From NCBI GenBank assembly GCA_016178705.1, contig JACOST010000011.1:1-64000 (forward strand): a stretch of DNA of 64,000 nucleotides. The letters are read 5' to 3'. The notes beneath the pieces were generated by a model. The model did not search any database. It saw nothing but the letters and a program-made list of their open reading frames with translations, and had not been told where the DNA came from. Below are positions 1-64,000 of the stretch, piece by piece. Position 1 is the first letter of the stretch, and each line of letters starts with the position of its first letter. Position numbers and translations under genes: made by a program. This stretch comes from Deltaproteobacteria bacterium (GTDB taxonomy: Bacteria; Desulfobacterota; Binatia; HRBIN30; JACQVA1).

Positions 1-45
1 GATGAACTTGTCCTGCTTCAGGTTGTACGGTTTGTACCGCGCCAT
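1..45 (-). CDS. Transposase N-terminus (DUF772/IS1182-like), cut by window edge
   Basis: Only the first 15 codons lie in the window. The reverse strand reads MARYKPYNLKQDKFI from an ATG at 45-43. This is the kind of N-terminus I know from IS1182-type (DUF772) transposases, which begin MARYK-Y---QGKFIP. The start is preceded by purine-rich sequence. A GAGTTTTTCTACAGCCT stretch near 120-136 resembles the terminal inverted repeats of such elements and could be this element's end. The rest of the gene lies left of the window, so whether it is intact cannot be told. The assignment rests on a short match and is tentative. Confidence 0.4.
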   Translation of the reverse strand, partial: MARYKPYNLKQDKFI

Positions 46-211
46 CCGCCCCGCCCCATCCCCTCAGCCGCCTCCGCATCGAGACGCTGCTCGGTAACAC
101 TGATTCTACAGGACGTGCGGAGTTTTTCTACAGCCTCAACGAACGCCGTAGATCTCCGGCGCGGCCACCAGCGACATTGAGACGGTCGGGGCTCCCGCAG
201 GGTGTTTCGTT

Positions 212-233
212 GACATACCACATGTGGTATGTC
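212..233. promoter_or_regulatory. Perfect 22-bp palindrome, likely autoregulatory operator of the TA pair
   Basis: The half-site GACATACCACA is followed directly by its exact reverse complement, centred between 222 and 223. It lies 10 bases before the probable toxin start at 243 and overlaps a TTGACA (210-215). XRE-type antitoxins usually repress their own operon through such a palindrome, so the antitoxin at 574-888 is the likely ligand (inference). No good -10 box at normal spacing from the TTGACA was found. Confidence 0.65.
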
Positions 234-242
234 GGGACTCGG

Positions 243-605
243 ATGCCATGGGGAAGCGTTGAGCTGGAAGCGGAGGTGGCGGAATGGATCGAGGCGCTTT
301 CTGCTGCGGAGTTTGGTCGTGCGGAGTTCTACATCGACCTATTGGCAGACCGGGGACCGTTGCTGGATCAACCCTATACGCGGCAACTGCGGGGCAAACT
401 GCGAGAGCTGCGCTTCTATCTCGGCCCCCGCGGCGAGGCGATGCGGTTGTCCTACTACATTGCAGGGGGACGACGGATCATCCTGTTGACAGTGTTTCGC
501 AAGCAGCGGCGGCACGAGCGGGCGGAGATCGAACGGGCACATCAGGCAATGCAACGGTGTATAGAGGAGAGGCATGGCGCAGAAGACCGTGACGAAACGG
601 CGTAG
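243..605 (+). CDS. HigB/RelE-type toxin, phage Gp49-like family
   Basis: A predicted mRNA interferase of the RelE superfamily, 120 residues from the ATG at 243. The order of landmarks is typical of the Gp49-like (PF05973) family: an N-terminal VAEWIEAL helix, a middle GPLLDQPYTRQLRGKLRELRF stretch (the conserved L-ELR core), then a strand ILLTVFRKQ and a basic C-terminus. In-frame ATGs exist at 177 and 222, but 222 sits inside the palindrome, so 243 is preferred. The 3' end overlaps the downstream XRE gene by 32 bases. This toxin-first order is typical of HigBA and lets the pair be translated together. The catalytic residues were not verified individually. Confidence 0.75.
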   Translation: MPWGSVELEAEVAEWIEALSAAEFGRAEFYIDLLADRGPLLDQPYTRQLRGKLRELRFYLGPRGEAMRLSYYIAGGRRIILLTVFRKQRRHERAEIERAHQAMQRCIEERHGAEDRDETA

Positions 606-888
606 TTGGGCGAAGATCAAACGCACGAGAGCTGGCAGTGCACAACGGCGCGTCGGTTATCGGCAAGCCAAGGAAGCTTTCGAATTGGCGGAACGGGTGA
701 GGCAGGCGCGCGAACGCCTCGGTATCACGCAGGCGGAGCTAGCCGCCCGCATCGGCAGTACGCAGCCGGCAGTGGCGCGCCTCGAATCAGGAGGTAGTAC
801 CCCGAGTCTTGCCACGCTGCACCGAATCGCCGCCGCGCTCGGTTTGGAACTCGTGGTCGAACTGCGCGCGCGCCGGGCCGCTGCCTGA
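574..888 (+). CDS. XRE-family antitoxin (HigA-like)
   Basis: A 104-residue protein with a clear Cro/C1-type helix-turn-helix in the C-terminal half (TQAELAARIGSTQPAVARLE, then a conserved SGGSTPSLATLHRIAAALG). The N-terminus is basic (KTVTKRRSWAKIKR) and probably contributes to toxin binding. Antitoxins of this kind neutralise the partner toxin and repress the operon. The start lies inside the toxin gene (32-base overlap). The upstream palindrome at 212-233 is the natural candidate operator. The function is inferred from the domain and gene order. Confidence 0.8.
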   Translation: MAQKTVTKRRSWAKIKRTRAGSAQRRVGYRQAKEAFELAERVRQARERLGITQAELAARIGSTQPAVARLESGGSTPSLATLHRIAAALGLELVVELRARRAAA

Positions 889-944
889 CAATCGGAGCCG
901 ACTGGGGCTCGCCGTTCTCACCGCACATCATTGCGCGGGATGGA

Positions 945-1007
945 TCACGCGCGAACACGCTTCAACCAGTAGCCCGGTCGCCGGCCCTCATGGAAGACGA
1001 CCTTCAT
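945..1007 (-). pseudogene. ParE/RelE toxin remnant with internal deletion
   Basis: The ATG at 1007 overlaps the ancestral antitoxin stop (ATGA). It starts a 20-codon ORF: MKVVFHE, a normal toxin N-terminus, directly joined to GRRPGYWLKRVRA, which matches the extreme C-terminus of these toxins (the RRPGYW motif). The central 70 or so residues with the active site are missing, consistent with one in-frame deletion. It cannot encode a working toxin. Confidence 0.6.
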
Positions 1008-1236
1008 CGACGAAGAGCTGTGCGTACTCTCGCGAAGGCTTCTTCCGCCGGCACCCCCCGGGCCTTGCCCGACCGCAGTTCTTCGAGGCGACGCCCTGCT
1101 CGGCGAGCCAGAGTGCCTCGACGTCCGGATTGATCTCCTCGTCCAAGCTCGCGATGAGTTCTCGCGCAAGGCGAACACGCTCTTGCTCGGGCAATTCCAT
1201 TGCGCTGACTACGATCGCCTCAAAGCGAGCATCCAC
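1004..1236 (-). pseudogene. Addiction-module antitoxin, frameshifted
   Basis: From a GTG at 1236, preceded by GGGAGG, the frame reads DARFEAIVVSAMELPEQER then VRLARELIASLDEE and EALWLAE. This matches the N-terminal two-thirds of the 'addiction module component' antitoxin family (PF09720). The expected ending RRLEELRSGKARG-VPAEEAFARV is present but in another frame, ending at a TGA that overlaps the toxin remnant's ATG. A small indel just after the LWLAE codons therefore breaks the gene; in the original frame it runs on as an unrelated tail to 988. Decay is the likelier reading because the partner toxin is also broken. A sequencing error would be the alternative. Confidence 0.6.
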
Positions 1237-1239
1237 TCC

Positions 1240-1659
1240 CAAATCCTCCCGCGCCGCGCCACTCTGGCTCTTCGGTTCGAGCAAATCCCAGAGGTTGCCA
1301 TACAGATCTTTGAACACGGCGAGCGTGCCATACGGCTCGTTCTTCGGCTCGCGAACGAAGACGATACCCTGCGCCTTGTAGTGCTCGTAGTCCCTCCAGA
1401 AGCTGTCCGTGTAGAGGAATAGGAACACCCGACCGCCCGTTTGTGCGCCGATACGTGACTCCTGCTCTGGAGTTGACGCCTTCGCAAGCACAAGGCGAGA
1501 CTCACTCGCACCCGGGGGCGTGATGACAACCCATTGCTTCCTTTGCTCGGAGACGAATTAGTCTTCGACAAAAAGGAATCCCAGCTTGCCAACAAAGAAG
1601 TCGAGCGCTTCGTCGTAGTCGCGAACGACGAGTGAGACCAAACCGAGAGATTGCTTCAT
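1240..1659 (-). pseudogene. Glyoxalase/bleomycin-resistance (VOC) protein, nonsense-mutated
   Basis: The ATG at 1659 opens with MKQSLGLVSLVVRDYDEALD, and the frame continues FFVGKLGFLFVED, a typical VOC N-terminus. A TAA at 1560-1558 then interrupts it. The same frame resumes with FVSEQRKQWVVITPPG and later GGRVFLFLYTDSFWRDY and YGTLAVFKDLYGNLWDLLEP, the expected second half with its metal-site glutamate. No stop follows before the antitoxin remnant, so the original 3' end is also blurred. The substrate cannot be told. Confidence 0.65.
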
Positions 1660-1670
1660 CCGTGGCACGT

Positions 1671-2483
1671 TCAACGGCTTGGAGATGAGCCGCGCGTTCC
1701 CTTCGCGTCCGCATCCATCGGGGTAGGTCTTCGCGAAACCGGGAATGAATTGGCTGTGTCTCGTTTGATGATGCCAGACAATCTCTTGAGCGTAGCCAGA
1801 GCCCGATCGAAGTACTTGCGATCGACTCCGATTGGATCGCCCACCTGTCCGCGACGTTTCGACCCAGCCTTCGCCAGGTAGATGAGATTGACAATTCCAG
1901 TGCTGTGGACCAACAGGTCGCGAGTCGCCTTGATCTCAATGTATCTTTCGAACTCCGGCGCAGTTGTATCAACGCCGACAACTTCCCCCACGTAGGCGAG
2001 GTACGCATGCGGTGCACCGTACATTACTGAGTTCAGATGCCCGTCTATGGCCTTTTGCAGTGCGTCTTCGATACTGTCAGCCCTGAGAAGAAGTTCGGTG
2101 GGAACCGTCTTGCATGGTGCGACCCCGTGCACGGCAATGCCCAACTTCTGCGGATACTCCACAAATACGAGCTTCAGAACCTCCGCAATGAGAGACTCAA
2201 ACCGCGAGACTGCCATGACTAGAAATGCTTCGTAAAGCGATCCGTTCATGAACCGGTGATATATGTTCTTCAGCTCCTGGTCTGTTCGCTTCGCAAATTT
2301 GACTCGGTCGACCGCGGGGACGTAGTAGCGCCGATCCTTGCGATGCGTGGAATGCTCGTAGTCCTCTTTCGCGTCCTTTAGCAGCGGCAGGACTTGGTTG
2401 AGAAAGATGTGCACATCGTTCATTTCGCGCACGAACCGATACTGGAGGCCTGCGATTCGCAAGGCAAGTGGACGCTTTGCCAT
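1671..2483 (-). CDS. HEPN-like protein, possible RNase (defence/TA type)
   Basis: A 270-residue soluble, helix-rich protein of no exact family I can name. Near residue 190 it has RDLLVH followed by hydrophobic sequence, an Rx4H motif of the kind found at the RNase site of HEPN domains. The preceding segment (LYEAFLVMAVSRFESLIAEVLKL) is a helix of the type seen in MAE_28990-like HEPN proteins. The start has AGGGA six bases before the ATG. Base composition looks lower in GC than the genes to its right, and its neighbours are decayed accessory genes, so horizontal origin is likely. No nucleotidyltransferase (MNT) partner lies next to it. A role in abortive infection is only a guess. Confidence 0.5.
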   Translation of the reverse strand: MAKRPLALRIAGLQYRFVREMNDVHIFLNQVLPLLKDAKEDYEHSTHRKDRRYYVPAVDRVKFAKRTDQELKNIYHRFMNGSLYEAFLVMAVSRFESLIAEVLKLVFVEYPQKLGIAVHGVAPCKTVPTELLLRADSIEDALQKAIDGHLNSVMYGAPHAYLAYVGEVVGVDTTAPEFERYIEIKATRDLLVHSTGIVNLIYLAKAGSKRRGQVGDPIGVDRKYFDRALATLKRLSGIIKRDTANSFPVSRRPTPMDADAKGTRGSSPSR

Positions 2484-2811
2484 CAGACATCCCTGACTTC
2501 TGACGGTTGGTAGCCTTGGGCCCTAACCCCATTGGTTCCACGCAGCACTTCGAAGCAACTGGGTCTGCATCCCGCTTCCGATTTCCTCTTGAGGATCGGC
2601 GTGGCAAACCCAGTCTGAAACACTCCCATTACTGGCTTCCTCATCGGACCTAGCATGTACTTGACCGGTCTGTGTAATGCGGCCACCGTTGCAGGGCTCG
2701 CAACATAGCACCGGTAGCGCGCGGGGCCCAAACGACTGGAAACCTCTTCTGCCACTAGCGCCGATCGCCCGGATTGGGCACCGCGCCCGCTCTGCGATTG
2801 AGTACGTGGTC
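2484..2811. other. 328-bp gap without a supported gene
   Basis: No convincing coding signal is present. A 57-codon minus-strand ORF (about 2656-2483) ends in a TGA that overlaps the ATG of the HEPN-like gene, but it has no recognisable domain and no clear ribosome binding site. The gap marks the border between the accessory patch on the left and the GC-rich core genes on the right. Confidence 0.4.
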
Positions 2812-3594
2812 CTACAGCGACAGACGGGCGATCAATGCCATCAGTGGAGTGTGCAGCACACCATTGCTCGCGATCAAACCTGAGCGAATCGTCTCCCGCT
2901 GATTGAAGCGCAGGGGCTGGCCGTCGCGATCGGTCATGCGGCCGCCGGCTTCGGTGATCAGCAACGTGCCGGCGCAGATGTCCCACTCGTTCTTGGGGGT
3001 GAGGCTGAAGGTCGCGTCGGCGCGTCCCGCTGCCACGAGCGCGAGCTTGAACGCGACGCTGCCGGTGAGTGCCACTCGCATGTGCGGTTTGAACGCGTCC
3101 CATTCGCCGCGTTTGTCTTCAGAGCGGCTGGCGAGCACGCGGGCGTTGTTCAAGTTCGCTTCGGTGCTGACCCGCACGCGCTCGCCGTTCACGCTCGTGC
3201 CGCCGCCGCGCTCCGCGGCGAATACTTCGTCGCGAATCGGATCGTAGCTGACAGCAACGATCGGCTCGCCCTGTTCGACCAGCGAGATGCAGACGCAGAA
3301 CTCCGGCACATGCTGCACGAACTCCTTGGTGCCATCGAGCGGATCGACAATCCACACGCGCGACTGACTCAGGCGCTGCGGATTGTCGCGGGTCTCCTCC
3401 GACAACCAGCCGTCGCCGGGAAACGCGGCGTGGATGATCGTCTGGACACGTTCGTTGGCCTGCAGGTCCGCTTCAGTGACGGGATTGTCGTGCCCCTTCG
3501 AGCGCACTTCGAAGGGCGTGTCGTAGATCGCGCGGATCACGGCGCCGGCGGCGCGCGCGGCCGCGACCGCGACTTCGAGTTCGCGGCGGGGCAT
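2812..3594 (-). CDS. cysQ: 3'(2'),5'-bisphosphate nucleotidase / inositol monophosphatase family
   Basis: A Mg-dependent phosphatase of the inositol monophosphatase fold, 260 residues. CysQ members hydrolyse 3'-phosphoadenosine 5'-phosphate left over from sulfate assimilation. All metal-site motifs are visible: GWLSEETRD (metal-site glutamate), VDPLDGTKEF and EWDICAGTLLITEAGG. The GTKEF variant and the size favour CysQ over a generic inositol monophosphatase. The ATG at 3594 overlaps the stop of the upstream deoxyhypusine-synthase-like gene (TGATG), so the two are translationally coupled; longer in-frame starts would run into that gene. The substrate is inferred from motifs. Confidence 0.8.
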   Translation of the reverse strand: MPRRELEVAVAAARAAGAVIRAIYDTPFEVRSKGHDNPVTEADLQANERVQTIIHAAFPGDGWLSEETRDNPQRLSQSRVWIVDPLDGTKEFVQHVPEFCVCISLVEQGEPIVAVSYDPIRDEVFAAERGGGTSVNGERVRVSTEANLNNARVLASRSEDKRGEWDAFKPHMRVALTGSVAFKLALVAAGRADATFSLTPKNEWDICAGTLLITEAGGRMTDRDGQPLRFNQRETIRSGLIASNGVLHTPLMALIARLSL

Positions 3595-4694
3595 CACTTC
3601 GCCGCGCGCGCGGCTTCGTACTCGCGCGTCAGGTTCGCCAACAATTGGTCGCGCCGATCGTACAAACGCCGCGGCGGACGCGGCGCGTGGTTGGCGAGCG
3701 CGTAGGCGGTGAGGATCGGCAGCGCAACCGTGGTGTCGAGGTAACAGACAACCGTATCGGGCAACGCGTTGGGATCGATCTTGCCCCAACTCACCGCTTC
3801 GCCCGGCGTCGCGCCCGACAACCCGCCAGTGTCGGGCCGGGCGTCGGTGATTTGGATGAAGAAGTCGTGACCCTTCTCTTCGATGCCAAGCACTTCCTGA
3901 ATCTGCGGCTCGGTCTGCAACACAAAATTCTTCGGCGAGCCGCCACCGAGCATCAGTACGCCGCTGCGGCCACTACTCCGCTTTGCCTCCAACACAATCG
4001 CCGCGGTCTCGTTCACGTCGCGCGAGACGTCAAAGGCCAACTGGTTTCCCGCGAGCGCCAGCGCGGCGACGTTCATCCCGATCGAGCTGTCGCCCGGCGA
4101 CGATGTGTAGATCGGCACGCCGTGTTCGTGCGCCGCCGCCAGCAACGACTTGTTGCCAACGCCGAGCACGCGTTCGCGTTCGCGCACGTAAGCACCGACG
4201 CGATAGTGAAACTCCGCCGTGCTCATCGCCCGCTGGAACTCCGGCGCTGCGATCACTTGTCGATAGAACGCGTCGGTTTCGAGCAGCACCGTGTAGTCGA
4301 AGAAAATATCGTAGATGCGGACGACACCTTCTTCGCGCAACGTGACGTCGTTGACGAAGGGCGTACCCACATGCATCGCCAGGCCAATGCCGAAGTGGGT
4401 GTCGTGATAGAGATTGGCGCCGGTGCTGACGATCCAGTCGATCATGCCGGCCTCGATCAACGGAATGATCGCCGCGATGCCCAGCCCGGCGGGGGTGAGC
4501 GCGCCGGTGAGACTCACGCCGATGGTCACGTCCGGCTCCAACATCTTGCGCGCGAAGAGCTGGCAGGCTTCGCGCAGACGCGCCGCGTTGTAAGCGAGAA
4601 ACGTGCGATCGACGAGGTCGGTCAGCGACAGCGACGCGTCGATGGGTTGCGGATCGATGCGGCGGCTGTGCGCAAGCCGCGAAGCCTTGGCCAT
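3594..4694 (-). CDS. Deoxyhypusine synthase-like protein
   Basis: A 366-residue NAD-binding enzyme of the deoxyhypusine synthase superfamily. Family landmarks in order: [49 protein letters not shown] (the lysine aligning with the aminobutyl-carrier lysine of eukaryotic enzymes) and [18 protein letters not shown], close to the eukaryotic DEAVSWGKI motif. Bacteria lack eIF5A, so the bacterial members are thought to use other acceptors, for instance putrescine to form homospermidine. The keeping of the lysine suggests an active transferase. It heads a coupled pair with the CysQ-like gene. A second protein with loosely similar motifs lies at 39528-40466. Confidence 0.85.
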
Positions 4695-4775
4695 TTCCTG
4701 TGTCTCCCTCAGTGCGTATCGGCGATGGACTTGCGGCTCCTACCACCTTCGGTTCTGGCGGACAACGACGTGAGT

Positions 4776-4860
4776 TCGTGACTCGTGACTCGATTGAACG
4801 CTCACAAGGAGGATCACGACTCACCGATCACGCTTCACCCTTCACGTCTCACGCTTCACG
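4776..4860. repeat. Short-period CTCACG/TTCACG-like repeats
   Basis: The gap before the minus-strand gene at 4867-5460 is built of near-repeats of CGTGACTC on one side and TTCACG/TCACGCTTCAC on the other, so the two halves are partly inverted. The period is too short and irregular for CRISPR. Similar CGAGTCACGAGTCACG sequence occurs near 46787-46802, so this is probably a dispersed simple repeat. Confidence 0.45.
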
Positions 4861-4866
4861 CCGCCA

Positions 4867-5460
4867 TCACTGCATCCGCGTCGGCTGCCGCGACGATTGG
4901 ATCTCGACGATGAGTTGGCGTAGCGCGGCGTGCAGCTCACGGCGGTTCTGCGTGAGCTGTTGCGCCAGCTCGCGATGACGGCGGTCGCCGGCGTTGCGGC
5001 TGACGAAGTAACGGCGCTGCAGGTCGCTGCGTTCGTTGAGCAGGCGGTCCACCTTCGCGAGCGAGAACAGGCGCACGGTGCCGCCTTGCACGTCCTCGGT
5101 GACCGCCAGCAAGCGGCTCAACAATCCGGTGTGATGGTTCACCACCATGCTGGCGAGGCTGCGGCTGCGGATAGGGGACAAGAAGAACGCCGCCTGAAAC
5201 TCGCGCAGCGCACCGTCGAGGTCGCCGCGCTCGCGCAGCACATCGCCGCGACGCGCGCGCTCGACGTAGCGATTGATGCGCCAGCGCTCGAGGTTGGCGA
5301 TCACACCGCCGTTGACGGGCAAGCGGGTCGGCGCGCGCGACGAGGCGCGCGCACTCGTAGCCAGGCTCGCCCGCACCGCGTTGTACAGCACCGCGACGAG
5401 GTAGAGCAGCACACCGACGCCGGCGAACACCAGCACGGTTGCGAGCAACGCGCTCAGCAT
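4867..5460 (-). CDS. Membrane-anchored protein with TPR-like segment
   Basis: 197 residues. The first 28 or so form one membrane segment (LLATVLVFAGVGVLLYLVAV) and the rest is soluble, basic and helical. Residues about 70-95 (RARRGDVLRERGDLDGALREFQAAFF) look like a single TPR-like hairpin. The C-terminal half (LLNERSDLQRRYF, then LAQQLTQNRRELHAALRQLI) is likely coiled coil. I recognise no family. The start overlaps the 3' end of the deacetylase gene by 7 bases, so the two are co-transcribed. A structural or scaffolding role is possible but unproven. Confidence 0.6.
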   Translation of the reverse strand: MLSALLATVLVFAGVGVLLYLVAVLYNAVRASLATSARASSRAPTRLPVNGGVIANLERWRINRYVERARRGDVLRERGDLDGALREFQAAFFLSPIRSRSLASMVVNHHTGLLSRLLAVTEDVQGGTVRLFSLAKVDRLLNERSDLQRRYFVSRNAGDRRHRELAQQLTQNRRELHAALRQLIVEIQSSRQPTRMQ

Positions 5461-6329
5461 GGGGTCAGGCGGCGCTGCACTTCGCGCAGAGCCCGGTAGC
5501 CGATCAGTGTGATGCCAAGATCAGCCAGAAGTGACTTGGTGGCAGGAGCGGTAAAGAAATCAAAATCGGCGCGGCGCTGGCGCCAGGAGTCACTCATCGC
5601 TTGCATCTCGGGGGCGTCGTAGGCCGCGTGAATGTAGAGTTCGCTCACCCCCGGGCGGAGTTGCTTGAGCAACTTTGTCCAGAAGCTCGGCGTGGCCTCG
5701 GGCCGCGGCGGTCCGCCGACGTAGAAGTAATCCGGGCGCAGCACCCCCAGATGATCCGCCTGATCGACGATCGCTCCGAAGCCCATGTCGCGCAGTCGCT
5801 CGCCGCGCACCATCCGAATCGGCAACTGGTACTCCGCCGCCAGGCGGACGTAGAGGGCGTGATAGTTCACGTCGAGCTGCAACGTGCCCATGTGCGAATC
5901 GAGGTGCGTGACGTCGACACCAGCCGCCAACGCAGCATTGATTTGCGCGCGCGTCTCGGCTTCCACTTCGTCGAGTCGCGCGTGCGCGTAAACGGCTTCA
6001 GTGGTGCGATGCAGGTGCCCGCCGCTATCAACCATCGACGGCACGGCCGAACGCCCAAGCAGCGGACCCCACTTGTAGCGTTCCCACTCGCTGGTGTGGG
6101 TGACGTGCACTCCCAGATCCGCATCGCGGCGACGGTGCCCAAACTCGACGGCTTCGGCGAACCACGGACACGGCACCATGATGGTGGCCGAGCAGAACGC
6201 GCCCTGTTCCAAGCCGGCGACGGTCGCGGCGTTTTCGGCATGGCACATGCCGAAGTCGTCGGCATTGATGATCAGCAACCGCGCGTCGGCAGGATGCCCC
6301 AGCAACTCTGTGAGTGGCCGCGTCGACAT
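5454..6329 (-). CDS. YdjC/ChbG-family carbohydrate deacetylase
   Basis: A 291-residue metal-dependent deacetylase-like protein. The metal-site motifs are present: LLIINADDFGMCH near the N-terminus (the paired aspartates), LGVHVTHTSEW and THLDSHMGTLQ (histidines). Family members remove acetyl groups from small N-acetylated sugars. The ATG at 6329 is chosen because the family normally starts 15-25 residues before the ADDFG motif; the ORF extends upstream into intergenic palindromic sequence. It overlaps the downstream membrane-protein gene by 7 bases. There is no signal peptide, so it acts in the cytoplasm. The substrate is unknown. Confidence 0.8.
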   Translation of the reverse strand: MSTRPLTELLGHPADARLLIINADDFGMCHAENAATVAGLEQGAFCSATIMVPCPWFAEAVEFGHRRRDADLGVHVTHTSEWERYKWGPLLGRSAVPSMVDSGGHLHRTTEAVYAHARLDEVEAETRAQINAALAAGVDVTHLDSHMGTLQLDVNYHALYVRLAAEYQLPIRMVRGERLRDMGFGAIVDQADHLGVLRPDYFYVGGPPRPEATPSFWTKLLKQLRPGVSELYIHAAYDAPEMQAMSDSWRQRRADFDFFTAPATKSLLADLGITLIGYRALREVQRRLTPC

Positions 6330-6476
6330 GGCAATAGATCGCGGCCAGCCATAGCACCTTTTGATGAGGTGGCAAATTGTGTGACGATCGCCGATCGCGT
6401 ATTCCCTCTTGCGCCACGTCGGTCCATTTCTGTCCTGGCGATGTGCTATACGTCCGTTGACAAAGTGCGGCGCGCC

Positions 6477-6580
6477 CTTCGAGACGGCGCCTCGCGCCTC
6501 CTCAGGACGAGCGGGAAAACGTTGTGGCAAAAAGGGGAGAACCGCTCATGCTGAGGAGCGCCGACAGGCGCGTCTCGAAG
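6477..6580. repeat. Dispersed palindrome family A, copy 1
   Basis: An imperfect inverted repeat of about 38-bp arms (6477-6514 and 6542-6580) around a 27-base centre. The outer ends are CTTCGAGACG and CGTCTCGAAG; the inner ends are CCTCAGGACGAGCGG and CCGCTCATGCTGAGG. A second copy with the same arms but a different centre lies at 55312-55414. It sits in the 307-bp gap between the deacetylase gene and the hotdog gene, which holds nothing else I could identify. It looks like a REP/MITE-type element without coding capacity. Confidence 0.8.
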
Positions 6581-6636
6581 CATGCGGGTTCTTCAACGGG
6601 CTGCTATACGCGATCGGCGATTTGCGCGGAGGATCT

Positions 6637-7512
6637 ATGCGGTACGATCATCACGACGTGTATGTCGGCAAGGATGTGGGCGGGCGCGAGTGTGTCATCA
6701 CACCCGAACTGATCGCCACCTACGAAGCCGGCACGGGCGATCGCCATCCCTGGTACCACGACGCGTCGCCGTTCGGTGGGCCCGTCGCGCCGGCCCTACT
6801 GTTTCACTCCGAAGTGTATCGGCGTCTGAGCTGGTATCTGCCGAACCTGATCGGCAATCTGCACGCACGGCAGGAGTGGGAGTTCTTCGCCCCGATGCTG
6901 GTTGGCAACAGCGTGCGCACGCGCTCAACGGTGGTCGAGCGCTATCGCAAGCGCAATCGCGACTACATCGTCAACGAGGTGCTGATCACCGACAGCGACG
7001 GACGCTGGCTGCAACGCAGCCGAACGCACCAGAGCTTCCTGGTGCAAGAACCGATCGATCCAAACCTCGACGTGGTCGACAAGCAACGCGAGAAGCGCAG
7101 CGATCGCCGCTTCGACATCGGCGAGGGGCCGGGCGAAGCGATCGCGCCGGCGACCCGCGCGATCACGCTGGCGATGTGCGAGGCGTTTTCCGGACCCGAG
7201 AAGAACTACCACACCGACCGCGACATGGCGCGCATGCTCGGCTTCCCCGACGTCGTCGTGCAGGGGATGATGTCGATCTGTTTCGTCTCCGAGATCATGA
7301 CCAAAGCCTTCGGCGAAGGCTGGTTCCTCGGCGGCAAGTTGAGCGTCAATCTCGTCAACGTCGTGTGGGGAAACGACACCGTGACCACGCACGGCAAGAT
7401 CCGCGAGCGCAACGGCGAAGGCACGGCGACCCGCGTCCATCTCGATGTCTGGAGCGAGAAGGCCGACGCGACCAAAACGCTCATCGGCAGCGCGAGCGCA
7501 GTGCAGGCGTAG
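6637..7512 (+). CDS. MaoC-like double-hotdog dehydratase
   Basis: 291 residues with two consecutive hotdog-type halves. The N-terminal half has ITPELIATYEAGTGDRHPWY and FGGPVAPALLFHSE; the C-terminal half has ITLAMCEAFSGPEKNYHTD and GFPDVVVQGMMSICFVSEI, which matches the MaoC hydratase pattern (aspartate-x4-histidine followed by a PxxxxxG-M turn). Such proteins hydrate enoyl-CoA or act as (3R)-hydroxyacyl dehydratases. The ATG at 6637 has a GGAGGA ribosome binding site, so the longer upstream ORF through the palindrome is rejected. It stands alone. The natural substrate is unknown, but the acyl-CoA dehydrogenases elsewhere in the window make a lipid role plausible. Confidence 0.75.
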   Translation: MRYDHHDVYVGKDVGGRECVITPELIATYEAGTGDRHPWYHDASPFGGPVAPALLFHSEVYRRLSWYLPNLIGNLHARQEWEFFAPMLVGNSVRTRSTVVERYRKRNRDYIVNEVLITDSDGRWLQRSRTHQSFLVQEPIDPNLDVVDKQREKRSDRRFDIGEGPGEAIAPATRAITLAMCEAFSGPEKNYHTDRDMARMLGFPDVVVQGMMSICFVSEIMTKAFGEGWFLGGKLSVNLVNVVWGNDTVTTHGKIRERNGEGTATRVHLDVWSEKADATKTLIGSASAVQA

Positions 7513-7557
7513 AATCGTCACCTGCGCTCGCACGATCAACCGCGACGCGAGGATCGC

Positions 7558-9633
7558 TTACGCACCCGCACAGTCGTGCAACGCCGCATTGATCGCCTTG
7601 AGGAGGCAGTCGACGGTCACGTTACCGTCGTCGTTGCAAGCGAACGGCGGGCATCGATTGATGGGTGTGGCACCAAGAGCGATGTTCAGCCCGATCACCA
7701 GCTCGTCGATGGTCACCGTGTGGTCCCGATTGCAGTCGCCGGGACAGGCCGGAGGGCTCGGAGTTGTCGTTGGGCTTGGCGACCCGCTCGCTGTAGCGGT
7801 CGCTACCGCGATGGTCATCACCGCCCCCGTTTGTGTGGTGGTGTGAGTCGGCGTCGCCGTCAACATCTCGATGATGGTCGCACTCGGCGTCGGGGAAAGA
7901 TTCGGCGTCACCATCGCCGTTCGCACCGTCGCCGTTTGAGTGATGGCTGCACTCGGCGAGAGAGTCGGTGTCGTCGTCACTGTCGGGATGGTGGTCGCGC
8001 TCGGTGTGCGGAGCACCTGGCGTAGACCGAAGACGGTGACACTCTTGTTCCCTCCGACGTAAACCCTGCCGTTGGCGATCGTCGGCGAGACGAACTTGAC
8101 CGCCGGACTGGCGTCGTCGCGGCCGCCACTCAACTGACTGCTGTTGTACAGCTCAATCGACAAGTCGTTGGCGTCGTATGCACGCAGCACCGCCGGGCCG
8201 TTGCGCCCGAATGCGTCGGTCTGCACTGCCCAGACAATGGCATCGCGCGATCCGTTCGCCGAGACGCTCGGCGAGGCGCCGGGAAATCGCGAGGAAGCTG
8301 ACGCCTGTGAGACCGGTTCAGTCGACAACCGTCCGTCAGTGAGCCGAAACGCCTTCAGCACATCCGAGGCTGCCCAGTAGTACACCGTGCCGTTCCAGTA
8401 GGCCGGCATGCCGAAGGTGGGGCCCAGGATCTTTGAGAGCGACTGCACAATCTGGGAGTCATCGCTGCTGTTGAAGTGACCGAGATTGTCACGATCCACA
8501 AGATAGACGGTGCCTTCCTTGCCCGCGGCAACCGCGAGATGGGGATGCAGTCCGGGCTGATCCGGCAGCAGCAACACTCCGGTGGAGCCAAAATCCAGGT
8601 CGCTCGCGCTTAGTGCCGCTTGATTGAACGGTGTGAAGTAGTCGATCAGTTGCAGACCGCCACTGGTGTTCAGCTTGAGCAAGCTGTCACCGAAGTCGCG
8701 TCCGTCGGTGGCGGCGTCGAACGTGCCGTTGCCGGTTGCCCCATAAAGATAGCCGTCGGCATCGGTCGACAGGCCGGCGCCGCTCTGCCAGATCCCGCCG
8801 GCTTTTCCGTCAGGAGTGGCGTTGAATACGGCGACTTGCTCCAGCGTCATCGCGTCGTAGCCGATGATCCATCCGTGAAACGGCTTGGCGTCGCCGTGTG
8901 ACGCCCACGCGATGTACACAGCGCCGTCATGCAATAGCAGACCCGCCCGTTGATTCTCACGGAGCGGGTTGAAGCTCAGGATGCCGCCGACGTTGTCCGG
9001 GCCGGTGCTGGGAATCTCAGCCGCGATCGTCACCGGTCCGCCGAACTTCTCCGCGCCGGTCGCCAAGTCCAACGCGTGGAGGCGCTGCGCGTAGCCGCCA
9101 GGCTCCTTGGTTCTAGAGACTACGTACAGCGTCTCGGTCATCGCATCGATGACCGGCGTCCCCGTGATGCCGATTTCAGGCGAGATATCTGGGCTGCCGC
9201 CTACGTCGGCGTTGGGAATCGTGGTGATTCCCGCGGCTGGATCGAGGAAGCTGTTGTGCCACAGCGGGACGCTGGCAGCGTCGGCGCTATCGGCATCGAA
9301 CGCGTAGACGCTGTCATGTTGCGTGGCGACATAGACGACGTTGCGCGCGCCGACCTCGGGAATGAGCATGTCAGGAACGTACAGCGGCTGCGCGTAGACG
9401 GCGCCATCGACTGAGTAACGGAACAGGCGGCCGAAATCGGCCACGTTCACATTCTCCGGCGTGAGCACCGCCTCGACGAGGTTTTGTCCCGTGCGCGCGT
9501 TGTCGTTGTGATGCGTCAGCATGCTGACTTGGCCGCCGACGGGTGGCGCAAGCAGCAGTGCAGCCAGCGCGATGCTGGCGTTGACCGCACGTGGATAAAA
9601 CCTCCCTCGACCTGGATTGGCATCCCAGTGCAT
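7558..9633 (-). CDS. Secreted PQQ-like beta-propeller protein with dockerin-like C-terminus
   Basis: 691 residues. A Sec signal peptide (hydrophobic NASIALAALLLAPPVGG) leads to about 520 residues with propeller-type repeats (NVVYVATQHDSVYAFDAD, TLYVVSRTKEPGGY, YLYGATGNGTFD, TVYYWAAS, GRVYVGGNK), as in PQQ-like quinoprotein folds. A roughly 85-residue Thr/Pro/Ser-rich linker follows. The last 46 residues hold two calcium-loop-like units: CPGDCNRDHTVTIDELVIGL, then CNDDGNVTVDCLLKAINAAL. These resemble type I dockerin loops but are Cys-rich. The layout suggests an exported, possibly surface-attached protein. No PQQ-dehydrogenase active site was identified, so enzymatic activity is doubtful. Confidence 0.75.
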   Translation of the reverse strand: MHWDANPGRGRFYPRAVNASIALAALLLAPPVGGQVSMLTHHNDNARTGQNLVEAVLTPENVNVADFGRLFRYSVDGAVYAQPLYVPDMLIPEVGARNVVYVATQHDSVYAFDADSADAASVPLWHNSFLDPAAGITTIPNADVGGSPDISPEIGITGTPVIDAMTETLYVVSRTKEPGGYAQRLHALDLATGAEKFGGPVTIAAEIPSTGPDNVGGILSFNPLRENQRAGLLLHDGAVYIAWASHGDAKPFHGWIIGYDAMTLEQVAVFNATPDGKAGGIWQSGAGLSTDADGYLYGATGNGTFDAATDGRDFGDSLLKLNTSGGLQLIDYFTPFNQAALSASDLDFGSTGVLLLPDQPGLHPHLAVAAGKEGTVYLVDRDNLGHFNSSDDSQIVQSLSKILGPTFGMPAYWNGTVYYWAASDVLKAFRLTDGRLSTEPVSQASASSRFPGASPSVSANGSRDAIVWAVQTDAFGRNGPAVLRAYDANDLSIELYNSSQLSGGRDDASPAVKFVSPTIANGRVYVGGNKSVTVFGLRQVLRTPSATTIPTVTTTPTLSPSAAITQTATVRTAMVTPNLSPTPSATIIEMLTATPTHTTTQTGAVMTIAVATATASGSPSPTTTPSPPACPGDCNRDHTVTIDELVIGLNIALGATPINRCPPFACNDDGNVTVDCLLKAINAALHDCAGA

Positions 9634-9812
9634 TGCGCATCAGCCTCGGGACGGGCCGCATGGGCTCAACGACACGATCATGACGCGAGGTCCCGGCACA
9701 TAAGGCGCACGCCCGCGAACGATCTGCAAGACAATTTCCCGGCAAGAAAATTGACTTCACCGGCACCGGTCATTAGACTCCGGCCTCACTTCAGCGGAGA
9801 GGAATCGCAGGC

Positions 9813-10655
9813 ATGGCTTTGAAACATGTGGTGGTCGGCGTGGTGTTCGGCGTGGTGTTCGGCGTCGTGTTCGGAATGATCGCGTTGCTGGGGGCATCGG
9901 CGGCGCACGCGGGGTGGGTGATCGAGGAATCCAACATTACGACCAGGCCGAAGGGCGAGCCCGGCCCGGCCGAACCGGCAACCACGCGCATCTCACAAGG
10001 ACGCATGCGCATCACCCAGCCGAGCACCATCACCGTGCAGGACCAGGTCAAGCAGCGCTTCACCATCTTCGTGACTGACCGCAACACCTACTGGAGCGGA
10101 ACGGTGGACGAGTACGTCGCCGAGATCGGCGCCGACCGCCACCCAGCCAAGCCCAGCGCGAACGTGACGAAGAAAGAACAGAAGAATGCTGCGCCAGCCA
10201 AGCGACCGCGAAAGTCACCGCTCGATGTCGCCAATCTTCCCAAGATCACGATCCGCAAGTTCGACGAGCACGCGAAAATCGCCGGCTACGACACCACGCT
10301 CTACCAGATCGACAGCAACGGGAAGCGCTTCCAAGAAATCTGGATGACCGACGCGATCAATATGAAGGACGATCTCGATCCCAAGCGCTACAACGAATAC
10401 CAGCTCAAGCTCTCTGCGATGATGCGCGGCGCAGCGGCGCCGAGCTTCAACGCCCTCTATCGCAGCCCCGAGTATCTGACGCTGATGCAGTCGGGCTTCC
10501 CGCTCAAGACCACCGTCTATCACATCGCCGGCAGCTACACGCGCGAGGTTCGCAGCATCACCAAAGCCGACGTCAGCGACGGCGATTTCGAGCTGCCGAG
10601 TACCGCACAGCAAACCTCGCTCAACGATCTGTTCGGCCCGCCGCCGAGCAAGTAG
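9813..10655 (+). CDS. Secreted DUF4412-type protein
   Basis: 280 residues with a signal peptide ending near ASAAHA-G. The mature part starts GWVIEESNITTR and continues with beta-rich sequence (RISQGRMRITQPSTITVQD, RFTIFVTDRNTYWSGTVDEY), the usual pattern of DUF4412 proteins of unknown function. A Lys/Ala/Pro-rich linker (about residues 110-130) separates a second domain with KITIRKFDEHAKIAGYDTTLYQ. The signal peptide's GVVFGVVFGVVFG comes from a 12-base tandem DNA repeat. It is divergent from the beta-propeller gene across a 179-bp gap. No reaction can be assigned. Confidence 0.65.
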   Translation: MALKHVVVGVVFGVVFGVVFGMIALLGASAAHAGWVIEESNITTRPKGEPGPAEPATTRISQGRMRITQPSTITVQDQVKQRFTIFVTDRNTYWSGTVDEYVAEIGADRHPAKPSANVTKKEQKNAAPAKRPRKSPLDVANLPKITIRKFDEHAKIAGYDTTLYQIDSNGKRFQEIWMTDAINMKDDLDPKRYNEYQLKLSAMMRGAAAPSFNALYRSPEYLTLMQSGFPLKTTVYHIAGSYTREVRSITKADVSDGDFELPSTAQQTSLNDLFGPPPSK

Positions 10656-10663
10656 GCGACTCC

Positions 10664-11122
10664 ATGCTGGCTCCTGGAGATGTCGCCCCTGACTTCAGCG
10701 CCACGCTCGCGGACGGACGCGTCGTCCGCTTGCGCGACTTTCGCGGCCAACGCCACGTCGTGCTGTACTTCTTTCCCAAGGCCTTCACCCCGGGGTGCAC
10801 GCGCGAGACGTGCACCTTCCGCGATCAGTACGCGGATCTGCGCGATCTGGGTGCCGAGGTCATCGGCGTGAGTCTCGACACGCCGGCGAAGCAGGCCGAG
10901 TTCGCCAAAGCCCAGGGGGCCGAGTTCCCGATGATCGGCGACCCGTCCAAAGAGATCGGCCGCGCCTACGACGTCCTGCGTTTGGGCGGCTGGTTGTTGG
11001 CCAAGCGCGTCACCTTTGTCATCGACAAGCACGGGATCATTCGCAACGTGATCCACGCCGAGTTCGACGTCAATCACCACATCAACGCCGCGCGGCAAAC
11101 GCTGCGCGAACTCGACGCGTGA
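10664..11122 (+). CDS. bcp: Thioredoxin-dependent peroxiredoxin (BCP/PrxQ type)
   Basis: 152 residues, full length for the family. The peroxidatic cysteine lies in FTPGCTRETCTFRD (Cys45), with the resolving cysteine five residues on (Cys50), the CX4C arrangement of the BCP/PrxQ class. It reduces hydrogen peroxide and alkyl hydroperoxides using thioredoxin, in the cytoplasm (no signal peptide). The start lies 8 bases after the DUF4412 gene. Its stop overlaps the GTG start of a Rieske protein by 4 bases, suggesting coupled expression. Confidence 0.9.
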   Translation: MLAPGDVAPDFSATLADGRVVRLRDFRGQRHVVLYFFPKAFTPGCTRETCTFRDQYADLRDLGAEVIGVSLDTPAKQAEFAKAQGAEFPMIGDPSKEIGRAYDVLRLGGWLLAKRVTFVIDKHGIIRNVIHAEFDVNHHINAARQTLRELDA

Positions 11123-11508
11123 GCACCGGCGCCATTACCGTCACCATCGCTCGGCGCGATGAGTTGGCGCCCGGCGAGACCAAAAAATTCTTCCTCGATT
11201 GCGACGGCTTCACGATCGAATGCTTCGTCATCAATCACGCGGGCGCGCTGCATGCGTGGATCAACCGCTGCCGCCACGTGCCGATGACGATGGACTGGAT
11301 CGAAAATCAGTTTCTCACCGACGATGGCCAGTACATCCAGTGCGCGACTCACGGCGCCTGCTACGAACCGGCGACCGGCGAGTGTGTCGGCGGCCCGCCG
11401 CTCGGCAAGGTTTTGATTCGCGTACCGCTCGAGATCGTCGGCGACGACGTGCGGGCTACCTGTCCGCCCGATGCGATTTCAGACGATTTGCGACGACAAC
11501 CAGGATAG
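11119..11508 (+). CDS. Rieske [2Fe-2S] protein
   Basis: 129 residues from a GTG that overlaps the peroxiredoxin stop (GTGA). The two cluster-binding boxes are visible: CRHVPM, then 20 or so residues later CATHGACYEP, giving the C-x-H...C-x2-H ligands. The GGPPLGKVLIRVPLEI ending is typical of small soluble Rieske ferredoxins. It lacks a signal peptide and catalytic domain, so it is most likely an electron carrier. The tight coupling to a peroxiredoxin hints that it serves redox repair, but the redox partner is unknown. Confidence 0.85.
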   Translation: MSTGAITVTIARRDELAPGETKKFFLDCDGFTIECFVINHAGALHAWINRCRHVPMTMDWIENQFLTDDGQYIQCATHGACYEPATGECVGGPPLGKVLIRVPLEIVGDDVRATCPPDAISDDLRRQPG

Positions 11509-11514
11509 TGACGG

Positions 11515-11645
11515 CCCTCGATACGATCGCTTCGCGATCTACTCGGGCAAACGGATTGTGAAAATAGATGAAACAACCGCTTCCCCGAGTAGCGGTCCAG
11601 AGTAGAAACCGAAGGCTTCGTATCGAAGGGCTGCGTATCGAGGGG
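11515..11645. repeat. Dispersed palindrome family B, copy 1
   Basis: The outer arms are CCCTCGATACG (11515-11525) and CGTATCGAGGG (from 11634). Inner sequences include CGCGATCTACTCGGG and GAAGGCTTCGTATCGAAG. A second copy with the same order of blocks lies at 54301-54436. It fills the gap between the Rieske gene and the small minus-strand gene at 11675. It is non-coding and looks like a REP/MITE-type element. Confidence 0.75.
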
Positions 11646-11674
11646 TCACCGCTTGCGCAAAGCAATTCCCAAGC

Positions 11675-11920
11675 TCACTCCGGCTCGTCGCCGAAGTGAG
11701 CGCGAACGATACGCTCCTTGAGGTACTCGAGCGTGCCGAGGTCTTCGACGATGTCCCCGCCGGTGTCATAGAAGAAGATCTCGCCGTTCTTATTGCGGCC
11801 CACCGCCACCAGCCACTCCAACTCATCGCGATCTTCGAGCAGGTAGTTAATCGTCTGAGCGACCCCTTTGCCGGGGATGATTGTGACTTTCGGTTTGAGG
11901 GATTTCTGTTCCTTAGCCAT
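11675..11920 (-). CDS. Small conserved-looking hypothetical protein
   Basis: 81 residues with mixed alpha/beta pattern: a basic start (MAKEQKSLKPKVTIIPG), then GVAQTINYLLEDRDELEWLV and GEIFFYDTGGDIVEDLGTL. No family is recognised. Codon use looks like ordinary coding sequence with no low-complexity, and the ORF has a clear end, so it is probably real. It stands alone between a palindromic repeat and the RlmD/RumA gene. Confidence 0.5.
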   Translation of the reverse strand: MAKEQKSLKPKVTIIPGKGVAQTINYLLEDRDELEWLVAVGRNKNGEIFFYDTGGDIVEDLGTLEYLKERIVRAHFGDEPE

Positions 11921-12011
11921 ACGGCAGCCTACCTCGCTCGCGTGAGTTCAAAGCATGATGCCCGCGCGCCGACTCACACCGCGGCGACGCTACACCAGCA
12001 CCGGGTCCCTA

Positions 12012-13289
12012 TCAAGCCAGAGTTTTCAGAGTCGCAAGCACGACGGTTTCCACGTGATAGGTTTGCGGAAACAGATCGATGGGCTGCACGCGTGCGATGT
12101 GGTAACGCGCGGCCAGCGCACGCAGATCGCGCGCCAGTGTCGCCGGATCGCAGGAGACATAGACGATGCGCGTCGGTGCGAGTTCGAGCAGCGCCGCCAT
12201 CACTTCCGCCGCGCCGCTACGCGGCGGGTCGAGCACGACGACGTCGTAGCGCTCGCCCCGGCGCAGCGCCGTGGCGACGCCGTCGGCCGCCGACGCCGAA
12301 CGGAACTCGCAATTCGTCTCGTGCAACGCGCGGACATTCGCGATGCCGTCTTCGATCGCGAGTTCGCTCTGCTCGACGGCAACCACTCGCGCAACGCGAC
12401 GGGAGATCGGGAAACTGAGGTTGCCAGCCCCCGCGAACAACTCAAGGACACGCTGATCGGGCTCGAACGCGCCCGCATCCAGCACCGCTTGCAGCAGCAA
12501 ACGATTGCCCGCGCGACTCACCTGCGTGAAGGTACCGGCGCGCACGATCCAGCGCAGACCGGGTTCAAGGTCGAGCGCGCAGCGCTCGTCACCCCAGGCG
12601 CGGCGGCTGCGCTTGGCGCGCAGCACCAGGCCGGCCACGCGCGGCCGCGCACGCAAGAATGCGTCACACACCGCGTCGTCGGCGCTGGCAAGCGTCCCGC
12701 TGGCCTCGCCCGCGAACACCCAGCGTTGACCGTCCGCCGCCGCGAAGATCTCGATCCGGTTCACGGCGCTACGCAGTTGCGCTGTCCATTCGGCCGCGAC
12801 CGGAATCGCGTCGTCGAGCAGCGGCTCGCCGAGCAGGCAGCGCGTTACCGGCACCAGTTCGTAGGTACCGCCGGCAAAGAAGCCGACCTGCTGGTGATCG
12901 ACGCGCAGACTCAGGCGATGGCGATAGCCAAACTCCGCCGGCGCGGCGGAAATAGACCGCCAGTCGGTGTGCGTCAGATCGACCGCGCGCGTGAGCTGGT
13001 CCCGCACGTTCTTTTCTTTCGCGCGCAACTGCGCCGCGTAGTCGATGTGCTGCCACGGACAGCCGCCGCAGCGCGGCAGATAGGGACAAGGCGGCACGCG
13101 CCGGTCGGGCGACGGCTGCACGACCGCAGTCACGTCGGCATACGCGAAGGTGCGACGCTCTTCACGGATCGCCACCTCGACCTCGTCCCCCGGTACCGCA
13201 GCACGGACGAACAACACCTTGCCGTCGCGCCGTGCGATCGCGTGAGGTCCGTAGCTCAAGCCGGTAATCCGCACCGCCGCATCACCCAT
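12012..13289 (-). CDS. rlmD: 23S rRNA (uracil-C5)-methyltransferase, RlmD/RumA family
   Basis: 425 residues. An N-terminal TRAM-type RNA-binding domain (about 1-60) is followed by the iron-sulfur cysteines in CPYLPRCGGCPWQH (68, 74, 77; a fourth probably in TRCLLGE). The SAM-binding motif LELFAGAGNLSFP comes next, then DPPRSGA and the catalytic cysteine in YVSCDPATLARD. The enzyme methylates uridine C5 in 23S rRNA; RlmD versus RlmC or a dual enzyme cannot be settled from sequence alone. Length is normal. It is divergent from the GNAT-GDH operon across about 90 bp. Confidence 0.85.
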   Translation of the reverse strand: MGDAAVRITGLSYGPHAIARRDGKVLFVRAAVPGDEVEVAIREERRTFAYADVTAVVQPSPDRRVPPCPYLPRCGGCPWQHIDYAAQLRAKEKNVRDQLTRAVDLTHTDWRSISAAPAEFGYRHRLSLRVDHQQVGFFAGGTYELVPVTRCLLGEPLLDDAIPVAAEWTAQLRSAVNRIEIFAAADGQRWVFAGEASGTLASADDAVCDAFLRARPRVAGLVLRAKRSRRAWGDERCALDLEPGLRWIVRAGTFTQVSRAGNRLLLQAVLDAGAFEPDQRVLELFAGAGNLSFPISRRVARVVAVEQSELAIEDGIANVRALHETNCEFRSASAADGVATALRRGERYDVVVLDPPRSGAAEVMAALLELAPTRIVYVSCDPATLARDLRALAARYHIARVQPIDLFPQTYHVETVVLATLKTLA

Positions 13290-13380
13290 GGTGCAGCCAT
13301 ACTAGAGGACCCGCAGAAACTGTAGGGGCGATGCAATGGGCGTTTCACGCCTCCACGCGAGTTTGGTACAGTCAGCCGTC

Positions 13381-13857
13381 ATGGTACCGCGACCGATTCG
13401 AATTCGCCGCGGGCGGCGTACAGACTTTACAGCGGTGATGGCGCTGCTGGCCACCACCAACGCCGCCCTGCCGTCACCCGATCGCGCAACGCTGCGCCGC
13501 TTCCGCCATCTGGTCGCCGACCTCGGCACCGACTTCTACTTGGCCACGGTCGATGAACGAATCGCGGGCGTCGCCCACATCACCTACGCGCGCCAACTGG
13601 CCGATCGGCCGATCGCGACTCTCGCGACGTTGATCGTAGCGCCGGGCGAGCAGCACGATGGCATCAGCAGCGCGTTGCTGCGCTTCGCCGTCGAGCGTGC
13701 CCGCAAGCGCGCTTGCAGCGGATTGCGCTGCGCAGTCCGCGATGATCGTGACCCCGACGCTGCGGAATTTCTCACGCACGCCGGCGCCGCCGCGGCCGGT
13801 CGTCTCTTCGAGCTACCGTTGCCCGAGGCAGCGACCGGCGAGCCACTCGAAGCGTAA
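13381..13857 (+). CDS. GNAT-family acetyltransferase
   Basis: 158 residues from the ATG at 13381. The GNAT core is recognisable: IRIRRGRRTDFTAVMALL, DFYLATVDERIAGVAHITY, then ATLATLIVAPGEQHDGISSA (motif A, the acetyl-CoA loop, here with GEQHDG rather than the canonical Q/RxxGxG/A) and LLRFAVERARKRACSGLRC. The weak motif A makes the substrate, and perhaps activity, uncertain. An in-frame ATG at 13336 exists but lies in a truncated intergenic repeat (TGTAGGGGCGATGCA). It precedes the GDH gene by 25 bases and is probably in the same operon. Confidence 0.65.
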   Translation: MVPRPIRIRRGRRTDFTAVMALLATTNAALPSPDRATLRRFRHLVADLGTDFYLATVDERIAGVAHITYARQLADRPIATLATLIVAPGEQHDGISSALLRFAVERARKRACSGLRCAVRDDRDPDAAEFLTHAGAAAAGRLFELPLPEAATGEPLEA

Positions 13858-13882
13858 GCAGGCACTAGAGGAAGGATACGGC

Positions 13883-16800
13883 ATGGCGGAGTTCTCGAAA
13901 GCCATCGCGCGATTGATGGAAGAACGAGTACCGGCAGCGAGCGATCCGCCGGCGCTGCGCTCGGTCCTCGACCGGATGCGCGCGTTGCTGACGCCGATCG
14001 AACGTCCGTTCGCCGATGCCTTCGCGCGTCAACTATTCAGCAAAAGTAGCCTCGATCAACTGAGCACGGGTGACGTACAGATGTGGGCCGCCATCACGGT
14101 CAACGCCTGCCGCTATTTCGTCGAGCCGAGTACCGGTGCGCCGCGCGTGCGGGTGTTCATGCCCGAGGCGACCCGTGATGGGTGGGAAGGCTCCAGCACC
14201 GTGGTGCAAGCCACCATGCCCGATCGGCCGTTCATCATCGACACGATTCGCGAAGGCGTGCAGGCCGCGGGCGGGAAGCTCCACCGATTGCTGCACCCCG
14301 TCCTCGGGGTCGAGCGCGATCGCCACGGCGCGCTACGTTCGATTGGCACCCCCGAAGTCGTCGGACAACACGAGTCGTTCGTGCACGCCGAGATCGAGCG
14401 GGTCGCCGACCCGGCCGCATTGCAGGCCGCGTTGCTCGGGCGCTTGGCGGCGCTACAACTGGCCACCGACGACTACGCGGCCATGCGCACGATCGCCACC
14501 AAGCACGCCGACGCGCTGCGCGCCCGCACCTTGGCGCGGCCGTGGAACGAAGGCGCCGAAGAGGTCGCGGCGTTCCTCGAGTGGCTGACGCAGAAGCATT
14601 TCGTGTTTCTCGGCTACCGCGAGTACGAATTCTCCGGACAAGGCAGCGAGCGACGCGCCGCGCTGCGCGCTGGCTCTGGACTTGGCATCTTGCGCGACGA
14701 AGCGCGCTCGACCTACGCCACCTCGCAACGGATCGCACCGGGGCTGCGCCGCCGTCTCAACGAGCCGCCGTTGCTGATGGTGTCGAAAACCAACGCCGAG
14801 AGTCCCATCCATCGGCTCGACCGGATGGACTACATCGGGCTCAAACAGATCGACGCCTCCGGCGTCGTCAACGGCGAGTGCCGATTCCTCGGCCTGTTCA
14901 CCGGCAAGGCCTACGCCGAGCCGTCGAGCGAGGTACCGCTGTTGCGGCGCAAGTTGGAAGCCATCCTGGCGATCGCCGAAGCGCTGCCGGAATCGCATGA
15001 CTCCCTCGCCATCACGGCCCTGTTCGACACGATCCCAAAGGAGGAGCTGCTGGGATCGGCGGCGGCGGATCTCGCCGATGAAATCGCCGCGATTCGCGCC
15101 GCCGAAGGGCACGACGGCATCCGCGTATTGTGTCGCAGCGATGCCATCGCGCGCGGCGTCTTCGTCGTCGTCATTTTGCCCAGCGATCGGTTTGCCGCCG
15201 ATCTCGAGCGCCGCGTCGGGCAGAAACTGGCGCAGGCGCTCAAAGGTCAGCTGCTGCACCAGCGCGCGGCGCTCGACGACTTCGAGCGCGCCCGGCTGCA
15301 TTTCTATGTCGGCACGCCGCCCGAGGTGTTGTCGTCGGGAACGGGCGAGCAGCTCGAACGCGAGCTCGGCAGCTTGCTGCGGACGTGGGATGATCGCCTG
15401 ATCGAGCAGCTGCGCGGCGAGATGCCCCGCACCGCCGCCGATCAGCTGGCCGCGAAATACTTGTCGGCGTTCTCGCCGCGCTATCGCGCAACCACTGATA
15501 CTCCGCTTGCCGTGCGCGACATTCGTTGCCTCGAAGTGCTGAGCACGACCCGCACACTGCAGGTCGACATCTTCAACGAGCCCGCCGACAGCAGTCCGCG
15601 CTTCACGTCGATCAAGCTCTACACCCACGACGTGACACTCGTGCTGAGCGATTGTCTCCCCATTCTCGAAAACCTCGGGCTCCGGGTGTTCGAAGAAGAC
15701 CACCTCGACGTCCCGCTCGCGGAAGTCGGTGAGGTGCGTATTCATACGTTCTTGGTGCAAGACGCCACCGGAAACACGCTCGACGTCGACCGTGTCGCCG
15801 GCCCGCTGTCGGCCACCATGCTAGCGCTGCGCGCGGGATTGGTAGCGAACGATTTACTCAACTCGCTGGTGCTCCACGCGGGTTTGCTGTGGAACGAAGT
15901 GGATGTCCTGCGCGCCTACCTCGGCCACGCACAACAAGCCCAAGTGGCCGCGCACGAGCTGCTGATTGAGGCGTTGACGAGCCATCCGCCGTCGGCCGCC
16001 CTACTCTTCGAGGCCTTTCGCACCAAGTTCGATCCCGCCTTCAACATGCCTGCGCGTGAGCGCGCCAGCGGACTGCTACCCGAGATCGAGCGGCGATTCT
16101 TCGCGAGTCTCGACACCGTCGAGAGCGTACTGCACGATCGCATTCTGCGCGCGCTGTGGGCCACGATAGCGGCCACGGTGCGCACCAACTTCTACGTTCC
16201 TCCCGCCAGCGAGCGCGCACGGGCCGGCCGAGGCACCCTCGCGCTCAAGATTGCCTCCGCCGAGTTGCCGCACTTGCCGCGCCCGCACCCTCTGTGCGAA
16301 ATTTATGTCCATGCCGTCCACATGTGCGGCATTCATCTGCGCGGCAGCCGGGTTGCCCGCGGTGGCATCCGACTGAGCGATCGCCCCGACGACTTCCGCA
16401 CTGAAGTCCTCGGCTTGATGAAGACGCAGACGGTGAAGAACGCGGTGATCATTCCCGCCGGTGCCAAGGGCGGCTTCGTGGTCAACCGGCGCAGCCCGGC
16501 CGGCGCCACCCCCGCCGCGATCGCGGCCGCCTATCGCTCGTTGATTGGCGGACTGCTCGATCTCACCGACAACATCGTCCACGGCAGCGTGGTCCCGCCA
16601 CCGAACGTCGTGCTCTACGACGAATCCGATCCGTACTTGGTGGTGGCGGCCGACAAAGGCACGGCGACCTTTTCCGACACCGCCAATGCGATCGCTGCCG
16701 AATACGGCTTTTGGCTCGGCGATGCCTTCGCCTCCGGCGGGAGTCTCGGTTACGACCACAAGCGGGAAGCCATCACGGCGAAAGGCGCGTGGGAATCGGT

Positions 16801-18745
16801 ACGCCAGCACTTCCGCGCACTCGGCCGCGACGCCGATAGCGAGCCGCTGGCGGTGATCGGCATCGGCGACATGAGCGGCGACGTCTTTGGCAACGGCTTG
16901 CTGCGCTCACGCCACCTGCGCTTGCGGGCCGCGTTCAACCACCAGCACATCTTTCTCGATCCCGACCCCGATCCCGTCGCGTCGTTCGCCGAGCGAGAGC
17001 GGCTGTTCGCCCTCCCCCGGTCGGGCTGGAACGACTACACCGCCAACCTGATCAGCGCCGGCGGCGGCGTGCATCTGCGCGCAGCGAAGACCATTGCGCT
17101 GTCGGATTCCGTACGGCAGATGCTCGGCGTCGACCACGACACATTGAACGGGGAAGAACTGATCCGCGCGCTGCTGCACATGGAGGCCGATCTGCTGTGG
17201 AACGGCGGCATCGGCACCTACGTCAAGGCCCACGACGAACCGCACGCCGCCGTCGGCGACACCGCCAATGATGGCGTTCGGGTGGACGCGCGCGATCTGC
17301 GAGTCAGAGTCGTTGGCGAAGGCGGCAACCTTGGGCTCACCCAGCGCGCCCGCATCGAGTACGCCCTGAGCGGTGGCGCGATCAACACCGACGCGATCGA
17401 CAACTCGGCCGGTGTCGATCTCTCCGATCACGAAGTGAACCTGAAGATCGCGCTCGGCCGGCCGGTCGAAACCGGCATCATCACGTCCGAGACGCGCAAC
17501 GATCTCCTCGCCCAGCTCACCACCGATGTGTGCAACCGTGTTCTCGCCGACAACGTACGCCAAGCGCGCATCCTCACCATCGACCAGGTGCGCAGCCGCA
17601 CGCGGCTCAACGACTTCCGCGATCTCGTCGTTCAGCTCGAAGCCGAAGCGCAACTCGATCGGCAACTCGAACGCCTGCCCGAGCGGGAGACGCTACGCAC
17701 GCGGCGCGCAACGTTCCTCGGCTTGACGCGGCCCGAGCTGGCCGTCGTGCTCGCGTACAGCAAGCTGCATCTCCACCAAGCGCTGCTCCAATCGACGCTG
17801 CCCGACGATCCGTTTCTAGAGCACTACCTGCGCCGTTACTTCCCAGATGCGGTCACCGAACGCTTCGCCAACGCCGTGCGCGCACACCGGCTGCGGCGCG
17901 AAATCATTGCTGTCACCCTCGGCAACTACCTCATCGATGCGATGGGCATGACCTTCGCGATGCGGATCGCGCGCGATACCGCGTCCGACCTTGCCACCGT
18001 AGCCAAAGCGTGGACCGCGGTCGTGATCATCGGCGAAGCCGAACAGGTCATCGATCAGTTGCTCCTCGGCACTCCGCCATTGACCGCCGCTGCCGACATC
18101 CAAAGCGCGACCGTGCTCGAACTCGCACTCGACCGCGCCACCAAGTGGATCATCGACACCCAGCGGCGTGACCTCGGCATCGGCGATCTGGTCAAGGCCT
18201 TCTCGATGTCAGTGGGGGCGCTACAAACCGGCGTGGGCGAGCTGCTGTCAGCGGGCGAGCGGCAACGCGAACAGGCGGGCCGCGATGCCCTGGTCACCGC
18301 CGGCGTTCCCGACGTGCAAGCAGACGCGCTGGTGCGCTTGCGCCGTACCGCCGACTTGCTCGAGATTGACCAGATCGCGATGGATATCGAGACGCCCCTC
18401 GAAGTGGTCGCCGAAGTGTACTATCGAGCGGTCGATTTGGCCGACTTCGAATGGATACGCCAGAATCTCCTCGCGGTGGCGGGCGAAGACCGCTGGGACC
18501 GTCGCGCCAGCGATGGCCTGATCGAGGCGCTCGCCGCCATCCGGCGCCAATTGACGCGCAACCTCTTGCTGCAGCGCACTGAAGGGACGACCGTGCAACG
18601 CTGCGTCCTGGAGTATCGCGAGCAGCACGCCGCGCATTTGGAGCGGCTCGGCAGGCTCATCAATGACATTCGCAGCGCGCGGCAACCGACGCTCTCCGGG
18701 ATGGTCGTGGTCGTCCACGAGCTCGAAAGACTGGTTGGCCGCTGA
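13883..18745 (+). CDS. gdhB: NAD-specific glutamate dehydrogenase, large (GDH-180) type
   Basis: 1620 residues, the normal size of the 180-kDa bacterial class. It converts glutamate to 2-oxoglutarate and ammonium with NAD. The long N-terminal part carries ACT-like regulatory sequence. The catalytic core near residues 820-870 contains GGIRLSDRPDDFRTEVLGLM and then VKNAVIIPAGAKGGFVV with the conserved lysines. The dinucleotide-binding part near 1140 has VVGEGGNLGLTQRARIEYA. The ATG at 13883 is supported by GAGGAAGG upstream; a longer ORF from 13658 overlaps the GNAT gene and is rejected. The stop overlaps the start of the MBL gene by one base. The enzyme is usually catabolic, feeding amino-acid carbon to the TCA cycle. 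Confidence 0.93.
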   Translation: MAEFSKAIARLMEERVPAASDPPALRSVLDRMRALLTPIERPFADAFARQLFSKSSLDQLSTGDVQMWAAITVNACRYFVEPSTGAPRVRVFMPEATRDGWEGSSTVVQATMPDRPFIIDTIREGVQAAGGKLHRLLHPVLGVERDRHGALRSIGTPEVVGQHESFVHAEIERVADPAALQAALLGRLAALQLATDDYAAMRTIATKHADALRARTLARPWNEGAEEVAAFLEWLTQKHFVFLGYREYEFSGQGSERRAALRAGSGLGILRDEARSTYATSQRIAPGLRRRLNEPPLLMVSKTNAESPIHRLDRMDYIGLKQIDASGVVNGECRFLGLFTGKAYAEPSSEVPLLRRKLEAILAIAEALPESHDSLAITALFDTIPKEELLGSAAADLADEIAAIRAAEGHDGIRVLCRSDAIARGVFVVVILPSDRFAADLERRVGQKLAQALKGQLLHQRAALDDFERARLHFYVGTPPEVLSSGTGEQLERELGSLLRTWDDRLIEQLRGEMPRTAADQLAAKYLSAFSPRYRATTDTPLAVRDIRCLEVLSTTRTLQVDIFNEPADSSPRFTSIKLYTHDVTLVLSDCLPILENLGLRVFEEDHLDVPLAEVGEVRIHTFLVQDATGNTLDVDRVAGPLSATMLALRAGLVANDLLNSLVLHAGLLWNEVDVLRAYLGHAQQAQVAAHELLIEALTSHPPSAALLFEAFRTKFDPAFNMPARERASGLLPEIERRFFASLDTVESVLHDRILRALWATIAATVRTNFYVPPASERARAGRGTLALKIASAELPHLPRPHPLCEIYVHAVHMCGIHLRGSRVARGGIRLSDRPDDFRTEVLGLMKTQTVKNAVIIPAGAKGGFVVNRRSPAGATPAAIAAAYRSLIGGLLDLTDNIVHGSVVPPPNVVLYDESDPYLVVAADKGTATFSDTANAIAAEYGFWLGDAFASGGSLGYDHKREAITAKGAWESVRQHFRALGRDADSEPLAVIGIGDMSGDVFGNGLLRSRHLRLRAAFNHQHIFLDPDPDPVASFAERERLFALPRSGWNDYTANLISAGGGVHLRAAKTIALSDSVRQMLGVDHDTLNGEELIRALLHMEADLLWNGGIGTYVKAHDEPHAAVGDTANDGVRVDARDLRVRVVGEGGNLGLTQRARIEYALSGGAINTDAIDNSAGVDLSDHEVNLKIALGRPVETGIITSETRNDLLAQLTTDVCNRVLADNVRQARILTIDQVRSRTRLNDFRDLVVQLEAEAQLDRQLERLPERETLRTRRATFLGLTRPELAVVLAYSKLHLHQALLQSTLPDDPFLEHYLRRYFPDAVTERFANAVRAHRLRREIIAVTLGNYLIDAMGMTFAMRIARDTASDLATVAKAWTAVVIIGEAEQVIDQLLLGTPPLTAAADIQSATVLELALDRATKWIIDTQRRDLGIGDLVKAFSMSVGALQTGVGELLSAGERQREQAGRDALVTAGVPDVQADALVRLRRTADLLEIDQIAMDIETPLEVVAEVYYRAVDLADFEWIRQNLLAVAGEDRWDRRASDGLIEALAAIRRQLTRNLLLQRTEGTTVQRCVLEYREQHAAHLERLGRLINDIRSARQPTLSGMVVVVHELERLVGR

Positions 18746-19485
18746 TGGCGCTGCAGGTCCACTTCCTCGGTGCCGGCGATGCATTCTCTGCCGGCGGCCG
18801 GCACCAGGCCGGCTATCTCGTGCGCGGATCGCGGGCAACCGCGCTGCTCGACTGCGGCGCCACCACGCTCACGGCGCTGAAGCGCGACCGCGTCGATCCG
18901 GCGATCATTGACGTGATCCTGCTCAGTCATCTGCACGGCGATCACTTCGCGGGGTTGCCGTACCTCTTCCTCGAATACACCTACGAGGCGCCGCGCCAAC
19001 GGCCGCTGCTCATCGCCGGACCGCCGGGCACCGAAGAGCGCGTCGATGCGGTCTACCGCGCGGCCTACAAGGAACTCGCCAAGCGTCCGCTGCCGTTCTC
19101 GTTGCAGTTCGTCGAACTGGCTCCGGGCGTTCCGACCAGCGTCGGCGCCTTCGCCGTCGAACCGTTTCGGGTTCCGCACCAAGAGCACGACATCTCCCTC
19201 GCGTTGCGGGTGCGAATCGATGATCGGGTGATTCTGTACTCGGGCGACACCGGCTGGACGGAAGGCCTGGTCGAGTGGTCGCAAGGCACGGACCTGTTCA
19301 TCTGCGAGTGCTGCTACTACGAGACGCGGGTCGACTATCACCTCGACTACCCGCGGCTCGCCGAGCATCGCCATCGCTTTGGCTGTCGCCGGCTGATCCT
19401 CACCCACCTCGGCCGCGAAGTGCTCGCCCGCCGCGAGCAGATCACGATGGAACTCGCGAACGACGCGCTGGTGGTGGAGGTCTAG
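18745..19485 (+). CDS. MBL-fold hydrolase, RNase Z-like
   Basis: 246 residues of the metallo-beta-lactamase fold. Metal ligands appear as SHLHGDHFAG (residues 61-70), VPHQEHD, YSGDTGW (the bridging aspartate) and LTHLGRE near the C-terminus. The arrangement resembles the RNase Z/arylsulfatase-like branch, but the long exosite arm of true tRNase Z is not evident. The start overlaps the GDH stop (TGATG), so translation is coupled. The substrate is unknown. Confidence 0.8.
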   Translation: MALQVHFLGAGDAFSAGGRHQAGYLVRGSRATALLDCGATTLTALKRDRVDPAIIDVILLSHLHGDHFAGLPYLFLEYTYEAPRQRPLLIAGPPGTEERVDAVYRAAYKELAKRPLPFSLQFVELAPGVPTSVGAFAVEPFRVPHQEHDISLALRVRIDDRVILYSGDTGWTEGLVEWSQGTDLFICECCYYETRVDYHLDYPRLAEHRHRFGCRRLILTHLGREVLARREQITMELANDALVVEV

Positions 19486-19521
19486 CCCCAATCCGGAAAC
19501 AAGAAGGACGCGCGACGCGGA

Positions 19522-19602
19522 CCTCCCCCTTTGAAGAAGGGGCATTGAGGGGATTTTCCGATGCGCGCTCAAATCCACCCTGACCCTCCTTTGCCAAAGA
19601 GG
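19522..19602. repeat. MITE-like inverted repeat (family C)
   Basis: The arms 19522-19557 and 19571-19602 are imperfect reverse complements: CCCTTTGAAGAAGGGG...GGATTTT against AAATCCACCC...CCAAAGAGG. They flank a 13-base centre. Elements of this CCCTTTxAAAAAGGGG...GGGGATTT type occur between genes in many bacteria. It lies in the 400-bp gap after the MBL gene, just before the integrase remnant. Confidence 0.7.
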
Positions 19603-19612
19603 CGAGCGGCTC

Positions 19613-19729
19613 CCTGTCGTGTTGACGCGCGCCGAAGTACCGGCGCTGCTCGGCACCCTTGACGGTCTCTCTTGGACCATGGCAATGCTGCTGTAGAGAG
19701 CAGGGTTGCGCCTCATGGAGTGCTTGCGA
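19613..19729 (+). pseudogene. Integron-type tyrosine recombinase fragment (intI remnant)
   Basis: One frame reads PVVLTRAEVPALLGTLDG then LSWTMAMLL, a TAG at 19694-19696, and RAGLRLMECLR. This is the segment of IntI/tyrosine recombinases that normally reads VVLTRDEV...HLxG...LLYGAGLRLMECLRLRVKD and includes the first catalytic arginine. The TAG stands where a tyrosine codon is expected. Both ends of the gene are gone: upstream is the MITE-like repeat, and after 19729 the frame diverges. It cannot be functional. Confidence 0.6.
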
Positions 19730-19885
19730 ACGACCCGGAGTCATGACGAAAGTGCGCTTGCATCCGTTGCTCATTCAGCGTGATACCCTGCGAGCCCCGG
19801 CGTGGGTCGGGCTCTGCATTGGTACGGATAGATGTATTAGCCGGCACGAAACGGCTTCTTAGGTACGCAACCGAATGGAGGACCG

Positions 19886-21391
19886 ATGAAAACCACCCGC
19901 ACACAATATTTCATCGCTACCGCGCTCCTTGCCGCGCTCGCCTTCGGCGCCGGTCGCACCAGCGCCCAAACCCGCTCCGATGAACAAACGCCCGAGACCC
20001 TCACTACCCGGATTGGAGAGCTGAAATACGAGTTCGGCTTCCCCACCAAGGAAACATCTCAGAAGCTCTATGACGAAATGGATTTTCAGCGAGCCTGCCA
20101 AGCCTACATGTGGTCATTCCCCGCCGTGAGTTTCGCCTCGATCAAGGCCGGTTTGTTCCGGGATCTGGGAGCGACCTACAACGACGTCGTTCTCTACCAG
20201 GACTTCCTCGACACCAAGAGCATCTACCTCACGGGAAATAACCAGACGATCTACGCCGGGGTCCAGATCGGCCTGGCCAAGGATGGGCCGGTCGTGGTCG
20301 AGGTCCCCGCCGGGCCCACCGCAGGCGTGTTGGCTGATCTCTGGTTCGAAACATCGGGGGTCGGACGCCTCGGTCCGGACAAGGGCCAGGGCGGCAAGTA
20401 CCTGCTCGTTCCACCGGGCTACAAAGGTGAGCTGCCGACGAAAGGGTATTTCATCACGCCTTTCAAGACGATGGATGCCAACCTCTTCATTCGCGGCATT
20501 GTGATCAAAGGGGACGTGGCAGGAGCCGCCGACATGATCGCGAAGACGCGCCTCTATCCCTATAGTGAGCGTGCCAATCCCAAGCCCAACCGCGTCCTTC
20601 GCGTCACGGGCAAATACGTCAACACGGACGAACCCGAGGGGCTCGCGTACTGGAAGCTGTTGTCGGAGGTAATCAACAACAATCCGGTGGCAGAGCGAGA
20701 TCGCTTTTTCATGGCGATGCTCAAGCCGCTGGGTATCGAGAAGGGCAGGGCGTTTGCGCCGGATGCTCGCCAGCAGCGCATCCTGGAAGAAGGTGCGCGT
20801 CTCGGTCATGCCATGGCGCAGACGACCAGCTACGAATCAAGACTGGCCGCTTCCCCGGCCTATCCCGGCAAGCACTGGGTGAACGTGTTGGTGCTCAACA
20901 CCATGCAGAAAACCGAGCAGGAATCCGAGTACTACAGCCAGCTCGACGAGCGCCTGAACTATTTTTATCTCGGCACTTGGCCAGCCGAAGCGATGAACCT
21001 GCCGTTTCCCTCCAAGGGCCAGCGGTATCTGGAAAGTTTCAAGGACAAGGACGGCAACTGGCTGGACGGCTCGAAAAACTACAAGCTGCACGTCCCGGCC
21101 AACGTGCCCGCCGAGGAGTTCTGGGCCATCATCGTCTATGACAACCTCACTCGTTCGATGACGATGAACAAGGCCAACCACGCCTCGATCAGTTCCTACG
21201 ACAAGCTCACCTTTAACGCCGATGGCTCAGCGGACCTCTACTTTGGCCCGAAGGCGCCGGCGGGTTTGGAGAGCAACTGGGTAGATACCAGTGCATCGAA
21301 GGGATGGTTCGTCTGGTTCCGCTTCTATGGCCCCAAGGAGCCGTTCTTCAACAAGACATGGGAGCTACCGGACTTCGAGAAGGTCAAATGA
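19886..21391 (+). CDS. Secreted DUF1254/DUF1214 protein
   Basis: 501 residues. A signal peptide (QYFIATALLAALAFGAGRTSA) is followed by a DUF1254-type N-terminal domain (ACQAYMWSFPAVSFASIKAG, IYLTGNNQTIYAGVQIGL, PVVVEVPAGPTAGVLAD) and a C-terminal DUF1214-type domain (LNYFYLGTWPAEAMNLP, FWAIIVYDNLTRSM, DGSADLYFGPKAP). The function is unknown; such proteins are widespread in environmental bacteria and act outside the cytoplasm. The start has GGAGG eight bases before the ATG. It lies between an integrase remnant and a cassette-like gene, and GC looks a little lower than in the core genes, which suggests acquisition. Confidence 0.75.
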   Translation: MKTTRTQYFIATALLAALAFGAGRTSAQTRSDEQTPETLTTRIGELKYEFGFPTKETSQKLYDEMDFQRACQAYMWSFPAVSFASIKAGLFRDLGATYNDVVLYQDFLDTKSIYLTGNNQTIYAGVQIGLAKDGPVVVEVPAGPTAGVLADLWFETSGVGRLGPDKGQGGKYLLVPPGYKGELPTKGYFITPFKTMDANLFIRGIVIKGDVAGAADMIAKTRLYPYSERANPKPNRVLRVTGKYVNTDEPEGLAYWKLLSEVINNNPVAERDRFFMAMLKPLGIEKGRAFAPDARQQRILEEGARLGHAMAQTTSYESRLAASPAYPGKHWVNVLVLNTMQKTEQESEYYSQLDERLNYFYLGTWPAEAMNLPFPSKGQRYLESFKDKDGNWLDGSKNYKLHVPANVPAEEFWAIIVYDNLTRSMTMNKANHASISSYDKLTFNADGSADLYFGPKAPAGLESNWVDTSASKGWFVWFRFYGPKEPFFNKTWELPDFEKVK

Positions 21392-21404
21392 CCCGGGAAG
21401 ACCA

Positions 21405-21437
21405 GCTGACAAGCGGTTGAAGCGGGCGACGCTAGGC
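21405..21437 (+). other. Shortened attC-like site 1
   Basis: Fourteen bases after the DUF1254 stop is GCTGACAAGCGGTTGAAGCG, like the 5' half of a cassette attC (RYYYAAC followed by the CAAGCG/TTGAAGCGG block). It is followed closely by GCTAGGC, one mismatch from the GTTRRRY core. Position and orientation fit a cassette end. The total is about 33 bases, too short to fold as a working attC, so it is at best a deleted relic. Confidence 0.35.
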
Positions 21438-21466
21438 CCAACACCCGCCCCCGCAGCGAGGTAGTC

Positions 21467-22003
21467 GTGCCCCACTCAGTGCTTCAGTTCTGGTTCGAAG
21501 AGATTTCGCCTGCGCAGTGGTGGAAAGTCGACGCGGAGTTTGATCGGCTGATCGTGGAGCGCTTCTCTGAGCTCCATGGTCGAGCAACGCGCTCGGAGTT
21601 GTTCGAGTGGCGCGCAGAACCCAGAGGACGACTGGCTGAAGTCATCGTTCTCGATCAGTTCTCCCGGAACATGTACCGAGGCGACCGGCTCGCCTTCGCA
21701 GCCGACACATTGGCCTTGGCACTGGCCCAGGAGGCCGTGGCGGCAAAGGTGGACCTCACGCTCACGGAGGCGGAGCGAGTCTTCATGTACATGCCGTACA
21801 TGCATAGCGAGTCGAGGTTGATCCACGAGGTTGCGGAGCGTCTGTTCAAGGAAAGCGGACCGAAGAGCAACTACGACTTCGAACTTCGACACAAGGCCAT
21901 CATCGACCGCTTTGGTCGTTACCCGCATCGCAACGCAATGCTCGGGCGCCAGTCCACAGAGGAAGAACTTGCATTCCTGGCTCAGCCCGGGTCTAGCTTC
22001 TAG
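21467..22003 (+). CDS. DUF924-family protein
   Basis: 178 residues from a GTG at 21467. Family motifs are clear: VLQFWFEEISPAQWWK at the N-terminus, GRLAEVIVLDQFSRNMYRG in the middle and DRFGRYPHRNAMLGR with EELAFLAQPGSSF at the C-terminus. The family has a TPR-like helical fold and no established biochemical role. The gene is short, in the same direction as the preceding one, and flanked on both sides by shortened attC-like sequence, as a gene cassette would be. Confidence 0.85.
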   Translation: MPHSVLQFWFEEISPAQWWKVDAEFDRLIVERFSELHGRATRSELFEWRAEPRGRLAEVIVLDQFSRNMYRGDRLAFAADTLALALAQEAVAAKVDLTLTEAERVFMYMPYMHSESRLIHEVAERLFKESGPKSNYDFELRHKAIIDRFGRYPHRNAMLGRQSTEEELAFLAQPGSSF

Positions 22004-22017
22004 GCGGAGCACGTGGG

Positions 22018-22050
22018 GCCTACCCCATCGCTCAAGCTCAAACGTTGGAA
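22018..22050 (+). other. Shortened attC-like site 2
   Basis: Fourteen bases after the DUF924 stop is GCCTACCCCATCGCTCAAGC, similar to the common GCCTAAC...TCGCTCAAGC half of attC sites. It is followed by AACGTTGGAA, one mismatch from GTTRRRY. Like site 1 it is about 33 bases and lacks the variable central stem. It abuts the stop of the minus-strand TMTC-like gene. Confidence 0.35.
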
Positions 22051-23829
22051 CTAGGGCGCGCGATCGCCGTGCTGGCGGCAGAAGTCGCGGCCGGCGCGGG
22101 CGTCGTCGGAGTAGGGATTTTCGCGGAATGCCTGGTTGAACAGCGGGCAGGCGCCGGCGAGATCATCGCTACGCGCGCGCGCCCAGCCTTCGATGGTCAG
22201 CGCACGCTCGTCCGAGTTCCCCCTTCGTCCCGCCGCTCGTGCCACGTCGATCGCCAGCGGATATTCCTTGTTGATCAGAAACCATCCCGCCAGTGACAGC
22301 AGGTTGGTGTACGACACCTTGGAACCGCGCTCGAGCCGCTGCACAAGTCGATCGCGCTCTCGAAAGCGACCTTTCGCGTGATCGACCATGATGAGGCCGG
22401 AGGTCGCCGTAATCAGCGGCTTGATCTTGCGCGAGCGGCGGAACTCTTCCTCGGCCTGGTCGAGTTGGTACTGCGCCAGCAACGCACCACCATAGTTGGC
22501 ATGCGCCCGCGCATTTCTCGGAGCTGCCGCGGCCGTTACCTTCCACAACGTGAGATCGTCGCGCCAGTCGCGGTTGCGGACCACCGTGCGCGCACCATAC
22601 ACGAGCACGAGCAGCACGCCGGCCCACTCGACGTGCCGGCGCGTCATGCCGAGGTGATGACCGATCCGACTGAGCAACAGCACGGTCAGACCCGCAAACC
22701 CGAACAGCGGCAGATACAGATAGTGCTCGGCGAAGAAGTCGTGGTGAGGGATCACGTGCGAACTCGGCAATAGCGTCGCGGCGATCCACCACAGCAGGAA
22801 TACCGCCAGCGGTGCCCGCCTTCGCAACCAGCATGACAACGCAAACACCGCCAGCAGCACCAGCACCGCGGCCCACGCGAGCGGGGATTGGATCGTGGCA
22901 ACCACCGGCACGGCTGCCGCGGAGTAGTCCGCTAACAATCGCACCGGGCAGATCAACAACACCGCGGCGTGTACCCACAGCAAGGCCACGTTCAAGAAAT
23001 TGGTAACGATCGTGCCACCCCACCACTGCTGCTCAGTCGGAAACCCGAAGATGGCGAAGTAACTCCCCACCGCCACTCCCACGACAGCCATGGCGCTGTA
23101 CAGCAGCCATTGCGCCCGCGCCGCCGCAACCGCCGTCGACCACAACGATCGCCCCGACGCCGCAAGCGTACCCGCCGCGCGGTCCGACGGCGCCAGCGTC
23201 ACATCGTACGCCACCACGAGCAACGGAAACGCCGCCGCGACTTCTTTGCTCAGCGCGGCGAACACGACCGCGATCACCGCCAGCGCCAGGTACCCCCACC
23301 GCCGCTCGCTGCGCCATCGGAGGTACAGACTGAACCCCAGCAGCGTCAGCAGCCCGCAGAGGACGTCGCGCCGGCCCGAGATGTACGCCACCGACTCCGT
23401 TTGCACGGGATGCACGGCAAACAGTGCCGCCGCCAGCAGCGCCGTCGCGGGATTGAAGCCGAGCTGCTGATACGTCACCAACGCCACGCTGGCGGTGATG
23501 GCGTGGTACACCAGGTTGCCGAACCGGTACGACGCCGGCCGATGTCCGCCAATCATGCGGTCCAACACGTAGGACGCGATGCGAAACGGCCGGTACTCGA
23601 TCGCTCGGCGCTCGACCGCCGTCGCCACCGCCGGATTCACTTCCGGGTTGAAGTCAACCAGGGTGTGATCGTCGAAAACAAAGCCGTTGGGTAAGCTGTT
23701 GGCATACACCAACAGCACCAGTGCACCGATGAGCAAGAACGAACCGTAGGAACGACTCCACTTGCGCGCCACGGGAGCGGGAGCTGATTGTGCAACACGG
23801 CGGGCGGCACGAGAGCGCTGGCGAGACAT
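22051..23829 (-). CDS. TMTC-like multi-pass membrane protein with TPR tail
   Basis: 592 residues. About 10-11 membrane segments cover the first 420, followed by a soluble tail with TPR-like units (AHANYGGALLAQYQLDQAEE, SLAGWFLINKEYPLAIDVA). The first loop has FVFDDHTLVDFN, the acidic pair typical of GT-C glycosyltransferases, and VQTESVAYISGRRDVLCGL, the hallmark of the TMTC/DUF1736 group. Related animal proteins are O-mannosyltransferases; bacterial members are uncharacterised. It faces two glycosyltransferase genes transcribed away from it, so a role in glycan or lipid-linked sugar transfer is reasonable inference. Confidence 0.75.
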   Translation of the reverse strand: MSRQRSRAARRVAQSAPAPVARKWSRSYGSFLLIGALVLLVYANSLPNGFVFDDHTLVDFNPEVNPAVATAVERRAIEYRPFRIASYVLDRMIGGHRPASYRFGNLVYHAITASVALVTYQQLGFNPATALLAAALFAVHPVQTESVAYISGRRDVLCGLLTLLGFSLYLRWRSERRWGYLALAVIAVVFAALSKEVAAAFPLLVVAYDVTLAPSDRAAGTLAASGRSLWSTAVAAARAQWLLYSAMAVVGVAVGSYFAIFGFPTEQQWWGGTIVTNFLNVALLWVHAAVLLICPVRLLADYSAAAVPVVATIQSPLAWAAVLVLLAVFALSCWLRRRAPLAVFLLWWIAATLLPSSHVIPHHDFFAEHYLYLPLFGFAGLTVLLLSRIGHHLGMTRRHVEWAGVLLVLVYGARTVVRNRDWRDDLTLWKVTAAAAPRNARAHANYGGALLAQYQLDQAEEEFRRSRKIKPLITATSGLIMVDHAKGRFRERDRLVQRLERGSKVSYTNLLSLAGWFLINKEYPLAIDVARAAGRRGNSDERALTIEGWARARSDDLAGACPLFNQAFRENPYSDDARAGRDFCRQHGDRAP

Positions 23830-23922
23830 TGGACTGTGTCGATCAATTCCGCGCGTCTCTTACCAGCCCGAGTCACGGCGGACCAGTGTCATGCCCCGGG
23901 AAGACATCTACAGCGATCCGAA

Positions 23923-23992
23923 TGGGAGAGCGAGCTTTCCGGCGAGCCGTTCGGCTGGCGCAGTGCGGCTCGGCGGAAGCCTCGCCCTCCCA
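23923..23992. repeat. Palindromic repeat (family D)
   Basis: Arms of about 27 bp (23923-23949 and 23966-23992) are near-perfect reverse complements: TGGGAGAGCGAG...GCGAGCCG against CGGCTCGGCGG...CGCCCTCCCA. The loop is 16 bases. It lies in the 268-bp gap between the TMTC-like gene and the glycosyltransferase gene. A smaller perfect palindrome, CGAGTTG-T-CAACTCG, follows at 24006-24020. Confidence 0.75.
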
Positions 23993-24097
23993 GCGGTGCG
24001 TCAGCCGAGTTGTCAACTCGATCGCGAGCCACGACACGAGTCGCCACACATCAGCACCGCGCATCAACATGTGCTATCGACGGTGCGGAGCGATTGG

Positions 24098-25258
24098 ATG
24101 GAACGGGAATCGACGAATTTTGCCACGCGCGCGCGACCGCTGCGGCTGACGCTGGTGGGGCCGACGCCGCCACTCCGCGGCGGCATCGCGCACTACACCA
24201 CGGCCTTGGTGCGCGCGTTGCGACCGCACCACCAGGTACAAGTCGTCGGGTTGCGCCGGCAGTATCCCAAGTGGTTCTTTCCCGGCACCACCGAAGTGGA
24301 TCGCAGCGCGGTGCCGCTCGCCATGGACGCCGACGTAGTCGTTGATCCATTGCTCCCAACTTCGTGGCCGGCGGCGGCGCGCGCGATCGCCGCACATCAA
24401 CCCGATGCGATCGTCATGGCCTGGTGGCAACCGGCGCTCGGTGCCGTGCTCGCGTCGTTTGTCCGCTACGCACAACGTCGGTGCTCGACCCGCGTCATCT
24501 TCCTCTGTCACAACGTTGGGGCTCACGATGCCACGCCGTTGGATCGGTGGCTCACGCGCTACGGGTTGCGCACCTGCGACGCCGTGATCGCCCACTCCGA
24601 CTCCGACGCGCGGCAGGTCGCGCGCGTACACCCACGTGCGCGGGTCGTGCGCACGACGCACCCCGCCTACGATCTGCCCGAGTTCGGCGCCGCGCTCGAC
24701 TCCGCCAGCGCGCGCGCACAGCTCGGCCTCGCCGGTGACGTGCTGCTCTTCTTCGGCTTGATCCGCCGCTACAAAGGCCTCACCGACGTGATCGCGGCGC
24801 TGCCGCGTATCCGCCAGCACCGCGATTGCACACTGCTGGTCGCGGGGGAGTTTTACGAACCGCGCGCGCACTACGACGCGCAGATTGAGGCGTTGGGCCT
24901 CAGCGAACACGTGCGGCTGTGCGATGCGTATGTGCCGAACGAGCAGGTCGGCGTGTACTTCTCGGCGGCCGACATGATACTGGCTCCGTATCGGCGAGCG
25001 ACCCAGAGTTCGGTGGTCGCCGTGGCGCAGCAGTTTCAGCGGCCGGTGATCGTGTCGCGCGTGGGCGGCTTGCGCGACATGATTGAAGAAGGCGTAACCG
25101 GTCTCAGCGTGCCGCCCACCGATCCCGATGCGCTGGCCACCGCGGTGCTGCGGATTTATGACGAGGGGCTCGACACCTGGCGCGCCCGCGTGCAACAGGC
25201 ACGCGTGACCACGTGGGCGGAGGAGAGGGATGCCATTGAACGACTTGCAGCGCCCTGA
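24098..25258 (+). CDS. Glycosyltransferase family 4
   Basis: 386 residues of the GT-B fold. The N-terminal Rossmann half has LTLVGPTPPLRGGIAHYT (the glycine loop) and VIFLCHNVGAHD. The C-terminal half has LLFFGLIRRYKGLTDVIAAL and SSVVAVAQQFQRPVIVSR-GGL, the usual donor-binding region of GT4. The ATG at 24098 is preferred because the fold begins 15 residues later; the ORF's first 112 codons cover the palindromic repeat. It overlaps the next gene by 29 bases. Donor and acceptor are unknown. Confidence 0.85.
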   Translation: MERESTNFATRARPLRLTLVGPTPPLRGGIAHYTTALVRALRPHHQVQVVGLRRQYPKWFFPGTTEVDRSAVPLAMDADVVVDPLLPTSWPAAARAIAAHQPDAIVMAWWQPALGAVLASFVRYAQRRCSTRVIFLCHNVGAHDATPLDRWLTRYGLRTCDAVIAHSDSDARQVARVHPRARVVRTTHPAYDLPEFGAALDSASARAQLGLAGDVLLFFGLIRRYKGLTDVIAALPRIRQHRDCTLLVAGEFYEPRAHYDAQIEALGLSEHVRLCDAYVPNEQVGVYFSAADMILAPYRRATQSSVVAVAQQFQRPVIVSRVGGLRDMIEEGVTGLSVPPTDPDALATAVLRIYDEGLDTWRARVQQARVTTWAEERDAIERLAAP

Positions 25259-26228
25259 GACCGCCGCCGACCGCGCGTCGCCGACGCGCCTCATCGATCT
25301 CTCGATCGTCGTCCCGGCGCACAACGAAGCCGCGACGCTCCGGCAGTTGTGGCAAGAGACCGCCGACGCGTTAGCCGGCGGCTCGCTCGACTGGGAGCTG
25401 CTGGTGGTCGACGACGGCAGCCGCGACGGCACCGCGACGATTCTCGACGAGCTGCATCGGGCACATCCACGCTTCGGTGCCGTGTGCCTGCGCCGACAAT
25501 GTGGCAAGTCGGCCGGCCTGGCGCTCGGGTTTCACCTCGCCCGCGGCCAACTCGTGATCATGATGGACGGCGATCTGCAGGACGATCCGCGCGAGATTCC
25601 GCGCTTGGTCGCCGCGCTCGGCGAGTCGGATGTCGTCAACGGCTGGAAGGTCGCGCGGCGCGATCCGCTCGCGCGGCGACTCGCTTCGCGCGTATTCAAC
25701 TTCGCCGCGCGCCGGTTGTTCGGTCTCAAACTGCACGACCTCAACTGCGGCCTGAAGGGATTCCGGCGCGAAGTGCTCGCCGAGCTGCCGTTGCACGGCG
25801 AGCTCCATCGCTTCCTGCCGTTGCTAGCGATGTGGCGCGGCTTCACGGTGACGGAGCTGGCGGTGAATCATCGCCCACGCCCCGTCGGGCGCTCGCGCTA
25901 CGGACCGATGCGGCCGTTCTTCGGTCTAATGGATCTCGCCACCGTGCTATTTCTCACCCGCTTCAGTCGCCGGCCGGCGCACCTGTTCGGTCTCGCTGGC
26001 GTTGGCCTGCTGGTCCCCGGTGTGCTGATCGCCGCGTACATCGCCAAGCTGTGGCTGCAATACGGCAACATTCAGCGCCACCATCCGCTGTTGATCGGCG
26101 CGGTGTTGTTGATTGTCGTCGGTGTGCAGCTACTCACCGCCGGCATCTTCGGCGAGCTGCTGGCCACGCTCGCCGCGCCAGCAGATCGTGATTACCCCGT
26201 ACGATTTCAGCTACCACCGCGATCGTGA
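25230..26228 (+). CDS. Glycosyltransferase family 2, polyprenyl-phosphate type
   Basis: 332 residues. The catalytic domain has DLSIVVPAHNEAATL, ELLVVDDGSRDGT (nucleotide-sugar aspartates) and VIMMDGDLQDDPREIPRLV (the DxD region), followed by the NCGLKGFRREVL motif of dolichol/undecaprenyl-phosphate sugar transferases (ArnC/DPM1-like). Two membrane helices end the protein (HLFGLAGVGLLVPGVLIAAY and LLIGAVLLIVVGVQLLTAGI). It probably loads a sugar onto a polyprenyl phosphate that the TMTC-like GT-C protein could use. It overlaps the GT4 gene by 29 bases. Confidence 0.85.
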   Translation: MPLNDLQRPETAADRASPTRLIDLSIVVPAHNEAATLRQLWQETADALAGGSLDWELLVVDDGSRDGTATILDELHRAHPRFGAVCLRRQCGKSAGLALGFHLARGQLVIMMDGDLQDDPREIPRLVAALGESDVVNGWKVARRDPLARRLASRVFNFAARRLFGLKLHDLNCGLKGFRREVLAELPLHGELHRFLPLLAMWRGFTVTELAVNHRPRPVGRSRYGPMRPFFGLMDLATVLFLTRFSRRPAHLFGLAGVGLLVPGVLIAAYIAKLWLQYGNIQRHHPLLIGAVLLIVVGVQLLTAGIFGELLATLAAPADRDYPVRFQLPPRS

Positions 26229-26244
26229 GTCGTGTCGGTAAGCT

Positions 26245-29121
26245 TCACCGGCGCCCATCGGCGGTTGCCGCTACCTTTTGTGGGGCCAGAACCCCGCGGA
26301 GATATTGCCCGGTGTAGGAGCCGCTGACGCGTGCGATCTCCTCGGGCGTGCCGGTGGCGAGGATTTGCCCGCCCCCATCACCGCCCTCGGGGCCGAGGTC
26401 GATGACGTAGTCGGCGGTCTTTATCACGTCGAGGTTGTGCTCGATGATGACGACGGTGTTGCCGGCATCGGCGAGACGATCGAGCACGCCGAGCAAGCGG
26501 CGGATATCATCGAAGTGCAGACCCGTGGTCGGCTCGTCGAGGATGTAGAGCGTCTTGCCGGTGGCGCGGCGGCTGAGTTCTTTGGCGAGTTTGATGCGCT
26601 GCGCTTCGCCGCCGGAGAGCGTGGTCGCCGACTGGCCGAGGTGAATGTAGTCGAGCCCAACGTCGTGCAGCGTCTCCAACTTGTTACGGATCGGCGGAAT
26701 GGTCGCCAGAAATTCGAGCGCGGCGGCGACTGTGAGGTCGAGCACGTCAGCAATGTTCTTACCCTTGTAGGCGACTTCCAACGTCTCGCGATTGTAGCGC
26801 TTGCCGCCGCACACTTCGCAGGTGACGAACACGTCCGGCAGGAAGTGCATCTCGATGGTGATCAGGCCGTCACCGGCGCACGCTTCACAGCGGCCGCCCT
26901 TGACGTTGAACGAGAAGCGCCCCGGCCCATAACCGCGCGCCCGCGCTTCGGGCAACTGCGCGAACAAATCGCGGATGTGGGCGAACAAGCCGGTATAGGT
27001 CGCGGGATTCGAGCGCGGCGTGCGGCCGATTGGCGCTTGATCAATGTCGATCACCTTGTCGAGCAGTTGCCAGCCTTTGATCTCGCCGTGCGCGCCGGGG
27101 CGATCTTTGCTGCCGTAGAAGCGTTGCGCCAGCGCTTTGTAGAGCGTGTCGATGACGAGGGAGCTCTTGCCCGAGCCCGACACGCCGGTCACGCAGGTCA
27201 TGGTGCCGAGTGGAATGTCGATGGTGAGATTGCGCAAGTTGTTCTGTGTCGCGCCCTTCACGGTGAGCGTCCACCCCGTGCCCTTGCGCCGTTGCACCGG
27301 CACGGCAATCTCGCGCACGCCGGAGAGATACTGCCCGGTGAGCGAGGCCGGATCGCGGATGATGTCGGCGGGCGTGCCTTGGGAGACGATCTCGCCGCCG
27401 TGGACGCCGGCACCCGGACCCATGTCGATGACGTGATCGGCTTCGAGGATAGTGTCGCGGTCGTGTTCGACGACCAACACGGTGTTGCCGAGATCGCGCA
27501 GGCGCTTGAGCGTTGCGAGTAAGCGTGCGTTATCGCGCTGGTGCAATCCAATCGACGGCTCGTCGAGGATGTAGAGCACGCCCATCAAGCTGGAACCGAT
27601 CTGCGTCGCCAGACGAATGCGTTGGCCCTCGCCGCCCGAGAGCGTCGCCGCGGTGCGATCGAGGCTGAGGTAGTCGAGCCCGACGTTGGTCATGAAGCCC
27701 AGGCGCTCGACGACCTCTTTCAGAATGCGGCGGGCGATCTCACCCTCTTGGCGCGTCAACGGGAGGTGCGAGAAGAACGCGTGCGCTTCCTTCACCGACA
27801 TGGCGGCGATGTCCGTGATGGTCTTGTCGTGCACGCGCACCGACAGCGCACTGCGTTGCAAGCGGGCACCGCCGCAGGTGGCGCATGGGCGCGCGTTCAT
27901 GAAGGCATCGAGTTCGCCGCGAATGTATTCCGACTCGGTTTCCTTGTAGTGGCGATCGAGCCAGGCGATGACGCCTTCGAACGGCCGTTTGAACTCGTAG
28001 CGGCGACTGCCTTTTTCGTAAACGAAAGTCAGTTCCTCGTCGCCACTGCCGTCGAAGATCACCTTCTTGACCGTCGGCGACAGCTTCTTGAACGGCGTGT
28101 TGACGTCGAACTTGTAGCGACGCGACAGCGCTTGCAGGACTTCTTCGACCGACTTGTAGCGCCCGCTGGCGCTCTTGCGCTCCCACGGCTTGATCGCGCC
28201 GGCGGCGAGCGAGAGCGCTTCATTGGGCACGACCAGCTCGGGATCGAAGTAGATGCTAGTGCCAAGCCCGCTGCACGTCTGGCAGGCGCCGTGCGGATTG
28301 TTGAACGAGAACATCCGCGGCGTCAGCTCGGGATACGAGATGCCACAATCGACGCAGGCGAACTTCTGGCTGTAGAGCGTCTCGCGGGCGATCTTCTCGC
28401 CGTCGCCGAGCACTTCGACTTTCACCACCTCATCGCCGTAACGGAAGGCGACCGCCAGCGAGTCGGCCAGGCGCTTGGCGAGGCCGTCGCGAATCACCAA
28501 CCGATCAACCAGCACTTCGATGGTGTGCTTCACAGTCTTGGCGAGCGCGATGTCCTCGGCCAGCTCGCGCAGCTTGCCGTCGATGCGCGCGCGCACAAAG
28601 CCAGCTTTGCGCAGATCGAGCAGTTCCTTACGGTACTCGCCCTTGCGGCCGCGGGCGATCGGCGCCAGCACGTGCAATCGCGTCTGCGCCGGCAGCGCCA
28701 TGATTTGATCGACGATCTGCTGGATCGTTTGCGCCGCGATCGGCTTGCCGCAGTTGTAGCAGTAGGGCTTGCCGATGCGCGCAAACAGCAACCGCAGGTA
28801 GTCGTAGATCTCAGTGACCGTGCCGACCGTCGAGCGCGGATTCTTGCTGGTGGTCTTCTGCTCGATCGAGATCGCCGGCGACAGCCCTTCGATCGAGTCG
28901 ACGTCGGGCTTCTCCATCTGTTCGAGAAACTGGCGCGCATAGGCCGACAGCGACTCGACGTAGCGCCGCTGCCCTTCGGCGTAGATAGTGTCGAACGCCA
29001 GCGACGACTTACCCGAGCCCGACAATCCGGTGATCACCACGAGCTTGTCGCGCGGAATCTCGACCGTGAGGTCCCTGAGATTATGCTCCCGCGCCCCAGT
29101 GATGACGATGCGATCACTCAT
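26245..29121 (-). CDS. uvrA: Excinuclease ABC subunit A
   Basis: 958 residues, normal length. UvrA finds bulky DNA lesions and loads UvrB in nucleotide excision repair. Visible are the first Walker A ([14 protein letters not shown], residues 32 on), CYNCGKP in the insertion region, the first zinc finger (CVDC...CQTC), the signature [16 protein letters not shown], the second Walker A ([15 protein letters not shown]), the second zinc finger (CEAC...CEVC) and [15 protein letters not shown]. The gene is intact and single, with no other uvr gene in the window. Confidence 0.98.
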
Positions 29122-29213
29122 ACGAACAGGCGGCGAAGATGCCGTGGTGATGCGCTGAAGTCAACCCTCCTCGATCTTGCGACCGGCGCCTCCGCTGTGC
29201 CACACTCTGCTCG

Positions 29214-29765
29214 ATGCGATCGCTGCCAAACGCGCTCAAGCTCGACTACGACGACTACTGCCGATTCCCCAACGACGGGAAGCGGTACGAGCTGATCGAT
29301 GGAGCTTTGCACGTGAGCCCGTCACCGGTGACCATCCACCAGAAGATCTCCGCACGGCTGATGGTGCGCCTCTACGCCCATGTTGAAGCGGCACAGCTCG
29401 GCACCGTCCTCGCAGCACCCATGGACGTGATCTTGTCGCGCCACGACATCGTGCAGCCGGATCTGCTGTTCATCTCGAACGAGCGGGCCGACATCATTAC
29501 CGAGAAGAACATCCAGGGCGCGCCCGATCTGTTGGTCGAGATCTTGTCGCAAGATCGCGAGCACGATCTGGTCACCAAGCGTCGACTCTATGCGCGCTAT
29601 GGCGTGACCGAGTACTGGATCATCGATCCCACGCACGTCGGGATCCAAACGTTTCGGCGTCCCGGCCGCGCCCGCTTCTTCCGGCCGCCGGTCACCATCC
29701 GCCGCATGCTGACTACCGCGCTCCTGCCGGGCTTCGCGCTCGATGTGCGCGATCTGTGGCGGTAG
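29214..29765 (+). CDS. Uma2/DUF820 family endonuclease-like protein
   Basis: 183 residues of the PD-(D/E)XK-type Uma2 family. Typical motifs are GKRYELIDGALHVSPSPVTI, HDIVQPDLLFIS, APDLLVEILSQDREHD (the catalytic D...ExL) and KRRLYARYGVTEYWIIDP. The family is abundant in cyanobacteria and some environmental bacteria, and its biological role is unsettled. It is divergent from uvrA across about 90 bp and convergent with yvcK. Confidence 0.85.
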   Translation: MRSLPNALKLDYDDYCRFPNDGKRYELIDGALHVSPSPVTIHQKISARLMVRLYAHVEAAQLGTVLAAPMDVILSRHDIVQPDLLFISNERADIITEKNIQGAPDLLVEILSQDREHDLVTKRRLYARYGVTEYWIIDPTHVGIQTFRRPGRARFFRPPVTIRRMLTTALLPGFALDVRDLWR

Positions 29766-29776
29766 AGCGCCGGCGA

Positions 29777-31003
29777 TCAGCCGTTCAATACGTCCACCAC
29801 CGCGCGCGCCAGCGCCACCGAGTCGTGGCGAATGACGGTCTTGCGGGTGCCCTGCTCGACGATCTCGACTTCGCTAATCGCGTCTATCTCGTGCACCCGT
29901 GTGGATGGATCGAAGCAATCGCGGTCTGGATCGTGGAGCACTTGGACGGTCTTGTTGTTGATGGTGCGCAGCTCTTCGGCCAGCCAGTAGAGTTTCTGGG
30001 CATGTTCGCCGATGTGCGTAATCAATGAGTCGCTGCCGATCTCGCGCTGGCGCGAGGCGCGAATGGCTTCTTCCAACGACTCTTTGACGATCTCGTATTC
30101 ACGCACCAACCGTTCAGTCGCGTATTGCGTCAGGTACGCCGCGTCGATGCGACGGCAATTGGCGATCACAACGTCGGGGACAAAGCCGCCATGACGACGA
30201 ATGGCGGCCACGTGATCGCTCACGCAGTAGTCGTCGGTCTCGCCCGGCTCGGTCATGATGTTGCACACATAGATGCGGCGTGCGCGCGCGTGCGCGATCG
30301 CATCGCCGACCCCGGCGGCGAGCAGGTTGGGGACGACGCTGGTGTAGAGACTGCCTGGGCCCAACACGATGGCGTCGGCCTCGGCGATCGCTGCCAGCGT
30401 CTCGGGCATCGCCGCGGGGGTGAATGGATCGCTCGCGGCTTCGTTGCCGTTGCGGCGTGTGAGGAATACCGACGCGATCGGGAGCATGTTGCTCCGGCGT
30501 GCGATCTGCGACTCGCCACGCACGATCGACCCATCGGCGAGGCGCGCGCACAGCACGGTCGCCTCCAACGTTGGGAAAAGAATGTTGCCGCGAATCGACA
30601 ACACACGACTAATGTCGAGGATCGCCCGGCGCAGATTCCCGCCGTGCAGTTGCGCCAAGGCAACAATCAGCAAATTGCCGGCGCTGTGCCCCGCCAGCTC
30701 CGCATCGGCCTTGGCGTCGAAGCGGTGATTGAAGAACCGTTTCATTACCGGCTCGGCGGTCTCGTCGGCGAGCGCGAGCAAACAGTTGCGCAGATCACCC
30801 GGCGGCAGCGTGTCGTACTCGCGCATCAAGCGGCCGGAACTGCCGCCGTCGTCCGACACCGACACGATCACCGTCAAGGCGTCGAGGTCGATCGTCTCCC
30901 AACCGGGCAATTGCTGGCGCACATACTCGCGAAAGCCACGCAGCACGACCGGCAGGCCGGTGCCGCCGCCGATGCAGACGATGCGATGCGCGGTCGAAGC
31001 CAA
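29777..31003 (-). CDS. yvcK: YvcK/CofD-like gluconeogenesis factor
   Basis: About 408 residues if started at the TTG at 31003. The nucleotide-binding start IVCIGGGTGLPVVLRG is the family hallmark, followed by VSVSDDGGSSGRLMREY, PPGDLRNCLLALAD, AGHSAGNLLIVAL and ADAIVLGPGSLYTSVVPNLL. YvcK-type proteins bind UDP-sugars and adjust carbon flux to peptidoglycan. No ATG lies close to the expected N-terminus; an upstream ATG at 31159 would overlap pgm by over 140 bases, so the TTG (15 bases after the pgm stop) is preferred but uncertain. The last 60 residues are an extension beyond the core. It is the last gene of the mfd-surA-pdxA-pgm operon. Confidence 0.85.
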   Translation of the reverse strand: MASTAHRIVCIGGGTGLPVVLRGFREYVRQQLPGWETIDLDALTVIVSVSDDGGSSGRLMREYDTLPPGDLRNCLLALADETAEPVMKRFFNHRFDAKADAELAGHSAGNLLIVALAQLHGGNLRRAILDISRVLSIRGNILFPTLEATVLCARLADGSIVRGESQIARRSNMLPIASVFLTRRNGNEAASDPFTPAAMPETLAAIAEADAIVLGPGSLYTSVVPNLLAAGVGDAIAHARARRIYVCNIMTEPGETDDYCVSDHVAAIRRHGGFVPDVVIANCRRIDAAYLTQYATERLVREYEIVKESLEEAIRASRQREIGSDSLITHIGEHAQKLYWLAEELRTINNKTVQVLHDPDRDCFDPSTRVHEIDAISEVEIVEQGTRKTVIRHDSVALARAVVDVLNG

Positions 31004-31017
31004 CGGGATTTCCAGTT

Positions 31018-33153
31018 CTACTTGAGCTGAAACAGCGCACGGAGCGCGTCGCCGTGCTGACCCAACGCGGAGACGCCTTCTTCGAGGCAGGCGCGAATGC
31101 CTGGGGCGACCAAGAAGCGCCCATCCTTGCCGTAGCGCGCGGCGCGCTGGTCGACCCACGCTTCGAGCGCCGCGCCATGAACGCCGCGATCGAGTTGAGC
31201 GACCAGCTCGCCGACCAAATGCTCGGCGAAGTCGACGCGGTTTTCGACCGACACCAGCTGCGACAACGCGAGCGCGTAGCGCGGCACGCGCAGGTTCAGC
31301 GTGGCGAGCAGAAGCTCCGCCATCTGCAGCGTGGCCTCGGCGGCGAGTTCGGCCACCTGGTGCTTAGCCGTAGCGTCTCCACTGGCCTCGACGTAGATCT
31401 TCAACTTCGGCTCGGTTCCCGACGGACGGGCGGTGATCTTCAACCCGCGCTCGAAGTAGACGGCCACGACGTTGCGCGACGCGCGGTCGGTACTCGACTT
31501 GATCGGCCCATGTACGCGCTCATCCCAGTAGTCGATGGTACGTTCGACCGCGTAGCCGGCCAGACGCCGCGGCGGTTGCTTCCGTAGCGCGGCCATCATG
31601 TCTTCGATGCGCTGCAGCCCGATCACGCCTTCCATGATCAACGAATACGCGCCGTGCATGAAGTAGCCGTAGCGGCCATGGATGCGATCGAGATCGTCGA
31701 CCAACGTCTTGCCCTCGCGCTTGAGTTGCGCGATGCGTTCGGCCAGCAGCAACGCACCGCCGGCCGCGTCCTTGTCACGCAGCGCCGGCGTGACCAGCAC
31801 GCCGTTGCTCTCTTCGGCAGCGAACAGAAAATCATCGATCGTCGCCACGAGGTCGCCGAAGCGGCCGGTGCGGGCGATCTGCTCCATGACGTCGCCGACA
31901 TATTTGAACCCGACGAGCAAGTCGCCGATCACCGCGACTCCGTGAGCGCGAGCGATCGCCGTCATCAGCTCGGTGGTCACGCCGGTCTTGACGATGAAGG
32001 GATGCGGCGGCAAGGTCCCGGCCGCCGCGCGCGACTCGATGATGTACGCCGCGAGCAGAGCGCCAATTTCGTTGCCCGTCAGAAAACGATCGCCGTCGGA
32101 TGTCGGCACCACCACCCCGAGGCGGTCCGCATCCGGATCACTGGCAAACGCCGCGTCCGCACCGGCCTGGTGCGTCGCGGCGATCGCCGCCTCGAAGGCT
32201 TCCGGCACCTCCGGATTCGGCACACGATACTTCACGTGGGGGAATTCGCCGTCGTATTCCGCCTGGCTCGGCACCAGCGCGACACGGATGCCGGCCTTCA
32301 CCAGCACGTCGTGCACGGTGCGCCGACCGGTGCCGTTGAGCGGCGTGTACATGATGAACGCACCGCGGGCGCTGCGGTCGAGCGACCGCTGCAGACTGGC
32401 ATCGAGATACGCCTCATGGTCGGCGGCGGTCCACCACGTGACCAACCCCGCACGGACCGCGTCGTCGAACGGCATGATGCGCACCGCCTGCACCGCCGCG
32501 ACGGCTTCGGCCATCTCTTCGTCGTGCGGTGCCACCGGCTGGCCGCCGTAGTCGGTGTAGAACTTCGCGCCGTTGTCGTCGGGATGATTGTGCGAGGCGG
32601 AAACGTTGAGCCCGCCCGCGGCTCCGAGATGGCGGATGGCGAACGACAGCTCGGGCGTCGCCAGCAGCAGATCATCACCGGTCACGGTACACACCGCGAT
32701 GCCGTTGGCGGCATAGACGCCAGCGGCGAGCCGCGCGAAATCGCGCGAACGCATCCCGAGCAGCGGGTTGGGTAGCCCCAGTTCGTAATGACCGCGCAGA
32801 TCTTTGAAGATGCGGCAATCGAACGCGACGACGACGCGCAGCGGTCCCGCGCCGAGATGAGTGCGCAGGTAGTCGACGTGTCCCTGAATCGACGTGGTGA
32901 TGGTGTACGCATTGATGCGATTGACGCCGACGCCGACCGGCCCACGACGACCGCCGGTGCCGAACGGAATCACGCGATAGAATGAATCGAGCAAGAAGTC
33001 CCACCGCCCGCGCGCGATCAGGCGCTCCAATTGCGGACGATACGGCGCATACTCCGCCTGCTCCAGCCACGTGCGCAGATTGGCGAACGCCATAGCCCGT
33101 ACGGCATCCGGCACCGCCAAGGTCGCAAAACCCTTTTCGACCGCACTCAACAT
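31018..33153 (-). CDS. Phosphoglucomutase/phosphomannomutase (alpha-D-phosphohexomutase)
   Basis: 711 residues, longer than the usual 450-600. The active-site serine lies in NVSASHNHPDDNG (near residue 187), the metal loop is ASDPDADRLGVVVP, the sugar-binding loop is FAAEESNGVLV and the phosphate loop is RPSGTEPKLKIY. It interconverts hexose 1- and 6-phosphates. The ATG at 33153 has AAGGAG five bases upstream, so the longer TTG start at 33180 is rejected. About 80-100 extra residues follow the phosphate loop. It sits between pdxA (23 bases) and yvcK. The substrate (glucose, mannose or both) cannot be decided. Confidence 0.9.
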   Translation of the reverse strand: MLSAVEKGFATLAVPDAVRAMAFANLRTWLEQAEYAPYRPQLERLIARGRWDFLLDSFYRVIPFGTGGRRGPVGVGVNRINAYTITTSIQGHVDYLRTHLGAGPLRVVVAFDCRIFKDLRGHYELGLPNPLLGMRSRDFARLAAGVYAANGIAVCTVTGDDLLLATPELSFAIRHLGAAGGLNVSASHNHPDDNGAKFYTDYGGQPVAPHDEEMAEAVAAVQAVRIMPFDDAVRAGLVTWWTAADHEAYLDASLQRSLDRSARGAFIMYTPLNGTGRRTVHDVLVKAGIRVALVPSQAEYDGEFPHVKYRVPNPEVPEAFEAAIAATHQAGADAAFASDPDADRLGVVVPTSDGDRFLTGNEIGALLAAYIIESRAAAGTLPPHPFIVKTGVTTELMTAIARAHGVAVIGDLLVGFKYVGDVMEQIARTGRFGDLVATIDDFLFAAEESNGVLVTPALRDKDAAGGALLLAERIAQLKREGKTLVDDLDRIHGRYGYFMHGAYSLIMEGVIGLQRIEDMMAALRKQPPRRLAGYAVERTIDYWDERVHGPIKSSTDRASRNVVAVYFERGLKITARPSGTEPKLKIYVEASGDATAKHQVAELAAEATLQMAELLLATLNLRVPRYALALSQLVSVENRVDFAEHLVGELVAQLDRGVHGAALEAWVDQRAARYGKDGRFLVAPGIRACLEEGVSALGQHGDALRALFQLK

Positions 33154-33176
33154 CGCAGCTCCTTCGACCACTGCGA

Positions 33177-34175
33177 TCAACTCGCCGCCCGCAGCCGTTC
33201 GGCGCGGGCGGCACCGCGAGCCATGCGACTCGCCAACTCGATGGCCGCGATCATACTCGACGGGTCAGCCTTGCCTGTGCCCGCAATATCGAACGCGGTG
33301 CCGTGATCGGGCGAGGTGCGGACGAAGGGTAAGCCCAAGGTCACGTTCACGCCGTCCTTGAAGTGCAGCAGCTTGAACGGTGCGAGCCCTTGATCGTGGT
33401 ACATGCACACAACGCCATCGTAGGTCCCACCGGCGGCGTGTGCGAACACACTGTCGGCCGGCAACGGCCCGAGCGCGATGACGCCGCGGCGGCGGGCGGC
33501 GCGCACGGCCGGCGCGATCACCGCACCATCCTCACGCCCGAAGAGACCCGACTCGCCCGCGTGCGGGTTGAGACCGCAGACCGCAATCCGCGGACGCGCA
33601 ATGCCAAAACGTTCGCGCAACGCCTGATGCGTCATCGCGATCGTGTCGCCGATGAGTTGCCGCGTGAGCAGCCCCGGTACTCGCCGCAACGCGACGTGGG
33701 TGGTGACCAACACCACGCGCAGCCGCAGCCCGGCCATCATCATGCGCACCTGGGCCGCGCCGCTCAGCTCCGCCAGCAATTCGGTGTGGCCGGCGAAGTG
33801 CGCGTGACCCGCGGCGACGATGTTGGCTTTGTTGATCGGCGCGGTGACCAGAGCCGCCGCCTCGCCGCGCTGCACGGCGCGCACGGCGGCGATGATCGCT
33901 TGGTACGCCGCCTCGCCGCCGGCGGTGGTCGGCCGACCCGGCACGCGTTCGCGGGCGCTCAAGGCGGCGCCAACTTCCACGAGCGGGAAATCTTCCGCAT
34001 CGAGTCGCAGTCGCCGCGCCGTGTCGCGCACCACCGCGAGGTCACCGAAAAGCAGTGGCGTAATCCGGCGACGCAGCGCCGGCGCAGTCAGCGCCTTAAG
34101 CGCCACCTCCGCGCCAATGCCGGCCGGATCGCCCAAGCTGATGGCAATCGTGGGGCGGGTCGACCGCACGCTCAC
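33177..34175 (-). CDS. pdxA: 4-hydroxythreonine-4-phosphate dehydrogenase
   Basis: 332 residues from a GTG at 34175 that overlaps the surA-like stop by 4 bases (GTGA). PdxA oxidises 4-phosphohydroxy-L-threonine in pyridoxal phosphate synthesis. Motifs are ISLGDPAGIGAEVALKAL at the N-terminus, VTAPINKANI, AGHTELLAEL (metal histidine), GLNPHAGESGLFGRED, YHDQGLAPFKLLHF (second histidine) and RTSPDHGTAFDIAGTG. Length is normal. It is encoded in tandem with the SurA-like chaperone, as in several proteobacteria. Confidence 0.95.
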   Translation of the reverse strand: MSVRSTRPTIAISLGDPAGIGAEVALKALTAPALRRRITPLLFGDLAVVRDTARRLRLDAEDFPLVEVGAALSARERVPGRPTTAGGEAAYQAIIAAVRAVQRGEAAALVTAPINKANIVAAGHAHFAGHTELLAELSGAAQVRMMMAGLRLRVVLVTTHVALRRVPGLLTRQLIGDTIAMTHQALRERFGIARPRIAVCGLNPHAGESGLFGREDGAVIAPAVRAARRRGVIALGPLPADSVFAHAAGGTYDGVVCMYHDQGLAPFKLLHFKDGVNVTLGLPFVRTSPDHGTAFDIAGTGKADPSSMIAAIELASRMARGAARAERLRAAS

Positions 34176-35140
34176 TCGTTGATCTCCACCGCGTGGCGTT
34201 TGCGCAATTCCTCGCTGAGCCACTTCTCGTAGCGCGCTTCGAGCGCCGCGTTGTAGAGCTGCTCTTTGATGCCGGGTCCCAACTCTTCGAGCGACTTGTG
34301 CGAGGCCCCTTCGCGTGCCTCCAGCTTGAGGATGTGGATGCCAATGTCGCTGCGCACCGGTTTGCTGACCTGACCCGGTTTCAATTCGGCCGCACCCTTC
34401 TCGATCGGTTCGAGCATCTCGCCGCGCTGCATCCAGCCAAGATCACCGCCGTCCTTGGCGGCCGGATCTTCCGAGTGCTGCTTGGCGAGTTCCGCGAAAT
34501 CGGCGCCCTTCTTGAGCTGCTGGTATAGCTCATCGGCACGGGCTTGCGCCGCCGCGACTTCCGCGCCGTCCGCCCCGGCAGGCAGGCGAATCACGATGTG
34601 ACTGAGATGCATCCGCTCCGCCGTCTCGTACTCCGAGAGGTGCGCCTGGTAATAGCGCTCGACCTCCTCGGGTGGGACGTTGACTTTGCCGCGGATCTCG
34701 CGATTGATGAGCTGCGCTTTCTGAATCTCCTCGCGCACCTGCTTGCGATACGCATCAAGCGTCAGCCCCTGCTGCGTGAGGGCTTGTTGCAGTTGTTCGT
34801 CGGTGAGCTTGTTCCGCTCCTTGATGCTGGCGATGTACTGGTCGACGTCTTCGTCCCGAACGATGATGCCCTTCTCGCTGATTTCCTTTTGCAGCAACTT
34901 GTCGGTGATCATCGCATCCAGCATCGTCTTCTCGTCCACGGCGGGTCGCCCGCGGCTGGCGCGGTCGGCGAACTGGGTGAACTCGTAGAGCGTGACCGGC
35001 TCACCGTCGATGGTGGCGACGATTCGGTTGACGATGGCGGCTCCGCCGAGAGCGGGCAGGAATAGACCGACACTCGCGACCGCGAGAACCGTAACCGGCC
35101 ATGTTCGCCACTTTTGCCTTCTGTGTTTTGCTTCTTGCAT
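34172..35140 (-). CDS. surA: SurA-like periplasmic peptidyl-prolyl isomerase (parvulin)
   Basis: 322 residues with an N-terminal export signal (VTVLAVASVGLFLPALGGAA). A SurA N-terminal domain follows (VNRIVATIDGEPVTLYEFTQ), then helices and one parvulin domain of about 100 residues (MHLSHIVIRLPAG to DIGIHILKLE, with DLGWMQRGEML). E. coli SurA has two parvulin domains, so this is a shorter version. It helps fold outer-membrane proteins in the periplasm. It lies 23 bases after mfd and overlaps pdxA by 4 bases. Confidence 0.88.
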   Translation of the reverse strand: MQEAKHRRQKWRTWPVTVLAVASVGLFLPALGGAAIVNRIVATIDGEPVTLYEFTQFADRASRGRPAVDEKTMLDAMITDKLLQKEISEKGIIVRDEDVDQYIASIKERNKLTDEQLQQALTQQGLTLDAYRKQVREEIQKAQLINREIRGKVNVPPEEVERYYQAHLSEYETAERMHLSHIVIRLPAGADGAEVAAAQARADELYQQLKKGADFAELAKQHSEDPAAKDGGDLGWMQRGEMLEPIEKGAAELKPGQVSKPVRSDIGIHILKLEAREGASHKSLEELGPGIKEQLYNAALEARYEKWLSEELRKRHAVEINE

Positions 35141-35163
35141 CGTTTGCCTTTGCTACGCGGCTA

Positions 35164-38100
35164 TCATGTCGCTTGCAGGGACTGCAACAGCGACTGCGTT
35201 TCCGCAATCAGACCGTCCCAGTCGCGGTCGGCAGCCTCGAAGCTGAGTTGGAAATCCTGCGACAGGCGGATGCGCCCTTTGCTCTGCTGCGCGAGCGCAA
35301 TGAGGCGATCGACTTCGACAGGCGCCTCGTGGTGGAACTGTAAGGTGACCCGCCCGTTGCGCAGCATCACGCGCACGACCATGTGCTGCTTGAGGAAGCG
35401 ACGCAGCTCCATGATTTTCACCAACGTATCGACGAGAGGCGGAATCGGTCCAAAGCGGTCGATCATCTCGGCCGTGATTTCGTCGAGGTCTTGCGAAGTG
35501 CGGATGCCGGCGAGGCGACGGTAGAACACCAGGCGCTGGTTCTCATCGGCAATATAGCTACCCGGAATGTACGCCGGCACGCCGAGCTGGATCTCGGGCT
35601 CGACCTCGTGTTGCACGCGTTCACCGCGCAAGTCGTGGATCGCATCAGCAAGCATGCGCTCATACAACTCGAAGCCGACGGCGCTGACCTGACCCGACTG
35701 TTGCTTGCCGAGCAAGTTGCCGGCGCCGCGAATCTCGAGATCGTGCGCGGCGAGGCGAAAGCCGCCGCCGAGATCATCCAACTCCTGCAGCACGCGCAGT
35801 CGCTTCTGGGCATCCTTTGAAATCAGTTCCTCGCCGGGAATCAGCAAGTAGGCATACGCGCGCTCATGCGATCGGCCGACGCGGCCGCGCAACTGGTAGA
35901 GTTGAGCCAGCCCCATGTGATCGGCGCGATTGATCAAGATGGTGTTGGCATTCGGCACATCGAGGCCGGACTCGATGATGGTCGAGCACACTAGCACGTC
36001 GACCTTCTTGTCGAAGAAACCCGCCATGACTTTTTCGAGCTCGTGCTCGTGCATCTGGCCGTGGCCGACGGCGAACGTAGCCTCTGGCACCACCTCGCGA
36101 AGGCGGCGCGCCATCATCTCGATGGTTTCGACGCGATTGTGGACGAAGAACACTTGTCCGCTGCGATGGATTTCGCGCAGGATCGCTTCGCGGATGATGC
36201 CTTCATCGTAGCGCGTGACATACGTGCGGATCGCCAGCCGATCGACGGGTGGAGTTTCGATCACGCTCAGATCGCGGATGCCCATCAGCGACATCTGCAG
36301 CGTGCGTGGAATCGGCGTGGCAGTGAGCGTGAGCACCGGCACCGTCTTGCGCAACTGCTTGATCCGTTCCTTGTGCGCAACGCCGAAGCGATGCTCCTCG
36401 TCGATGATCAGCAAGCCGAGCTGTTTGAAGACGATGTCCTTTTGCAGCAAGCGGTGGGTGCCGATGACGATGTCGACGGTGCCGGCGTGCACGCCCTTGA
36501 TCACCTCCTGCACTTCGCCGCGCGTCAGAAAGCGCGACAGCATGGCGACGCGGACGGGATGCCCCTCGAAGCGCCGCCGGAAAGAGTTGAGATGCTGTTG
36601 CGCCAGCACCGTGGTGGGGACCAGCACGGCGACTTGTTGGCCGTCCATCACCGCGACGAACGCCGCGCGCATGGCCACTTCGGTCTTGCCATAGCCCACG
36701 TCGCCGCAGATGAGGCGATCCATCGGTTTGTGGCGCTGGAGATCGGCGACCACTTCGTCGATCGCCCGCTGCTGATCGGGCGTCTCCTCGAATGGGAACG
36801 CCGCTTCGAACTCGCGGAAGTAGTCGTCGGGCGCCGGAAACTGATGGGCGTCAAGCACCTCGCGCGCGGCGTAGATGCCGAGCAGCTCTTTGGCCATCGC
36901 CAGCACCGACTCGCGCGCCTTCTTCTTGCTCCGCTCCCAACTTTCGCCGCCGAGTTTGTCGAGCGTGGGCGCGGCCCCCTCGGCGCCGACGTACTTCTGC
37001 ACCAGATTGATGCGATCAGCCGGCAGATAAAGGCGGTCGCCGCCGGCGTACTCAAGATGGAGAAAATCGCCGTCGACCTCGGCGACGGTGAGATGCTTGA
37101 GCCCGCGATAGACGCCGACGCCGAAGTCGATGTGGACCACGAAGTCGTCAGGCTTCAATTCGTTGAGGTTGCGGATGAGCTGGCCAACGTCGACCGGTCG
37201 GCTGCGGCGTCGCCGCCGCGCCTCGCCGAAGAGATCGGTCTCGGTGATGACCACCAGCCGCTCCTCAGGCAGGCGGAAGCCTTCACTGAGCTGACCGACC
37301 AGCAAGCGCAGCGCGCCACGCGCGGCGCCATCGAGCGCTTGGGTGAATGTTTGCCCATCAGTAAGTTGTACGCGGGCGACGCCCAGCTCGTGAGTATCGA
37401 ACAGCCGCGCGATGCGCGCGGCCTGGCTGTCGCTGCTGGCGACGAGCACGACCTGCGCGCCATCGGCTGACCAGCGACGCACAGTATCGGCAACCGGTGC
37501 GAAGGAAACTTCGCGACGGTTGCGCACGCGCTCCGCCTTCAGATCGCCGGTGGTGTACGAATGGACTTCGAGGTGTGTACCGTCGGCGACACCGCTCATC
37601 AGATCGAGCGACTCGATCTCGACCAGCGGCCACGCCGCAACCGCCGCGCGCCATTCTGCAGGCGTAGCGTACAGCCGCGCCGGCGGCGGCAGAAATCGGT
37701 GCTCTGCCATCCGCTCAGTGCTGCGCCGCTCCACCCCGCTCCATGCATTGGCTAGCGCAGCGTCCACTTCGCCGGCCTGGTCCACCCAGACGAGCGTGTC
37801 CGCCGGCAAGTACGAAGTCAGCAAGTCCAACGCGGGATAGAAGTACGGCAAGAAGAATTCGACTCCGGGGAACGTGATCCCGCTCGCCAGTCCACTTAGG
37901 ATCTGGTCGCGTTCGACGCGCGCCACTTCCAACTCGAGCAAGCGCTCGGTAATCGCGCGCACAGCGTCTTTGTTCTGCGAGCCGCGGGCGTCGAACTCGC
38001 GCACCGGCAAGATCAGCAGTTCCTGCTGCGACGCGAGGGAGCGCTGGCTGACGGCGTCGAACTCGCGAATCGTCGCAATGGTGTCGCCAAGCAATTCGAT

Positions 38101-38769
38101 GCGCAGCGGATTGGCGTGCGCGGGCGGAAAGATATCGAGGATGCCGCCGCGTACGCTGAAGTCGCCGCGGTCTTCTACCAACGGCACGCGCCGGTAACCC
38201 CAGTCATCGAGCCGGCGGGCGAGGTCGTCGAGATCGACGGCGTCGCCTTCGACGAGGTAACTCAAACGCTGCGCAAACTGCTCGCGCGGCGGCACGCGCT
38301 GCAACACCGCTTCGGCGGTCGTCAGCACAATCGGGTTGCGCGTCTGCTGGAGGTGATAGAGACCCTCCACGCGCGCGGCGATGGCTTCGGGGGGCGGTGA
38401 CAGATCTTCGAACGGTGGTACGTCCCACGCTGGCAGATAGTGAATGCGCCGTTCGAACGGCGGCCGATCCGCGTGTTCGCCAAAGAAGAAGCGCAGGTCG
38501 TCGGTGAAACTCTCGGCCTGTTTCGCGTCGGCCAGCACAATCAGCGCGGGCCGCGGGAATTCACTGAGGTAGCGAAAGACGAAGAACGCGCGCGCGCCAC
38601 CTTTGAGTCCTTGCACGCGCGTAAGGCGCCGCCCATCCCCGCTCACGTGCGCGGCGAGGTGCCGCACCGCGGCGGCGCACGGATTGAGATGCGCAGCGCG
38701 CGACGCACCCGTCGGACGCGGTTCGGCTGCGGCGGACTCGTGGGGCGGTTCGGTGGTCTGCTCACTCAT
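35164..38769 (-). CDS. mfd: Transcription-repair coupling factor Mfd
   Basis: 1201 residues from the ATG at 38769. Mfd removes stalled RNA polymerase and recruits UvrA. The N-terminal UvrB-like module has YLPAWDVPPFEDLSPPPE and FSVRGGILDIFPP, the RNA-polymerase-interaction domain has VVHIDFGVGVYRGL, and the motor has ICGDVGYGKTEVAMRAAF (Walker A), IIDEEHRFGV (DEEH box) and QLRGRVGRS. A TRCF C-terminal domain ends the protein. The ORF extends to 39111 but that would overlap the divergent gmhA-like gene. It is first in the mfd-to-yvcK operon. Confidence 0.97.
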   Translation of the reverse strand: MSEQTTEPPHESAAAEPRPTGASRAAHLNPCAAAVRHLAAHVSGDGRRLTRVQGLKGGARAFFVFRYLSEFPRPALIVLADAKQAESFTDDLRFFFGEHADRPPFERRIHYLPAWDVPPFEDLSPPPEAIAARVEGLYHLQQTRNPIVLTTAEAVLQRVPPREQFAQRLSYLVEGDAVDLDDLARRLDDWGYRRVPLVEDRGDFSVRGGILDIFPPAHANPLRIELLGDTIATIREFDAVSQRSLASQQELLILPVREFDARGSQNKDAVRAITERLLELEVARVERDQILSGLASGITFPGVEFFLPYFYPALDLLTSYLPADTLVWVDQAGEVDAALANAWSGVERRSTERMAEHRFLPPPARLYATPAEWRAAVAAWPLVEIESLDLMSGVADGTHLEVHSYTTGDLKAERVRNRREVSFAPVADTVRRWSADGAQVVLVASSDSQAARIARLFDTHELGVARVQLTDGQTFTQALDGAARGALRLLVGQLSEGFRLPEERLVVITETDLFGEARRRRRSRPVDVGQLIRNLNELKPDDFVVHIDFGVGVYRGLKHLTVAEVDGDFLHLEYAGGDRLYLPADRINLVQKYVGAEGAAPTLDKLGGESWERSKKKARESVLAMAKELLGIYAAREVLDAHQFPAPDDYFREFEAAFPFEETPDQQRAIDEVVADLQRHKPMDRLICGDVGYGKTEVAMRAAFVAVMDGQQVAVLVPTTVLAQQHLNSFRRRFEGHPVRVAMLSRFLTRGEVQEVIKGVHAGTVDIVIGTHRLLQKDIVFKQLGLLIIDEEHRFGVAHKERIKQLRKTVPVLTLTATPIPRTLQMSLMGIRDLSVIETPPVDRLAIRTYVTRYDEGIIREAILREIHRSGQVFFVHNRVETIEMMARRLREVVPEATFAVGHGQMHEHELEKVMAGFFDKKVDVLVCSTIIESGLDVPNANTILINRADHMGLAQLYQLRGRVGRSHERAYAYLLIPGEELISKDAQKRLRVLQELDDLGGGFRLAAHDLEIRGAGNLLGKQQSGQVSAVGFELYERMLADAIHDLRGERVQHEVEPEIQLGVPAYIPGSYIADENQRLVFYRRLAGIRTSQDLDEITAEMIDRFGPIPPLVDTLVKIMELRRFLKQHMVVRVMLRNGRVTLQFHHEAPVEVDRLIALAQQSKGRIRLSQDFQLSFEAADRDWDGLIAETQSLLQSLQAT

Positions 38770-38794
38770 CGGCGCGATTGGTTGATTGAAGAAA

Positions 38795-38817
38795 GGGAGA
38801 TCCAAGCCGGATCTCCC
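38795..38817. repeat. Perfect 9-bp hairpin upstream of mfd
   Basis: GGGAGATCC, a 5-base loop (AAGCC), then GGATCTCCC. It lies 25 bases before the mfd start codon in the divergent mfd/gmhA spacer. No T-run follows on either strand, so it is not a normal intrinsic terminator. It could be a REP-type repeat or an operator. Confidence 0.6.
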
Positions 38818-38937
38818 TACCTCACTTACAACGCGCGCGAGCTTAGCAGCCGCCACGAACCCGGACAACGCGACCGGTGGTTGCGCGCCGCGAACGACAC
38901 TTTGGACCTTGGACTCGCTTCCGTGTATCGTCCGCCC

Positions 38938-39531
38938 GTGCGCCGCGATATCGCTCGACTGTTCGCCTCCAGCATTGCCGCCAAGCGTGCGTTCCTGCGC
39001 CACAGTGCTCAGCCACTGGCCGATGCGGTGACGCTGATTGCGAACGCGCTGCGTGGCGGCCACAAGCTGCTCCTGTTCGGCAACGGGGGCAGCGCCGCTG
39101 ACGCGCAGCACATCGCGGCCGAGTTCGTCAATCGCTTCAAGATCGAGCGGCCGCCGCTGGCAGCGATCGCGCTAACTACCGATACCTCCGCCCTGACCAG
39201 CATCGCCAACGACTACGGCTACGCCGAGGTGTTCGCGAAACAAGTGCAGGCGCTAGGGCAGCCGGGTGACGTCGCGCTCGCGATCTCGACGAGCGGGAAT
39301 GCGCGCAGCGTCCTGCGCGCGGTCGAGGCGTGTCGCGCGCGTGGGGTGCGCACCATCGCGCTGACCGGCGGCAGCGGCGGCAAGCTGGCGCCGCGCGCCG
39401 ATCTGGTGCTCTGCGTCGCCAGCACCACCGAGACCGCGCGCATTCAGGAAACGCATATTTTGATCGGCCACGTGATCTGCGAGTTGGTCGATCAGATCCT
39501 GTACGGCGCGCGGACCGCCCGCAAATCATGA
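38938..39531 (+). CDS. gmhA: Sedoheptulose-7-phosphate isomerase-like SIS protein
   Basis: 197 residues from a GTG at 38938 (an in-frame GTG at 38923 is also possible). The SIS fold is clear: KLLLFGNGGSAADAQHIAAE, FVNRFKIERPPLAAIALTTD, DVALAISTSGNARSVLRAVE and ETARIQETHILIGHVICELVD. The ADAQHIAAE and HILIGHVICELVD blocks are GmhA hallmarks. GmhA makes D-glycero-D-manno-heptose 7-phosphate for LPS core. The stop overlaps the next gene by 3 bases (ATGA). Confidence 0.85.
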   Translation: MRRDIARLFASSIAAKRAFLRHSAQPLADAVTLIANALRGGHKLLLFGNGGSAADAQHIAAEFVNRFKIERPPLAAIALTTDTSALTSIANDYGYAEVFAKQVQALGQPGDVALAISTSGNARSVLRAVEACRARGVRTIALTGGSGGKLAPRADLVLCVASTTETARIQETHILIGHVICELVDQILYGARTARKS

Positions 39532-40466
39532 AGCCCAGAGCGCTCGATCTTCGCCGCGTCAAGACCTACCCGCTCACCACGCGCGCGAGCAAAGTCGCGC
39601 TACAAGCGCTCGCGACCCCGCCTCGCCGCGGCATGCGCGTCGCGCAATTTCTCGCCGGCCTACCTGACATTCTCGCTGCCGCCGATCTGCGCCGCGCGGC
39701 GATCACGCTCGCGGCGCGTCATCACGCCGGCAAGCGCATCGCCCTGGGCATGGGCGCGCATCCGATCAAAGTGGGGTTGAGTCCGCTCATCATTGACTTG
39801 ATGCAACGCGGAGTGCTGAGCGCGGTCGCGATGAACGGTGCCGCGATCATCCATGACTTCGAGCTGGCGTATGCCGGCGCGACATCCGAAGACGTCGCGG
39901 CGCATCTCGCCGACGGCCGCTTCGGTATGGCGGAGGAGACCGGCCGCTTTCTCAACGATGCGATCAAGTCAGCGCGGGCCGATGAAGGCCTCGGCGCCGC
40001 GGTCGGCCGCCGCATCGTGCAGGCGCGCCTGCCGCATCGGCGCTTCAGCATCTTGGCGGCTGGACATCGGCTGGGAATTCCGGTGACGGTACACGTGGCA
40101 ATCGGCACCGACATCACTCACATGCACCCGTCCGCCGATGGCGGGGCGATCGGTGCCGGCAGCCTGCGCGACTTTCATCTCCTCGCCGGCGTCGTCGCGC
40201 GCATGAACGGCGGCGCCTTCATCAACCTCGGCTCAGCCGTGATCATTCCGGAAGTGTTTCTCAAGGCCCTCAATCTCGCGCGCAACGTTGGCCGCCGCGT
40301 CGGTAAGCTGCTCACCATCGACATGGACTTCATCCGCCACTACCGGCCACAGATGAACGTGGTGACGCGGCCGACGGCTGGCGGTGGTACCGGCTATCAT
40401 TTCACCGGCCACCACGAGATCATGTTCCCGCTGTTGTGCGCCGCGCTGCTGGAAGAATTGAAGTAG
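39528..40466 (+). CDS. Conserved protein of unknown function, loosely deoxyhypusine-synthase-like
   Basis: 312 residues, soluble. The motifs RIALGMGAHPIKVGLSPLII, VAMNGAAIIHDFELAYAGAT, SEDVAAHLADGRFGMAEETG and TVHVAIGTDITHMHPSADGG look like a well-conserved enzyme with a Rossmann-type core. The segment MNGAAIIHDFE is reminiscent of [11 protein letters not shown] in the deoxyhypusine-synthase-like protein at 3594-4694, but the catalytic GGG-x-x-K motif is not evident. PTAGGGTGYHFTGHHEIM near the end could be a ligand loop. The ATGA overlap with the gmhA-like gene suggests a role linked to heptose or envelope sugar metabolism. I cannot name a reaction. Confidence 0.6.
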   Translation: MKPRALDLRRVKTYPLTTRASKVALQALATPPRRGMRVAQFLAGLPDILAAADLRRAAITLAARHHAGKRIALGMGAHPIKVGLSPLIIDLMQRGVLSAVAMNGAAIIHDFELAYAGATSEDVAAHLADGRFGMAEETGRFLNDAIKSARADEGLGAAVGRRIVQARLPHRRFSILAAGHRLGIPVTVHVAIGTDITHMHPSADGGAIGAGSLRDFHLLAGVVARMNGGAFINLGSAVIIPEVFLKALNLARNVGRRVGKLLTIDMDFIRHYRPQMNVVTRPTAGGGTGYHFTGHHEIMFPLLCAALLEELK

Positions 40467-40474
40467 GCGAGGCG

Positions 40475-40822
40475 CTACGGCTTGCCCGATGCAGCCTTGG
40501 TGCAGGTGTCGCGGCACGTACGAGCGGTGGTCAGACACGTGCGCCCGTCGCTCTGCTGCTTGTGGCTACAGGCACCGGCACAGTCGTGCGCAGCGGCCAT
40601 CCCGGGACAGGTCGCGACCGTGGCGTCGGCTGGGCAGTCGGTCAACTTCGCGCGGGCATCGCGACACGGCTTGATGCACTCGTGGCGATGCACCTGCGCC
40701 TGGCGCTGGCAGGTCGAGAGGTCCTTGCGACACTGGAGCATGCACTGATCCGCGGCATTGGCCACGCCGCAGCCGGTCAGTACCATCACCGCGGCCAGCA
40801 CCCAATTTGGAACGATCCGCAT
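40475..40822 (-). CDS. Small Cys-rich exported protein with four CX3C motifs
   Basis: 115 residues from the ATG at 40822, which has GGGAGGG five bases upstream. The N-terminus is an export signal with a possible lipobox (AVMVLTGC), or a signal-peptidase I site at VANA-AD. The mature part has 12 cysteines, including CMLQC, CIKPC, CAGAC and CRDTC (four CX3C pairs), and many basic residues. This spacing suggests paired disulfides between helices, or metal binding. No family is recognised. It is convergent with the 39528-40466 gene, 8 bases apart. Confidence 0.55.
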   Translation of the reverse strand: MRIVPNWVLAAVMVLTGCGVANAADQCMLQCRKDLSTCQRQAQVHRHECIKPCRDARAKLTDCPADATVATCPGMAAAHDCAGACSHKQQSDGRTCLTTARTCRDTCTKAASGKP

Positions 40823-41115
40823 CTTTGCCCTCCCAAGCGACAGCACGGACTGTAGCAACAAGAATCGCCCGATGTAAATCGACCCCGCGCCGTTGACGAT
40901 GTGCCGTTTCGGCAAAGTTTGGGCGCGAAGGCACCGATGCCCGAGCGGCGACCGGGCAGCGTTTTGACCGAATCACGCCGTCCGCTGTGTACGATCTCGT
41001 AGCGTAGCGTCAAAACGTTGATCACTGAACCGGGTCGCTCGCGTGTGCGCTTGTCTGCGCGACACCTGGTATGCCTCTTGCGAATTCAGTCAGCTGGATT
41101 GGCAGGTGCCGCCCG

Positions 41116-41478
41116 ATGCCTGAGCATGCGCCGGCTGCCGTAGCAGCCTCTTTTCAACTCTGCCTGGATGACGATGAGATCTGTCGCCGTGGTCCGATCC
41201 CGGTTTCTGTGTCCTCTCTGTCGGGGTCGGGACTGGCCGTACTTATGTTGAAGAACCAGCCTCCCGTGCTCAATCCGTCCGACCTCATGTCGCACGGAGG
41301 CGAGGGACGTCCGCTCCGGCTCACCGCGCGCATAGGTGGGCGGTCGATCGCGCTCACAGCGCAGCTCGTGTGGTCTGAGCTGGCAGGTAGCGCGGATGAC
41401 GAGGTGGAATTGATCATTGATGCCACCGGCGTCAGCGACTGGCCCGCAATTGTGGCGGCGTACCGCGGAGCGGTGTGA
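41116..41478 (+). CDS. Small protein, possibly PilZ-like, coupled to coiled-coil gene
   Basis: About 120 residues from the ATG at 41116 (ATG at 41071 is an alternative). The sequence is beta-rich: FQLCLDDDEICRRGPIPVSV, SSLSGSGLAVLML, PLRLTARIGGRSIALTAQLV, EVELIIDATGVSDW. This resembles the beta-barrel layout of PilZ-type domains, but the RxxxR and D/NxSxxG c-di-GMP motifs are not clearly present. The stop overlaps the next start (TGATG), so the two proteins are probably made in fixed ratio. The function is unknown. Confidence 0.45.
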   Translation: MPEHAPAAVAASFQLCLDDDEICRRGPIPVSVSSLSGSGLAVLMLKNQPPVLNPSDLMSHGGEGRPLRLTARIGGRSIALTAQLVWSELAGSADDEVELIIDATGVSDWPAIVAAYRGAV

Positions 41479-44400
41479 TGGCGTGGGGACTGCGACTCGC
41501 CCGCAAACGCGCGGATGCAGCTCCGGATTCGCCGCCCCGAGAAGAAGAGGGCGCATCCCAGCCAGTAGCGGGGCCGCCACCGCCTGCGGTCGCTGAACGT
41601 CCGGCGCCCCCCGTACCGACCCAATCGATCGGTGGCAGTCTCAACAGCGTGCGCCAACGCTTGCTCGATCTCTACGGGCAGCGGCTGGCGCGCGAGGACT
41701 TCGCGGCACAAGCGATCGACCTGATCACGAAGGCGCTGGGCGCGCCCGCGGGAGCACTACTCGCCTACGAGCAACGTCGCGATCGGTTGGTGCTCATCGC
41801 CGATGTCGGTCTCAGTGCGCCAGCGGCCGATGTCCTGGGTCGCGGCGCCAGCGGCCCAACCTGGGACATTCCGATGCGCGGCCTCACCAACCGTCGCATC
41901 AGCGTGATCGAGGCCGCGCACCAGAATCCATTCGTGCCGCGTCCGCTGATCGAGATCAGTCCACGCCGTCTGGCGATCGCCACGTTGCCGTTCTTCCACG
42001 GCTACACTCCCGCGGGCGTGTTGGTGCTGTTTGCGAACAAGCCGCATGGCTTCACCGACGTGCAGCTGCAAGCGGTAGGGCAGGCGTTGAAGGTGTGCGG
42101 CATCGCATTCGCCGAGCTGCCGCACTCGGACAGTGCGGCGTCGCCGGTCAGCCCTGCCGCACCTTCCGCGCCAACGCAGGCGGCGGCTCCTGCTGCGTCA
42201 TCTCCGCTCGCGGACAAACAACGCGCCGTCGATGCCCAAGAGCTCCATCGCTTGCGGCAAGCGTTCGATGAGTCGTTGTGGCAACACGCGAAAGAGTTGG
42301 CCGAGACCCGCCGCGCTGCGGCCACTGCGCTCGAAGCCGAGCGCGAGAAGTTTTCCACCGTTGGTGCCGCCCTCGCCAATCTCGAGACTGAACGTGACCG
42401 CCTCGCCAGCCAGTTGTCGGCGGCGCGCGGTGAACTCGCCACGCTGGCCGATACCCGCGGCGCGCTCGACACTAACCGCGCGGAAGCCCAGCGCCTGCAC
42501 ACCGCGCTCGCCGCGGCCAACGCCGAGGTTGAACGCACCACGCTCGGCTTGCACGAAATGCAGCGCGCGCATGACGACTTGGTCGAGCGTCACGAAGCGG
42601 CGGTGCGGCAACACAGCGAGCACACGCAGGCTGATGCCACCGAACGCGACCGCGCGGCAGGCACAATTGCGGCGCTGCGCGAACGCTTGGCGGGCATCGA
42701 GGCCGAGCACGCCGCGCTGCGCCAGCTCACCGACGCGCTGCAGGCAACCCACGAGCAGGTGGTCGTGCAACTACAAGCCATGCAGGTGCGCGCGGCAACG
42801 CTGCAGGAACAGCTCGCCAGCCGCACCGTGGCGTTCGATACCCTCGATGCCCAGCAGACGGAGCTGCGCATCGTGTACGACGCCTTGGTGGAACGCGCCG
42901 AAGCCGCGCAGCAGACCACGACGCGGTTGCAGCAGCGGCTCGACGAGCAAGGCACCACCTGGCTGCGCGAACGCACCAGCCTGCACGAGGAACTCAAGCG
43001 CGCCGTCGATGCCGCCGATACCTTCCGCCGCACCGTCGAGTCGGTCTCCGGTGAGCGCGATAGTCACGCGGCAGCGGCAAAGCTGGCCGAAACCCGCTTG
43101 GCGCAGATCGAGAAGACGCTCGCCGAGGTCCGCGCCGCGCACACCGCCGCGCTCGCCGACGTCCAGCAGGACCGTCAGCGCTTGCTCGGCGAGCTGCGGA
43201 TGTGGGGCGAGCGCGAACCCGCCTGGTCTTCCCAGTTGAAAGAGGCGGGTGCCCGCGCCGAGGCCGCGGATGCCGAGCGCGCCCGCACCGCCGAAGCGCT
43301 CAGCCGCCTCCAGCGCGAGCATCAGCAGAGCATCGTCGACACCAGCGGACAGATCGAAACCTTGCAAAACTGGGTCGAGCGAGTGCGCGCGCAGCACGCG
43401 GAGTTGGAGGCGCGGCACGGGGCTCTTGAGGCGGCCCGCGCGGTTGTCCAGAGCGATCGCGACCAACTCGACGCTCTCTGTCAATCGCTCCGAACCGAGC
43501 AGCAGCGCCTCGTGAGCGATCGCGACAGTGCCCTCGCCACCCGCGACCACCGCATCACCGAGCTGCAGGCGCAACTGGGCGAGGTGCAGACGCGCTTTGA
43601 GCAGGACACCAGTGCGAAATCGTCCTCCGCCAAGCGGCTGGCGAAGGAGCGCGATGCGCTAGTGGCCGCGCGACGCGAGTTGGAAGCGGCGCTGGCCGAA
43701 CAAACCGCGCGCGCACAACAGCTCGACGCCGACTTGTCCGCCGCGACTGCGCGCCACACCGGACAACGCACGGAGTTCGATCAAGCCAGCGCGCGCCATG
43801 AACACGAGGCCGCAGCGTTGCGCCAGCAGCTCGCCGAAACCCAGGCTACGCTCGAGGCGATTCGCCGCGACCGCGACAGTACGGTTGTCGATCGAAGCGT
43901 GACCGCCGATGCGGCGGGCCGCTTGCAACGCGACGTCGATCATCTGCGCGCCGAGTTGGCCGCCGCTTCCGACACCCTGGCCCAGCACCGTGCCGACAGC
44001 GTCGCCACCGAGGCGCACCGTCGCGTCGAACTTGACGCCTTGCAGAACGAGCTGACCGCCACGCGTACGCAGATGGCCGAGCGTGACCGCGACCTCGTCG
44101 GCGTCCGCGGTGAGCTGGCGCAGCTCACCGACGCCGCGGACCAGGAACGCTCGGTTCATCGCGGCGAGTTGGAGCGACTCACCAGTGGGTGGGAAGCCGA
44201 GCGCATCTCATTGAGCTCTCGCGCCGAGGAATTAGAGGCCGAACTCGAGCGGACCCGCAAGGAGCACCTCGCCCTCGCCGAGGCGCTGGCGGTCGACGAG
44301 AGTCAACCGGCCCTCGAAATCGAACGCCACGTCATCCCCGGGATCGACACCGCCGGCGAGCCGGCGCTCGATGAGAGTCTCGATGACGCTGAAGAAGAGT

Positions 44401-45230
44401 CGGAAGCCACCGCCGAACTCGAGCTGGTGCCGCGAGCGCTCGCGGTGATCGATGGTGAGCTACGCGCCGCGATGGTCGCTGGCTTAGCCGATACGGGTTG
44501 GGAGATTGTTGACTGTGAACCGACTGAAGATGCAATCAGTCAGTTGGCGGCGCAGCGTTTGGCGGGTGTTGCTATCAACGTGATGGCCGGCAGCGGCTGG
44601 CAATTGGTGCGCAACCTGCGCGAGCAGGATGCGACCCGCGACGTGCCATTGCTGCTGTACGCCAAGCAGACGGCGTCCGCCGGCTTCTGCTTCGGTCCGG
44701 CGGATTGTGTGCTGTGGCCGAACGAGCCGCAGCAGTTGCTCGACGCGTTGGCGCGACTGGTGCCGCGGGCGAAGCGCGTGCTTGCGATGAGCACGGATAT
44801 CGATGTGGTCGGCTCGGTGCGCGAGCAACTGACTGGGGCCGGGCTGTCTGCGGCGGTCATGCTCGACGGCAAGCAAGCGCTTGATCTGTTGCCGAGTGTG
44901 CGGCCCGACGCTGTCGTGTTGCACCTGTCGCCGGCGTGCGTCGACATCTTCCGCACGATCGCGGGGCTGCGCGCGAACGGTGCGGCGCCACTGCCGGTGG
45001 TGCTGCTCATGGATCGCGTGCCGACGGCGCGCGACGCCACCTTCCTCACCGGCGGCACGCGCACGCTTGCCAACAAGGGAACCTTCGGTCCAGCGGTGCT
45101 CGCCGATGCGGTGGCTCACCTCATGCCCGCCATGACCGGCGGCAGCGCCCCTGCCGACGAACCGCCCGAGCGGGTCGAGGCGCCTCGACGCCCGGTTGCC
45201 ATCGGCGCATCCGACGGCTGGGTGGGCTAG
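41478..45230 (+). CDS. GAF / long coiled-coil / double pseudo-receiver protein
   Basis: 1250 residues, no membrane segment. A GAF-like domain (about 55-210: FAAQAIDLITKALGAPAGAL, then LAIATLPFFHGYTPAGVLVL) is followed by a Pro/Ala linker. About 690 residues of continuous coiled coil come next (heptads rich in A, L, E, R, Q). After an acidic linker there are two receiver-like domains. In the first (about 985-1095) the strand that should end in the phosphoacceptor aspartate reads GVAINVMAGSGW, with Asn. In the second (about 1097-1220) it reads DAVVLHLSPACVD, with His. Both are therefore pseudo-receivers. The layout recalls coiled-coil polarity or gliding regulators such as FrzS, in different order. 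The function is unknown; a scaffold that senses a small ligand through GAF is plausible. Confidence 0.75.
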   Translation: MAWGLRLARKRADAAPDSPPREEEGASQPVAGPPPPAVAERPAPPVPTQSIGGSLNSVRQRLLDLYGQRLAREDFAAQAIDLITKALGAPAGALLAYEQRRDRLVLIADVGLSAPAADVLGRGASGPTWDIPMRGLTNRRISVIEAAHQNPFVPRPLIEISPRRLAIATLPFFHGYTPAGVLVLFANKPHGFTDVQLQAVGQALKVCGIAFAELPHSDSAASPVSPAAPSAPTQAAAPAASSPLADKQRAVDAQELHRLRQAFDESLWQHAKELAETRRAAATALEAEREKFSTVGAALANLETERDRLASQLSAARGELATLADTRGALDTNRAEAQRLHTALAAANAEVERTTLGLHEMQRAHDDLVERHEAAVRQHSEHTQADATERDRAAGTIAALRERLAGIEAEHAALRQLTDALQATHEQVVVQLQAMQVRAATLQEQLASRTVAFDTLDAQQTELRIVYDALVERAEAAQQTTTRLQQRLDEQGTTWLRERTSLHEELKRAVDAADTFRRTVESVSGERDSHAAAAKLAETRLAQIEKTLAEVRAAHTAALADVQQDRQRLLGELRMWGEREPAWSSQLKEAGARAEAADAERARTAEALSRLQREHQQSIVDTSGQIETLQNWVERVRAQHAELEARHGALEAARAVVQSDRDQLDALCQSLRTEQQRLVSDRDSALATRDHRITELQAQLGEVQTRFEQDTSAKSSSAKRLAKERDALVAARRELEAALAEQTARAQQLDADLSAATARHTGQRTEFDQASARHEHEAAALRQQLAETQATLEAIRRDRDSTVVDRSVTADAAGRLQRDVDHLRAELAAASDTLAQHRADSVATEAHRRVELDALQNELTATRTQMAERDRDLVGVRGELAQLTDAADQERSVHRGELERLTSGWEAERISLSSRAEELEAELERTRKEHLALAEALAVDESQPALEIERHVIPGIDTAGEPALDESLDDAEEESEATAELELVPRALAVIDGELRAAMVAGLADTGWEIVDCEPTEDAISQLAAQRLAGVAINVMAGSGWQLVRNLREQDATRDVPLLLYAKQTASAGFCFGPADCVLWPNEPQQLLDALARLVPRAKRVLAMSTDIDVVGSVREQLTGAGLSAAVMLDGKQALDLLPSVRPDAVVLHLSPACVDIFRTIAGLRANGAAPLPVVLLMDRVPTARDATFLTGGTRTLANKGTFGPAVLADAVAHLMPAMTGGSAPADEPPERVEAPRRPVAIGASDGWVG

Positions 45231-45242
45231 TCTCGCCGAATT

Positions 45243-46739
45243 CTACTTCCGACTCTGCAGCGCCACACGCGCCGCTTCGCGATCGTCGAAGTGCACGCGG
45301 CGATCCGCGAACAACTGATACGTCTCGTGACCCTTGCCGGCGATCACTACCAGATCGCCGCGCTGCGCGAGATGAATGGCGAGGGTGATCGCGGCGGCGC
45401 GATCAGGTTCAGCGCGATAGCGCTGCGCGTCGGGATCCACCGCGGCCGCGCCGCCCACGACCTCGGCGACGATGGCGGCCGCATCCTCCGAACGCGGATT
45501 GTCGGAAGTCACAATCACGAGATCGCTGAGCCGCGCAGCGATGCGGCCCATTAGTGGGCGTTTACCGCGATCGCGATCGCCGCCGCAGCCGAACACGGTG
45601 ATGAGCCGCGCCGGTTTGAGCGTGCGCGCGCTGGTGAGCAACCGTTCAAGCGCGTCCGGCTTGTGCGCGTAGTCGACCACCACACCGAAATCCTGGCCGC
45701 AATCGACAAGCTCGAAGCGCCCCGGTACCGGCGGCGCTGCCGCCAGACCGTCGCGCACGTGGTCCAACGAAATGCCAAGCGCCAGCCCCGTACCCGCCGC
45801 TGCCAGCGCGTTGTAGACGCTGTACTCGCCCAAGTGGCGCAGCGCGACGTCGAGCGGACCGGCGGGAGTGTCGGCGCGGAAGCTGACGCCGCGCAACGTC
45901 ATCGCGACGTGACGCGCGCGCACCTGCGCGTCGGCGTGGGTGCCGTAGGTGAGCAGCTTGCCGCGGTTGACGCGGATGATGTGCGCGCTCGCCGGATCGT
46001 CGATGTTCACCACCGCGGTGGCGGGCTTGCCGCCGCTTTCGAGTTCTTCGAACAGCCGGCCCTTGGCGCGCAAGTAGTGGTGCATGTCGGGGTGAAAGTT
46101 GAGATGATCCTGGCTCAGATTGGTGAACACGCCCACATCGAAGGCGACGCCGGCGGCCCGCCGCAGCTCGAGCGCGTGCGACGACACTTCCATCACCGCG
46201 GCGGTTGCGCCGCGATCGACCGCCGTGCGCAACAGCCGCTGCAGTTCGGGCGCTTCCGGCGTCGTCTGCGCTGCCGGCAGCACCTCATCGCCGATCCGAT
46301 ACTCCACCGTGCCGAGCCGCGCGGTCACGTGGCCCGCGGTGCGCAACACCGAGTCGATGAAATACGTCGTCGACGTTTTGCCCGAAGTGCCGGTGACGCC
46401 AATCATCTGCAGCGCGTGCGACGGCTGGCCGAAAAACCGACAAGCCATGGCGGCGATCGCCGCCCAACAATCCTCGACGCGCACGATGGAGACGCCGGAT
46501 ATGGGCGCCATATCGCGACTGACTACGAGCGCCGCGGCCCCGCGCGCAACGGCTGTCGTAATGAAGTTGTGACGATCAGCGCGAGTCTCGCCGCCCTCGG
46601 TGCGATAGCCGGGGAGGCAGACGAACACATCGCCGGGCTCGACCGTGCGCGAGTCCGACACGATGCGTCGCACATCAACCGCGAGCGACCCGTGCTGTGC
46701 GAGCGCGGTAACGTCAGCGAGGAGAGATGCGAGTTGCAT
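45243..46739 (-). CDS. murE: UDP-MurNAc-tripeptide synthetase (meso-diaminopimelate adding)
   Basis: 498 residues. MurE adds the third residue of the peptidoglycan stem. The ATP loop is MIGVTGTSGKTSTTYF. TTPEAPELQRLL and VMEVSSHALELRR are substrate-site motifs, FTNLSQDHLNFH is the family box with the carbamylated-lysine neighbourhood further on, and TSDNPRSED is the DNPR motif that selects meso-diaminopimelate. The gene is far from any mur/fts cluster in this window and convergent with the coiled-coil gene, 12 bases apart. Confidence 0.95.
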   Translation of the reverse strand: MQLASLLADVTALAQHGSLAVDVRRIVSDSRTVEPGDVFVCLPGYRTEGGETRADRHNFITTAVARGAAALVVSRDMAPISGVSIVRVEDCWAAIAAMACRFFGQPSHALQMIGVTGTSGKTSTTYFIDSVLRTAGHVTARLGTVEYRIGDEVLPAAQTTPEAPELQRLLRTAVDRGATAAVMEVSSHALELRRAAGVAFDVGVFTNLSQDHLNFHPDMHHYLRAKGRLFEELESGGKPATAVVNIDDPASAHIIRVNRGKLLTYGTHADAQVRARHVAMTLRGVSFRADTPAGPLDVALRHLGEYSVYNALAAAGTGLALGISLDHVRDGLAAAPPVPGRFELVDCGQDFGVVVDYAHKPDALERLLTSARTLKPARLITVFGCGGDRDRGKRPLMGRIAARLSDLVIVTSDNPRSEDAAAIVAEVVGGAAAVDPDAQRYRAEPDRAAAITLAIHLAQRGDLVVIAGKGHETYQLFADRRVHFDDREAARVALQSRK

Positions 46740-46798
46740 GACGACGGGAGTGAGGTGGTGCGATCACGCGCCGACCCGGGTTACACCCGAGTCACGAG

Positions 46799-47257
46799 TC
46801 ACGAACTGCGCAACTTCGCCGCGATGGCGGGCACGGCCTTGAGCAGCATGTCGAGCCGAGCCATTTCGCTGCCGAGCGCGGCCGCAAGCGCTTGTTCGTA
46901 CGCCGTCAGCGCGCTGTCGAGGTCGGCACTCTTGTCTGGCTTGATCCCGTCGTGCTCGTCGAGGCAGGCGTTGATGGCTTCAGCGAGCTGTTCGAGGTTC
47001 TTCTCGCCTTCCTCGCCGAGTTTCTTGTTGAGTGTCTCCGTCCAGATCGCGTGGAACGCGTATGTCGCTGGAGCCTGGCGGCGTAGTCCGGCAGTCAGCA
47101 TGTAGATCTGGTCGGCGAGCTTGGTAGGCGAGGCCACCTTGATCCGCGTCACCAAGCCGTTGAGGCGGAGGAACTTGTCACGCAGGCGTTGCAGCCCCAT
47201 CTCGTCAGACAGGGCCGTGATCGCTTGAGTGAACTCGCTGGCGGTGAGGGCGGCCAT
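46799..47257 (-). CDS. Helical hypothetical protein
   Basis: About 152 residues if started at the ATG at 47257. It is all-helical and soluble: FTQAITALSDEMGLQRLRDK, FLRLNGLVTRIKVASPTKLA, NLEQLAEAINACLDEHDGI, LTAYEQALAAALGSEMARLD. No domain is recognised. An in-frame start further upstream (47368) would run through the perfect hairpin at 47301-47331, so the shorter version is preferred. It lies 59 bases upstream of murE in the same direction. Confidence 0.5.
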   Translation of the reverse strand: MAALTASEFTQAITALSDEMGLQRLRDKFLRLNGLVTRIKVASPTKLADQIYMLTAGLRRQAPATYAFHAIWTETLNKKLGEEGEKNLEQLAEAINACLDEHDGIKPDKSADLDSALTAYEQALAAALGSEMARLDMLLKAVPAIAAKLRSS

Positions 47258-47300
47258 GTCGCGTGCGCAACCTTTCTTTCTTCGCTGCGTCTCTTGCCTG

Positions 47301-47331
47301 CGGCCCGCAGAGCTGTCAACTCTGCGGGCCG
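47301..47331. repeat. Perfect 12-bp stem-loop
   Basis: CGGCCCGCAGAG, a 7-base loop (CTGTCAA), then CTCTGCGGGCCG. It lies between two divergent genes (starts at 47257 and 47351), where a terminator is not expected, and no T-run follows. It is likely a REP-type dispersed palindrome or an operator. A shorter palindrome with a related GTTGTCAAC core is at 24006-24020. Confidence 0.65.
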
Positions 47332-47350
47332 AACGAGTGAGAGCGAACCG

Positions 47351-48637
47351 ATGCTGAGATGTATGCACGCGAGGAGACGGTGGCTGGCGATGCTGGTTGC
47401 CGTGGCGCTACCGCTCGCGGCGTCGGCGGCTGATCTTGCGTCTTGGCAGCACGGCGGAGTGCTGCGCGTCGGCACCACTGGCGACTATGCGCCATTCAGC
47501 ACGGCGCAGGGCGAATCGCTGGCGGGACTCGACGTCGATCTGATGACGCGTCTGGCGCACGATCTCGGCGCGACGGTGCAACTCGTGCGCTTTCGTTGGC
47601 CAGATCTCAGCGATGATTTGGCGCAGGGCAAGTTCGACGTTGTCGCCAGCGGCGTAACGGTGCGACCCGAGCGGGCGCTGATCGGCCGCTACAGCCGGCC
47701 CTATGCGAATACCGGGGCCGTGGCCCTGATTCGCAGCGAAGACGCCGCGCGCCTGACCGACCGTGCAGCGATCGATCGCACCGGCGTGCGCATCGCGGTC
47801 AATCGCGGTGGTCATCTCGAACAGGTGGCGCATCGGTTGTTCCCGCGCGCCACCATCGAGCCGGTGAGCGACAACACCGAGTTGCCCGGCCGTGTGTTGG
47901 TGGGGCGCGCCGACGTCGCGCTCAGCGACAGCGCCGAGGCCCGCGCCTGGCAACGGCCCGAGCTGCACACGGTGGGGCCCTTCACCCGCGATCGCAAAGC
48001 GCTGCTGGTCCGCAAGGACGCGCCCGAGCTGGCGCAATGGATCGACACCTGGCTGCGCGACCGCGAGCGCGACGGCTGGCTCGGCGCTCGCCGCAAGCAG
48101 TGGCTGGGCGACGCGATGTTTGCCGCCGCTGGCGCCGATCGCGAAGCGGTGTTGTGCGACATCGAGCTGCGTTGCCAACTCATGCCGATGGTCGCCGCCA
48201 GCAAACGCGCGAGCGGCGTGCCCATCGCCGATCCGGCGCAAGAGCAACGCGTACTCGATCGTGTCCAGGCCACCGCGCGCGCAACCGGAATCGACGCGGG
48301 TGAAGTCGCCCGCCTCTTCAGCGTCTTGATCCGAGCCGCGAAGATGATTCAGGAAGCCAGCGGCACCGATCCGCACGCACCGGCGCCGCCGCTCGATCAG
48401 CTGCGATCGGCCATCGGCGACATCGACACCCACATGATCCGCCAACTGCACTTCGCCGCGCGCACAGTGAAGCCAGCCGAGTGGCGAGCCGGTGTGCGCG
48501 AGGGCGTGCAGGCCGACAACTTGAGCGACGCACTCAAGGCAGACATCGCCGAGTCGCTGGCGCACACGCGCACGCTCATTGCTCCGGGTCTGAACGAGAC
48601 GCCGAAGCGCAAGCGACCGACCGCGTCGGGAAAGTGA
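47351..48637 (+). CDS. Periplasmic cyclohexadienyl dehydratase-chorismate mutase fusion (PheC-AroQ)
   Basis: 428 residues. A signal peptide (LAMLVAVALPLAASAA, cut near residue 26) is followed by a solute-binding-protein family 3 domain (about 36-260) of the PheC type: GVLRVGTTGDYAPFS, GLDVDLMTRLAHDLG, FDVVASGVTVRPER, and NRGGHLEQVA with the glutamate found in PheC. The C-terminal part (about 275-400) is an AroQ-type chorismate mutase: ELRCQLMPMVAASKRASGVP, IADPAQEQRVLDRVQATA, LFSVLIRAAKMIQE. Together they could turn chorismate to prephenate and then phenylpyruvate in the periplasm. An amino-acid-binding role for the first domain is the main alternative. It stands alone. Confidence 0.7.
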   Translation: MLRCMHARRRWLAMLVAVALPLAASAADLASWQHGGVLRVGTTGDYAPFSTAQGESLAGLDVDLMTRLAHDLGATVQLVRFRWPDLSDDLAQGKFDVVASGVTVRPERALIGRYSRPYANTGAVALIRSEDAARLTDRAAIDRTGVRIAVNRGGHLEQVAHRLFPRATIEPVSDNTELPGRVLVGRADVALSDSAEARAWQRPELHTVGPFTRDRKALLVRKDAPELAQWIDTWLRDRERDGWLGARRKQWLGDAMFAAAGADREAVLCDIELRCQLMPMVAASKRASGVPIADPAQEQRVLDRVQATARATGIDAGEVARLFSVLIRAAKMIQEASGTDPHAPAPPLDQLRSAIGDIDTHMIRQLHFAARTVKPAEWRAGVREGVQADNLSDALKADIAESLAHTRTLIAPGLNETPKRKRPTASGK

Positions 48638-48649
48638 AGTATGGAGCGA

Positions 48650-48679
48650 TTGACAGCCTTGGCCGGCCAACCTCATACT
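48650..48679 (+). promoter_or_regulatory. Putative sigma-70 promoter for the nucleotidyltransferase gene
   Basis: TTGACA at 48650-48655 (perfect -35), an 18-base spacer, and CATACT at 48674-48679 (four of six -10 bases). The expected transcription start is about 10 bases before the ATG at 48697, so the leader would be very short. The promoter overlaps no gene. Confidence 0.4.
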
Positions 48680-48696
48680 TATAGTCCGAGGTTGCA

Positions 48697-49320
48697 ATGG
48701 CAACGGCATACGAGACGCGGTTGCGCGAGTCATTCGACGCCACGTTGCGCGAAGCGAGCGAGTTCTTCATGGGCCGCGGCGATCTCCGCGCCACGATGAA
48801 GCGTCTCGCCGAACGCTTCGCCGCCGAAGGCATCGCCTACGCGGTGATCGGCGGGATGGCGTTGGGTGAGCACGGTTACGTCCGCATGACTGACGACGTG
48901 GACATCTTGGTGACACAGAATGGGCTGGAGCGATTCGCCGAGCAGTGCGTCGGGCTCGGCTATGCGCCGACGCACGTTGGTGCCGAGCGTGCCTTTCGCG
49001 ATGTCGAAACGGAGGTCCGGATCAAAGTTTGGGTCGCCGGCGAGTATCCCGGCGATGGCAAACCGAAGCCGGTCATGTTTCCGGACCCGTCGACCGTTGC
49101 GATCGAAGCAGCAGGCATCCGAGTAGTGAGTCTCCCTCGACTGATCGAGTTGAAACTCGCATCAGGGATGACCGCGCCGGATCGTTTGCGCGACCTAGCC
49201 GATGTTCAAGAACTGATTCGCGCCGAAGCGCTCGACGAGAAGTTCGCCGAGCAACTCGATGAAAGCGTCCGCTCCAAGTTCTCCGAGCTAGCGCGGGCGA
49301 CGAATCGCCCGTTGCGATAA
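48697..49320 (+). CDS. Nucleotidyltransferase-fold protein (AbiEii/MNT-like)
   Basis: 207 residues. The N-terminal half has the nucleotidyltransferase signature: YAVIGGMALGEHGYVRMT, then DDVDILV with the paired metal aspartates. VEVVSLPRLIELKL-type sequence (IRVVSLPRLIELKLASGM) and RLRDLADVQELI follow, as in AbiEii-like and DUF6036-type proteins. Such proteins often act in toxin-antitoxin or defence modules, but no partner gene is adjacent. A promoter-like sequence lies just upstream. Confidence 0.7.
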   Translation: MATAYETRLRESFDATLREASEFFMGRGDLRATMKRLAERFAAEGIAYAVIGGMALGEHGYVRMTDDVDILVTQNGLERFAEQCVGLGYAPTHVGAERAFRDVETEVRIKVWVAGEYPGDGKPKPVMFPDPSTVAIEAAGIRVVSLPRLIELKLASGMTAPDRLRDLADVQELIRAEALDEKFAEQLDESVRSKFSELARATNRPLR

Positions 49321-49335
49321 CAACCTCCCGATCTC

Positions 49336-49791
49336 TCAGGACGGACCGAAGTGCCGCCGCAGGTAGCGGTGGCGGTTGGCGAAGACCGCGCGGAAGACGG
49401 GTAGCAAGAGTCTCCCGACTCCAGGCAGGCGCGGCTCAAACTCGACGCGATCAGTGATGCGGCAGCCGCTCGGCGTTTCTTCGAGCGTACGGATGTGTAT
49501 CCAGCGACGCTGCAGCCATGATCGCGAGTCCTCGTGAAACCCCGCGGGCGGGTCGACCGATACGAGGGTCAACGCGTGGCGATCGATCGGCAGCACACCG
49601 AACAGCAGCACCCAGCTTCGAAACATTGGCTGACCCATCACCGCCTGCGCGGCGTTTAGGGCGGCGATTTCACGCGGATAGGTCATGACGATCGGCCACA
49701 GCTCGGCATTGACGCCGGCCATCGTCGACACCTGCGCCCAGACGCGCTCGCGCGCGACCGGCACGGTAGTTGTGATTTCGAAACGCGGCAT
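49336..49791 (-). CDS. SRPBCC-fold protein
   Basis: 151 residues with the START/polyketide-cyclase-like pattern: MPRFEITTTVPVARERVWAQ, then LTLVSVDPPAGFHEDSR, CRITDRVEFEPRLPGVGRLL and a C-terminal helix PVFRAVFANRHRYLRRHF. These proteins bind hydrophobic ligands; the ligand here is unknown. It follows the barrel-protein gene by 26 bases in the same direction and may be the last gene of the iron cluster transcript, though its role there is unclear. Confidence 0.7.
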   Translation of the reverse strand: MPRFEITTTVPVARERVWAQVSTMAGVNAELWPIVMTYPREIAALNAAQAVMGQPMFRSWVLLFGVLPIDRHALTLVSVDPPAGFHEDSRSWLQRRWIHIRTLEETPSGCRITDRVEFEPRLPGVGRLLLPVFRAVFANRHRYLRRHFGPS

Positions 49792-49817
49792 GGCTAGGGA
49801 TCAAGCGGTCGGGTGCC

Positions 49818-50624
49818 TCACCACAGCGAACCGAGGAAGTGCTCGAATTCGAAGTTGAGCTTCATGATGACTTGGTCCGAGCCGCGCGTGAGTCCAATGC
49901 CGGGTCCGAGATTGTAGTAGATCCCGTTGAGAATCTTCCCGCGAATCACGGGGAAGATGTAGTGCTGCTGCTCGTCGAGCGGGTCGCTGTCGTCGATCAG
50001 ACCGATGCCGCCGTAAAACTCGAGCCCCGGCGATAGCCATCGGCGGTAGTTGTAGTAGATGCCGTTGATGTAGCCGAACTCGAACCCCTTGTTCTTGTCG
50101 GGGCCGACAAACACGGCCTTGACGAACTTCGGATTGAGGTCGATTTCGAAGTTGCCAAAGTCCTTCGCGATGATCGGCTTGAGTTCGAGTTCGAGTTCGC
50201 TACCGTCAAACTGTGGCGTCTTGTTCCACTCCAACTCCACGTACCAGCCAAGGTCGACCGGCAATTCCCCTTTTTCGAAGAGGCTCCCGCGCAGTCGAAA
50301 CTTTGAACCCGCGTACTGAAACGACTCCCCGTTCGGATGAGCGAGGTTGAGGTACGCCGCGAACTCGACCTTCTCGGTCAGTCCGTAGGTGAGTTCGAGA
50401 GCGGTGCGATACATCTTGTCGCTGGCGAAGTCGCCGCTCGAGGTTCCCGAATCGCCTTGCGTATGCCCGTTCGGCACAAAACTGTTGAGTGATTCCAGTT
50501 CGAGCACGCCCTTGCCTTCGGTTTGGGGCGGATAGACCTCGAACTCGAAGGGATCGACTTGCGCGATTGCGGAACGTGCCGATGCGAACATGGCAAGGGC
50601 GCACAGTACTCCACTCAATTTCAT
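49818..50624 (-). CDS. Outer-membrane beta-barrel-like protein of the iron cluster
   Basis: 268 residues. A signal peptide (SGVLCALAMFASARSAIAQ) precedes alternating amphipathic strands: MYRTALELTYGLTEKVEFAA, LGWYVELEWNKTPQFDGSEL, FEIDLNPKFVKAVFVG, FEFGYINGIYYNYRRWLSPG. It ends in an aromatic (GSLW), as many barrel proteins do. Length and strand pattern fit a small outer-membrane barrel. It is co-directional with, and 21 bases from, the heme-binding gene. Transport of iron or a partner role is inference from location. Confidence 0.6.
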   Translation of the reverse strand: MKLSGVLCALAMFASARSAIAQVDPFEFEVYPPQTEGKGVLELESLNSFVPNGHTQGDSGTSSGDFASDKMYRTALELTYGLTEKVEFAAYLNLAHPNGESFQYAGSKFRLRGSLFEKGELPVDLGWYVELEWNKTPQFDGSELELELKPIIAKDFGNFEIDLNPKFVKAVFVGPDKNKGFEFGYINGIYYNYRRWLSPGLEFYGGIGLIDDSDPLDEQQHYIFPVIRGKILNGIYYNLGPGIGLTRGSDQVIMKLNFEFEHFLGSLW

Positions 50625-50645
50625 GACTCACTTCTCCTCCGTCTG

Positions 50646-51089
50646 CTAGTGTGAGGACGATTGATCAGCGCTCGTGTGCTCGGCCCACCGGGCGAGGATG
50701 CTGCGTTCTGCGTCGGTCAAGCGCGCGCTCCGATGCAGCACGCGATAGTGCCACGGCGCCATGTCGCCGCTCGCGACCAGGTTCCCAATTTCGCTGAGCT
50801 TCTGCGCTGCGGTGTCGGGATCGGAGGCATACTCACTCCACTCGGAAAAATTCAGCCGGCGGCGGCCCTCGGTCACGTCGTGATGAACCATCCACGAAGT
50901 CGGCGCGACGGCGCTGTACCACGACCACTCGGTTTCGTTGGAATGGCAGTCGTAGCACGCGCGCCGCAGGAGGGCCTTGACTTCGACCGGCGCGACGAGG
51001 TCGCTGGCGACGGGTGGATTCGTTCGTGCGAAACGAACGCATTGCACCACGACCAAAACCCCGCCGACCAGCATGGCGATCCTTCGCAT
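50646..51089 (-). CDS. Small membrane-anchored c-type heme protein (Haem_bd domain)
   Basis: 147 residues with an N-terminal membrane segment (AMLVGGVLVVVQCVRFA). The single heme site CYDCH lies in LLRRACYDCHSNETEWSWYS, followed by VAPTSWMVHHDVTEGRRRLN and FSEWSEY, and MAPWHYRVLHRSARLTDAER further on. This is the heme-binding domain pattern of PF14376-type proteins. It should be periplasmic and could pass electrons to the cytochrome-FTR1 fusion. It is 33 bases from the cupredoxin gene. Confidence 0.75.
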   Translation of the reverse strand: MRRIAMLVGGVLVVVQCVRFARTNPPVASDLVAPVEVKALLRRACYDCHSNETEWSWYSAVAPTSWMVHHDVTEGRRRLNFSEWSEYASDPDTAAQKLSEIGNLVASGDMAPWHYRVLHRSARLTDAERSILARWAEHTSADQSSSH

Positions 51090-51122
51090 CCGCTACCCGC
51101 GTATCCGCTGTCTGCCGGCCGA

Positions 51123-51458
51123 CTACTTCGCAATGATCGCGCCCGGCGGCGTGTCGCGGTGGAAGTCGTCGAAGAACGGATAGCTCCCCGGTTCCAGCGC
51201 CGGGATGAAGACCGTAATGGTCTCACCCGGCTGCACGACACGCTCGCGATGCAGCTCGAAGCTTTCGAACTCAACGGCGCTGGTGTCAGCGTTGGTGACA
51301 TGGAGCTTGAAGGCCGCGCGTGCCGGCACGGCCAACTGCGATGGTTCAAATCGACCGTTCTGGAGCTTGATTTCAGGCGGCGCGTCCTGCGCGCGGACAA
51401 CGGATGCCGCCAGTGAAATCGCCGCACTGGCGACAAGGACGATAAAGGGCGTGTTCAT
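51123..51458 (-). CDS. Periplasmic cupredoxin-domain protein
   Basis: 111 residues from the ATG at 51458. After a signal peptide (VLVASAAISLAASVVRAQ) comes a short cupredoxin-like beta domain: EIKLQNGRFEPSQLAVPARA, AFKLHVTNADTSAVEFESFE, LEPGSYPFFDDFHRDTPPG. The usual CxxxHxxM copper loop is missing: YPFFDDFHRDTPPG keeps a histidine but has no cysteine, so type 1 copper is unlikely. Proteins of this sort accompany FTR1 permeases and may bind iron or copper. A Fur-box-like sequence lies just upstream. Confidence 0.75.
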   Translation of the reverse strand: MNTPFIVLVASAAISLAASVVRAQDAPPEIKLQNGRFEPSQLAVPARAAFKLHVTNADTSAVEFESFELHRERVVQPGETITVFIPALEPGSYPFFDDFHRDTPPGAIIAK

Positions 51459-51479
51459 CAAACGGACCTTTCTGTATTT

Positions 51480-51498
51480 GAGAATGAATGTCGTTATC
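51480..51498. promoter_or_regulatory. Fur-box-like sequence before the cupredoxin gene
   Basis: GAGAATGAATGTCGTTATC matches the classical 19-bp Fur box GATAATGATAATCATTATC at 14 of 19 positions (counted by eye). It lies 21 bases before the cupredoxin start and after the permease stop, so the downstream genes may have their own iron-controlled promoter. Fur itself is encoded at 54459-54929. Confidence 0.5.
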
Positions 51499-51545
51499 GC
51501 AATGTATTGGCGATCCTGCCAAACTTGGCCGACGATCGACATCGT

Positions 51546-54188
51546 TCAGTGGCCGACCACCTTGCCGGCGCGCGCCGGCAGATCGAGCTGGATTTGTCCT
51601 TCGAGACGCGCGACGCGTTCGATCAGCGTGTCGAGCTGCTGGCCTGGATCTGCAGGCGCGATTGCGTCTGCCACTGATCGCTGGGCCAACTCGGCGCGAA
51701 TCGAGATCGCGAGTTGATGGAGGCTGCGCACCTCCGCAAGCAGCGTGTCCGCCGGAGAGAGCAGCGGCCGGCGCCGGCGCCAGATGACGACGCCGGCATA
51801 GAGCATGAAGAGAACGAAGATGCCCTGCGCGAGCAGCGTCTCGACTGTCGGATACAATCCGAGCAAGTCGATACGGGGCACGCCGGCCACCGGCGTCACC
51901 GCGATCCAGCTGGTCTCTTGCAACTCGGCGATGCCATTGCCCGCAAACACGATCGCCATGTAGTAGAGGAGAAAGCTGGTGCCGAGAAAGAATTGACGGA
52001 TCGGGATTTTCATTCCGAACCGTTGCAACACCGCCGACACCATCGCCAAGGCAACCGCGCCGGCGATTAGTCCGCCGACCACGATGCTGGCATCGGACGC
52101 GGCGCCGAACAGCGCTTGATAGAACAGCACCGTCTCGACGCCTTCGCGGTATACCGCCAGGAACGCCGCGCCGGCGAGGGCGAAGCCGCTCCCGGTGGAC
52201 AGTGCGGTCTTCACCTTGCCTTGAATGAAGCGCTGCCACTTGTCGGCCTCGGCCTTCGACACCAACCAATAGCTCACCCAGAACAGTACGACCGCGGCGA
52301 GCAGCATCGTGCAGCCGCCCAGCGTCTCCGCGGCGGCAGTCGACGTGCCGTGGAGCACCTCCACGAAGATGAATGCGGTCACCAGACTCAGCGCGATGCC
52401 GGTGATCGTGCCGCCCCAGATCGATCGCTGCATCCGCGCGTTGCCGGACTTCTTCACATACGCGAGCAACGCTGTGATGATCAGAACGATCTCGAAGCCC
52501 TCGCGCAGAATGATGGTCGCCGACTGCAGGAACAGAGCATACGGATTGGCATGCGGCGCGAGTGCGGCGTGCGCTGTCTCGAGATCAGTACCGATGGCGG
52601 CGACGATGACGGCCGCCCCTTCGGTGGCGCCCGGTGCGGCAAGCACGCCGCGGAGTTCGAGGAAGCGGGTCTCCACCTGACGGGTGAGGTCGGGTGCGTT
52701 GATGGCGAGCTTCTTCTCAAAGGGCTCGAACTTGAAATACGCGTCCGACACCAGCGACAGCGCTTGCGGATCATTGCCTCGATACGCCGCCAGGGCCGAC
52801 GCGAGCAGGCGGCGGGTTTCGCCGAATGGGTCCGAGGAGATCGCAGCGGCCGCTGGCGCGGCGTCGGTCGGGAGCGAGGCGACGATCGCGTCGACCAGCT
52901 TCGCCACATCGGCGGCTGGCGCGCGCTGGTGCACCAGCGAGGTCAACTCGATCGCTTGCTTCGGGAACGCATCGCTCACCGCCGGCGCACTCGACTGCAC
53001 CGCGGCGGCCACGGTGGAAATCGCGGCGTTGATCTGACCGAGCAGCACTTCGCTCTCAGTGAGATCCTGCGGACTGACGATCCGACCGGCATCAACGGCC
53101 TTTGCGTACTCAGCGCTCAACAATCGCAGGAGTCGACCGAATCGTCCGAACTGTGGCGTGCCGCCGCCACCTGAACCCGCACCGGCGCCGCCGTCGGGTC
53201 CGCCGAGCGACAATGCACGCACGAACGCGATGGTCTTCCAGCGTTCATCGTCGGTGAGATTCCCGAACGCCGGCATGGCCGTGCCCGCCACCCCATCGTG
53301 CACGGCGTCGAACAATTCGGCGTCGGTACGGCGGGCCAGTCGCGCCGGTTGAGTGAAGTTCGGCGCGGGTGTCAGAAGAGTGGAAGCGAGCGGGCCGGTA
53401 CCGTCACCGATGGCGCCGTGGCAACTCGCGCACTGACTGAGGTAGAGGCCTTGCCCTTCGGCGAGTTCACCGCGGCGGTGCGCCAAGCGCCACACGTAGC
53501 TGAGGACATCCCAGCGCTCTTGCAGCGTGAGCACGTCTTCCCACGCGGGCATCGCCGCGCCGCGTTTGCCGACGCTGATGACGTGAATGTGATCGAAGAC
53601 CGTCTCGCCGCGCATGAACCCGGCGTCGGTGAAGTTGGCGGGCTTGCGTTCCAGCCGTGCGGCGTCGGGACCGTGCCCGTCGCCGTGCTCACCGTGGCAT
53701 GATGCGCAGTGCTCGTAAAAGATCGCCGCGCCACGCTGCGGTGATGGCGATTGCGGTGGGAAGATGTCTTCGTCGATGCCGGTGGCGTGCGTTACCGCCG
53801 CGCGAATCGTGGCGACCTGCGCCAATACTGTATCGGCAGCCTGCTTCTCGTCGATCGCCGCGGTGAGATCCCCGAGTTGGCGAACGATCGTGTCACCGCC
53901 ATCGATTCCCGCGACATTGCCCCAGCGCATGCGCGCCTCGGCGAGGAAGCTGCGCGCTTCTTCATATTCCAGCGGACGGACGAGATGGCCGCGGCCATCG
54001 CAGCCTTCGCGGTATTCTTCGCCGACGACGGTGAGCAGGGTGAGGACACGCGTGACCCCGTCGGCGTCGACGGCAGCAAATGCGAGCGTGGGCAGGAAGA
54101 TCAGAGCGACGAGGAGCCGAGCGAACCGCTGCCCGGGTCGCCTGGGGTGGTGTTGCGTCTGCTGGTCGGCTCGCGTCTGCATGTCCAT
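51546..54188 (-). CDS. Diheme cytochrome c-FTR1 iron permease fusion
   Basis: 880 residues. A signal sequence (LLVALIFLPTLAFA) is followed by about 120 residues of unknown fold, then two cytochrome c domains with CASCH at 161-165 and 253-257; methionines in AAMPAWED and GTAMPAFGN are likely axial ligands. A helical linker region (350-550) leads to an FTR1 permease domain with REGFEIVLI and REGVETVLF, the REGxE motifs of iron transport, in seven or so membrane helices, and a coiled C-terminal tail. It should oxidise ferrous iron and import ferric iron, with the hemes as the electron route (inference). It heads a minus-strand cluster behind a Fur-box-like palindrome. Confidence 0.85.
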   Translation of the reverse strand: MDMQTRADQQTQHHPRRPGQRFARLLVALIFLPTLAFAAVDADGVTRVLTLLTVVGEEYREGCDGRGHLVRPLEYEEARSFLAEARMRWGNVAGIDGGDTIVRQLGDLTAAIDEKQAADTVLAQVATIRAAVTHATGIDEDIFPPQSPSPQRGAAIFYEHCASCHGEHGDGHGPDAARLERKPANFTDAGFMRGETVFDHIHVISVGKRGAAMPAWEDVLTLQERWDVLSYVWRLAHRRGELAEGQGLYLSQCASCHGAIGDGTGPLASTLLTPAPNFTQPARLARRTDAELFDAVHDGVAGTAMPAFGNLTDDERWKTIAFVRALSLGGPDGGAGAGSGGGGTPQFGRFGRLLRLLSAEYAKAVDAGRIVSPQDLTESEVLLGQINAAISTVAAAVQSSAPAVSDAFPKQAIELTSLVHQRAPAADVAKLVDAIVASLPTDAAPAAAAISSDPFGETRRLLASALAAYRGNDPQALSLVSDAYFKFEPFEKKLAINAPDLTRQVETRFLELRGVLAAPGATEGAAVIVAAIGTDLETAHAALAPHANPYALFLQSATIILREGFEIVLIITALLAYVKKSGNARMQRSIWGGTITGIALSLVTAFIFVEVLHGTSTAAAETLGGCTMLLAAVVLFWVSYWLVSKAEADKWQRFIQGKVKTALSTGSGFALAGAAFLAVYREGVETVLFYQALFGAASDASIVVGGLIAGAVALAMVSAVLQRFGMKIPIRQFFLGTSFLLYYMAIVFAGNGIAELQETSWIAVTPVAGVPRIDLLGLYPTVETLLAQGIFVLFMLYAGVVIWRRRRPLLSPADTLLAEVRSLHQLAISIRAELAQRSVADAIAPADPGQQLDTLIERVARLEGQIQLDLPARAGKVVGH

Positions 54189-54205
54189 ATCCCCGCCCGG
54201 GGATT

Positions 54206-54222
54206 TTGAGACTCATTCTCAA
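54206..54222. promoter_or_regulatory. Fur-box-like palindrome before the FTR1 fusion gene
   Basis: TTGAGA-CTCAT-TCTCAA, arms perfectly inverted. Read on the gene's strand, TGAGAAT-G-AGTCTCA resembles the 7-1-7 Fur motif TGATAAT-N-ATTATCA. It lies 18 bases before the start codon at 54188, a typical operator position. Confidence 0.6.
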
Positions 54223-54300
54223 TTAGCGGCAGAGCCGCACCCTGTCAACTTGGGAGTGTGACAAAGGGCACGTAAGGACAGGGGGCTCTGCGCAAGCAGG

Positions 54301-54436
54301 CCCTCGATACGACCGCCTCGCGATCTACTCGGGCAAACTGCTAATGGGCTCCCCGAGAAAAAACCGCCTGCCCGAGGAGCAGTCCTGGGCAAAAGCCGGA
54401 GGCTTCGTACCGAAGAGCGGCGTATCGATCGATGGG
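54301..54436. repeat. Dispersed palindrome family B, copy 2
   Basis: It begins CCCTCGATACGACCGC and ends CGTATCGATCGATGGG, with CGATCTACTCGGGCAAAC, GCCCGAGGAGCAGTCC and GAGGCTTCGTACCGAAG in the same order as copy 1 (11515-11645). The two copies differ by small changes and a different loop. It lies in the 270-bp gap between the FTR1 promoter and the end of fur; nothing else was identified there. Confidence 0.75.
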
Positions 54437-54458
54437 CTCTTGCTGTGCCGCGCAGAGA

Positions 54459-54929
54459 CTACCCGGCGGCGCGGGTCCTGTGGCAGTCGCGACAGAAGCC
54501 GTAGAGTTCCATCTTGTGGCTGTTGAGATGGAAACCGAGCCGGCGGGCGATCTCGTCCTGCAGCGCTTCGATGCGCGCTTCCTCGAACTCGACGATCTTG
54601 CCACAGCCTTCGCAGATAAGGTGGTCGTGGTGCTCGCGGTTGACGCCGCTTTCGTAGCGCGCTTCGCCGTCCCGAAAATGGCGTTCGACGGCGAGGCCGC
54701 ATTCCTTGAGCAGCTTCATCGTGCGGTACACCGTGGCGTAGCCGATGCCCGGGTTGATGTGTTTGACCGCGGTGTAGATTTCTTCGACGCTGCTGTGGCT
54801 GTTGCTGGCGAAAAACGCGCGCGCAATGTCGTCGCGCTGCGCGGTCGACTTGAGGCGTTGCCGCCGCAGGTGCTCTTTGAAGATCGCGAAGCGGTCGGCG
54901 GTGGAGAGCCTATCCTTGACTCGGTGCAC
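54459..54929 (-). CDS. fur: Ferric uptake regulator (Fur family)
   Basis: 156 residues from a GTG at 54929 with GGAGG six bases upstream. The winged helix is LKSTAQRDDIARAFF to GIGYATVYRTMKLLKECGLA. The metal-site segment HHDHLICEGCGKIVEFEE has the usual histidines and a CxxC, and a second CRDC lies near the C-terminus (structural zinc). Fur binds a 19-bp box when Fe(II)-loaded. The longer ORF from 55022 is rejected because it lies wholly inside the upstream gene. It overlaps that gene by 20 bases. The Fur-like boxes at 54206 and 51480 are natural targets; specificity for iron rather than zinc or peroxide is inferred from the neighbours. Confidence 0.9.
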   Translation of the reverse strand: MHRVKDRLSTADRFAIFKEHLRRQRLKSTAQRDDIARAFFASNSHSSVEEIYTAVKHINPGIGYATVYRTMKLLKECGLAVERHFRDGEARYESGVNREHHDHLICEGCGKIVEFEEARIEALQDEIARRLGFHLNSHKMELYGFCRDCHRTRAAG

Positions 54930-55233
54930 GGGCCGCCTCCGGGGCAGCGCCTTCGAGCAAGCGCCGCGCTGCGGGCGACAGATAGACACTATCGAGCGGC
55001 CGTTCGGCCAACGCGCCGACAAGAATCTCGATCTGCGCTTCCAGCGGCAATCCGCGATCGAGCAGGATCAGATTCTTCTCCCGCACCCGGCAGCTACCAC
55101 TGCGGACGCGGTACCCGACCTCACGCAGCAGCCGCTCCTCGCGCACCTCGATGCCGAGTTGCCCGGCGAGCTGCTTGAGCTCGTCCAGCACCGCTTGCTG
55201 CCGCGGATTTGATCGCGAAGTCTTCACCACCAT
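54910..55233 (-). CDS. Small hypothetical protein upstream of fur
   Basis: 107 residues. Helical start (QQAVLDELKQLAGQLGIEVR), then LLREVGYRVRSGSCRVREKN, LILLDRGLPLEAQIEILVGAL and LDSVYLSPAARRLLE. The GSCRVREKNLILLDR block is beta-rich and looks conserved, but I cannot name a family or motif with known chemistry. It overlaps fur by 20 bases, so it is probably co-transcribed and may modulate or accompany Fur. Confidence 0.6.
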   Translation of the reverse strand: MVVKTSRSNPRQQAVLDELKQLAGQLGIEVREERLLREVGYRVRSGSCRVREKNLILLDRGLPLEAQIEILVGALAERPLDSVYLSPAARRLLEGAAPEAARAPSQG

Positions 55234-55311
55234 GCCCGACTCTTACTGAAGGGGCTGCGGGTTGTAAAGTATGCGGACCCTTACGCGGGGCGCAACGTCC
55301 AACACGGCGCC

Positions 55312-55414
55312 CTTCGAGACGCCGCTGCGCGCCTCCTCAGGACGAGCGGGAAATGTCGTTCAGCAAGAGAAGCACCCGCTCATGCTGAGGAGCGCCGATA
55401 GGCGCGTCTCGAAG
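55312..55414. repeat. Dispersed palindrome family A, copy 2
   Basis: Arms 55312-55349 and 55376-55414, with the same outer ends as copy 1 at 6477-6580 (CTTCGAGACG and CGTCTCGAAG) and the same inner blocks CCTCCTCAGGACGAGCGG and CCGCTCATGCTGAGGAGCG. The centre differs. It fills most of the gap between the small protein gene upstream of fur and the permease gene. Confidence 0.8.
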
Positions 55415-55438
55415 CATGCCGTGCGCTTCCACGCGACG

Positions 55439-56785
55439 TTACGCGGCGCGGCGCGCGAACACAACGTAGAACGGAATGCCGGTGGCAGTGACGGCCAGCG
55501 CGATCGCGCATTCCACCGGCCGTCCCCACAGCATCGAGACGGCGATGGCGGCGTTTGCGATCAGATAGAGCGCCGGCACCACCGGATAGCCCCACGCACG
55601 ATACGGACGCCGCCGCTTCGGCTTCGTCTTTCGTAGCGTGTAGAGCGCCGCGGTATCCGCCGTGGTCGCCAACACGATGGCGAAGGTGGTGTAGTCGAGC
55701 ACGCTGGGAAAGTTTTGCAGCACCACGATCAGGGTGATCGCCGTGAGCGCTTGCACTGCGATCGCGATGTGCGGCGTGCGGTTCACCTCGTGCACGCGAT
55801 GGACGCCGGCGAAGAAGAGCCCGTCGAGCGCCATTGCATAGGCAATGCGCGGCCCGACCAGAATCGTCGCGTTCAAGCAACCGACCACAGACGCCAGCAC
55901 CAGCGCGGCCATGATCGTGCCGCCGGCGCCGCCGAACAGCGCGCGCGCGGCCGACTCGCCGACCCGCACTTCGCCACGCAAGGTCTCGATCGGCAGCGCG
56001 TAGAGGTACACGGCATTGATGAGCAGATAGATCGCCGTGCAAACGGCGAGGCCGATGAACAGCGAGCCCGGCACGTTGCGGTCGGGCTCGCGGATCTCGC
56101 TGGCGACGTACACCGACGCATTCCAGCCCAAGTACGAAAACAGGATTGGCGACAGCGCCAAACCGAAGCCGGCCAGCGGCAGACTCGTCGCCGCCACCGG
56201 TGAGACAAAGTGTCCGAGCTGCCCGTGCCCAAGCAGCGGCCCCGCCACCGCCAGCCCGACCAGGGCGGCGATCTTCACGTAGCCGGTGATGTTGTTGAAG
56301 CGCGCGCCTTCACGCACCCCAACGTAGTTGACCCACGACGTGGCGATCGTGATCGCCACCGCTGCGGCCATCTTGCCACCCTCACCCAGCGCGACGAAGT
56401 GCGCCAGTCCTTCGGCGAAACCCGTCGCGAGTGTGGCCACGGTGCCGGCGTAGATGACAAAAAACGACAACCACCCGACGATGAATCCCGCCGCTGGATG
56501 GTAGGCTTCGCGCAGGTACACGTAGTCGCCGCCGGCATGCGGATACATCGCGCCGAGTTCGGCGTTGGCGAGCGCCCCGGCGAGCGAGAGCAGCCCGCCG
56601 ACCAACCACGCGACCAACACCAGCGTCGGATGCGGCAGCGCGTTGGCTACCGTGCCGGGAGTGAGAAAGATTCCGACCCCGATGACCGACGAGACCACGA
56701 GCATCGTCGCGTCGGTGAGCGAGAGCCCGCGCTCGAGGCGATCGCGAGGGTGGCGATCGGGATCGTGCTGGTCGCCAGAGGGCAT
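55439..56785 (-). CDS. APC-family amino acid permease
   Basis: 448 residues with about 12 membrane helices. The N-terminal part has LERGLSLTDATMLVVSSVIG and VGIFLTPGTVANALP, the unwound TM1 motif (G-S-G-I-F/G-V-G-I-F) of the APC superfamily. SLAGALANAELGAMYPHAGG and DYVYLREAYHPAAGFIVGWL are further conserved blocks. It resembles the LAT/GABA-permease group of amino acid transporters. The ATG at 56785 is the first consistent with a short cytoplasmic start. The substrate is unknown. It is divergent from the acyl-CoA dehydrogenase gene across about 150 bp. Confidence 0.85.
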   Translation of the reverse strand: MPSGDQHDPDRHPRDRLERGLSLTDATMLVVSSVIGVGIFLTPGTVANALPHPTLVLVAWLVGGLLSLAGALANAELGAMYPHAGGDYVYLREAYHPAAGFIVGWLSFFVIYAGTVATLATGFAEGLAHFVALGEGGKMAAAVAITIATSWVNYVGVREGARFNNITGYVKIAALVGLAVAGPLLGHGQLGHFVSPVAATSLPLAGFGLALSPILFSYLGWNASVYVASEIREPDRNVPGSLFIGLAVCTAIYLLINAVYLYALPIETLRGEVRVGESAARALFGGAGGTIMAALVLASVVGCLNATILVGPRIAYAMALDGLFFAGVHRVHEVNRTPHIAIAVQALTAITLIVVLQNFPSVLDYTTFAIVLATTADTAALYTLRKTKPKRRRPYRAWGYPVVPALYLIANAAIAVSMLWGRPVECAIALAVTATGIPFYVVFARRAA

Positions 56786-56933
56786 CGCCGCTGTGCCTAC
56801 GTGAAGAACCGCCGCGGCGTCAATCGCGCCGTTGAATGCCGGAAGCCAGCAGTTCGCGCGAATCGTGCGAACTGTGCTGGAGTGACTCCCGCGGATCGAG
56901 TATGCGATAAGGCCAGCCGTCAGGAGGCGCTCG

Positions 56934-58127
56934 ATGAGTTTCGTGGTTCCCGAACACATTCGCCCGCTGCGCGCCAAAGTGCAGCGCTTCATCGAAGAGC
57001 GCGTCTATCCGGTCGAGCACCTGCTCGATGAACGGAGTGAGGACGACGCGCGCGCCACCATGGTGCGGCTGATGCAAACCGCCAAGGCTGAAGGGTTGTG
57101 GGCGCTCGGGCATCCCAAGGAGATCGGCGGTGGTGGCTTGCCGTTCCTCGACTACGTCTACGTCAACGAAGTGGTCGGACGCTCCGCGCACGCGATGGTC
57201 GCGCTCGGTACGCACTCGCTGCAAGATTCGATCATGCTCAACCTGCACGCCGCGCCGAAATGGCGCGACGCGTACCTCAAGCCGTTGGTCGCCGGCGAGA
57301 TTTTCCCCAGCTTCGCCATGACCGAGCCCGATGTCGCCAGCTCCGATCCGACGCAACTGCAAACCAAAGCCGTGCTCGACGGCGATCACTGGGTGATCAC
57401 CGGCCGCAAATGGTTTACCACCGGTGCCAAACAAGCCGCTTACACCACGGTGATGGTGCGCACCGAGTTCGACGCGCCGCCGCACCGCGCCTTCAGCATG
57501 ATCATCGTGCCGACCAACACGCCGGGCTACGATATTGTCCGCGAGACTCCGGTGATGGGCATGATGGGTGGCCACTACGAAGTTGCCTACAACGACGTGC
57601 GCGTGCCGCGCGAGAATCTGCTCGGCGAACGCGGCGCGGGATTTCTCATCGCGCAGCAGCGACTCGGTCCCGGCCGCATCTTTCACTGCATGCGCTGGCT
57701 CGGCCAAGCGCAGCGCGCCTTCGACCTGATGTGCGATCGCGCCAACAATCGCGTCGCCTTCGGTTCGCCGCTGGCCGACAAGCAATCCATCCAAAACATG
57801 ATCTTTGAAACCGCCGCGGAGATTCAGGCGTGCCGATTGCTGACGCTCGACGCGGCGCACAAGATCGATCAGGGCGATCCCGCGCGCGTCGAGATCGGGA
57901 TCATCAAAGTGGTCGGGGCGCGCATGCTGCACAACGCGATCGATCGCGCGATTCAAGTGCACGGCGCCAAGGGGCTCACCACCGACACGCCGCTGGAACG
58001 GATGTATCGCGCCGCGCGCTTCGGCCGCATCTACGACGGCCCCGATGAAGTGCATCAGATGACCGTGGCGCGCCGCATCTTGAAGCACTATCGCAACGGA
58101 GCGGCGTGGGACTTCGGCGTGCAATGA
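56934..58127 (+). CDS. Acyl-CoA dehydrogenase, ACAD10/11-like
   Basis: 397 residues, full length. FAD and substrate motifs are PSFAMTEPDVASSDPTQLQ, GDHWVITGRKWFTTGAKQAA and the C-terminal IQVHGAKGLTTDTPLERMYR with YDGPDEVHQMTVARRIL. The DGPDEVH ending is typical of the ACAD10/ACAD11 branch, which acts on longer or hydroxylated acyl chains in animals. CAGGAGG seven bases before the ATG supports the start. The precise acyl-CoA is unknown. Confidence 0.9.
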   Translation: MSFVVPEHIRPLRAKVQRFIEERVYPVEHLLDERSEDDARATMVRLMQTAKAEGLWALGHPKEIGGGGLPFLDYVYVNEVVGRSAHAMVALGTHSLQDSIMLNLHAAPKWRDAYLKPLVAGEIFPSFAMTEPDVASSDPTQLQTKAVLDGDHWVITGRKWFTTGAKQAAYTTVMVRTEFDAPPHRAFSMIIVPTNTPGYDIVRETPVMGMMGGHYEVAYNDVRVPRENLLGERGAGFLIAQQRLGPGRIFHCMRWLGQAQRAFDLMCDRANNRVAFGSPLADKQSIQNMIFETAAEIQACRLLTLDAAHKIDQGDPARVEIGIIKVVGARMLHNAIDRAIQVHGAKGLTTDTPLERMYRAARFGRIYDGPDEVHQMTVARRILKHYRNGAAWDFGVQ

Positions 58128-58167
58128 TTTGGTGCGCACTGTGCACCGGGCGACTGAAAGGAGACCG

Positions 58168-58641
58168 ATGATGAGACGGGCGATAGTGGTGATGACGATT
58201 CTGTTGCTGTCCAACGTGGCCTACGCTGCGGGTGGCGATCCGGTTCCGGCGCCGACGCAGAAGCCGGACGCAACGCCAGGCGTTTCGGCAGAGGAACGCT
58301 ACAACGCTGGGCTCGCGCTGCGCGATCGGCACGAGTGGCGCGCGGCCGAAGCCGCGTTTCGCGAAGCGATTCAGCGCAAGGCGGATTTTCCTGAAGCGTG
58401 GAACGAACTCGGCCACGCGCTCAAGAACCAGAAGAAGTTCGAGGGCTCGCTGCGTGCCTACAACGAAGCGCTGCGCTTGCGGCCGGATTTTCCCCAGGCG
58501 CTCGAGTACCTCGGCGAGGCCTACGTGCAGATGGGCAAGATGGACGATGCGCGCGCGGTGTACGCGCGCTTGCAGCCGCTCGATGCGCGCTACGCGGCGC
58601 AGTTGGAACAGATGATGACGGGTGCCACCGCGCGGTGGTGA
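58168..58641 (+). CDS. Secreted TPR protein
   Basis: 157 residues from the ATG at 58168 (GAAAGGAG upstream). A signal peptide (AIVVMTILLLSNVAYAAG) precedes two to three TPR units: AEERYNAGLALRDRHEWRAA, EAFREAIQRKADFPEAWNEL, GHALKNQKKFEGSLRAYNEA, ALEYLGEAYVQMGKMDDARA. It should be a periplasmic protein-interaction scaffold. It lies between catabolic genes without an obvious partner. An earlier in-frame ATG at 58129 lacks a ribosome binding site. Confidence 0.7.
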   Translation: MMRRAIVVMTILLLSNVAYAAGGDPVPAPTQKPDATPGVSAEERYNAGLALRDRHEWRAAEAAFREAIQRKADFPEAWNELGHALKNQKKFEGSLRAYNEALRLRPDFPQALEYLGEAYVQMGKMDDARAVYARLQPLDARYAAQLEQMMTGATARW

Positions 58642-58666
58642 GTCGGATCGATCACAGGAGACTCGC

Positions 58667-60385
58667 ATGAAACCCGATCTGGTTGTTCGTGGTGGGACCG
58701 TGGTCGACGGCACCGGTGCGCCGCCGTTTGAAGCGGATGTCGTCGTGCACGGCGACCGCATCCGCGCCGTTGAAAAATTTTCCGGCGAGGCCGGCGAGAT
58801 CATCGACGCGCGCGGCAAGCTGGTCACGCCCGGCTTTGTCGATGTCCACACGCACCTCGACGCGCAGATCACGTGGGATCCCCTCGGCTCGCCATCGAAT
58901 CTGCACGGCGTGACTTCGGTGATCGTCGGCAACTGCGGCGTCGGCTTCGCGCCGTGCAAACCGCAGGACCGCGACTATCTGATGTTCCTGATGGAGGGCG
59001 TTGAAGACATTCCGCAGGCGGCGCTCAAGGCGGGGCTGCGGTGGAATTGGGAGACCTTCCCCGAGTATCTGCACGCGCTAGCGAGCCAACGGTTGGGGCT
59101 CAACGTCGGCGCGCATCTCAGCCATGCGCCGCTGCGGGTGTACGTGATGGGCGAGCGCGGCGCCACCGATACTCCGGCCACCGACGCGGAGCTGGCGCAG
59201 ATGCGCTCCTGCGTGCGCGAGGCGATGCAGGCGGGCGCGCTGGGCTTCGATACCGGCCGTACGACGATGCACCGGACGCCGTCGTGGGATCCCGTGCCGG
59301 GTACGTTCGCGGATCGCCGCGAGCTGTCCGCGCTCGCGAGTGGACTCACGGACTCCGGCACCGGCGTGTTCGAACTGATTTCGTACGGCGGTGCCGGCGA
59401 AGACGCCACCGGCTATCAGCGCGAGTTCGAGTGGATGGAGCCGGTCGCTCGGGCGAGCGGCCGGCCGATCAGCTTGTCGATGATCCAGTGCCTCAAGTAT
59501 CCCGACGTGTGGCAAGAGATGCTGCACCGCGCCGATGCGGCGGTGGCCCGCGGCGCGCGCATCGTGCCGCAGGTGGCAGTGCGCAGCGTCGGCGTCCTCC
59601 TCGGCTTCGGCACATCGTTGTCACCCTTGTCGATGTTTCCCAATGCCAGCGACCTGATCGGCAAACCTGTGGACGAGTTGCGCGGACTGCTGCGTGATCC
59701 CGCCGTGCGCGCGAAGGTGCTCGCAGGGATCCACGAGACCAGCGGCGAGATCCTCGGCGGGATGGCGCGCATCGAAAATGTTTTCCCGCTCAAAGACCGC
59801 GGTGTGCTGGCGTACGAGAATACGCCCGACAAGAGCCTCGTCGCCATCGGCAAACGCGCGGGCAAGCATCCGTTGGAATCGATGTTCGACCTGATCGTCG
59901 AGCACGACCTGCGCAACTTCTTCATCATCCCGCTCTACAACACCGACCTCGACGCGGCGGGTGTGATGCTCAACCACCCGCTGACGACCATCGGCCTCGG
60001 TGATTCCGGCGCTCACACCAGTCAGACGTCGGACTCCGGGTTCCCGACGTTCATGCTCGCGTACTGGGTGCGGCACCGCAAATTGATGTCGCTCGAACGC
60101 GCGGTGCGGAAGCTGACGTTCGACTCAGCGCAAATGTGGGGCTTGCGCGATCGCGGCGCGATCCGCGCCGGCGCGTTCGCCGATCTCAACGTGATCGACT
60201 TGGATCGGCTCGATCTGCGTCTGCCGGAAGTGAAGCACGAACTCCCCACCGGCGCACCGCATCTCAGTCAGGGCGCAGTCGGCTACGATGCAACGGTGGT
60301 AAACGGCAAGGTGCTAATGCGCAACGGCGCGCCCACCGGCGCGTTGCCCGGCGTCGTCCTGCGCAACGAGCGCTGGGCGGAGTGA
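58667..60385 (+). CDS. N-acyl-D-amino-acid deacylase family amidohydrolase
   Basis: 572 residues of the metal-dependent amidohydrolase fold. The N-terminal metal motif is GFVDVHTHLDAQITWDP, followed by GVTSVIVGNCGVGFAPCKP (the cysteine and GNCG box of D-aminoacylases), LGFDTGRTTMH, HETSGEILGGMARI and IGLGDSGAHTSQTSDSG (the C-terminal metal aspartate region). Family members remove acyl groups from D-amino acids; distant relatives have other substrates. CAGGAG precedes the ATG at 58667. Its place among acyl-CoA dehydrogenases suggests a catabolic role for some amide substrate (inference). Confidence 0.85.
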   Translation: MKPDLVVRGGTVVDGTGAPPFEADVVVHGDRIRAVEKFSGEAGEIIDARGKLVTPGFVDVHTHLDAQITWDPLGSPSNLHGVTSVIVGNCGVGFAPCKPQDRDYLMFLMEGVEDIPQAALKAGLRWNWETFPEYLHALASQRLGLNVGAHLSHAPLRVYVMGERGATDTPATDAELAQMRSCVREAMQAGALGFDTGRTTMHRTPSWDPVPGTFADRRELSALASGLTDSGTGVFELISYGGAGEDATGYQREFEWMEPVARASGRPISLSMIQCLKYPDVWQEMLHRADAAVARGARIVPQVAVRSVGVLLGFGTSLSPLSMFPNASDLIGKPVDELRGLLRDPAVRAKVLAGIHETSGEILGGMARIENVFPLKDRGVLAYENTPDKSLVAIGKRAGKHPLESMFDLIVEHDLRNFFIIPLYNTDLDAAGVMLNHPLTTIGLGDSGAHTSQTSDSGFPTFMLAYWVRHRKLMSLERAVRKLTFDSAQMWGLRDRGAIRAGAFADLNVIDLDRLDLRLPEVKHELPTGAPHLSQGAVGYDATVVNGKVLMRNGAPTGALPGVVLRNERWAE

Positions 60386-60410
60386 ACGCGCGAAACGCGA
60401 TCCGATGTAG

Positions 60411-60430
60411 GGGCGACGCATGCGTCGCCC
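60411..60430. repeat. Perfect 20-bp palindrome (GGGCGACGCA type)
   Basis: GGGCGACGCA is followed by its exact reverse complement, preceded by TGTAG. This TAGGGGCGACGCATGCGTCGCCC type is a widespread intergenic palindrome. A broken half-copy (TGTAGGGGCGATGCA) lies at 13321-13335. It sits between the deacylase gene and the next acyl-CoA dehydrogenase. Confidence 0.75.
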
Positions 60431-60479
60431 AACGTCCGGCCGTTGACCTACGTGTGGCGCCGCCCTACAACGGTGCGCC

Positions 60480-61652
60480 ATGGACTTGCGACTCACCGAG
60501 CAACATCTGAAGTTCCGCGACGAGCTGCGCGCGTGGCTAACGGCCAACTTGGCGCGGCCGTGGCGCGAAGAGCTGCGCGATCCCAACAACAACGAAGACA
60601 GTCTGATGGAGGTTCGCCGCCAATGGCAGCGCAAGCTGCACGCCGCGGGTTACGTCGGCATGGATTGGCCGACCGAGTGGGGCGGTCGCGGCGCCAGCGA
60701 AGTCGAGAAGTCGGTCTTCGAAGAAGAGAGTGCGCGCGCCGACGCGCCACAGATTGTGAACTTCCTCGGCATCGGTCTGCTCGGCCCCGCGCTGATTCAC
60801 CACGGCTCTGAAGCACAGCGCCGCCGCTTCATCCCGCCGATGTTGGCAGCCGATGAGATCTGGTGCCAGGGCTTCAGCGAACCCGGCGCCGGCAGCGACC
60901 TTGCCGCGTTGCGCACCAGCGCCACGCTCGACGGCGATCACTTCGTTATCAACGGCCAGAAAATCTGGACGACCTTCGGCCCGTGGGCCGACTGGATTTT
61001 CGTGCTCGCTCGCACCGACAGCGGCGATCGCTACGGTGGCATCTCCTTCATTCTCTGTAAACTCGACACGCCGGGTATCATCGTGCGTCGGCTGCGCCAG
61101 ATCACCGGCGAGAGCGAGTTCGGCGAAGTGTTCTTCGAAGATGCGCGCGTGCCGCGCGAGAATCTTGTGGGGCAAATTGGCGAAGGCTGGCGCATTGCGA
61201 TGACGGTGCTGGCGTACGAGCGCGGCGCGATGTCGCTCGCTTACGCCGCGCGCTTCGAGCGCGACATCCGGCAGCTTGCGATCGCCTGTCGCGAACACGG
61301 CCGCGGGGGTACGGCGGTGCGCGAGAAGCTCGGCCGCTTGTTCGTCGAGAACGAAGTGATGCGTGCCAACGGTCTGCGCAACCTTGCCAACTTCGCCGAT
61401 GGCAACAAACCGGGGCCGGAGTCATCGTTCGAAAAAATCTTCTGGAGCGAGTTCGACAAACGCTTCCGCGACGTCGCACTCGACTTGCTCGGGCCAGGCG
61501 GTCTGCTGGAGCGCAGCAGCGCCGAAGCGCGCGCCGACGTCGATTGGGCGCGTGAGTTTCTGTGGGCACGCGCCGGCACGATCTACTCCGGCTCTTCCGA
61601 GATTCAACGCAACATCATTTCGAAGCGGGTGCTCAACCTGCCGCAGATCTGA
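60480..61652 (+). CDS. Acyl-CoA dehydrogenase, subunit 1 of a tandem pair
   Basis: 390 residues. Motifs are WCQGFSEPGAGSDLAALRTS (FAD/substrate region), GDHFVINGQKIWTTFGPWAD, EFGEVFFEDARVPRENLVG and the C-terminal IYSGSSEIQRNIISKRVLNL. It is complete and closely followed (21 bases) by a shorter acyl-CoA dehydrogenase. Such tandem long/short pairs are typical of heteromeric FadE-type enzymes, for example those acting on steroid or branched side chains. The substrate is unknown. Confidence 0.9.
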   Translation: MDLRLTEQHLKFRDELRAWLTANLARPWREELRDPNNNEDSLMEVRRQWQRKLHAAGYVGMDWPTEWGGRGASEVEKSVFEEESARADAPQIVNFLGIGLLGPALIHHGSEAQRRRFIPPMLAADEIWCQGFSEPGAGSDLAALRTSATLDGDHFVINGQKIWTTFGPWADWIFVLARTDSGDRYGGISFILCKLDTPGIIVRRLRQITGESEFGEVFFEDARVPRENLVGQIGEGWRIAMTVLAYERGAMSLAYAARFERDIRQLAIACREHGRGGTAVREKLGRLFVENEVMRANGLRNLANFADGNKPGPESSFEKIFWSEFDKRFRDVALDLLGPGGLLERSSAEARADVDWAREFLWARAGTIYSGSSEIQRNIISKRVLNLPQI

Positions 61653-61673
61653 CCCGCGAGAAACGGGTGTTCG

Positions 61674-62726
61674 ATGAAATTTGAGTTGTCTGAAGACCAG
61701 GCCTTGCTGCGCAGCTCCACGCGAGACTTCCTCGCCGGCGAGTGGCCGATCGAGCAGGCGCGCAAGGTGATGGAACACGATCCGCGCGGCTACGACCCCG
61801 CGGCATGGGCGCGACTCGCGGAGATGGGCTACCTCGGGCTCCTACTGCCGCCGAATCTCGGCGGGCAAGGACTCGGCGCGATCGAGTTGGCGATCGTACT
61901 GGAAGAAGTCGGCCGCGCCGCCATGCCTGGGCCGTTCCTCGACACGGTACTCGCCGCGGCGCTGCTCGCGTCCGCCGGCAAGCGGGACGCGTTGGTGAAC
62001 GACATCGCCGCCGGCAAGGCGCTGGTGACTATCGCGCGCGACGACGCACCGTTTAGCGGCGGCAACGCGACACCGACGCGCTTCGAGGGTGGCCGCGTGC
62101 GGGGTACCAAGTACTTCGTGCCGTTCGCGGCCGCAGCGGATGCGTTGCTGGTGACAACTCTCGACGCCGTATGCCTGGTGCAGAAGCCGTTTGAAGTCAT
62201 CGCGCTGACGACGTTCGACTTGGCGCAGCGCTTTGGCGAGGTGAAGCTCGATCACGCGGCGACCGCGATTGGTTCACCGAGTCTGCTCGGTCGCGTCGAT
62301 CAATTGGCAGCCGTCGGCGCTGGTGCGACGCTGCTCGGCCTGATGAGCCGAGCGTTGGAGATCACCCTCGAATACGTGCAGACGCGCAGCGCGTTCAAGC
62401 GGCCGATCGCTTCGTTTCAAGCGCTGCAACACCGACTGGCAGACATGCTGTTGAAGACCGAGTCGACGCGCTCGGCGGTCTACCGTGCAGCGTGGTGCGT
62501 CGATACCGACGCGCCGGACACCGCGATCGCGTGCGCGGCCGCCAAGGCATATGCCGGCGACGCATCGCGTTTGGTGTGCGGCGAGGCGATCCAGATGCAC
62601 GGCGGCATCGGTTTCACGTGGGAACTCGATCTACACGTCTACTTCAAACGCGCTAAGACGTTGGAACAGCACTACGGCTCAACCGAGGCGCAAATCGAAC
62701 ACACACTGGCCGCAGCCGGATTCTGA
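61674..62726 (+). CDS. Acyl-CoA dehydrogenase, shorter subunit 2 of the pair
   Basis: 350 residues, shorter than the usual 380-400. It has FELSEDQALLRSSTRDFLAG at the N-terminus, GYLGLLLPPNLGGQGLGAIE, KRPIASFQALQHRLADMLLK and the C-terminal GEAIQMHGGIGFTWELDLHV. The middle domain is short and the TEPxxGSD flavin loop is replaced by divergent sequence, as in partner subunits of heteromeric dehydrogenases. It lies 21 bases after its longer neighbour. Which subunit carries the catalytic base was not determined. Confidence 0.88.
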   Translation: MKFELSEDQALLRSSTRDFLAGEWPIEQARKVMEHDPRGYDPAAWARLAEMGYLGLLLPPNLGGQGLGAIELAIVLEEVGRAAMPGPFLDTVLAAALLASAGKRDALVNDIAAGKALVTIARDDAPFSGGNATPTRFEGGRVRGTKYFVPFAAAADALLVTTLDAVCLVQKPFEVIALTTFDLAQRFGEVKLDHAATAIGSPSLLGRVDQLAAVGAGATLLGLMSRALEITLEYVQTRSAFKRPIASFQALQHRLADMLLKTESTRSAVYRAAWCVDTDAPDTAIACAAAKAYAGDASRLVCGEAIQMHGGIGFTWELDLHVYFKRAKTLEQHYGSTEAQIEHTLAAAGF

Positions 62727-62731
62727 AGGAG

Positions 62732-62788
62732 TCTCTGGTCTGTAGTTCCTGGTCTGTGGTTGTGAAACCAGGAACCAGAGACCAGAGA
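62732..62788. repeat. Imperfect inverted repeat between convergent genes
   Basis: Left part TCTCTGGTCT...GTTCCTGGT and right part ACCAGGAACC...AGACCAGAGA are reverse complements over about 22 bases with a few mismatches, around a short GTTGTGAA-like loop. It sits five bases after the acyl-CoA dehydrogenase stop and four before the minus-strand gene's stop. It could act as a two-way terminator, though no T-run is seen. Confidence 0.6.
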
Positions 62789-62792
62789 TCTC

Positions 62793-64000
62793 TTAGCGAG
62801 CGGCGCGCCGCCCACCGGACGCGTGAGTCATCGGCGCAGCCGGTGGCTGCTGAATACTCACGGCCGGCGCGGCGTGGGGCGCGCTCTGCGGGCGAGCCAT
62901 CGGCGGCGCAGCCTGCGGAGCGTGCGCGCGGATGCGATCCGCGCGCGACTGGAACGCGGGCGCATCCGATTGTCTTCGGGCAACTGGCGGCGCGATGGGG
63001 CGAACGTCGGGACGCGTGTTGGCACGTGGCTCGGACTGATGAACCGCTGGCTCGCTGCGCGGCGCGTCTGCGATGTGTGGCGGCAGCGCAACGTGGTGTT
63101 CGCGCAGACGCTCGACGCGGGAACGCGAGGCGCTTTGATCCGGTTGCACGGCCGGTCGCCGATCGAACGACGGCGGGGTCTCCGGTTGCGGCAACGGGTG
63201 GCGGTCCGCGCGGTTGACGAGTTCGCGGTCCGATTCGCGCAACCGATCGACGCGCGAGTGGTGGGCCGTGGCGAGCGGCGGTGGTGCAGTGTTCGGCCGA
63301 GCCGTGTGCGTGGTGTCGCTAGGCAACGGCGCGACCGCGGGTCGCTGCTCGCGTAGTCTCTCGATACGCGACCGATCCGAGCGATCCGACCGATCCGTCG
63401 GATGCACAACGAGCTGCGGCTGCGTCGCCAGCGCGGGCGACTGGTTGCGCAAGCGCTCGGCCCGACCGCGGTCGCGAGCAGCAGTCGCCGGGTTGCCGGC
63501 GGGTAGCACGGCATGCGGCGGAGTTACCGATGCATTGCTCATCACCGGCTTTACCGGCAACGCGCCGCGCACCGGTTGCAGTTGACTCGGGTTGAGTCGC
63601 TCAATGCGTGCGCGCCGGCCCGCCGGCTGCGTGAACTGATTGTGCGGCACGGCGACTACCGCGTTCGGGACATGCGAGTTCGTGTAGGTGATCCGGTTCA
63701 CGTTCACGATAGTGGTGTTGTTCACTATCGTCTGATTCACCACGTGCGGGCCACACCACCCACCCCACCACGGCACACCGACGAACACCGAGGCACCCCA
63801 CCACGGAATCACAGGTTCACCCCACCCAAGCGCGACCCAGCCGACGAACGGGGTGCCGACAGTGACCTGAACCCCCGGCGCGAAGAATGCCACCAACGCC
63901 GGCGCATACACCGGCGTGACGGCCACCGCGATCGGGCCCGGCGCCCACGCCCAATAGCTGTCGGCATAGACCCAGCGGCCGTAGTGATATGGCGCCCATC
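62793..64000 (-). CDS. DUF6600-type protein with RxERLR-like repeats, 5' end beyond window
   Basis: The gene enters from the right edge reading WAPYHYGRWVYADSYWAWAP then GPIAVAVTPVYAPALVAFF, the WAPYHYGRW signature of DUF6600-type exported proteins. Another 100 residues are Trp/Gly/Val-rich, then the rest is long, disordered and rich in P, R, A, H. Within it six short units recur: RARIERL, RGRAERLR, RSRIERLR, HSRVDRLR, RSRVERLR, QSRADRIR, spaced by about 25-50 residues. Basic repeats like these may bind nucleic acid, lipid or a partner protein. The protein is probably exported (the N-terminus is outside the window). The function is unknown. Confidence 0.7.
   Translation of the reverse strand, partial: WAPYHYGRWVYADSYWAWAPGPIAVAVTPVYAPALVAFFAPGVQVTVGTPFVGWVALGWGEPVIPWWGASVFVGVPWWGGWCGPHVVNQTIVNNTTIVNVNRITYTNSHVPNAVVAVPHNQFTQPAGRRARIERLNPSQLQPVRGALPVKPVMSNASVTPPHAVLPAGNPATAARDRGRAERLRNQSPALATQPQLVVHPTDRSDRSDRSRIERLREQRPAVAPLPSDTTHTARPNTAPPPLATAHHSRVDRLRESDRELVNRADRHPLPQPETPPSFDRRPAVQPDQSASRSRVERLREHHVALPPHIADAPRSEPAVHQSEPRANTRPDVRPIAPPVARRQSDAPAFQSRADRIRAHAPQAAPPMARPQSAPHAAPAVSIQQPPAAPMTHASGGRRAAR

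Follow-up and report, generated by a model that had tools for sequence, protein, structure and literature searches.

The window analysed here is a stretch of 64,000 nucleotides from a Deltaproteobacteria bacterium of the class Binatia (contig JACOST010000011.1), and it contains a gene in which a cyclohexadienyl dehydratase (CDT, PheC-like) domain is followed by a chorismate mutase (CM) domain in one polypeptide (Table 1). The frame is open throughout, and Met5 (47363) is as plausible a start as Met1; the leader, MHARRRWLAMLVAVALPLAASA-AD, resembles a signal peptide when judged by eye. Both the SBP_bac_3 and the CM_2 matches (the latter covering residues 271-335, E 2.8e-10) lie above the curated Pfam cut-offs. 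The top sequence match in the PDB is the Janthinobacterium CDT-CM fusion 8cq4 (E 1.2e-43, aligned over 29-335), and 8cq6 (Duganella, by accession and Foldseek title) was also matched (E 1.1e-40). The initial annotation, which described one polypeptide with an export leader, a PheC-like domain and an AroQ-type CM, is thus borne out by the Pfam and PDB matches and by the leader. Compared with the nearest homologue (L004; 385 codons) dN/dS was 0.26, which suggests purifying selection on the frame. The CDT-CM fusion at this locus is real, far beyond chance.

Table 1 Features of the fusion gene and its divergent neighbour, with positions counted within the window
Feature	Position	Strand	Details
Divergent neighbour	46799..47257	-	152-155 aa; no Pfam family above cut-off
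CDT-CM fusion CDS	47351..48637	+	428 aa; Met1 47351; stop 48635-48637
Predicted signal peptide	47363..47428	+	MHARRRWLAMLVAVALPLAASA; residues 5-26, judged by eye
CDT (PheC-like) domain, SBP_bac_3	47462..48109	+	residues 38-253; Pfam E 1e-26
Y46	47486..47488	+	PaCDT Y22, retained
W83	47597..47599	+	PaCDT W60, retained
A123	47717..47719	+	PaCDT K100, lost
NRGGHLE (151-157)	47801..47821	+	PaCDT NPGGTNE (128-134); N128 retained; T132 to H155; N133 to L156
N175	47873..47875	+	PaCDT N152, retained
S192	47924..47926	+	PaCDT T169, conservative change
E196	47936..47938	+	PaCDT general acid E173, retained
W200	47948..47950	+	PaCDT Q177; neighbour affecting the E173 rotamer in PheC ancestors, per the accessible text of PMC7683729
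AroQ-gamma-like CM domain, helical	48134..48577	+	residues ~262-409; Pfam and AlphaFold2 model
CM catalytic residues	48170..48406	+	R274 K285 I292 D294 Q297 E298 V301 A330 K331 Q334 R352

An AlphaFold2 model of the protein had a pLDDT of 94.2 and a pTM of 0.91. The underlying alignment of 66 sequences (A2) consists of this protein and 65 of the 80 loci of the genome scan described below; it omits L038 (for an X in its sequence), L062 and L080 (on account of a motif regex), L045, L052, L061, L067 and L110 (by hand, some being cut or frame-broken), and L051, L058, L070, L072, L084, L091 and L092 (for a shorter list). In a Foldseek search with this model chains of 8cq6, followed by 8cq4, ranked first. 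Residues 1-226 of the model superpose on AncCDT-5 (6wup) at 1.7 A over 226 residues, and the CDT part superposes on PaCDT (3kbr) at 1.9 A, the span being 225-226 residues for the two structures. As a whole the model agreed with 8cq6 and 8cq4 only at ~23-24 A over 355-361 residues, which suggested a new domain arrangement; since a control model of a Duganella homologue (L111, 85% identity to 8cq6) also missed the crystal arrangement, by 14 A and with a pTM of 0.76, we dropped this claim.

The catalytic residues of the CM domain correspond, in the order of Table 1, to MtCM positions 49, 60, 67, 69, 72, 73, 76, 105, 106, 109 and 134 (i.e., R352 is the equivalent of R134). All 10 positions compared with the solved chorismate mutase 2gbb are identical; 2gbb, which we take to be an active enzyme, falls in our CM tree beside a protein that carries a gamma-subclass AroQ annotation. 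All 110 fusion rows of the survey below have R49 and E73, and 109 have K60. Position 72 is Gln in 39 of these rows and in 2gbb, and Arg in JbCDTCM and DsCDTCM; we considered loss of CM function through R72Q and rejected it because 2gbb has Gln at the same position. Like the AroQ-gamma enzymes 2gbb and MtCM (2FP2), the protein has a CM_2 domain with the equivalents of R49, K60, E73, Q109 and R134; unlike them, it is fused to a CDT domain, and its match to the AroQ-gamma profile TIGR01806 (70.1 bits) is below the cut-off of 74.15, which was not exceeded in any of 118 genomes of the class. The CM residues, whose absence would have spoken against the initial annotation, are therefore intact, and for this reason the domain very probably turns chorismate into prephenate.

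The dehydratase site presents a different picture. Taking the roles of site residues from the accessible text of PMC10520331 and PMC7683729, we found in an alignment to PaCDT that five of nine active-site residues are retained (Y22, W60, N128, N152 and E173) and four are replaced (K100A, T132H, N133L and T169S). The carboxylate ligands described for JbCDTCM are Ser107, Arg112 and Lys225 (accessible text of PMC10520331), T132 likewise contacting the carboxylate there, and from a numbering offset of 27 we infer that these are PaCDT positions 80, 85 and 198; R85 and K198 are retained here and S80 is replaced by Thr. C106 of PaCDT is S129 in this protein, and the second Cys is missing from the aligned segment of the PDB alignment, from which we also took which two PaCDT cysteines would form the disulfide. 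Relative to PheC (PaCDT 3KBR and 5HPQ; AncCDT-5 6WUP), the domain thus shares the fold together with Y22, W60, R85, N128, N152, E173 and K198, and differs in the four replacements, in Q177W and in the absence of C106.

To see this site in its relatives, we tabulated it in 110 loci, comprising 30 homologues (the fusion and its relatives L003-L032) and the best 80 of 522 confirmed stretches from a genome scan. We found a pattern with L/M133, H/Y132 and, where covered, A/V/P100 (henceforth H-type) in 101 of these loci and the complete published pattern (K100, T132 and N133) in nine (L097, L101, L102, L105, L107-L109, L111 and L112, belonging to Pseudomonadota and Verrucomicrobiota), a ratio that is skewed towards the H-type because the scan used one peptide pattern with GG[HY]LE beside one neutral pattern and the 30-locus set was collected by plain homology to this H-type protein, likewise favouring its own type. 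No intermediates between the two patterns were seen among the 110 loci, and N128, E134, N152 and E173 were present in all of them. As the two sets share contigs, further counts refer to 92 H-type rows that are distinct in their first 250 residues. Position 132 is His in 84 of these and Tyr in 8, position 177 is Trp in 73, Phe in 16 and Leu in 3, and K198 is retained in 89. Thr at position 80 (91 of 91 rows), Leu at 133 (91 of 92) and Asp at 196 (92 of 92) are nearly or fully invariant, and such conservation of replaced positions speaks for constraint, not decay. Asp196 is one of two new charged residues that the sequence places near the ligands R85 and K198, the other being Arg82 (86 distinct H-type rows); in 12 PheC or published-type rows position 196 is S, A or V and position 82 is T, S or N. 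Alignment A1 omits L013, L017, L030 and L032. In two genomes (L017 in G018; L030/L110 in G046) the CM part of the fusion gene is interrupted by stops or a frameshift, reflecting either assembly error or decay, and L016 has a stop upstream; all of these were left as found.

Under a lax rule a leader was recognised on all 99 H-type rows counted (L032 and L067, which are cut, were omitted), being lipobox-like in 46 and otherwise hydrophobic in 53; export thus looks general, and the mode of anchoring appears to vary.

We then asked from which side the first domain descends, using a tree of 65 CDT-fold domains (36 H-type, 7 monofunctional PheC-like, 11 published-type and 11 solute-binding proteins) built after dropping 14 of the 16 site columns that we had tabulated. 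The 36 H-type domains formed a single clade (100/99) on a long stem, sister to a clade of PheC and published-type domains (90/87) and so not within PheC, and published-type fusions nested among monofunctional PheC. H-type and PheC/published-type domains were set apart from the 11 binding proteins (88/83, below the starred level). N128 and N152 occur in none of the 11 binding-protein rows and are present in the 36 H-type and 7 monofunctional rows; E at position 173 is less telling, as it is also found in 3 of the 11 binding-protein rows. Considering the tree position and the lack of N128 and N152 in binding proteins, the first domain most likely comes from the dehydratase side: it groups with PheC and does not cluster with amino-acid-binding proteins, the outcome that would have told against the initial annotation. 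The CM tree separated a clade of H-type domains (94/95) from one of published-type domains (98/98), and a joint fusion clade was not rejected (p-AU 0.363), meaning that both one and two fusion events are compatible with the trees; both trees are chosen subsets (36 and 35 of the 101 H-type rows) in which the gamma CM-CDT enzymes are absent.

The idea of an exported PheC-CM fusion was published in outline in 2023 by Stocker et al. (PMC10520331), whose accessible text describes exported fusion enzymes of both orders, CM-CDT and CDT-CM, from nine beta/gamma-proteobacterial species, the CDT-first order being confined to beta-proteobacteria in that survey. According to the same text, the fusions conserve all nine PheC active-site residues, carry the CM substitutions V76, A/S105, K106 and Q109, and have both activities in vitro, with a CM Km <7 uM and no channelling; complementation in vivo was carried out as well, and the authors regard the fusions as extremely rare, leave their purpose open and suggest that they serve to sense chorismate set free by lysed cells. 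The main text of PMC10520331 contains no words beginning with Myxo, Deltaproteobacteria, Binat or metagenom, PMC12329711 merely cites it as far as its accessible text goes, and the open PMC literature, as judged by titles and abstract openings, plus the papers cited, yielded no account of the H-type. With JbCDTCM (8CQ4/8PNH) and DsCDTCM (8CQ6) the present protein shares the CDT-then-CM order in one chain, the export leader and V76, K106 and Q109 (here V301, K331 and Q334). By contrast, four of nine CDT site residues are replaced and the CDT cysteines are absent here, and the CM domain has A105 and Q72 in place of S and R. Its CDT domain is 38% identical to that of JbCDTCM and 36% to PaCDT, while JbCDTCM itself is 62% identical to PaCDT. 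Judged from these sequences, the H-type is a distinct and widespread branch of the published kind of fusion with a consistently altered dehydratase site.

Two further proteins came up in the survey. L191 (Pseudoalteromonas sp. NC201 plasmid pNC201, 1134417-1135725) encodes in one frame part of a prephenate dehydratase (PDT) domain and then a CM domain, i.e., the PDT-CM order (PF00800 profile 65-179, E 1.3e-11, the stretch starting inside the domain; PF01817, E 1.8e-11). L154 (Cetobacterium somerae plasmid p1, a Fusobacterium) is a monofunctional PheC-like protein with K100, T132, N133 and E173, with Tyr177 and without C106.

We lean towards reading the protein as an exported two-domain CDT-CM enzyme that would convert chorismate via prephenate into phenylpyruvate by way of a remodelled site. 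The C-terminal AroQ-gamma domain would form prephenate from chorismate outside the cytoplasm, and the N-terminal domain, as a descendant of cyclohexadienyl dehydratase, would remove water and CO2 to give phenylpyruvate, with the histidine at the T132 position assuming part of the role of T132 and K100. The substrate would be chorismate or prephenate present outside the cytoplasm, e.g., from lysed cells, as postulated in the accessible text of PMC10520331. Continued dehydration and decarboxylation of prephenate at the rebuilt site seems somewhat more probable than not, since N152 and E173, near the leaving group, and the ligands R85 and K198 remain. Against the dehydratase reading, three of nine PheC site residues are changed non-conservatively and a fourth conservatively, and position 177 is Trp here and Trp or Phe in most H-type rows, to be compared with the PheC ancestor in which a bulky Tyr177 holds E173 out of its working rotamer (accessible text of PMC7683729). 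The earlier proposal of phenylpyruvate synthesis from chorismate thus looks likely for its first step, and the catalytic residues compared with AroQ-gamma and PheC structures divide in the same way (10 of 10 CM positions against 2gbb, 5 of 9 in the CDT site); the CDT step is not secured.

If its CDT domain is active, the fusion would carry out the same two reactions as the P-protein (PheA). The P-protein is a cytoplasmic enzyme with an unrelated PDT fold and the opposite domain order. A cytoplasmic CM-prephenate dehydratase of this kind is encoded in the same genome (G000:C30:357282-358058, one 391-aa frame; an aminotransferase gene at 358465 comes after it), so the exported enzyme is probably not used for housekeeping phenylalanine synthesis.

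The replacement of K100, T132, N133 and Q177 in a domain of the solute-binding fold would also be expected if the first domain had partially returned to solute binding and were a non-catalytic domain that binds or senses prephenate fed by the CM (or chorismate). The 46 of 99 H-type rows that look like lipoproteins under our simple rule fit this reading, membrane-anchored receptors often being lipoproteins, and so does the occurrence of E173 in 3 of 11 binding-protein rows. Yet E173, N128 and N152 occur together in 110 of 110 fusion rows and in none of the 11 binding-protein rows, and, unlike amino-acid ABC solute-binding proteins, from which it is also separated in the tree, the fusion has no ABC permease or ATPase gene among the seven nearby ORFs scanned with Pfam. 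We thus regard a purely binding role as unlikely.

More doubtful still is a catalytic domain with a related but different reaction, acting on arogenate or another cyclohexadiene acid, whose product would not be phenylpyruvate. Here the coherent, clade-wide exchange of site residues, the conserved R82 and D196 near R85 and K198, and the branching of the H-type outside the sampled PheC-type sequences are set against the unaltered leaving-group residues and against the fused CM, which supplies prephenate. Nor did we see an exported aminotransferase that would make arogenate: by eye, no leader was present on the 9 best of 14 class I/II (PF00155) matches in the genome, so that the periplasmic aminotransferase looked for at the suggestion of the initial annotation did not turn up there. 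A wider version of this idea, which we put forward as an unlikely one, is that the H-type (NxGG[HY]LE) would be a separate enzyme class, i.e., an old, large lineage centred on Myxococcota and Binatia with a histidine-rebuilt site, fed by its CM in cis and having another product or substrate. Finally, that this is an ordinary published-type fusion with neutral site differences is improbable, for despite the published domain order, the V76/K106/Q109 signature, the export leader and the published enzymes as top matches, the latter retain all nine CDT residues (accessible text of PMC10520331), no intermediates occur in 110 rows and the 36 H-type domains form a separate, long-stemmed clade.

On the favoured reading of an exported CDT-CM enzyme, the H-type site may represent a second, naturally evolved form of the CDT active site, and would be useful as such because PheC is a model of an enzyme that evolved from a binding protein. 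Its distribution changes the 2023 picture of rarity into that of a common exported shikimate-pathway enzyme. Specifically, single matches spanning both domains (query start <=60, end >=300) were found in 40 of 148 genomes of the class Binatia, two of which have stop codons inside the fusion gene, and partial matches in four more (G046, G050, G064 and G107) were taken as the same gene. Many Myxococcota records carry it as well: among the best 80 of 522 scan stretches there were 71 H-type loci, of which 52 are Myxococcota (by NCBI ranks, including records titled Deltaproteobacteria), 5 Pseudomonadota, 2 Candidatus Binatota, 1 each Spirochaetota, Bacteroidota and Verrucomicrobiota, and 9 unplaced. 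Named hosts include Archangium lansinium, Hyalangium versicolor and Sorangium cellulosum So ce26 (L099), which offers these three genera for genetics. Speculatively, an enzyme that uses or senses chorismate set free by lysed cells would suit myxobacteria as predators.

The genes around the fusion loci gave no clue to a pathway, neighbours being lineage-specific. Among the best 80 of 522 scan loci the commonest neighbours, named by eye, were cold-shock-like (40 loci) and NAD-synthetase-like (38) genes, counted in the 77 loci in which a simple gene caller recognised the fusion (all except L065, L085 and L088). At the present locus the seven nearby ORFs scanned with Pfam comprise a MurE-like, a nucleotidyltransferase, a haem-binding and a GAF protein (below cut-off) and three without a family. 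The divergent 155-aa gene stands beside the fusion in 18 loci (phmmer; own and duplicate contigs counted), all from genomes of this bacterium's order; we rejected it as a functional partner, as this restriction points to lineage synteny and evidence of a shared pathway was not seen. Positions 41475-47257 of the window encode the 155-aa protein, a MurE-like ligase and a large protein that matches GAF weakly, and these recur beside the fusion within this bacterium's taxonomic order, the ligase in 17 loci and the large protein in 4 (duplicates counted). Just downstream of the fusion, at 48697-49320 (+), lies a lone nucleotidyltransferase (NTP_transf_5 / AbiEii-like), for which phmmer found no match in the other neighbourhood loci compared. 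Further along, at 51546-54188 (-), cytochrome-c-like domains are fused to an FTR1 iron permease, and a cupredoxin and a haem-binding protein (51123-51542 and 50646-51089, both -) adjoin it in what looks like an iron-uptake cluster.
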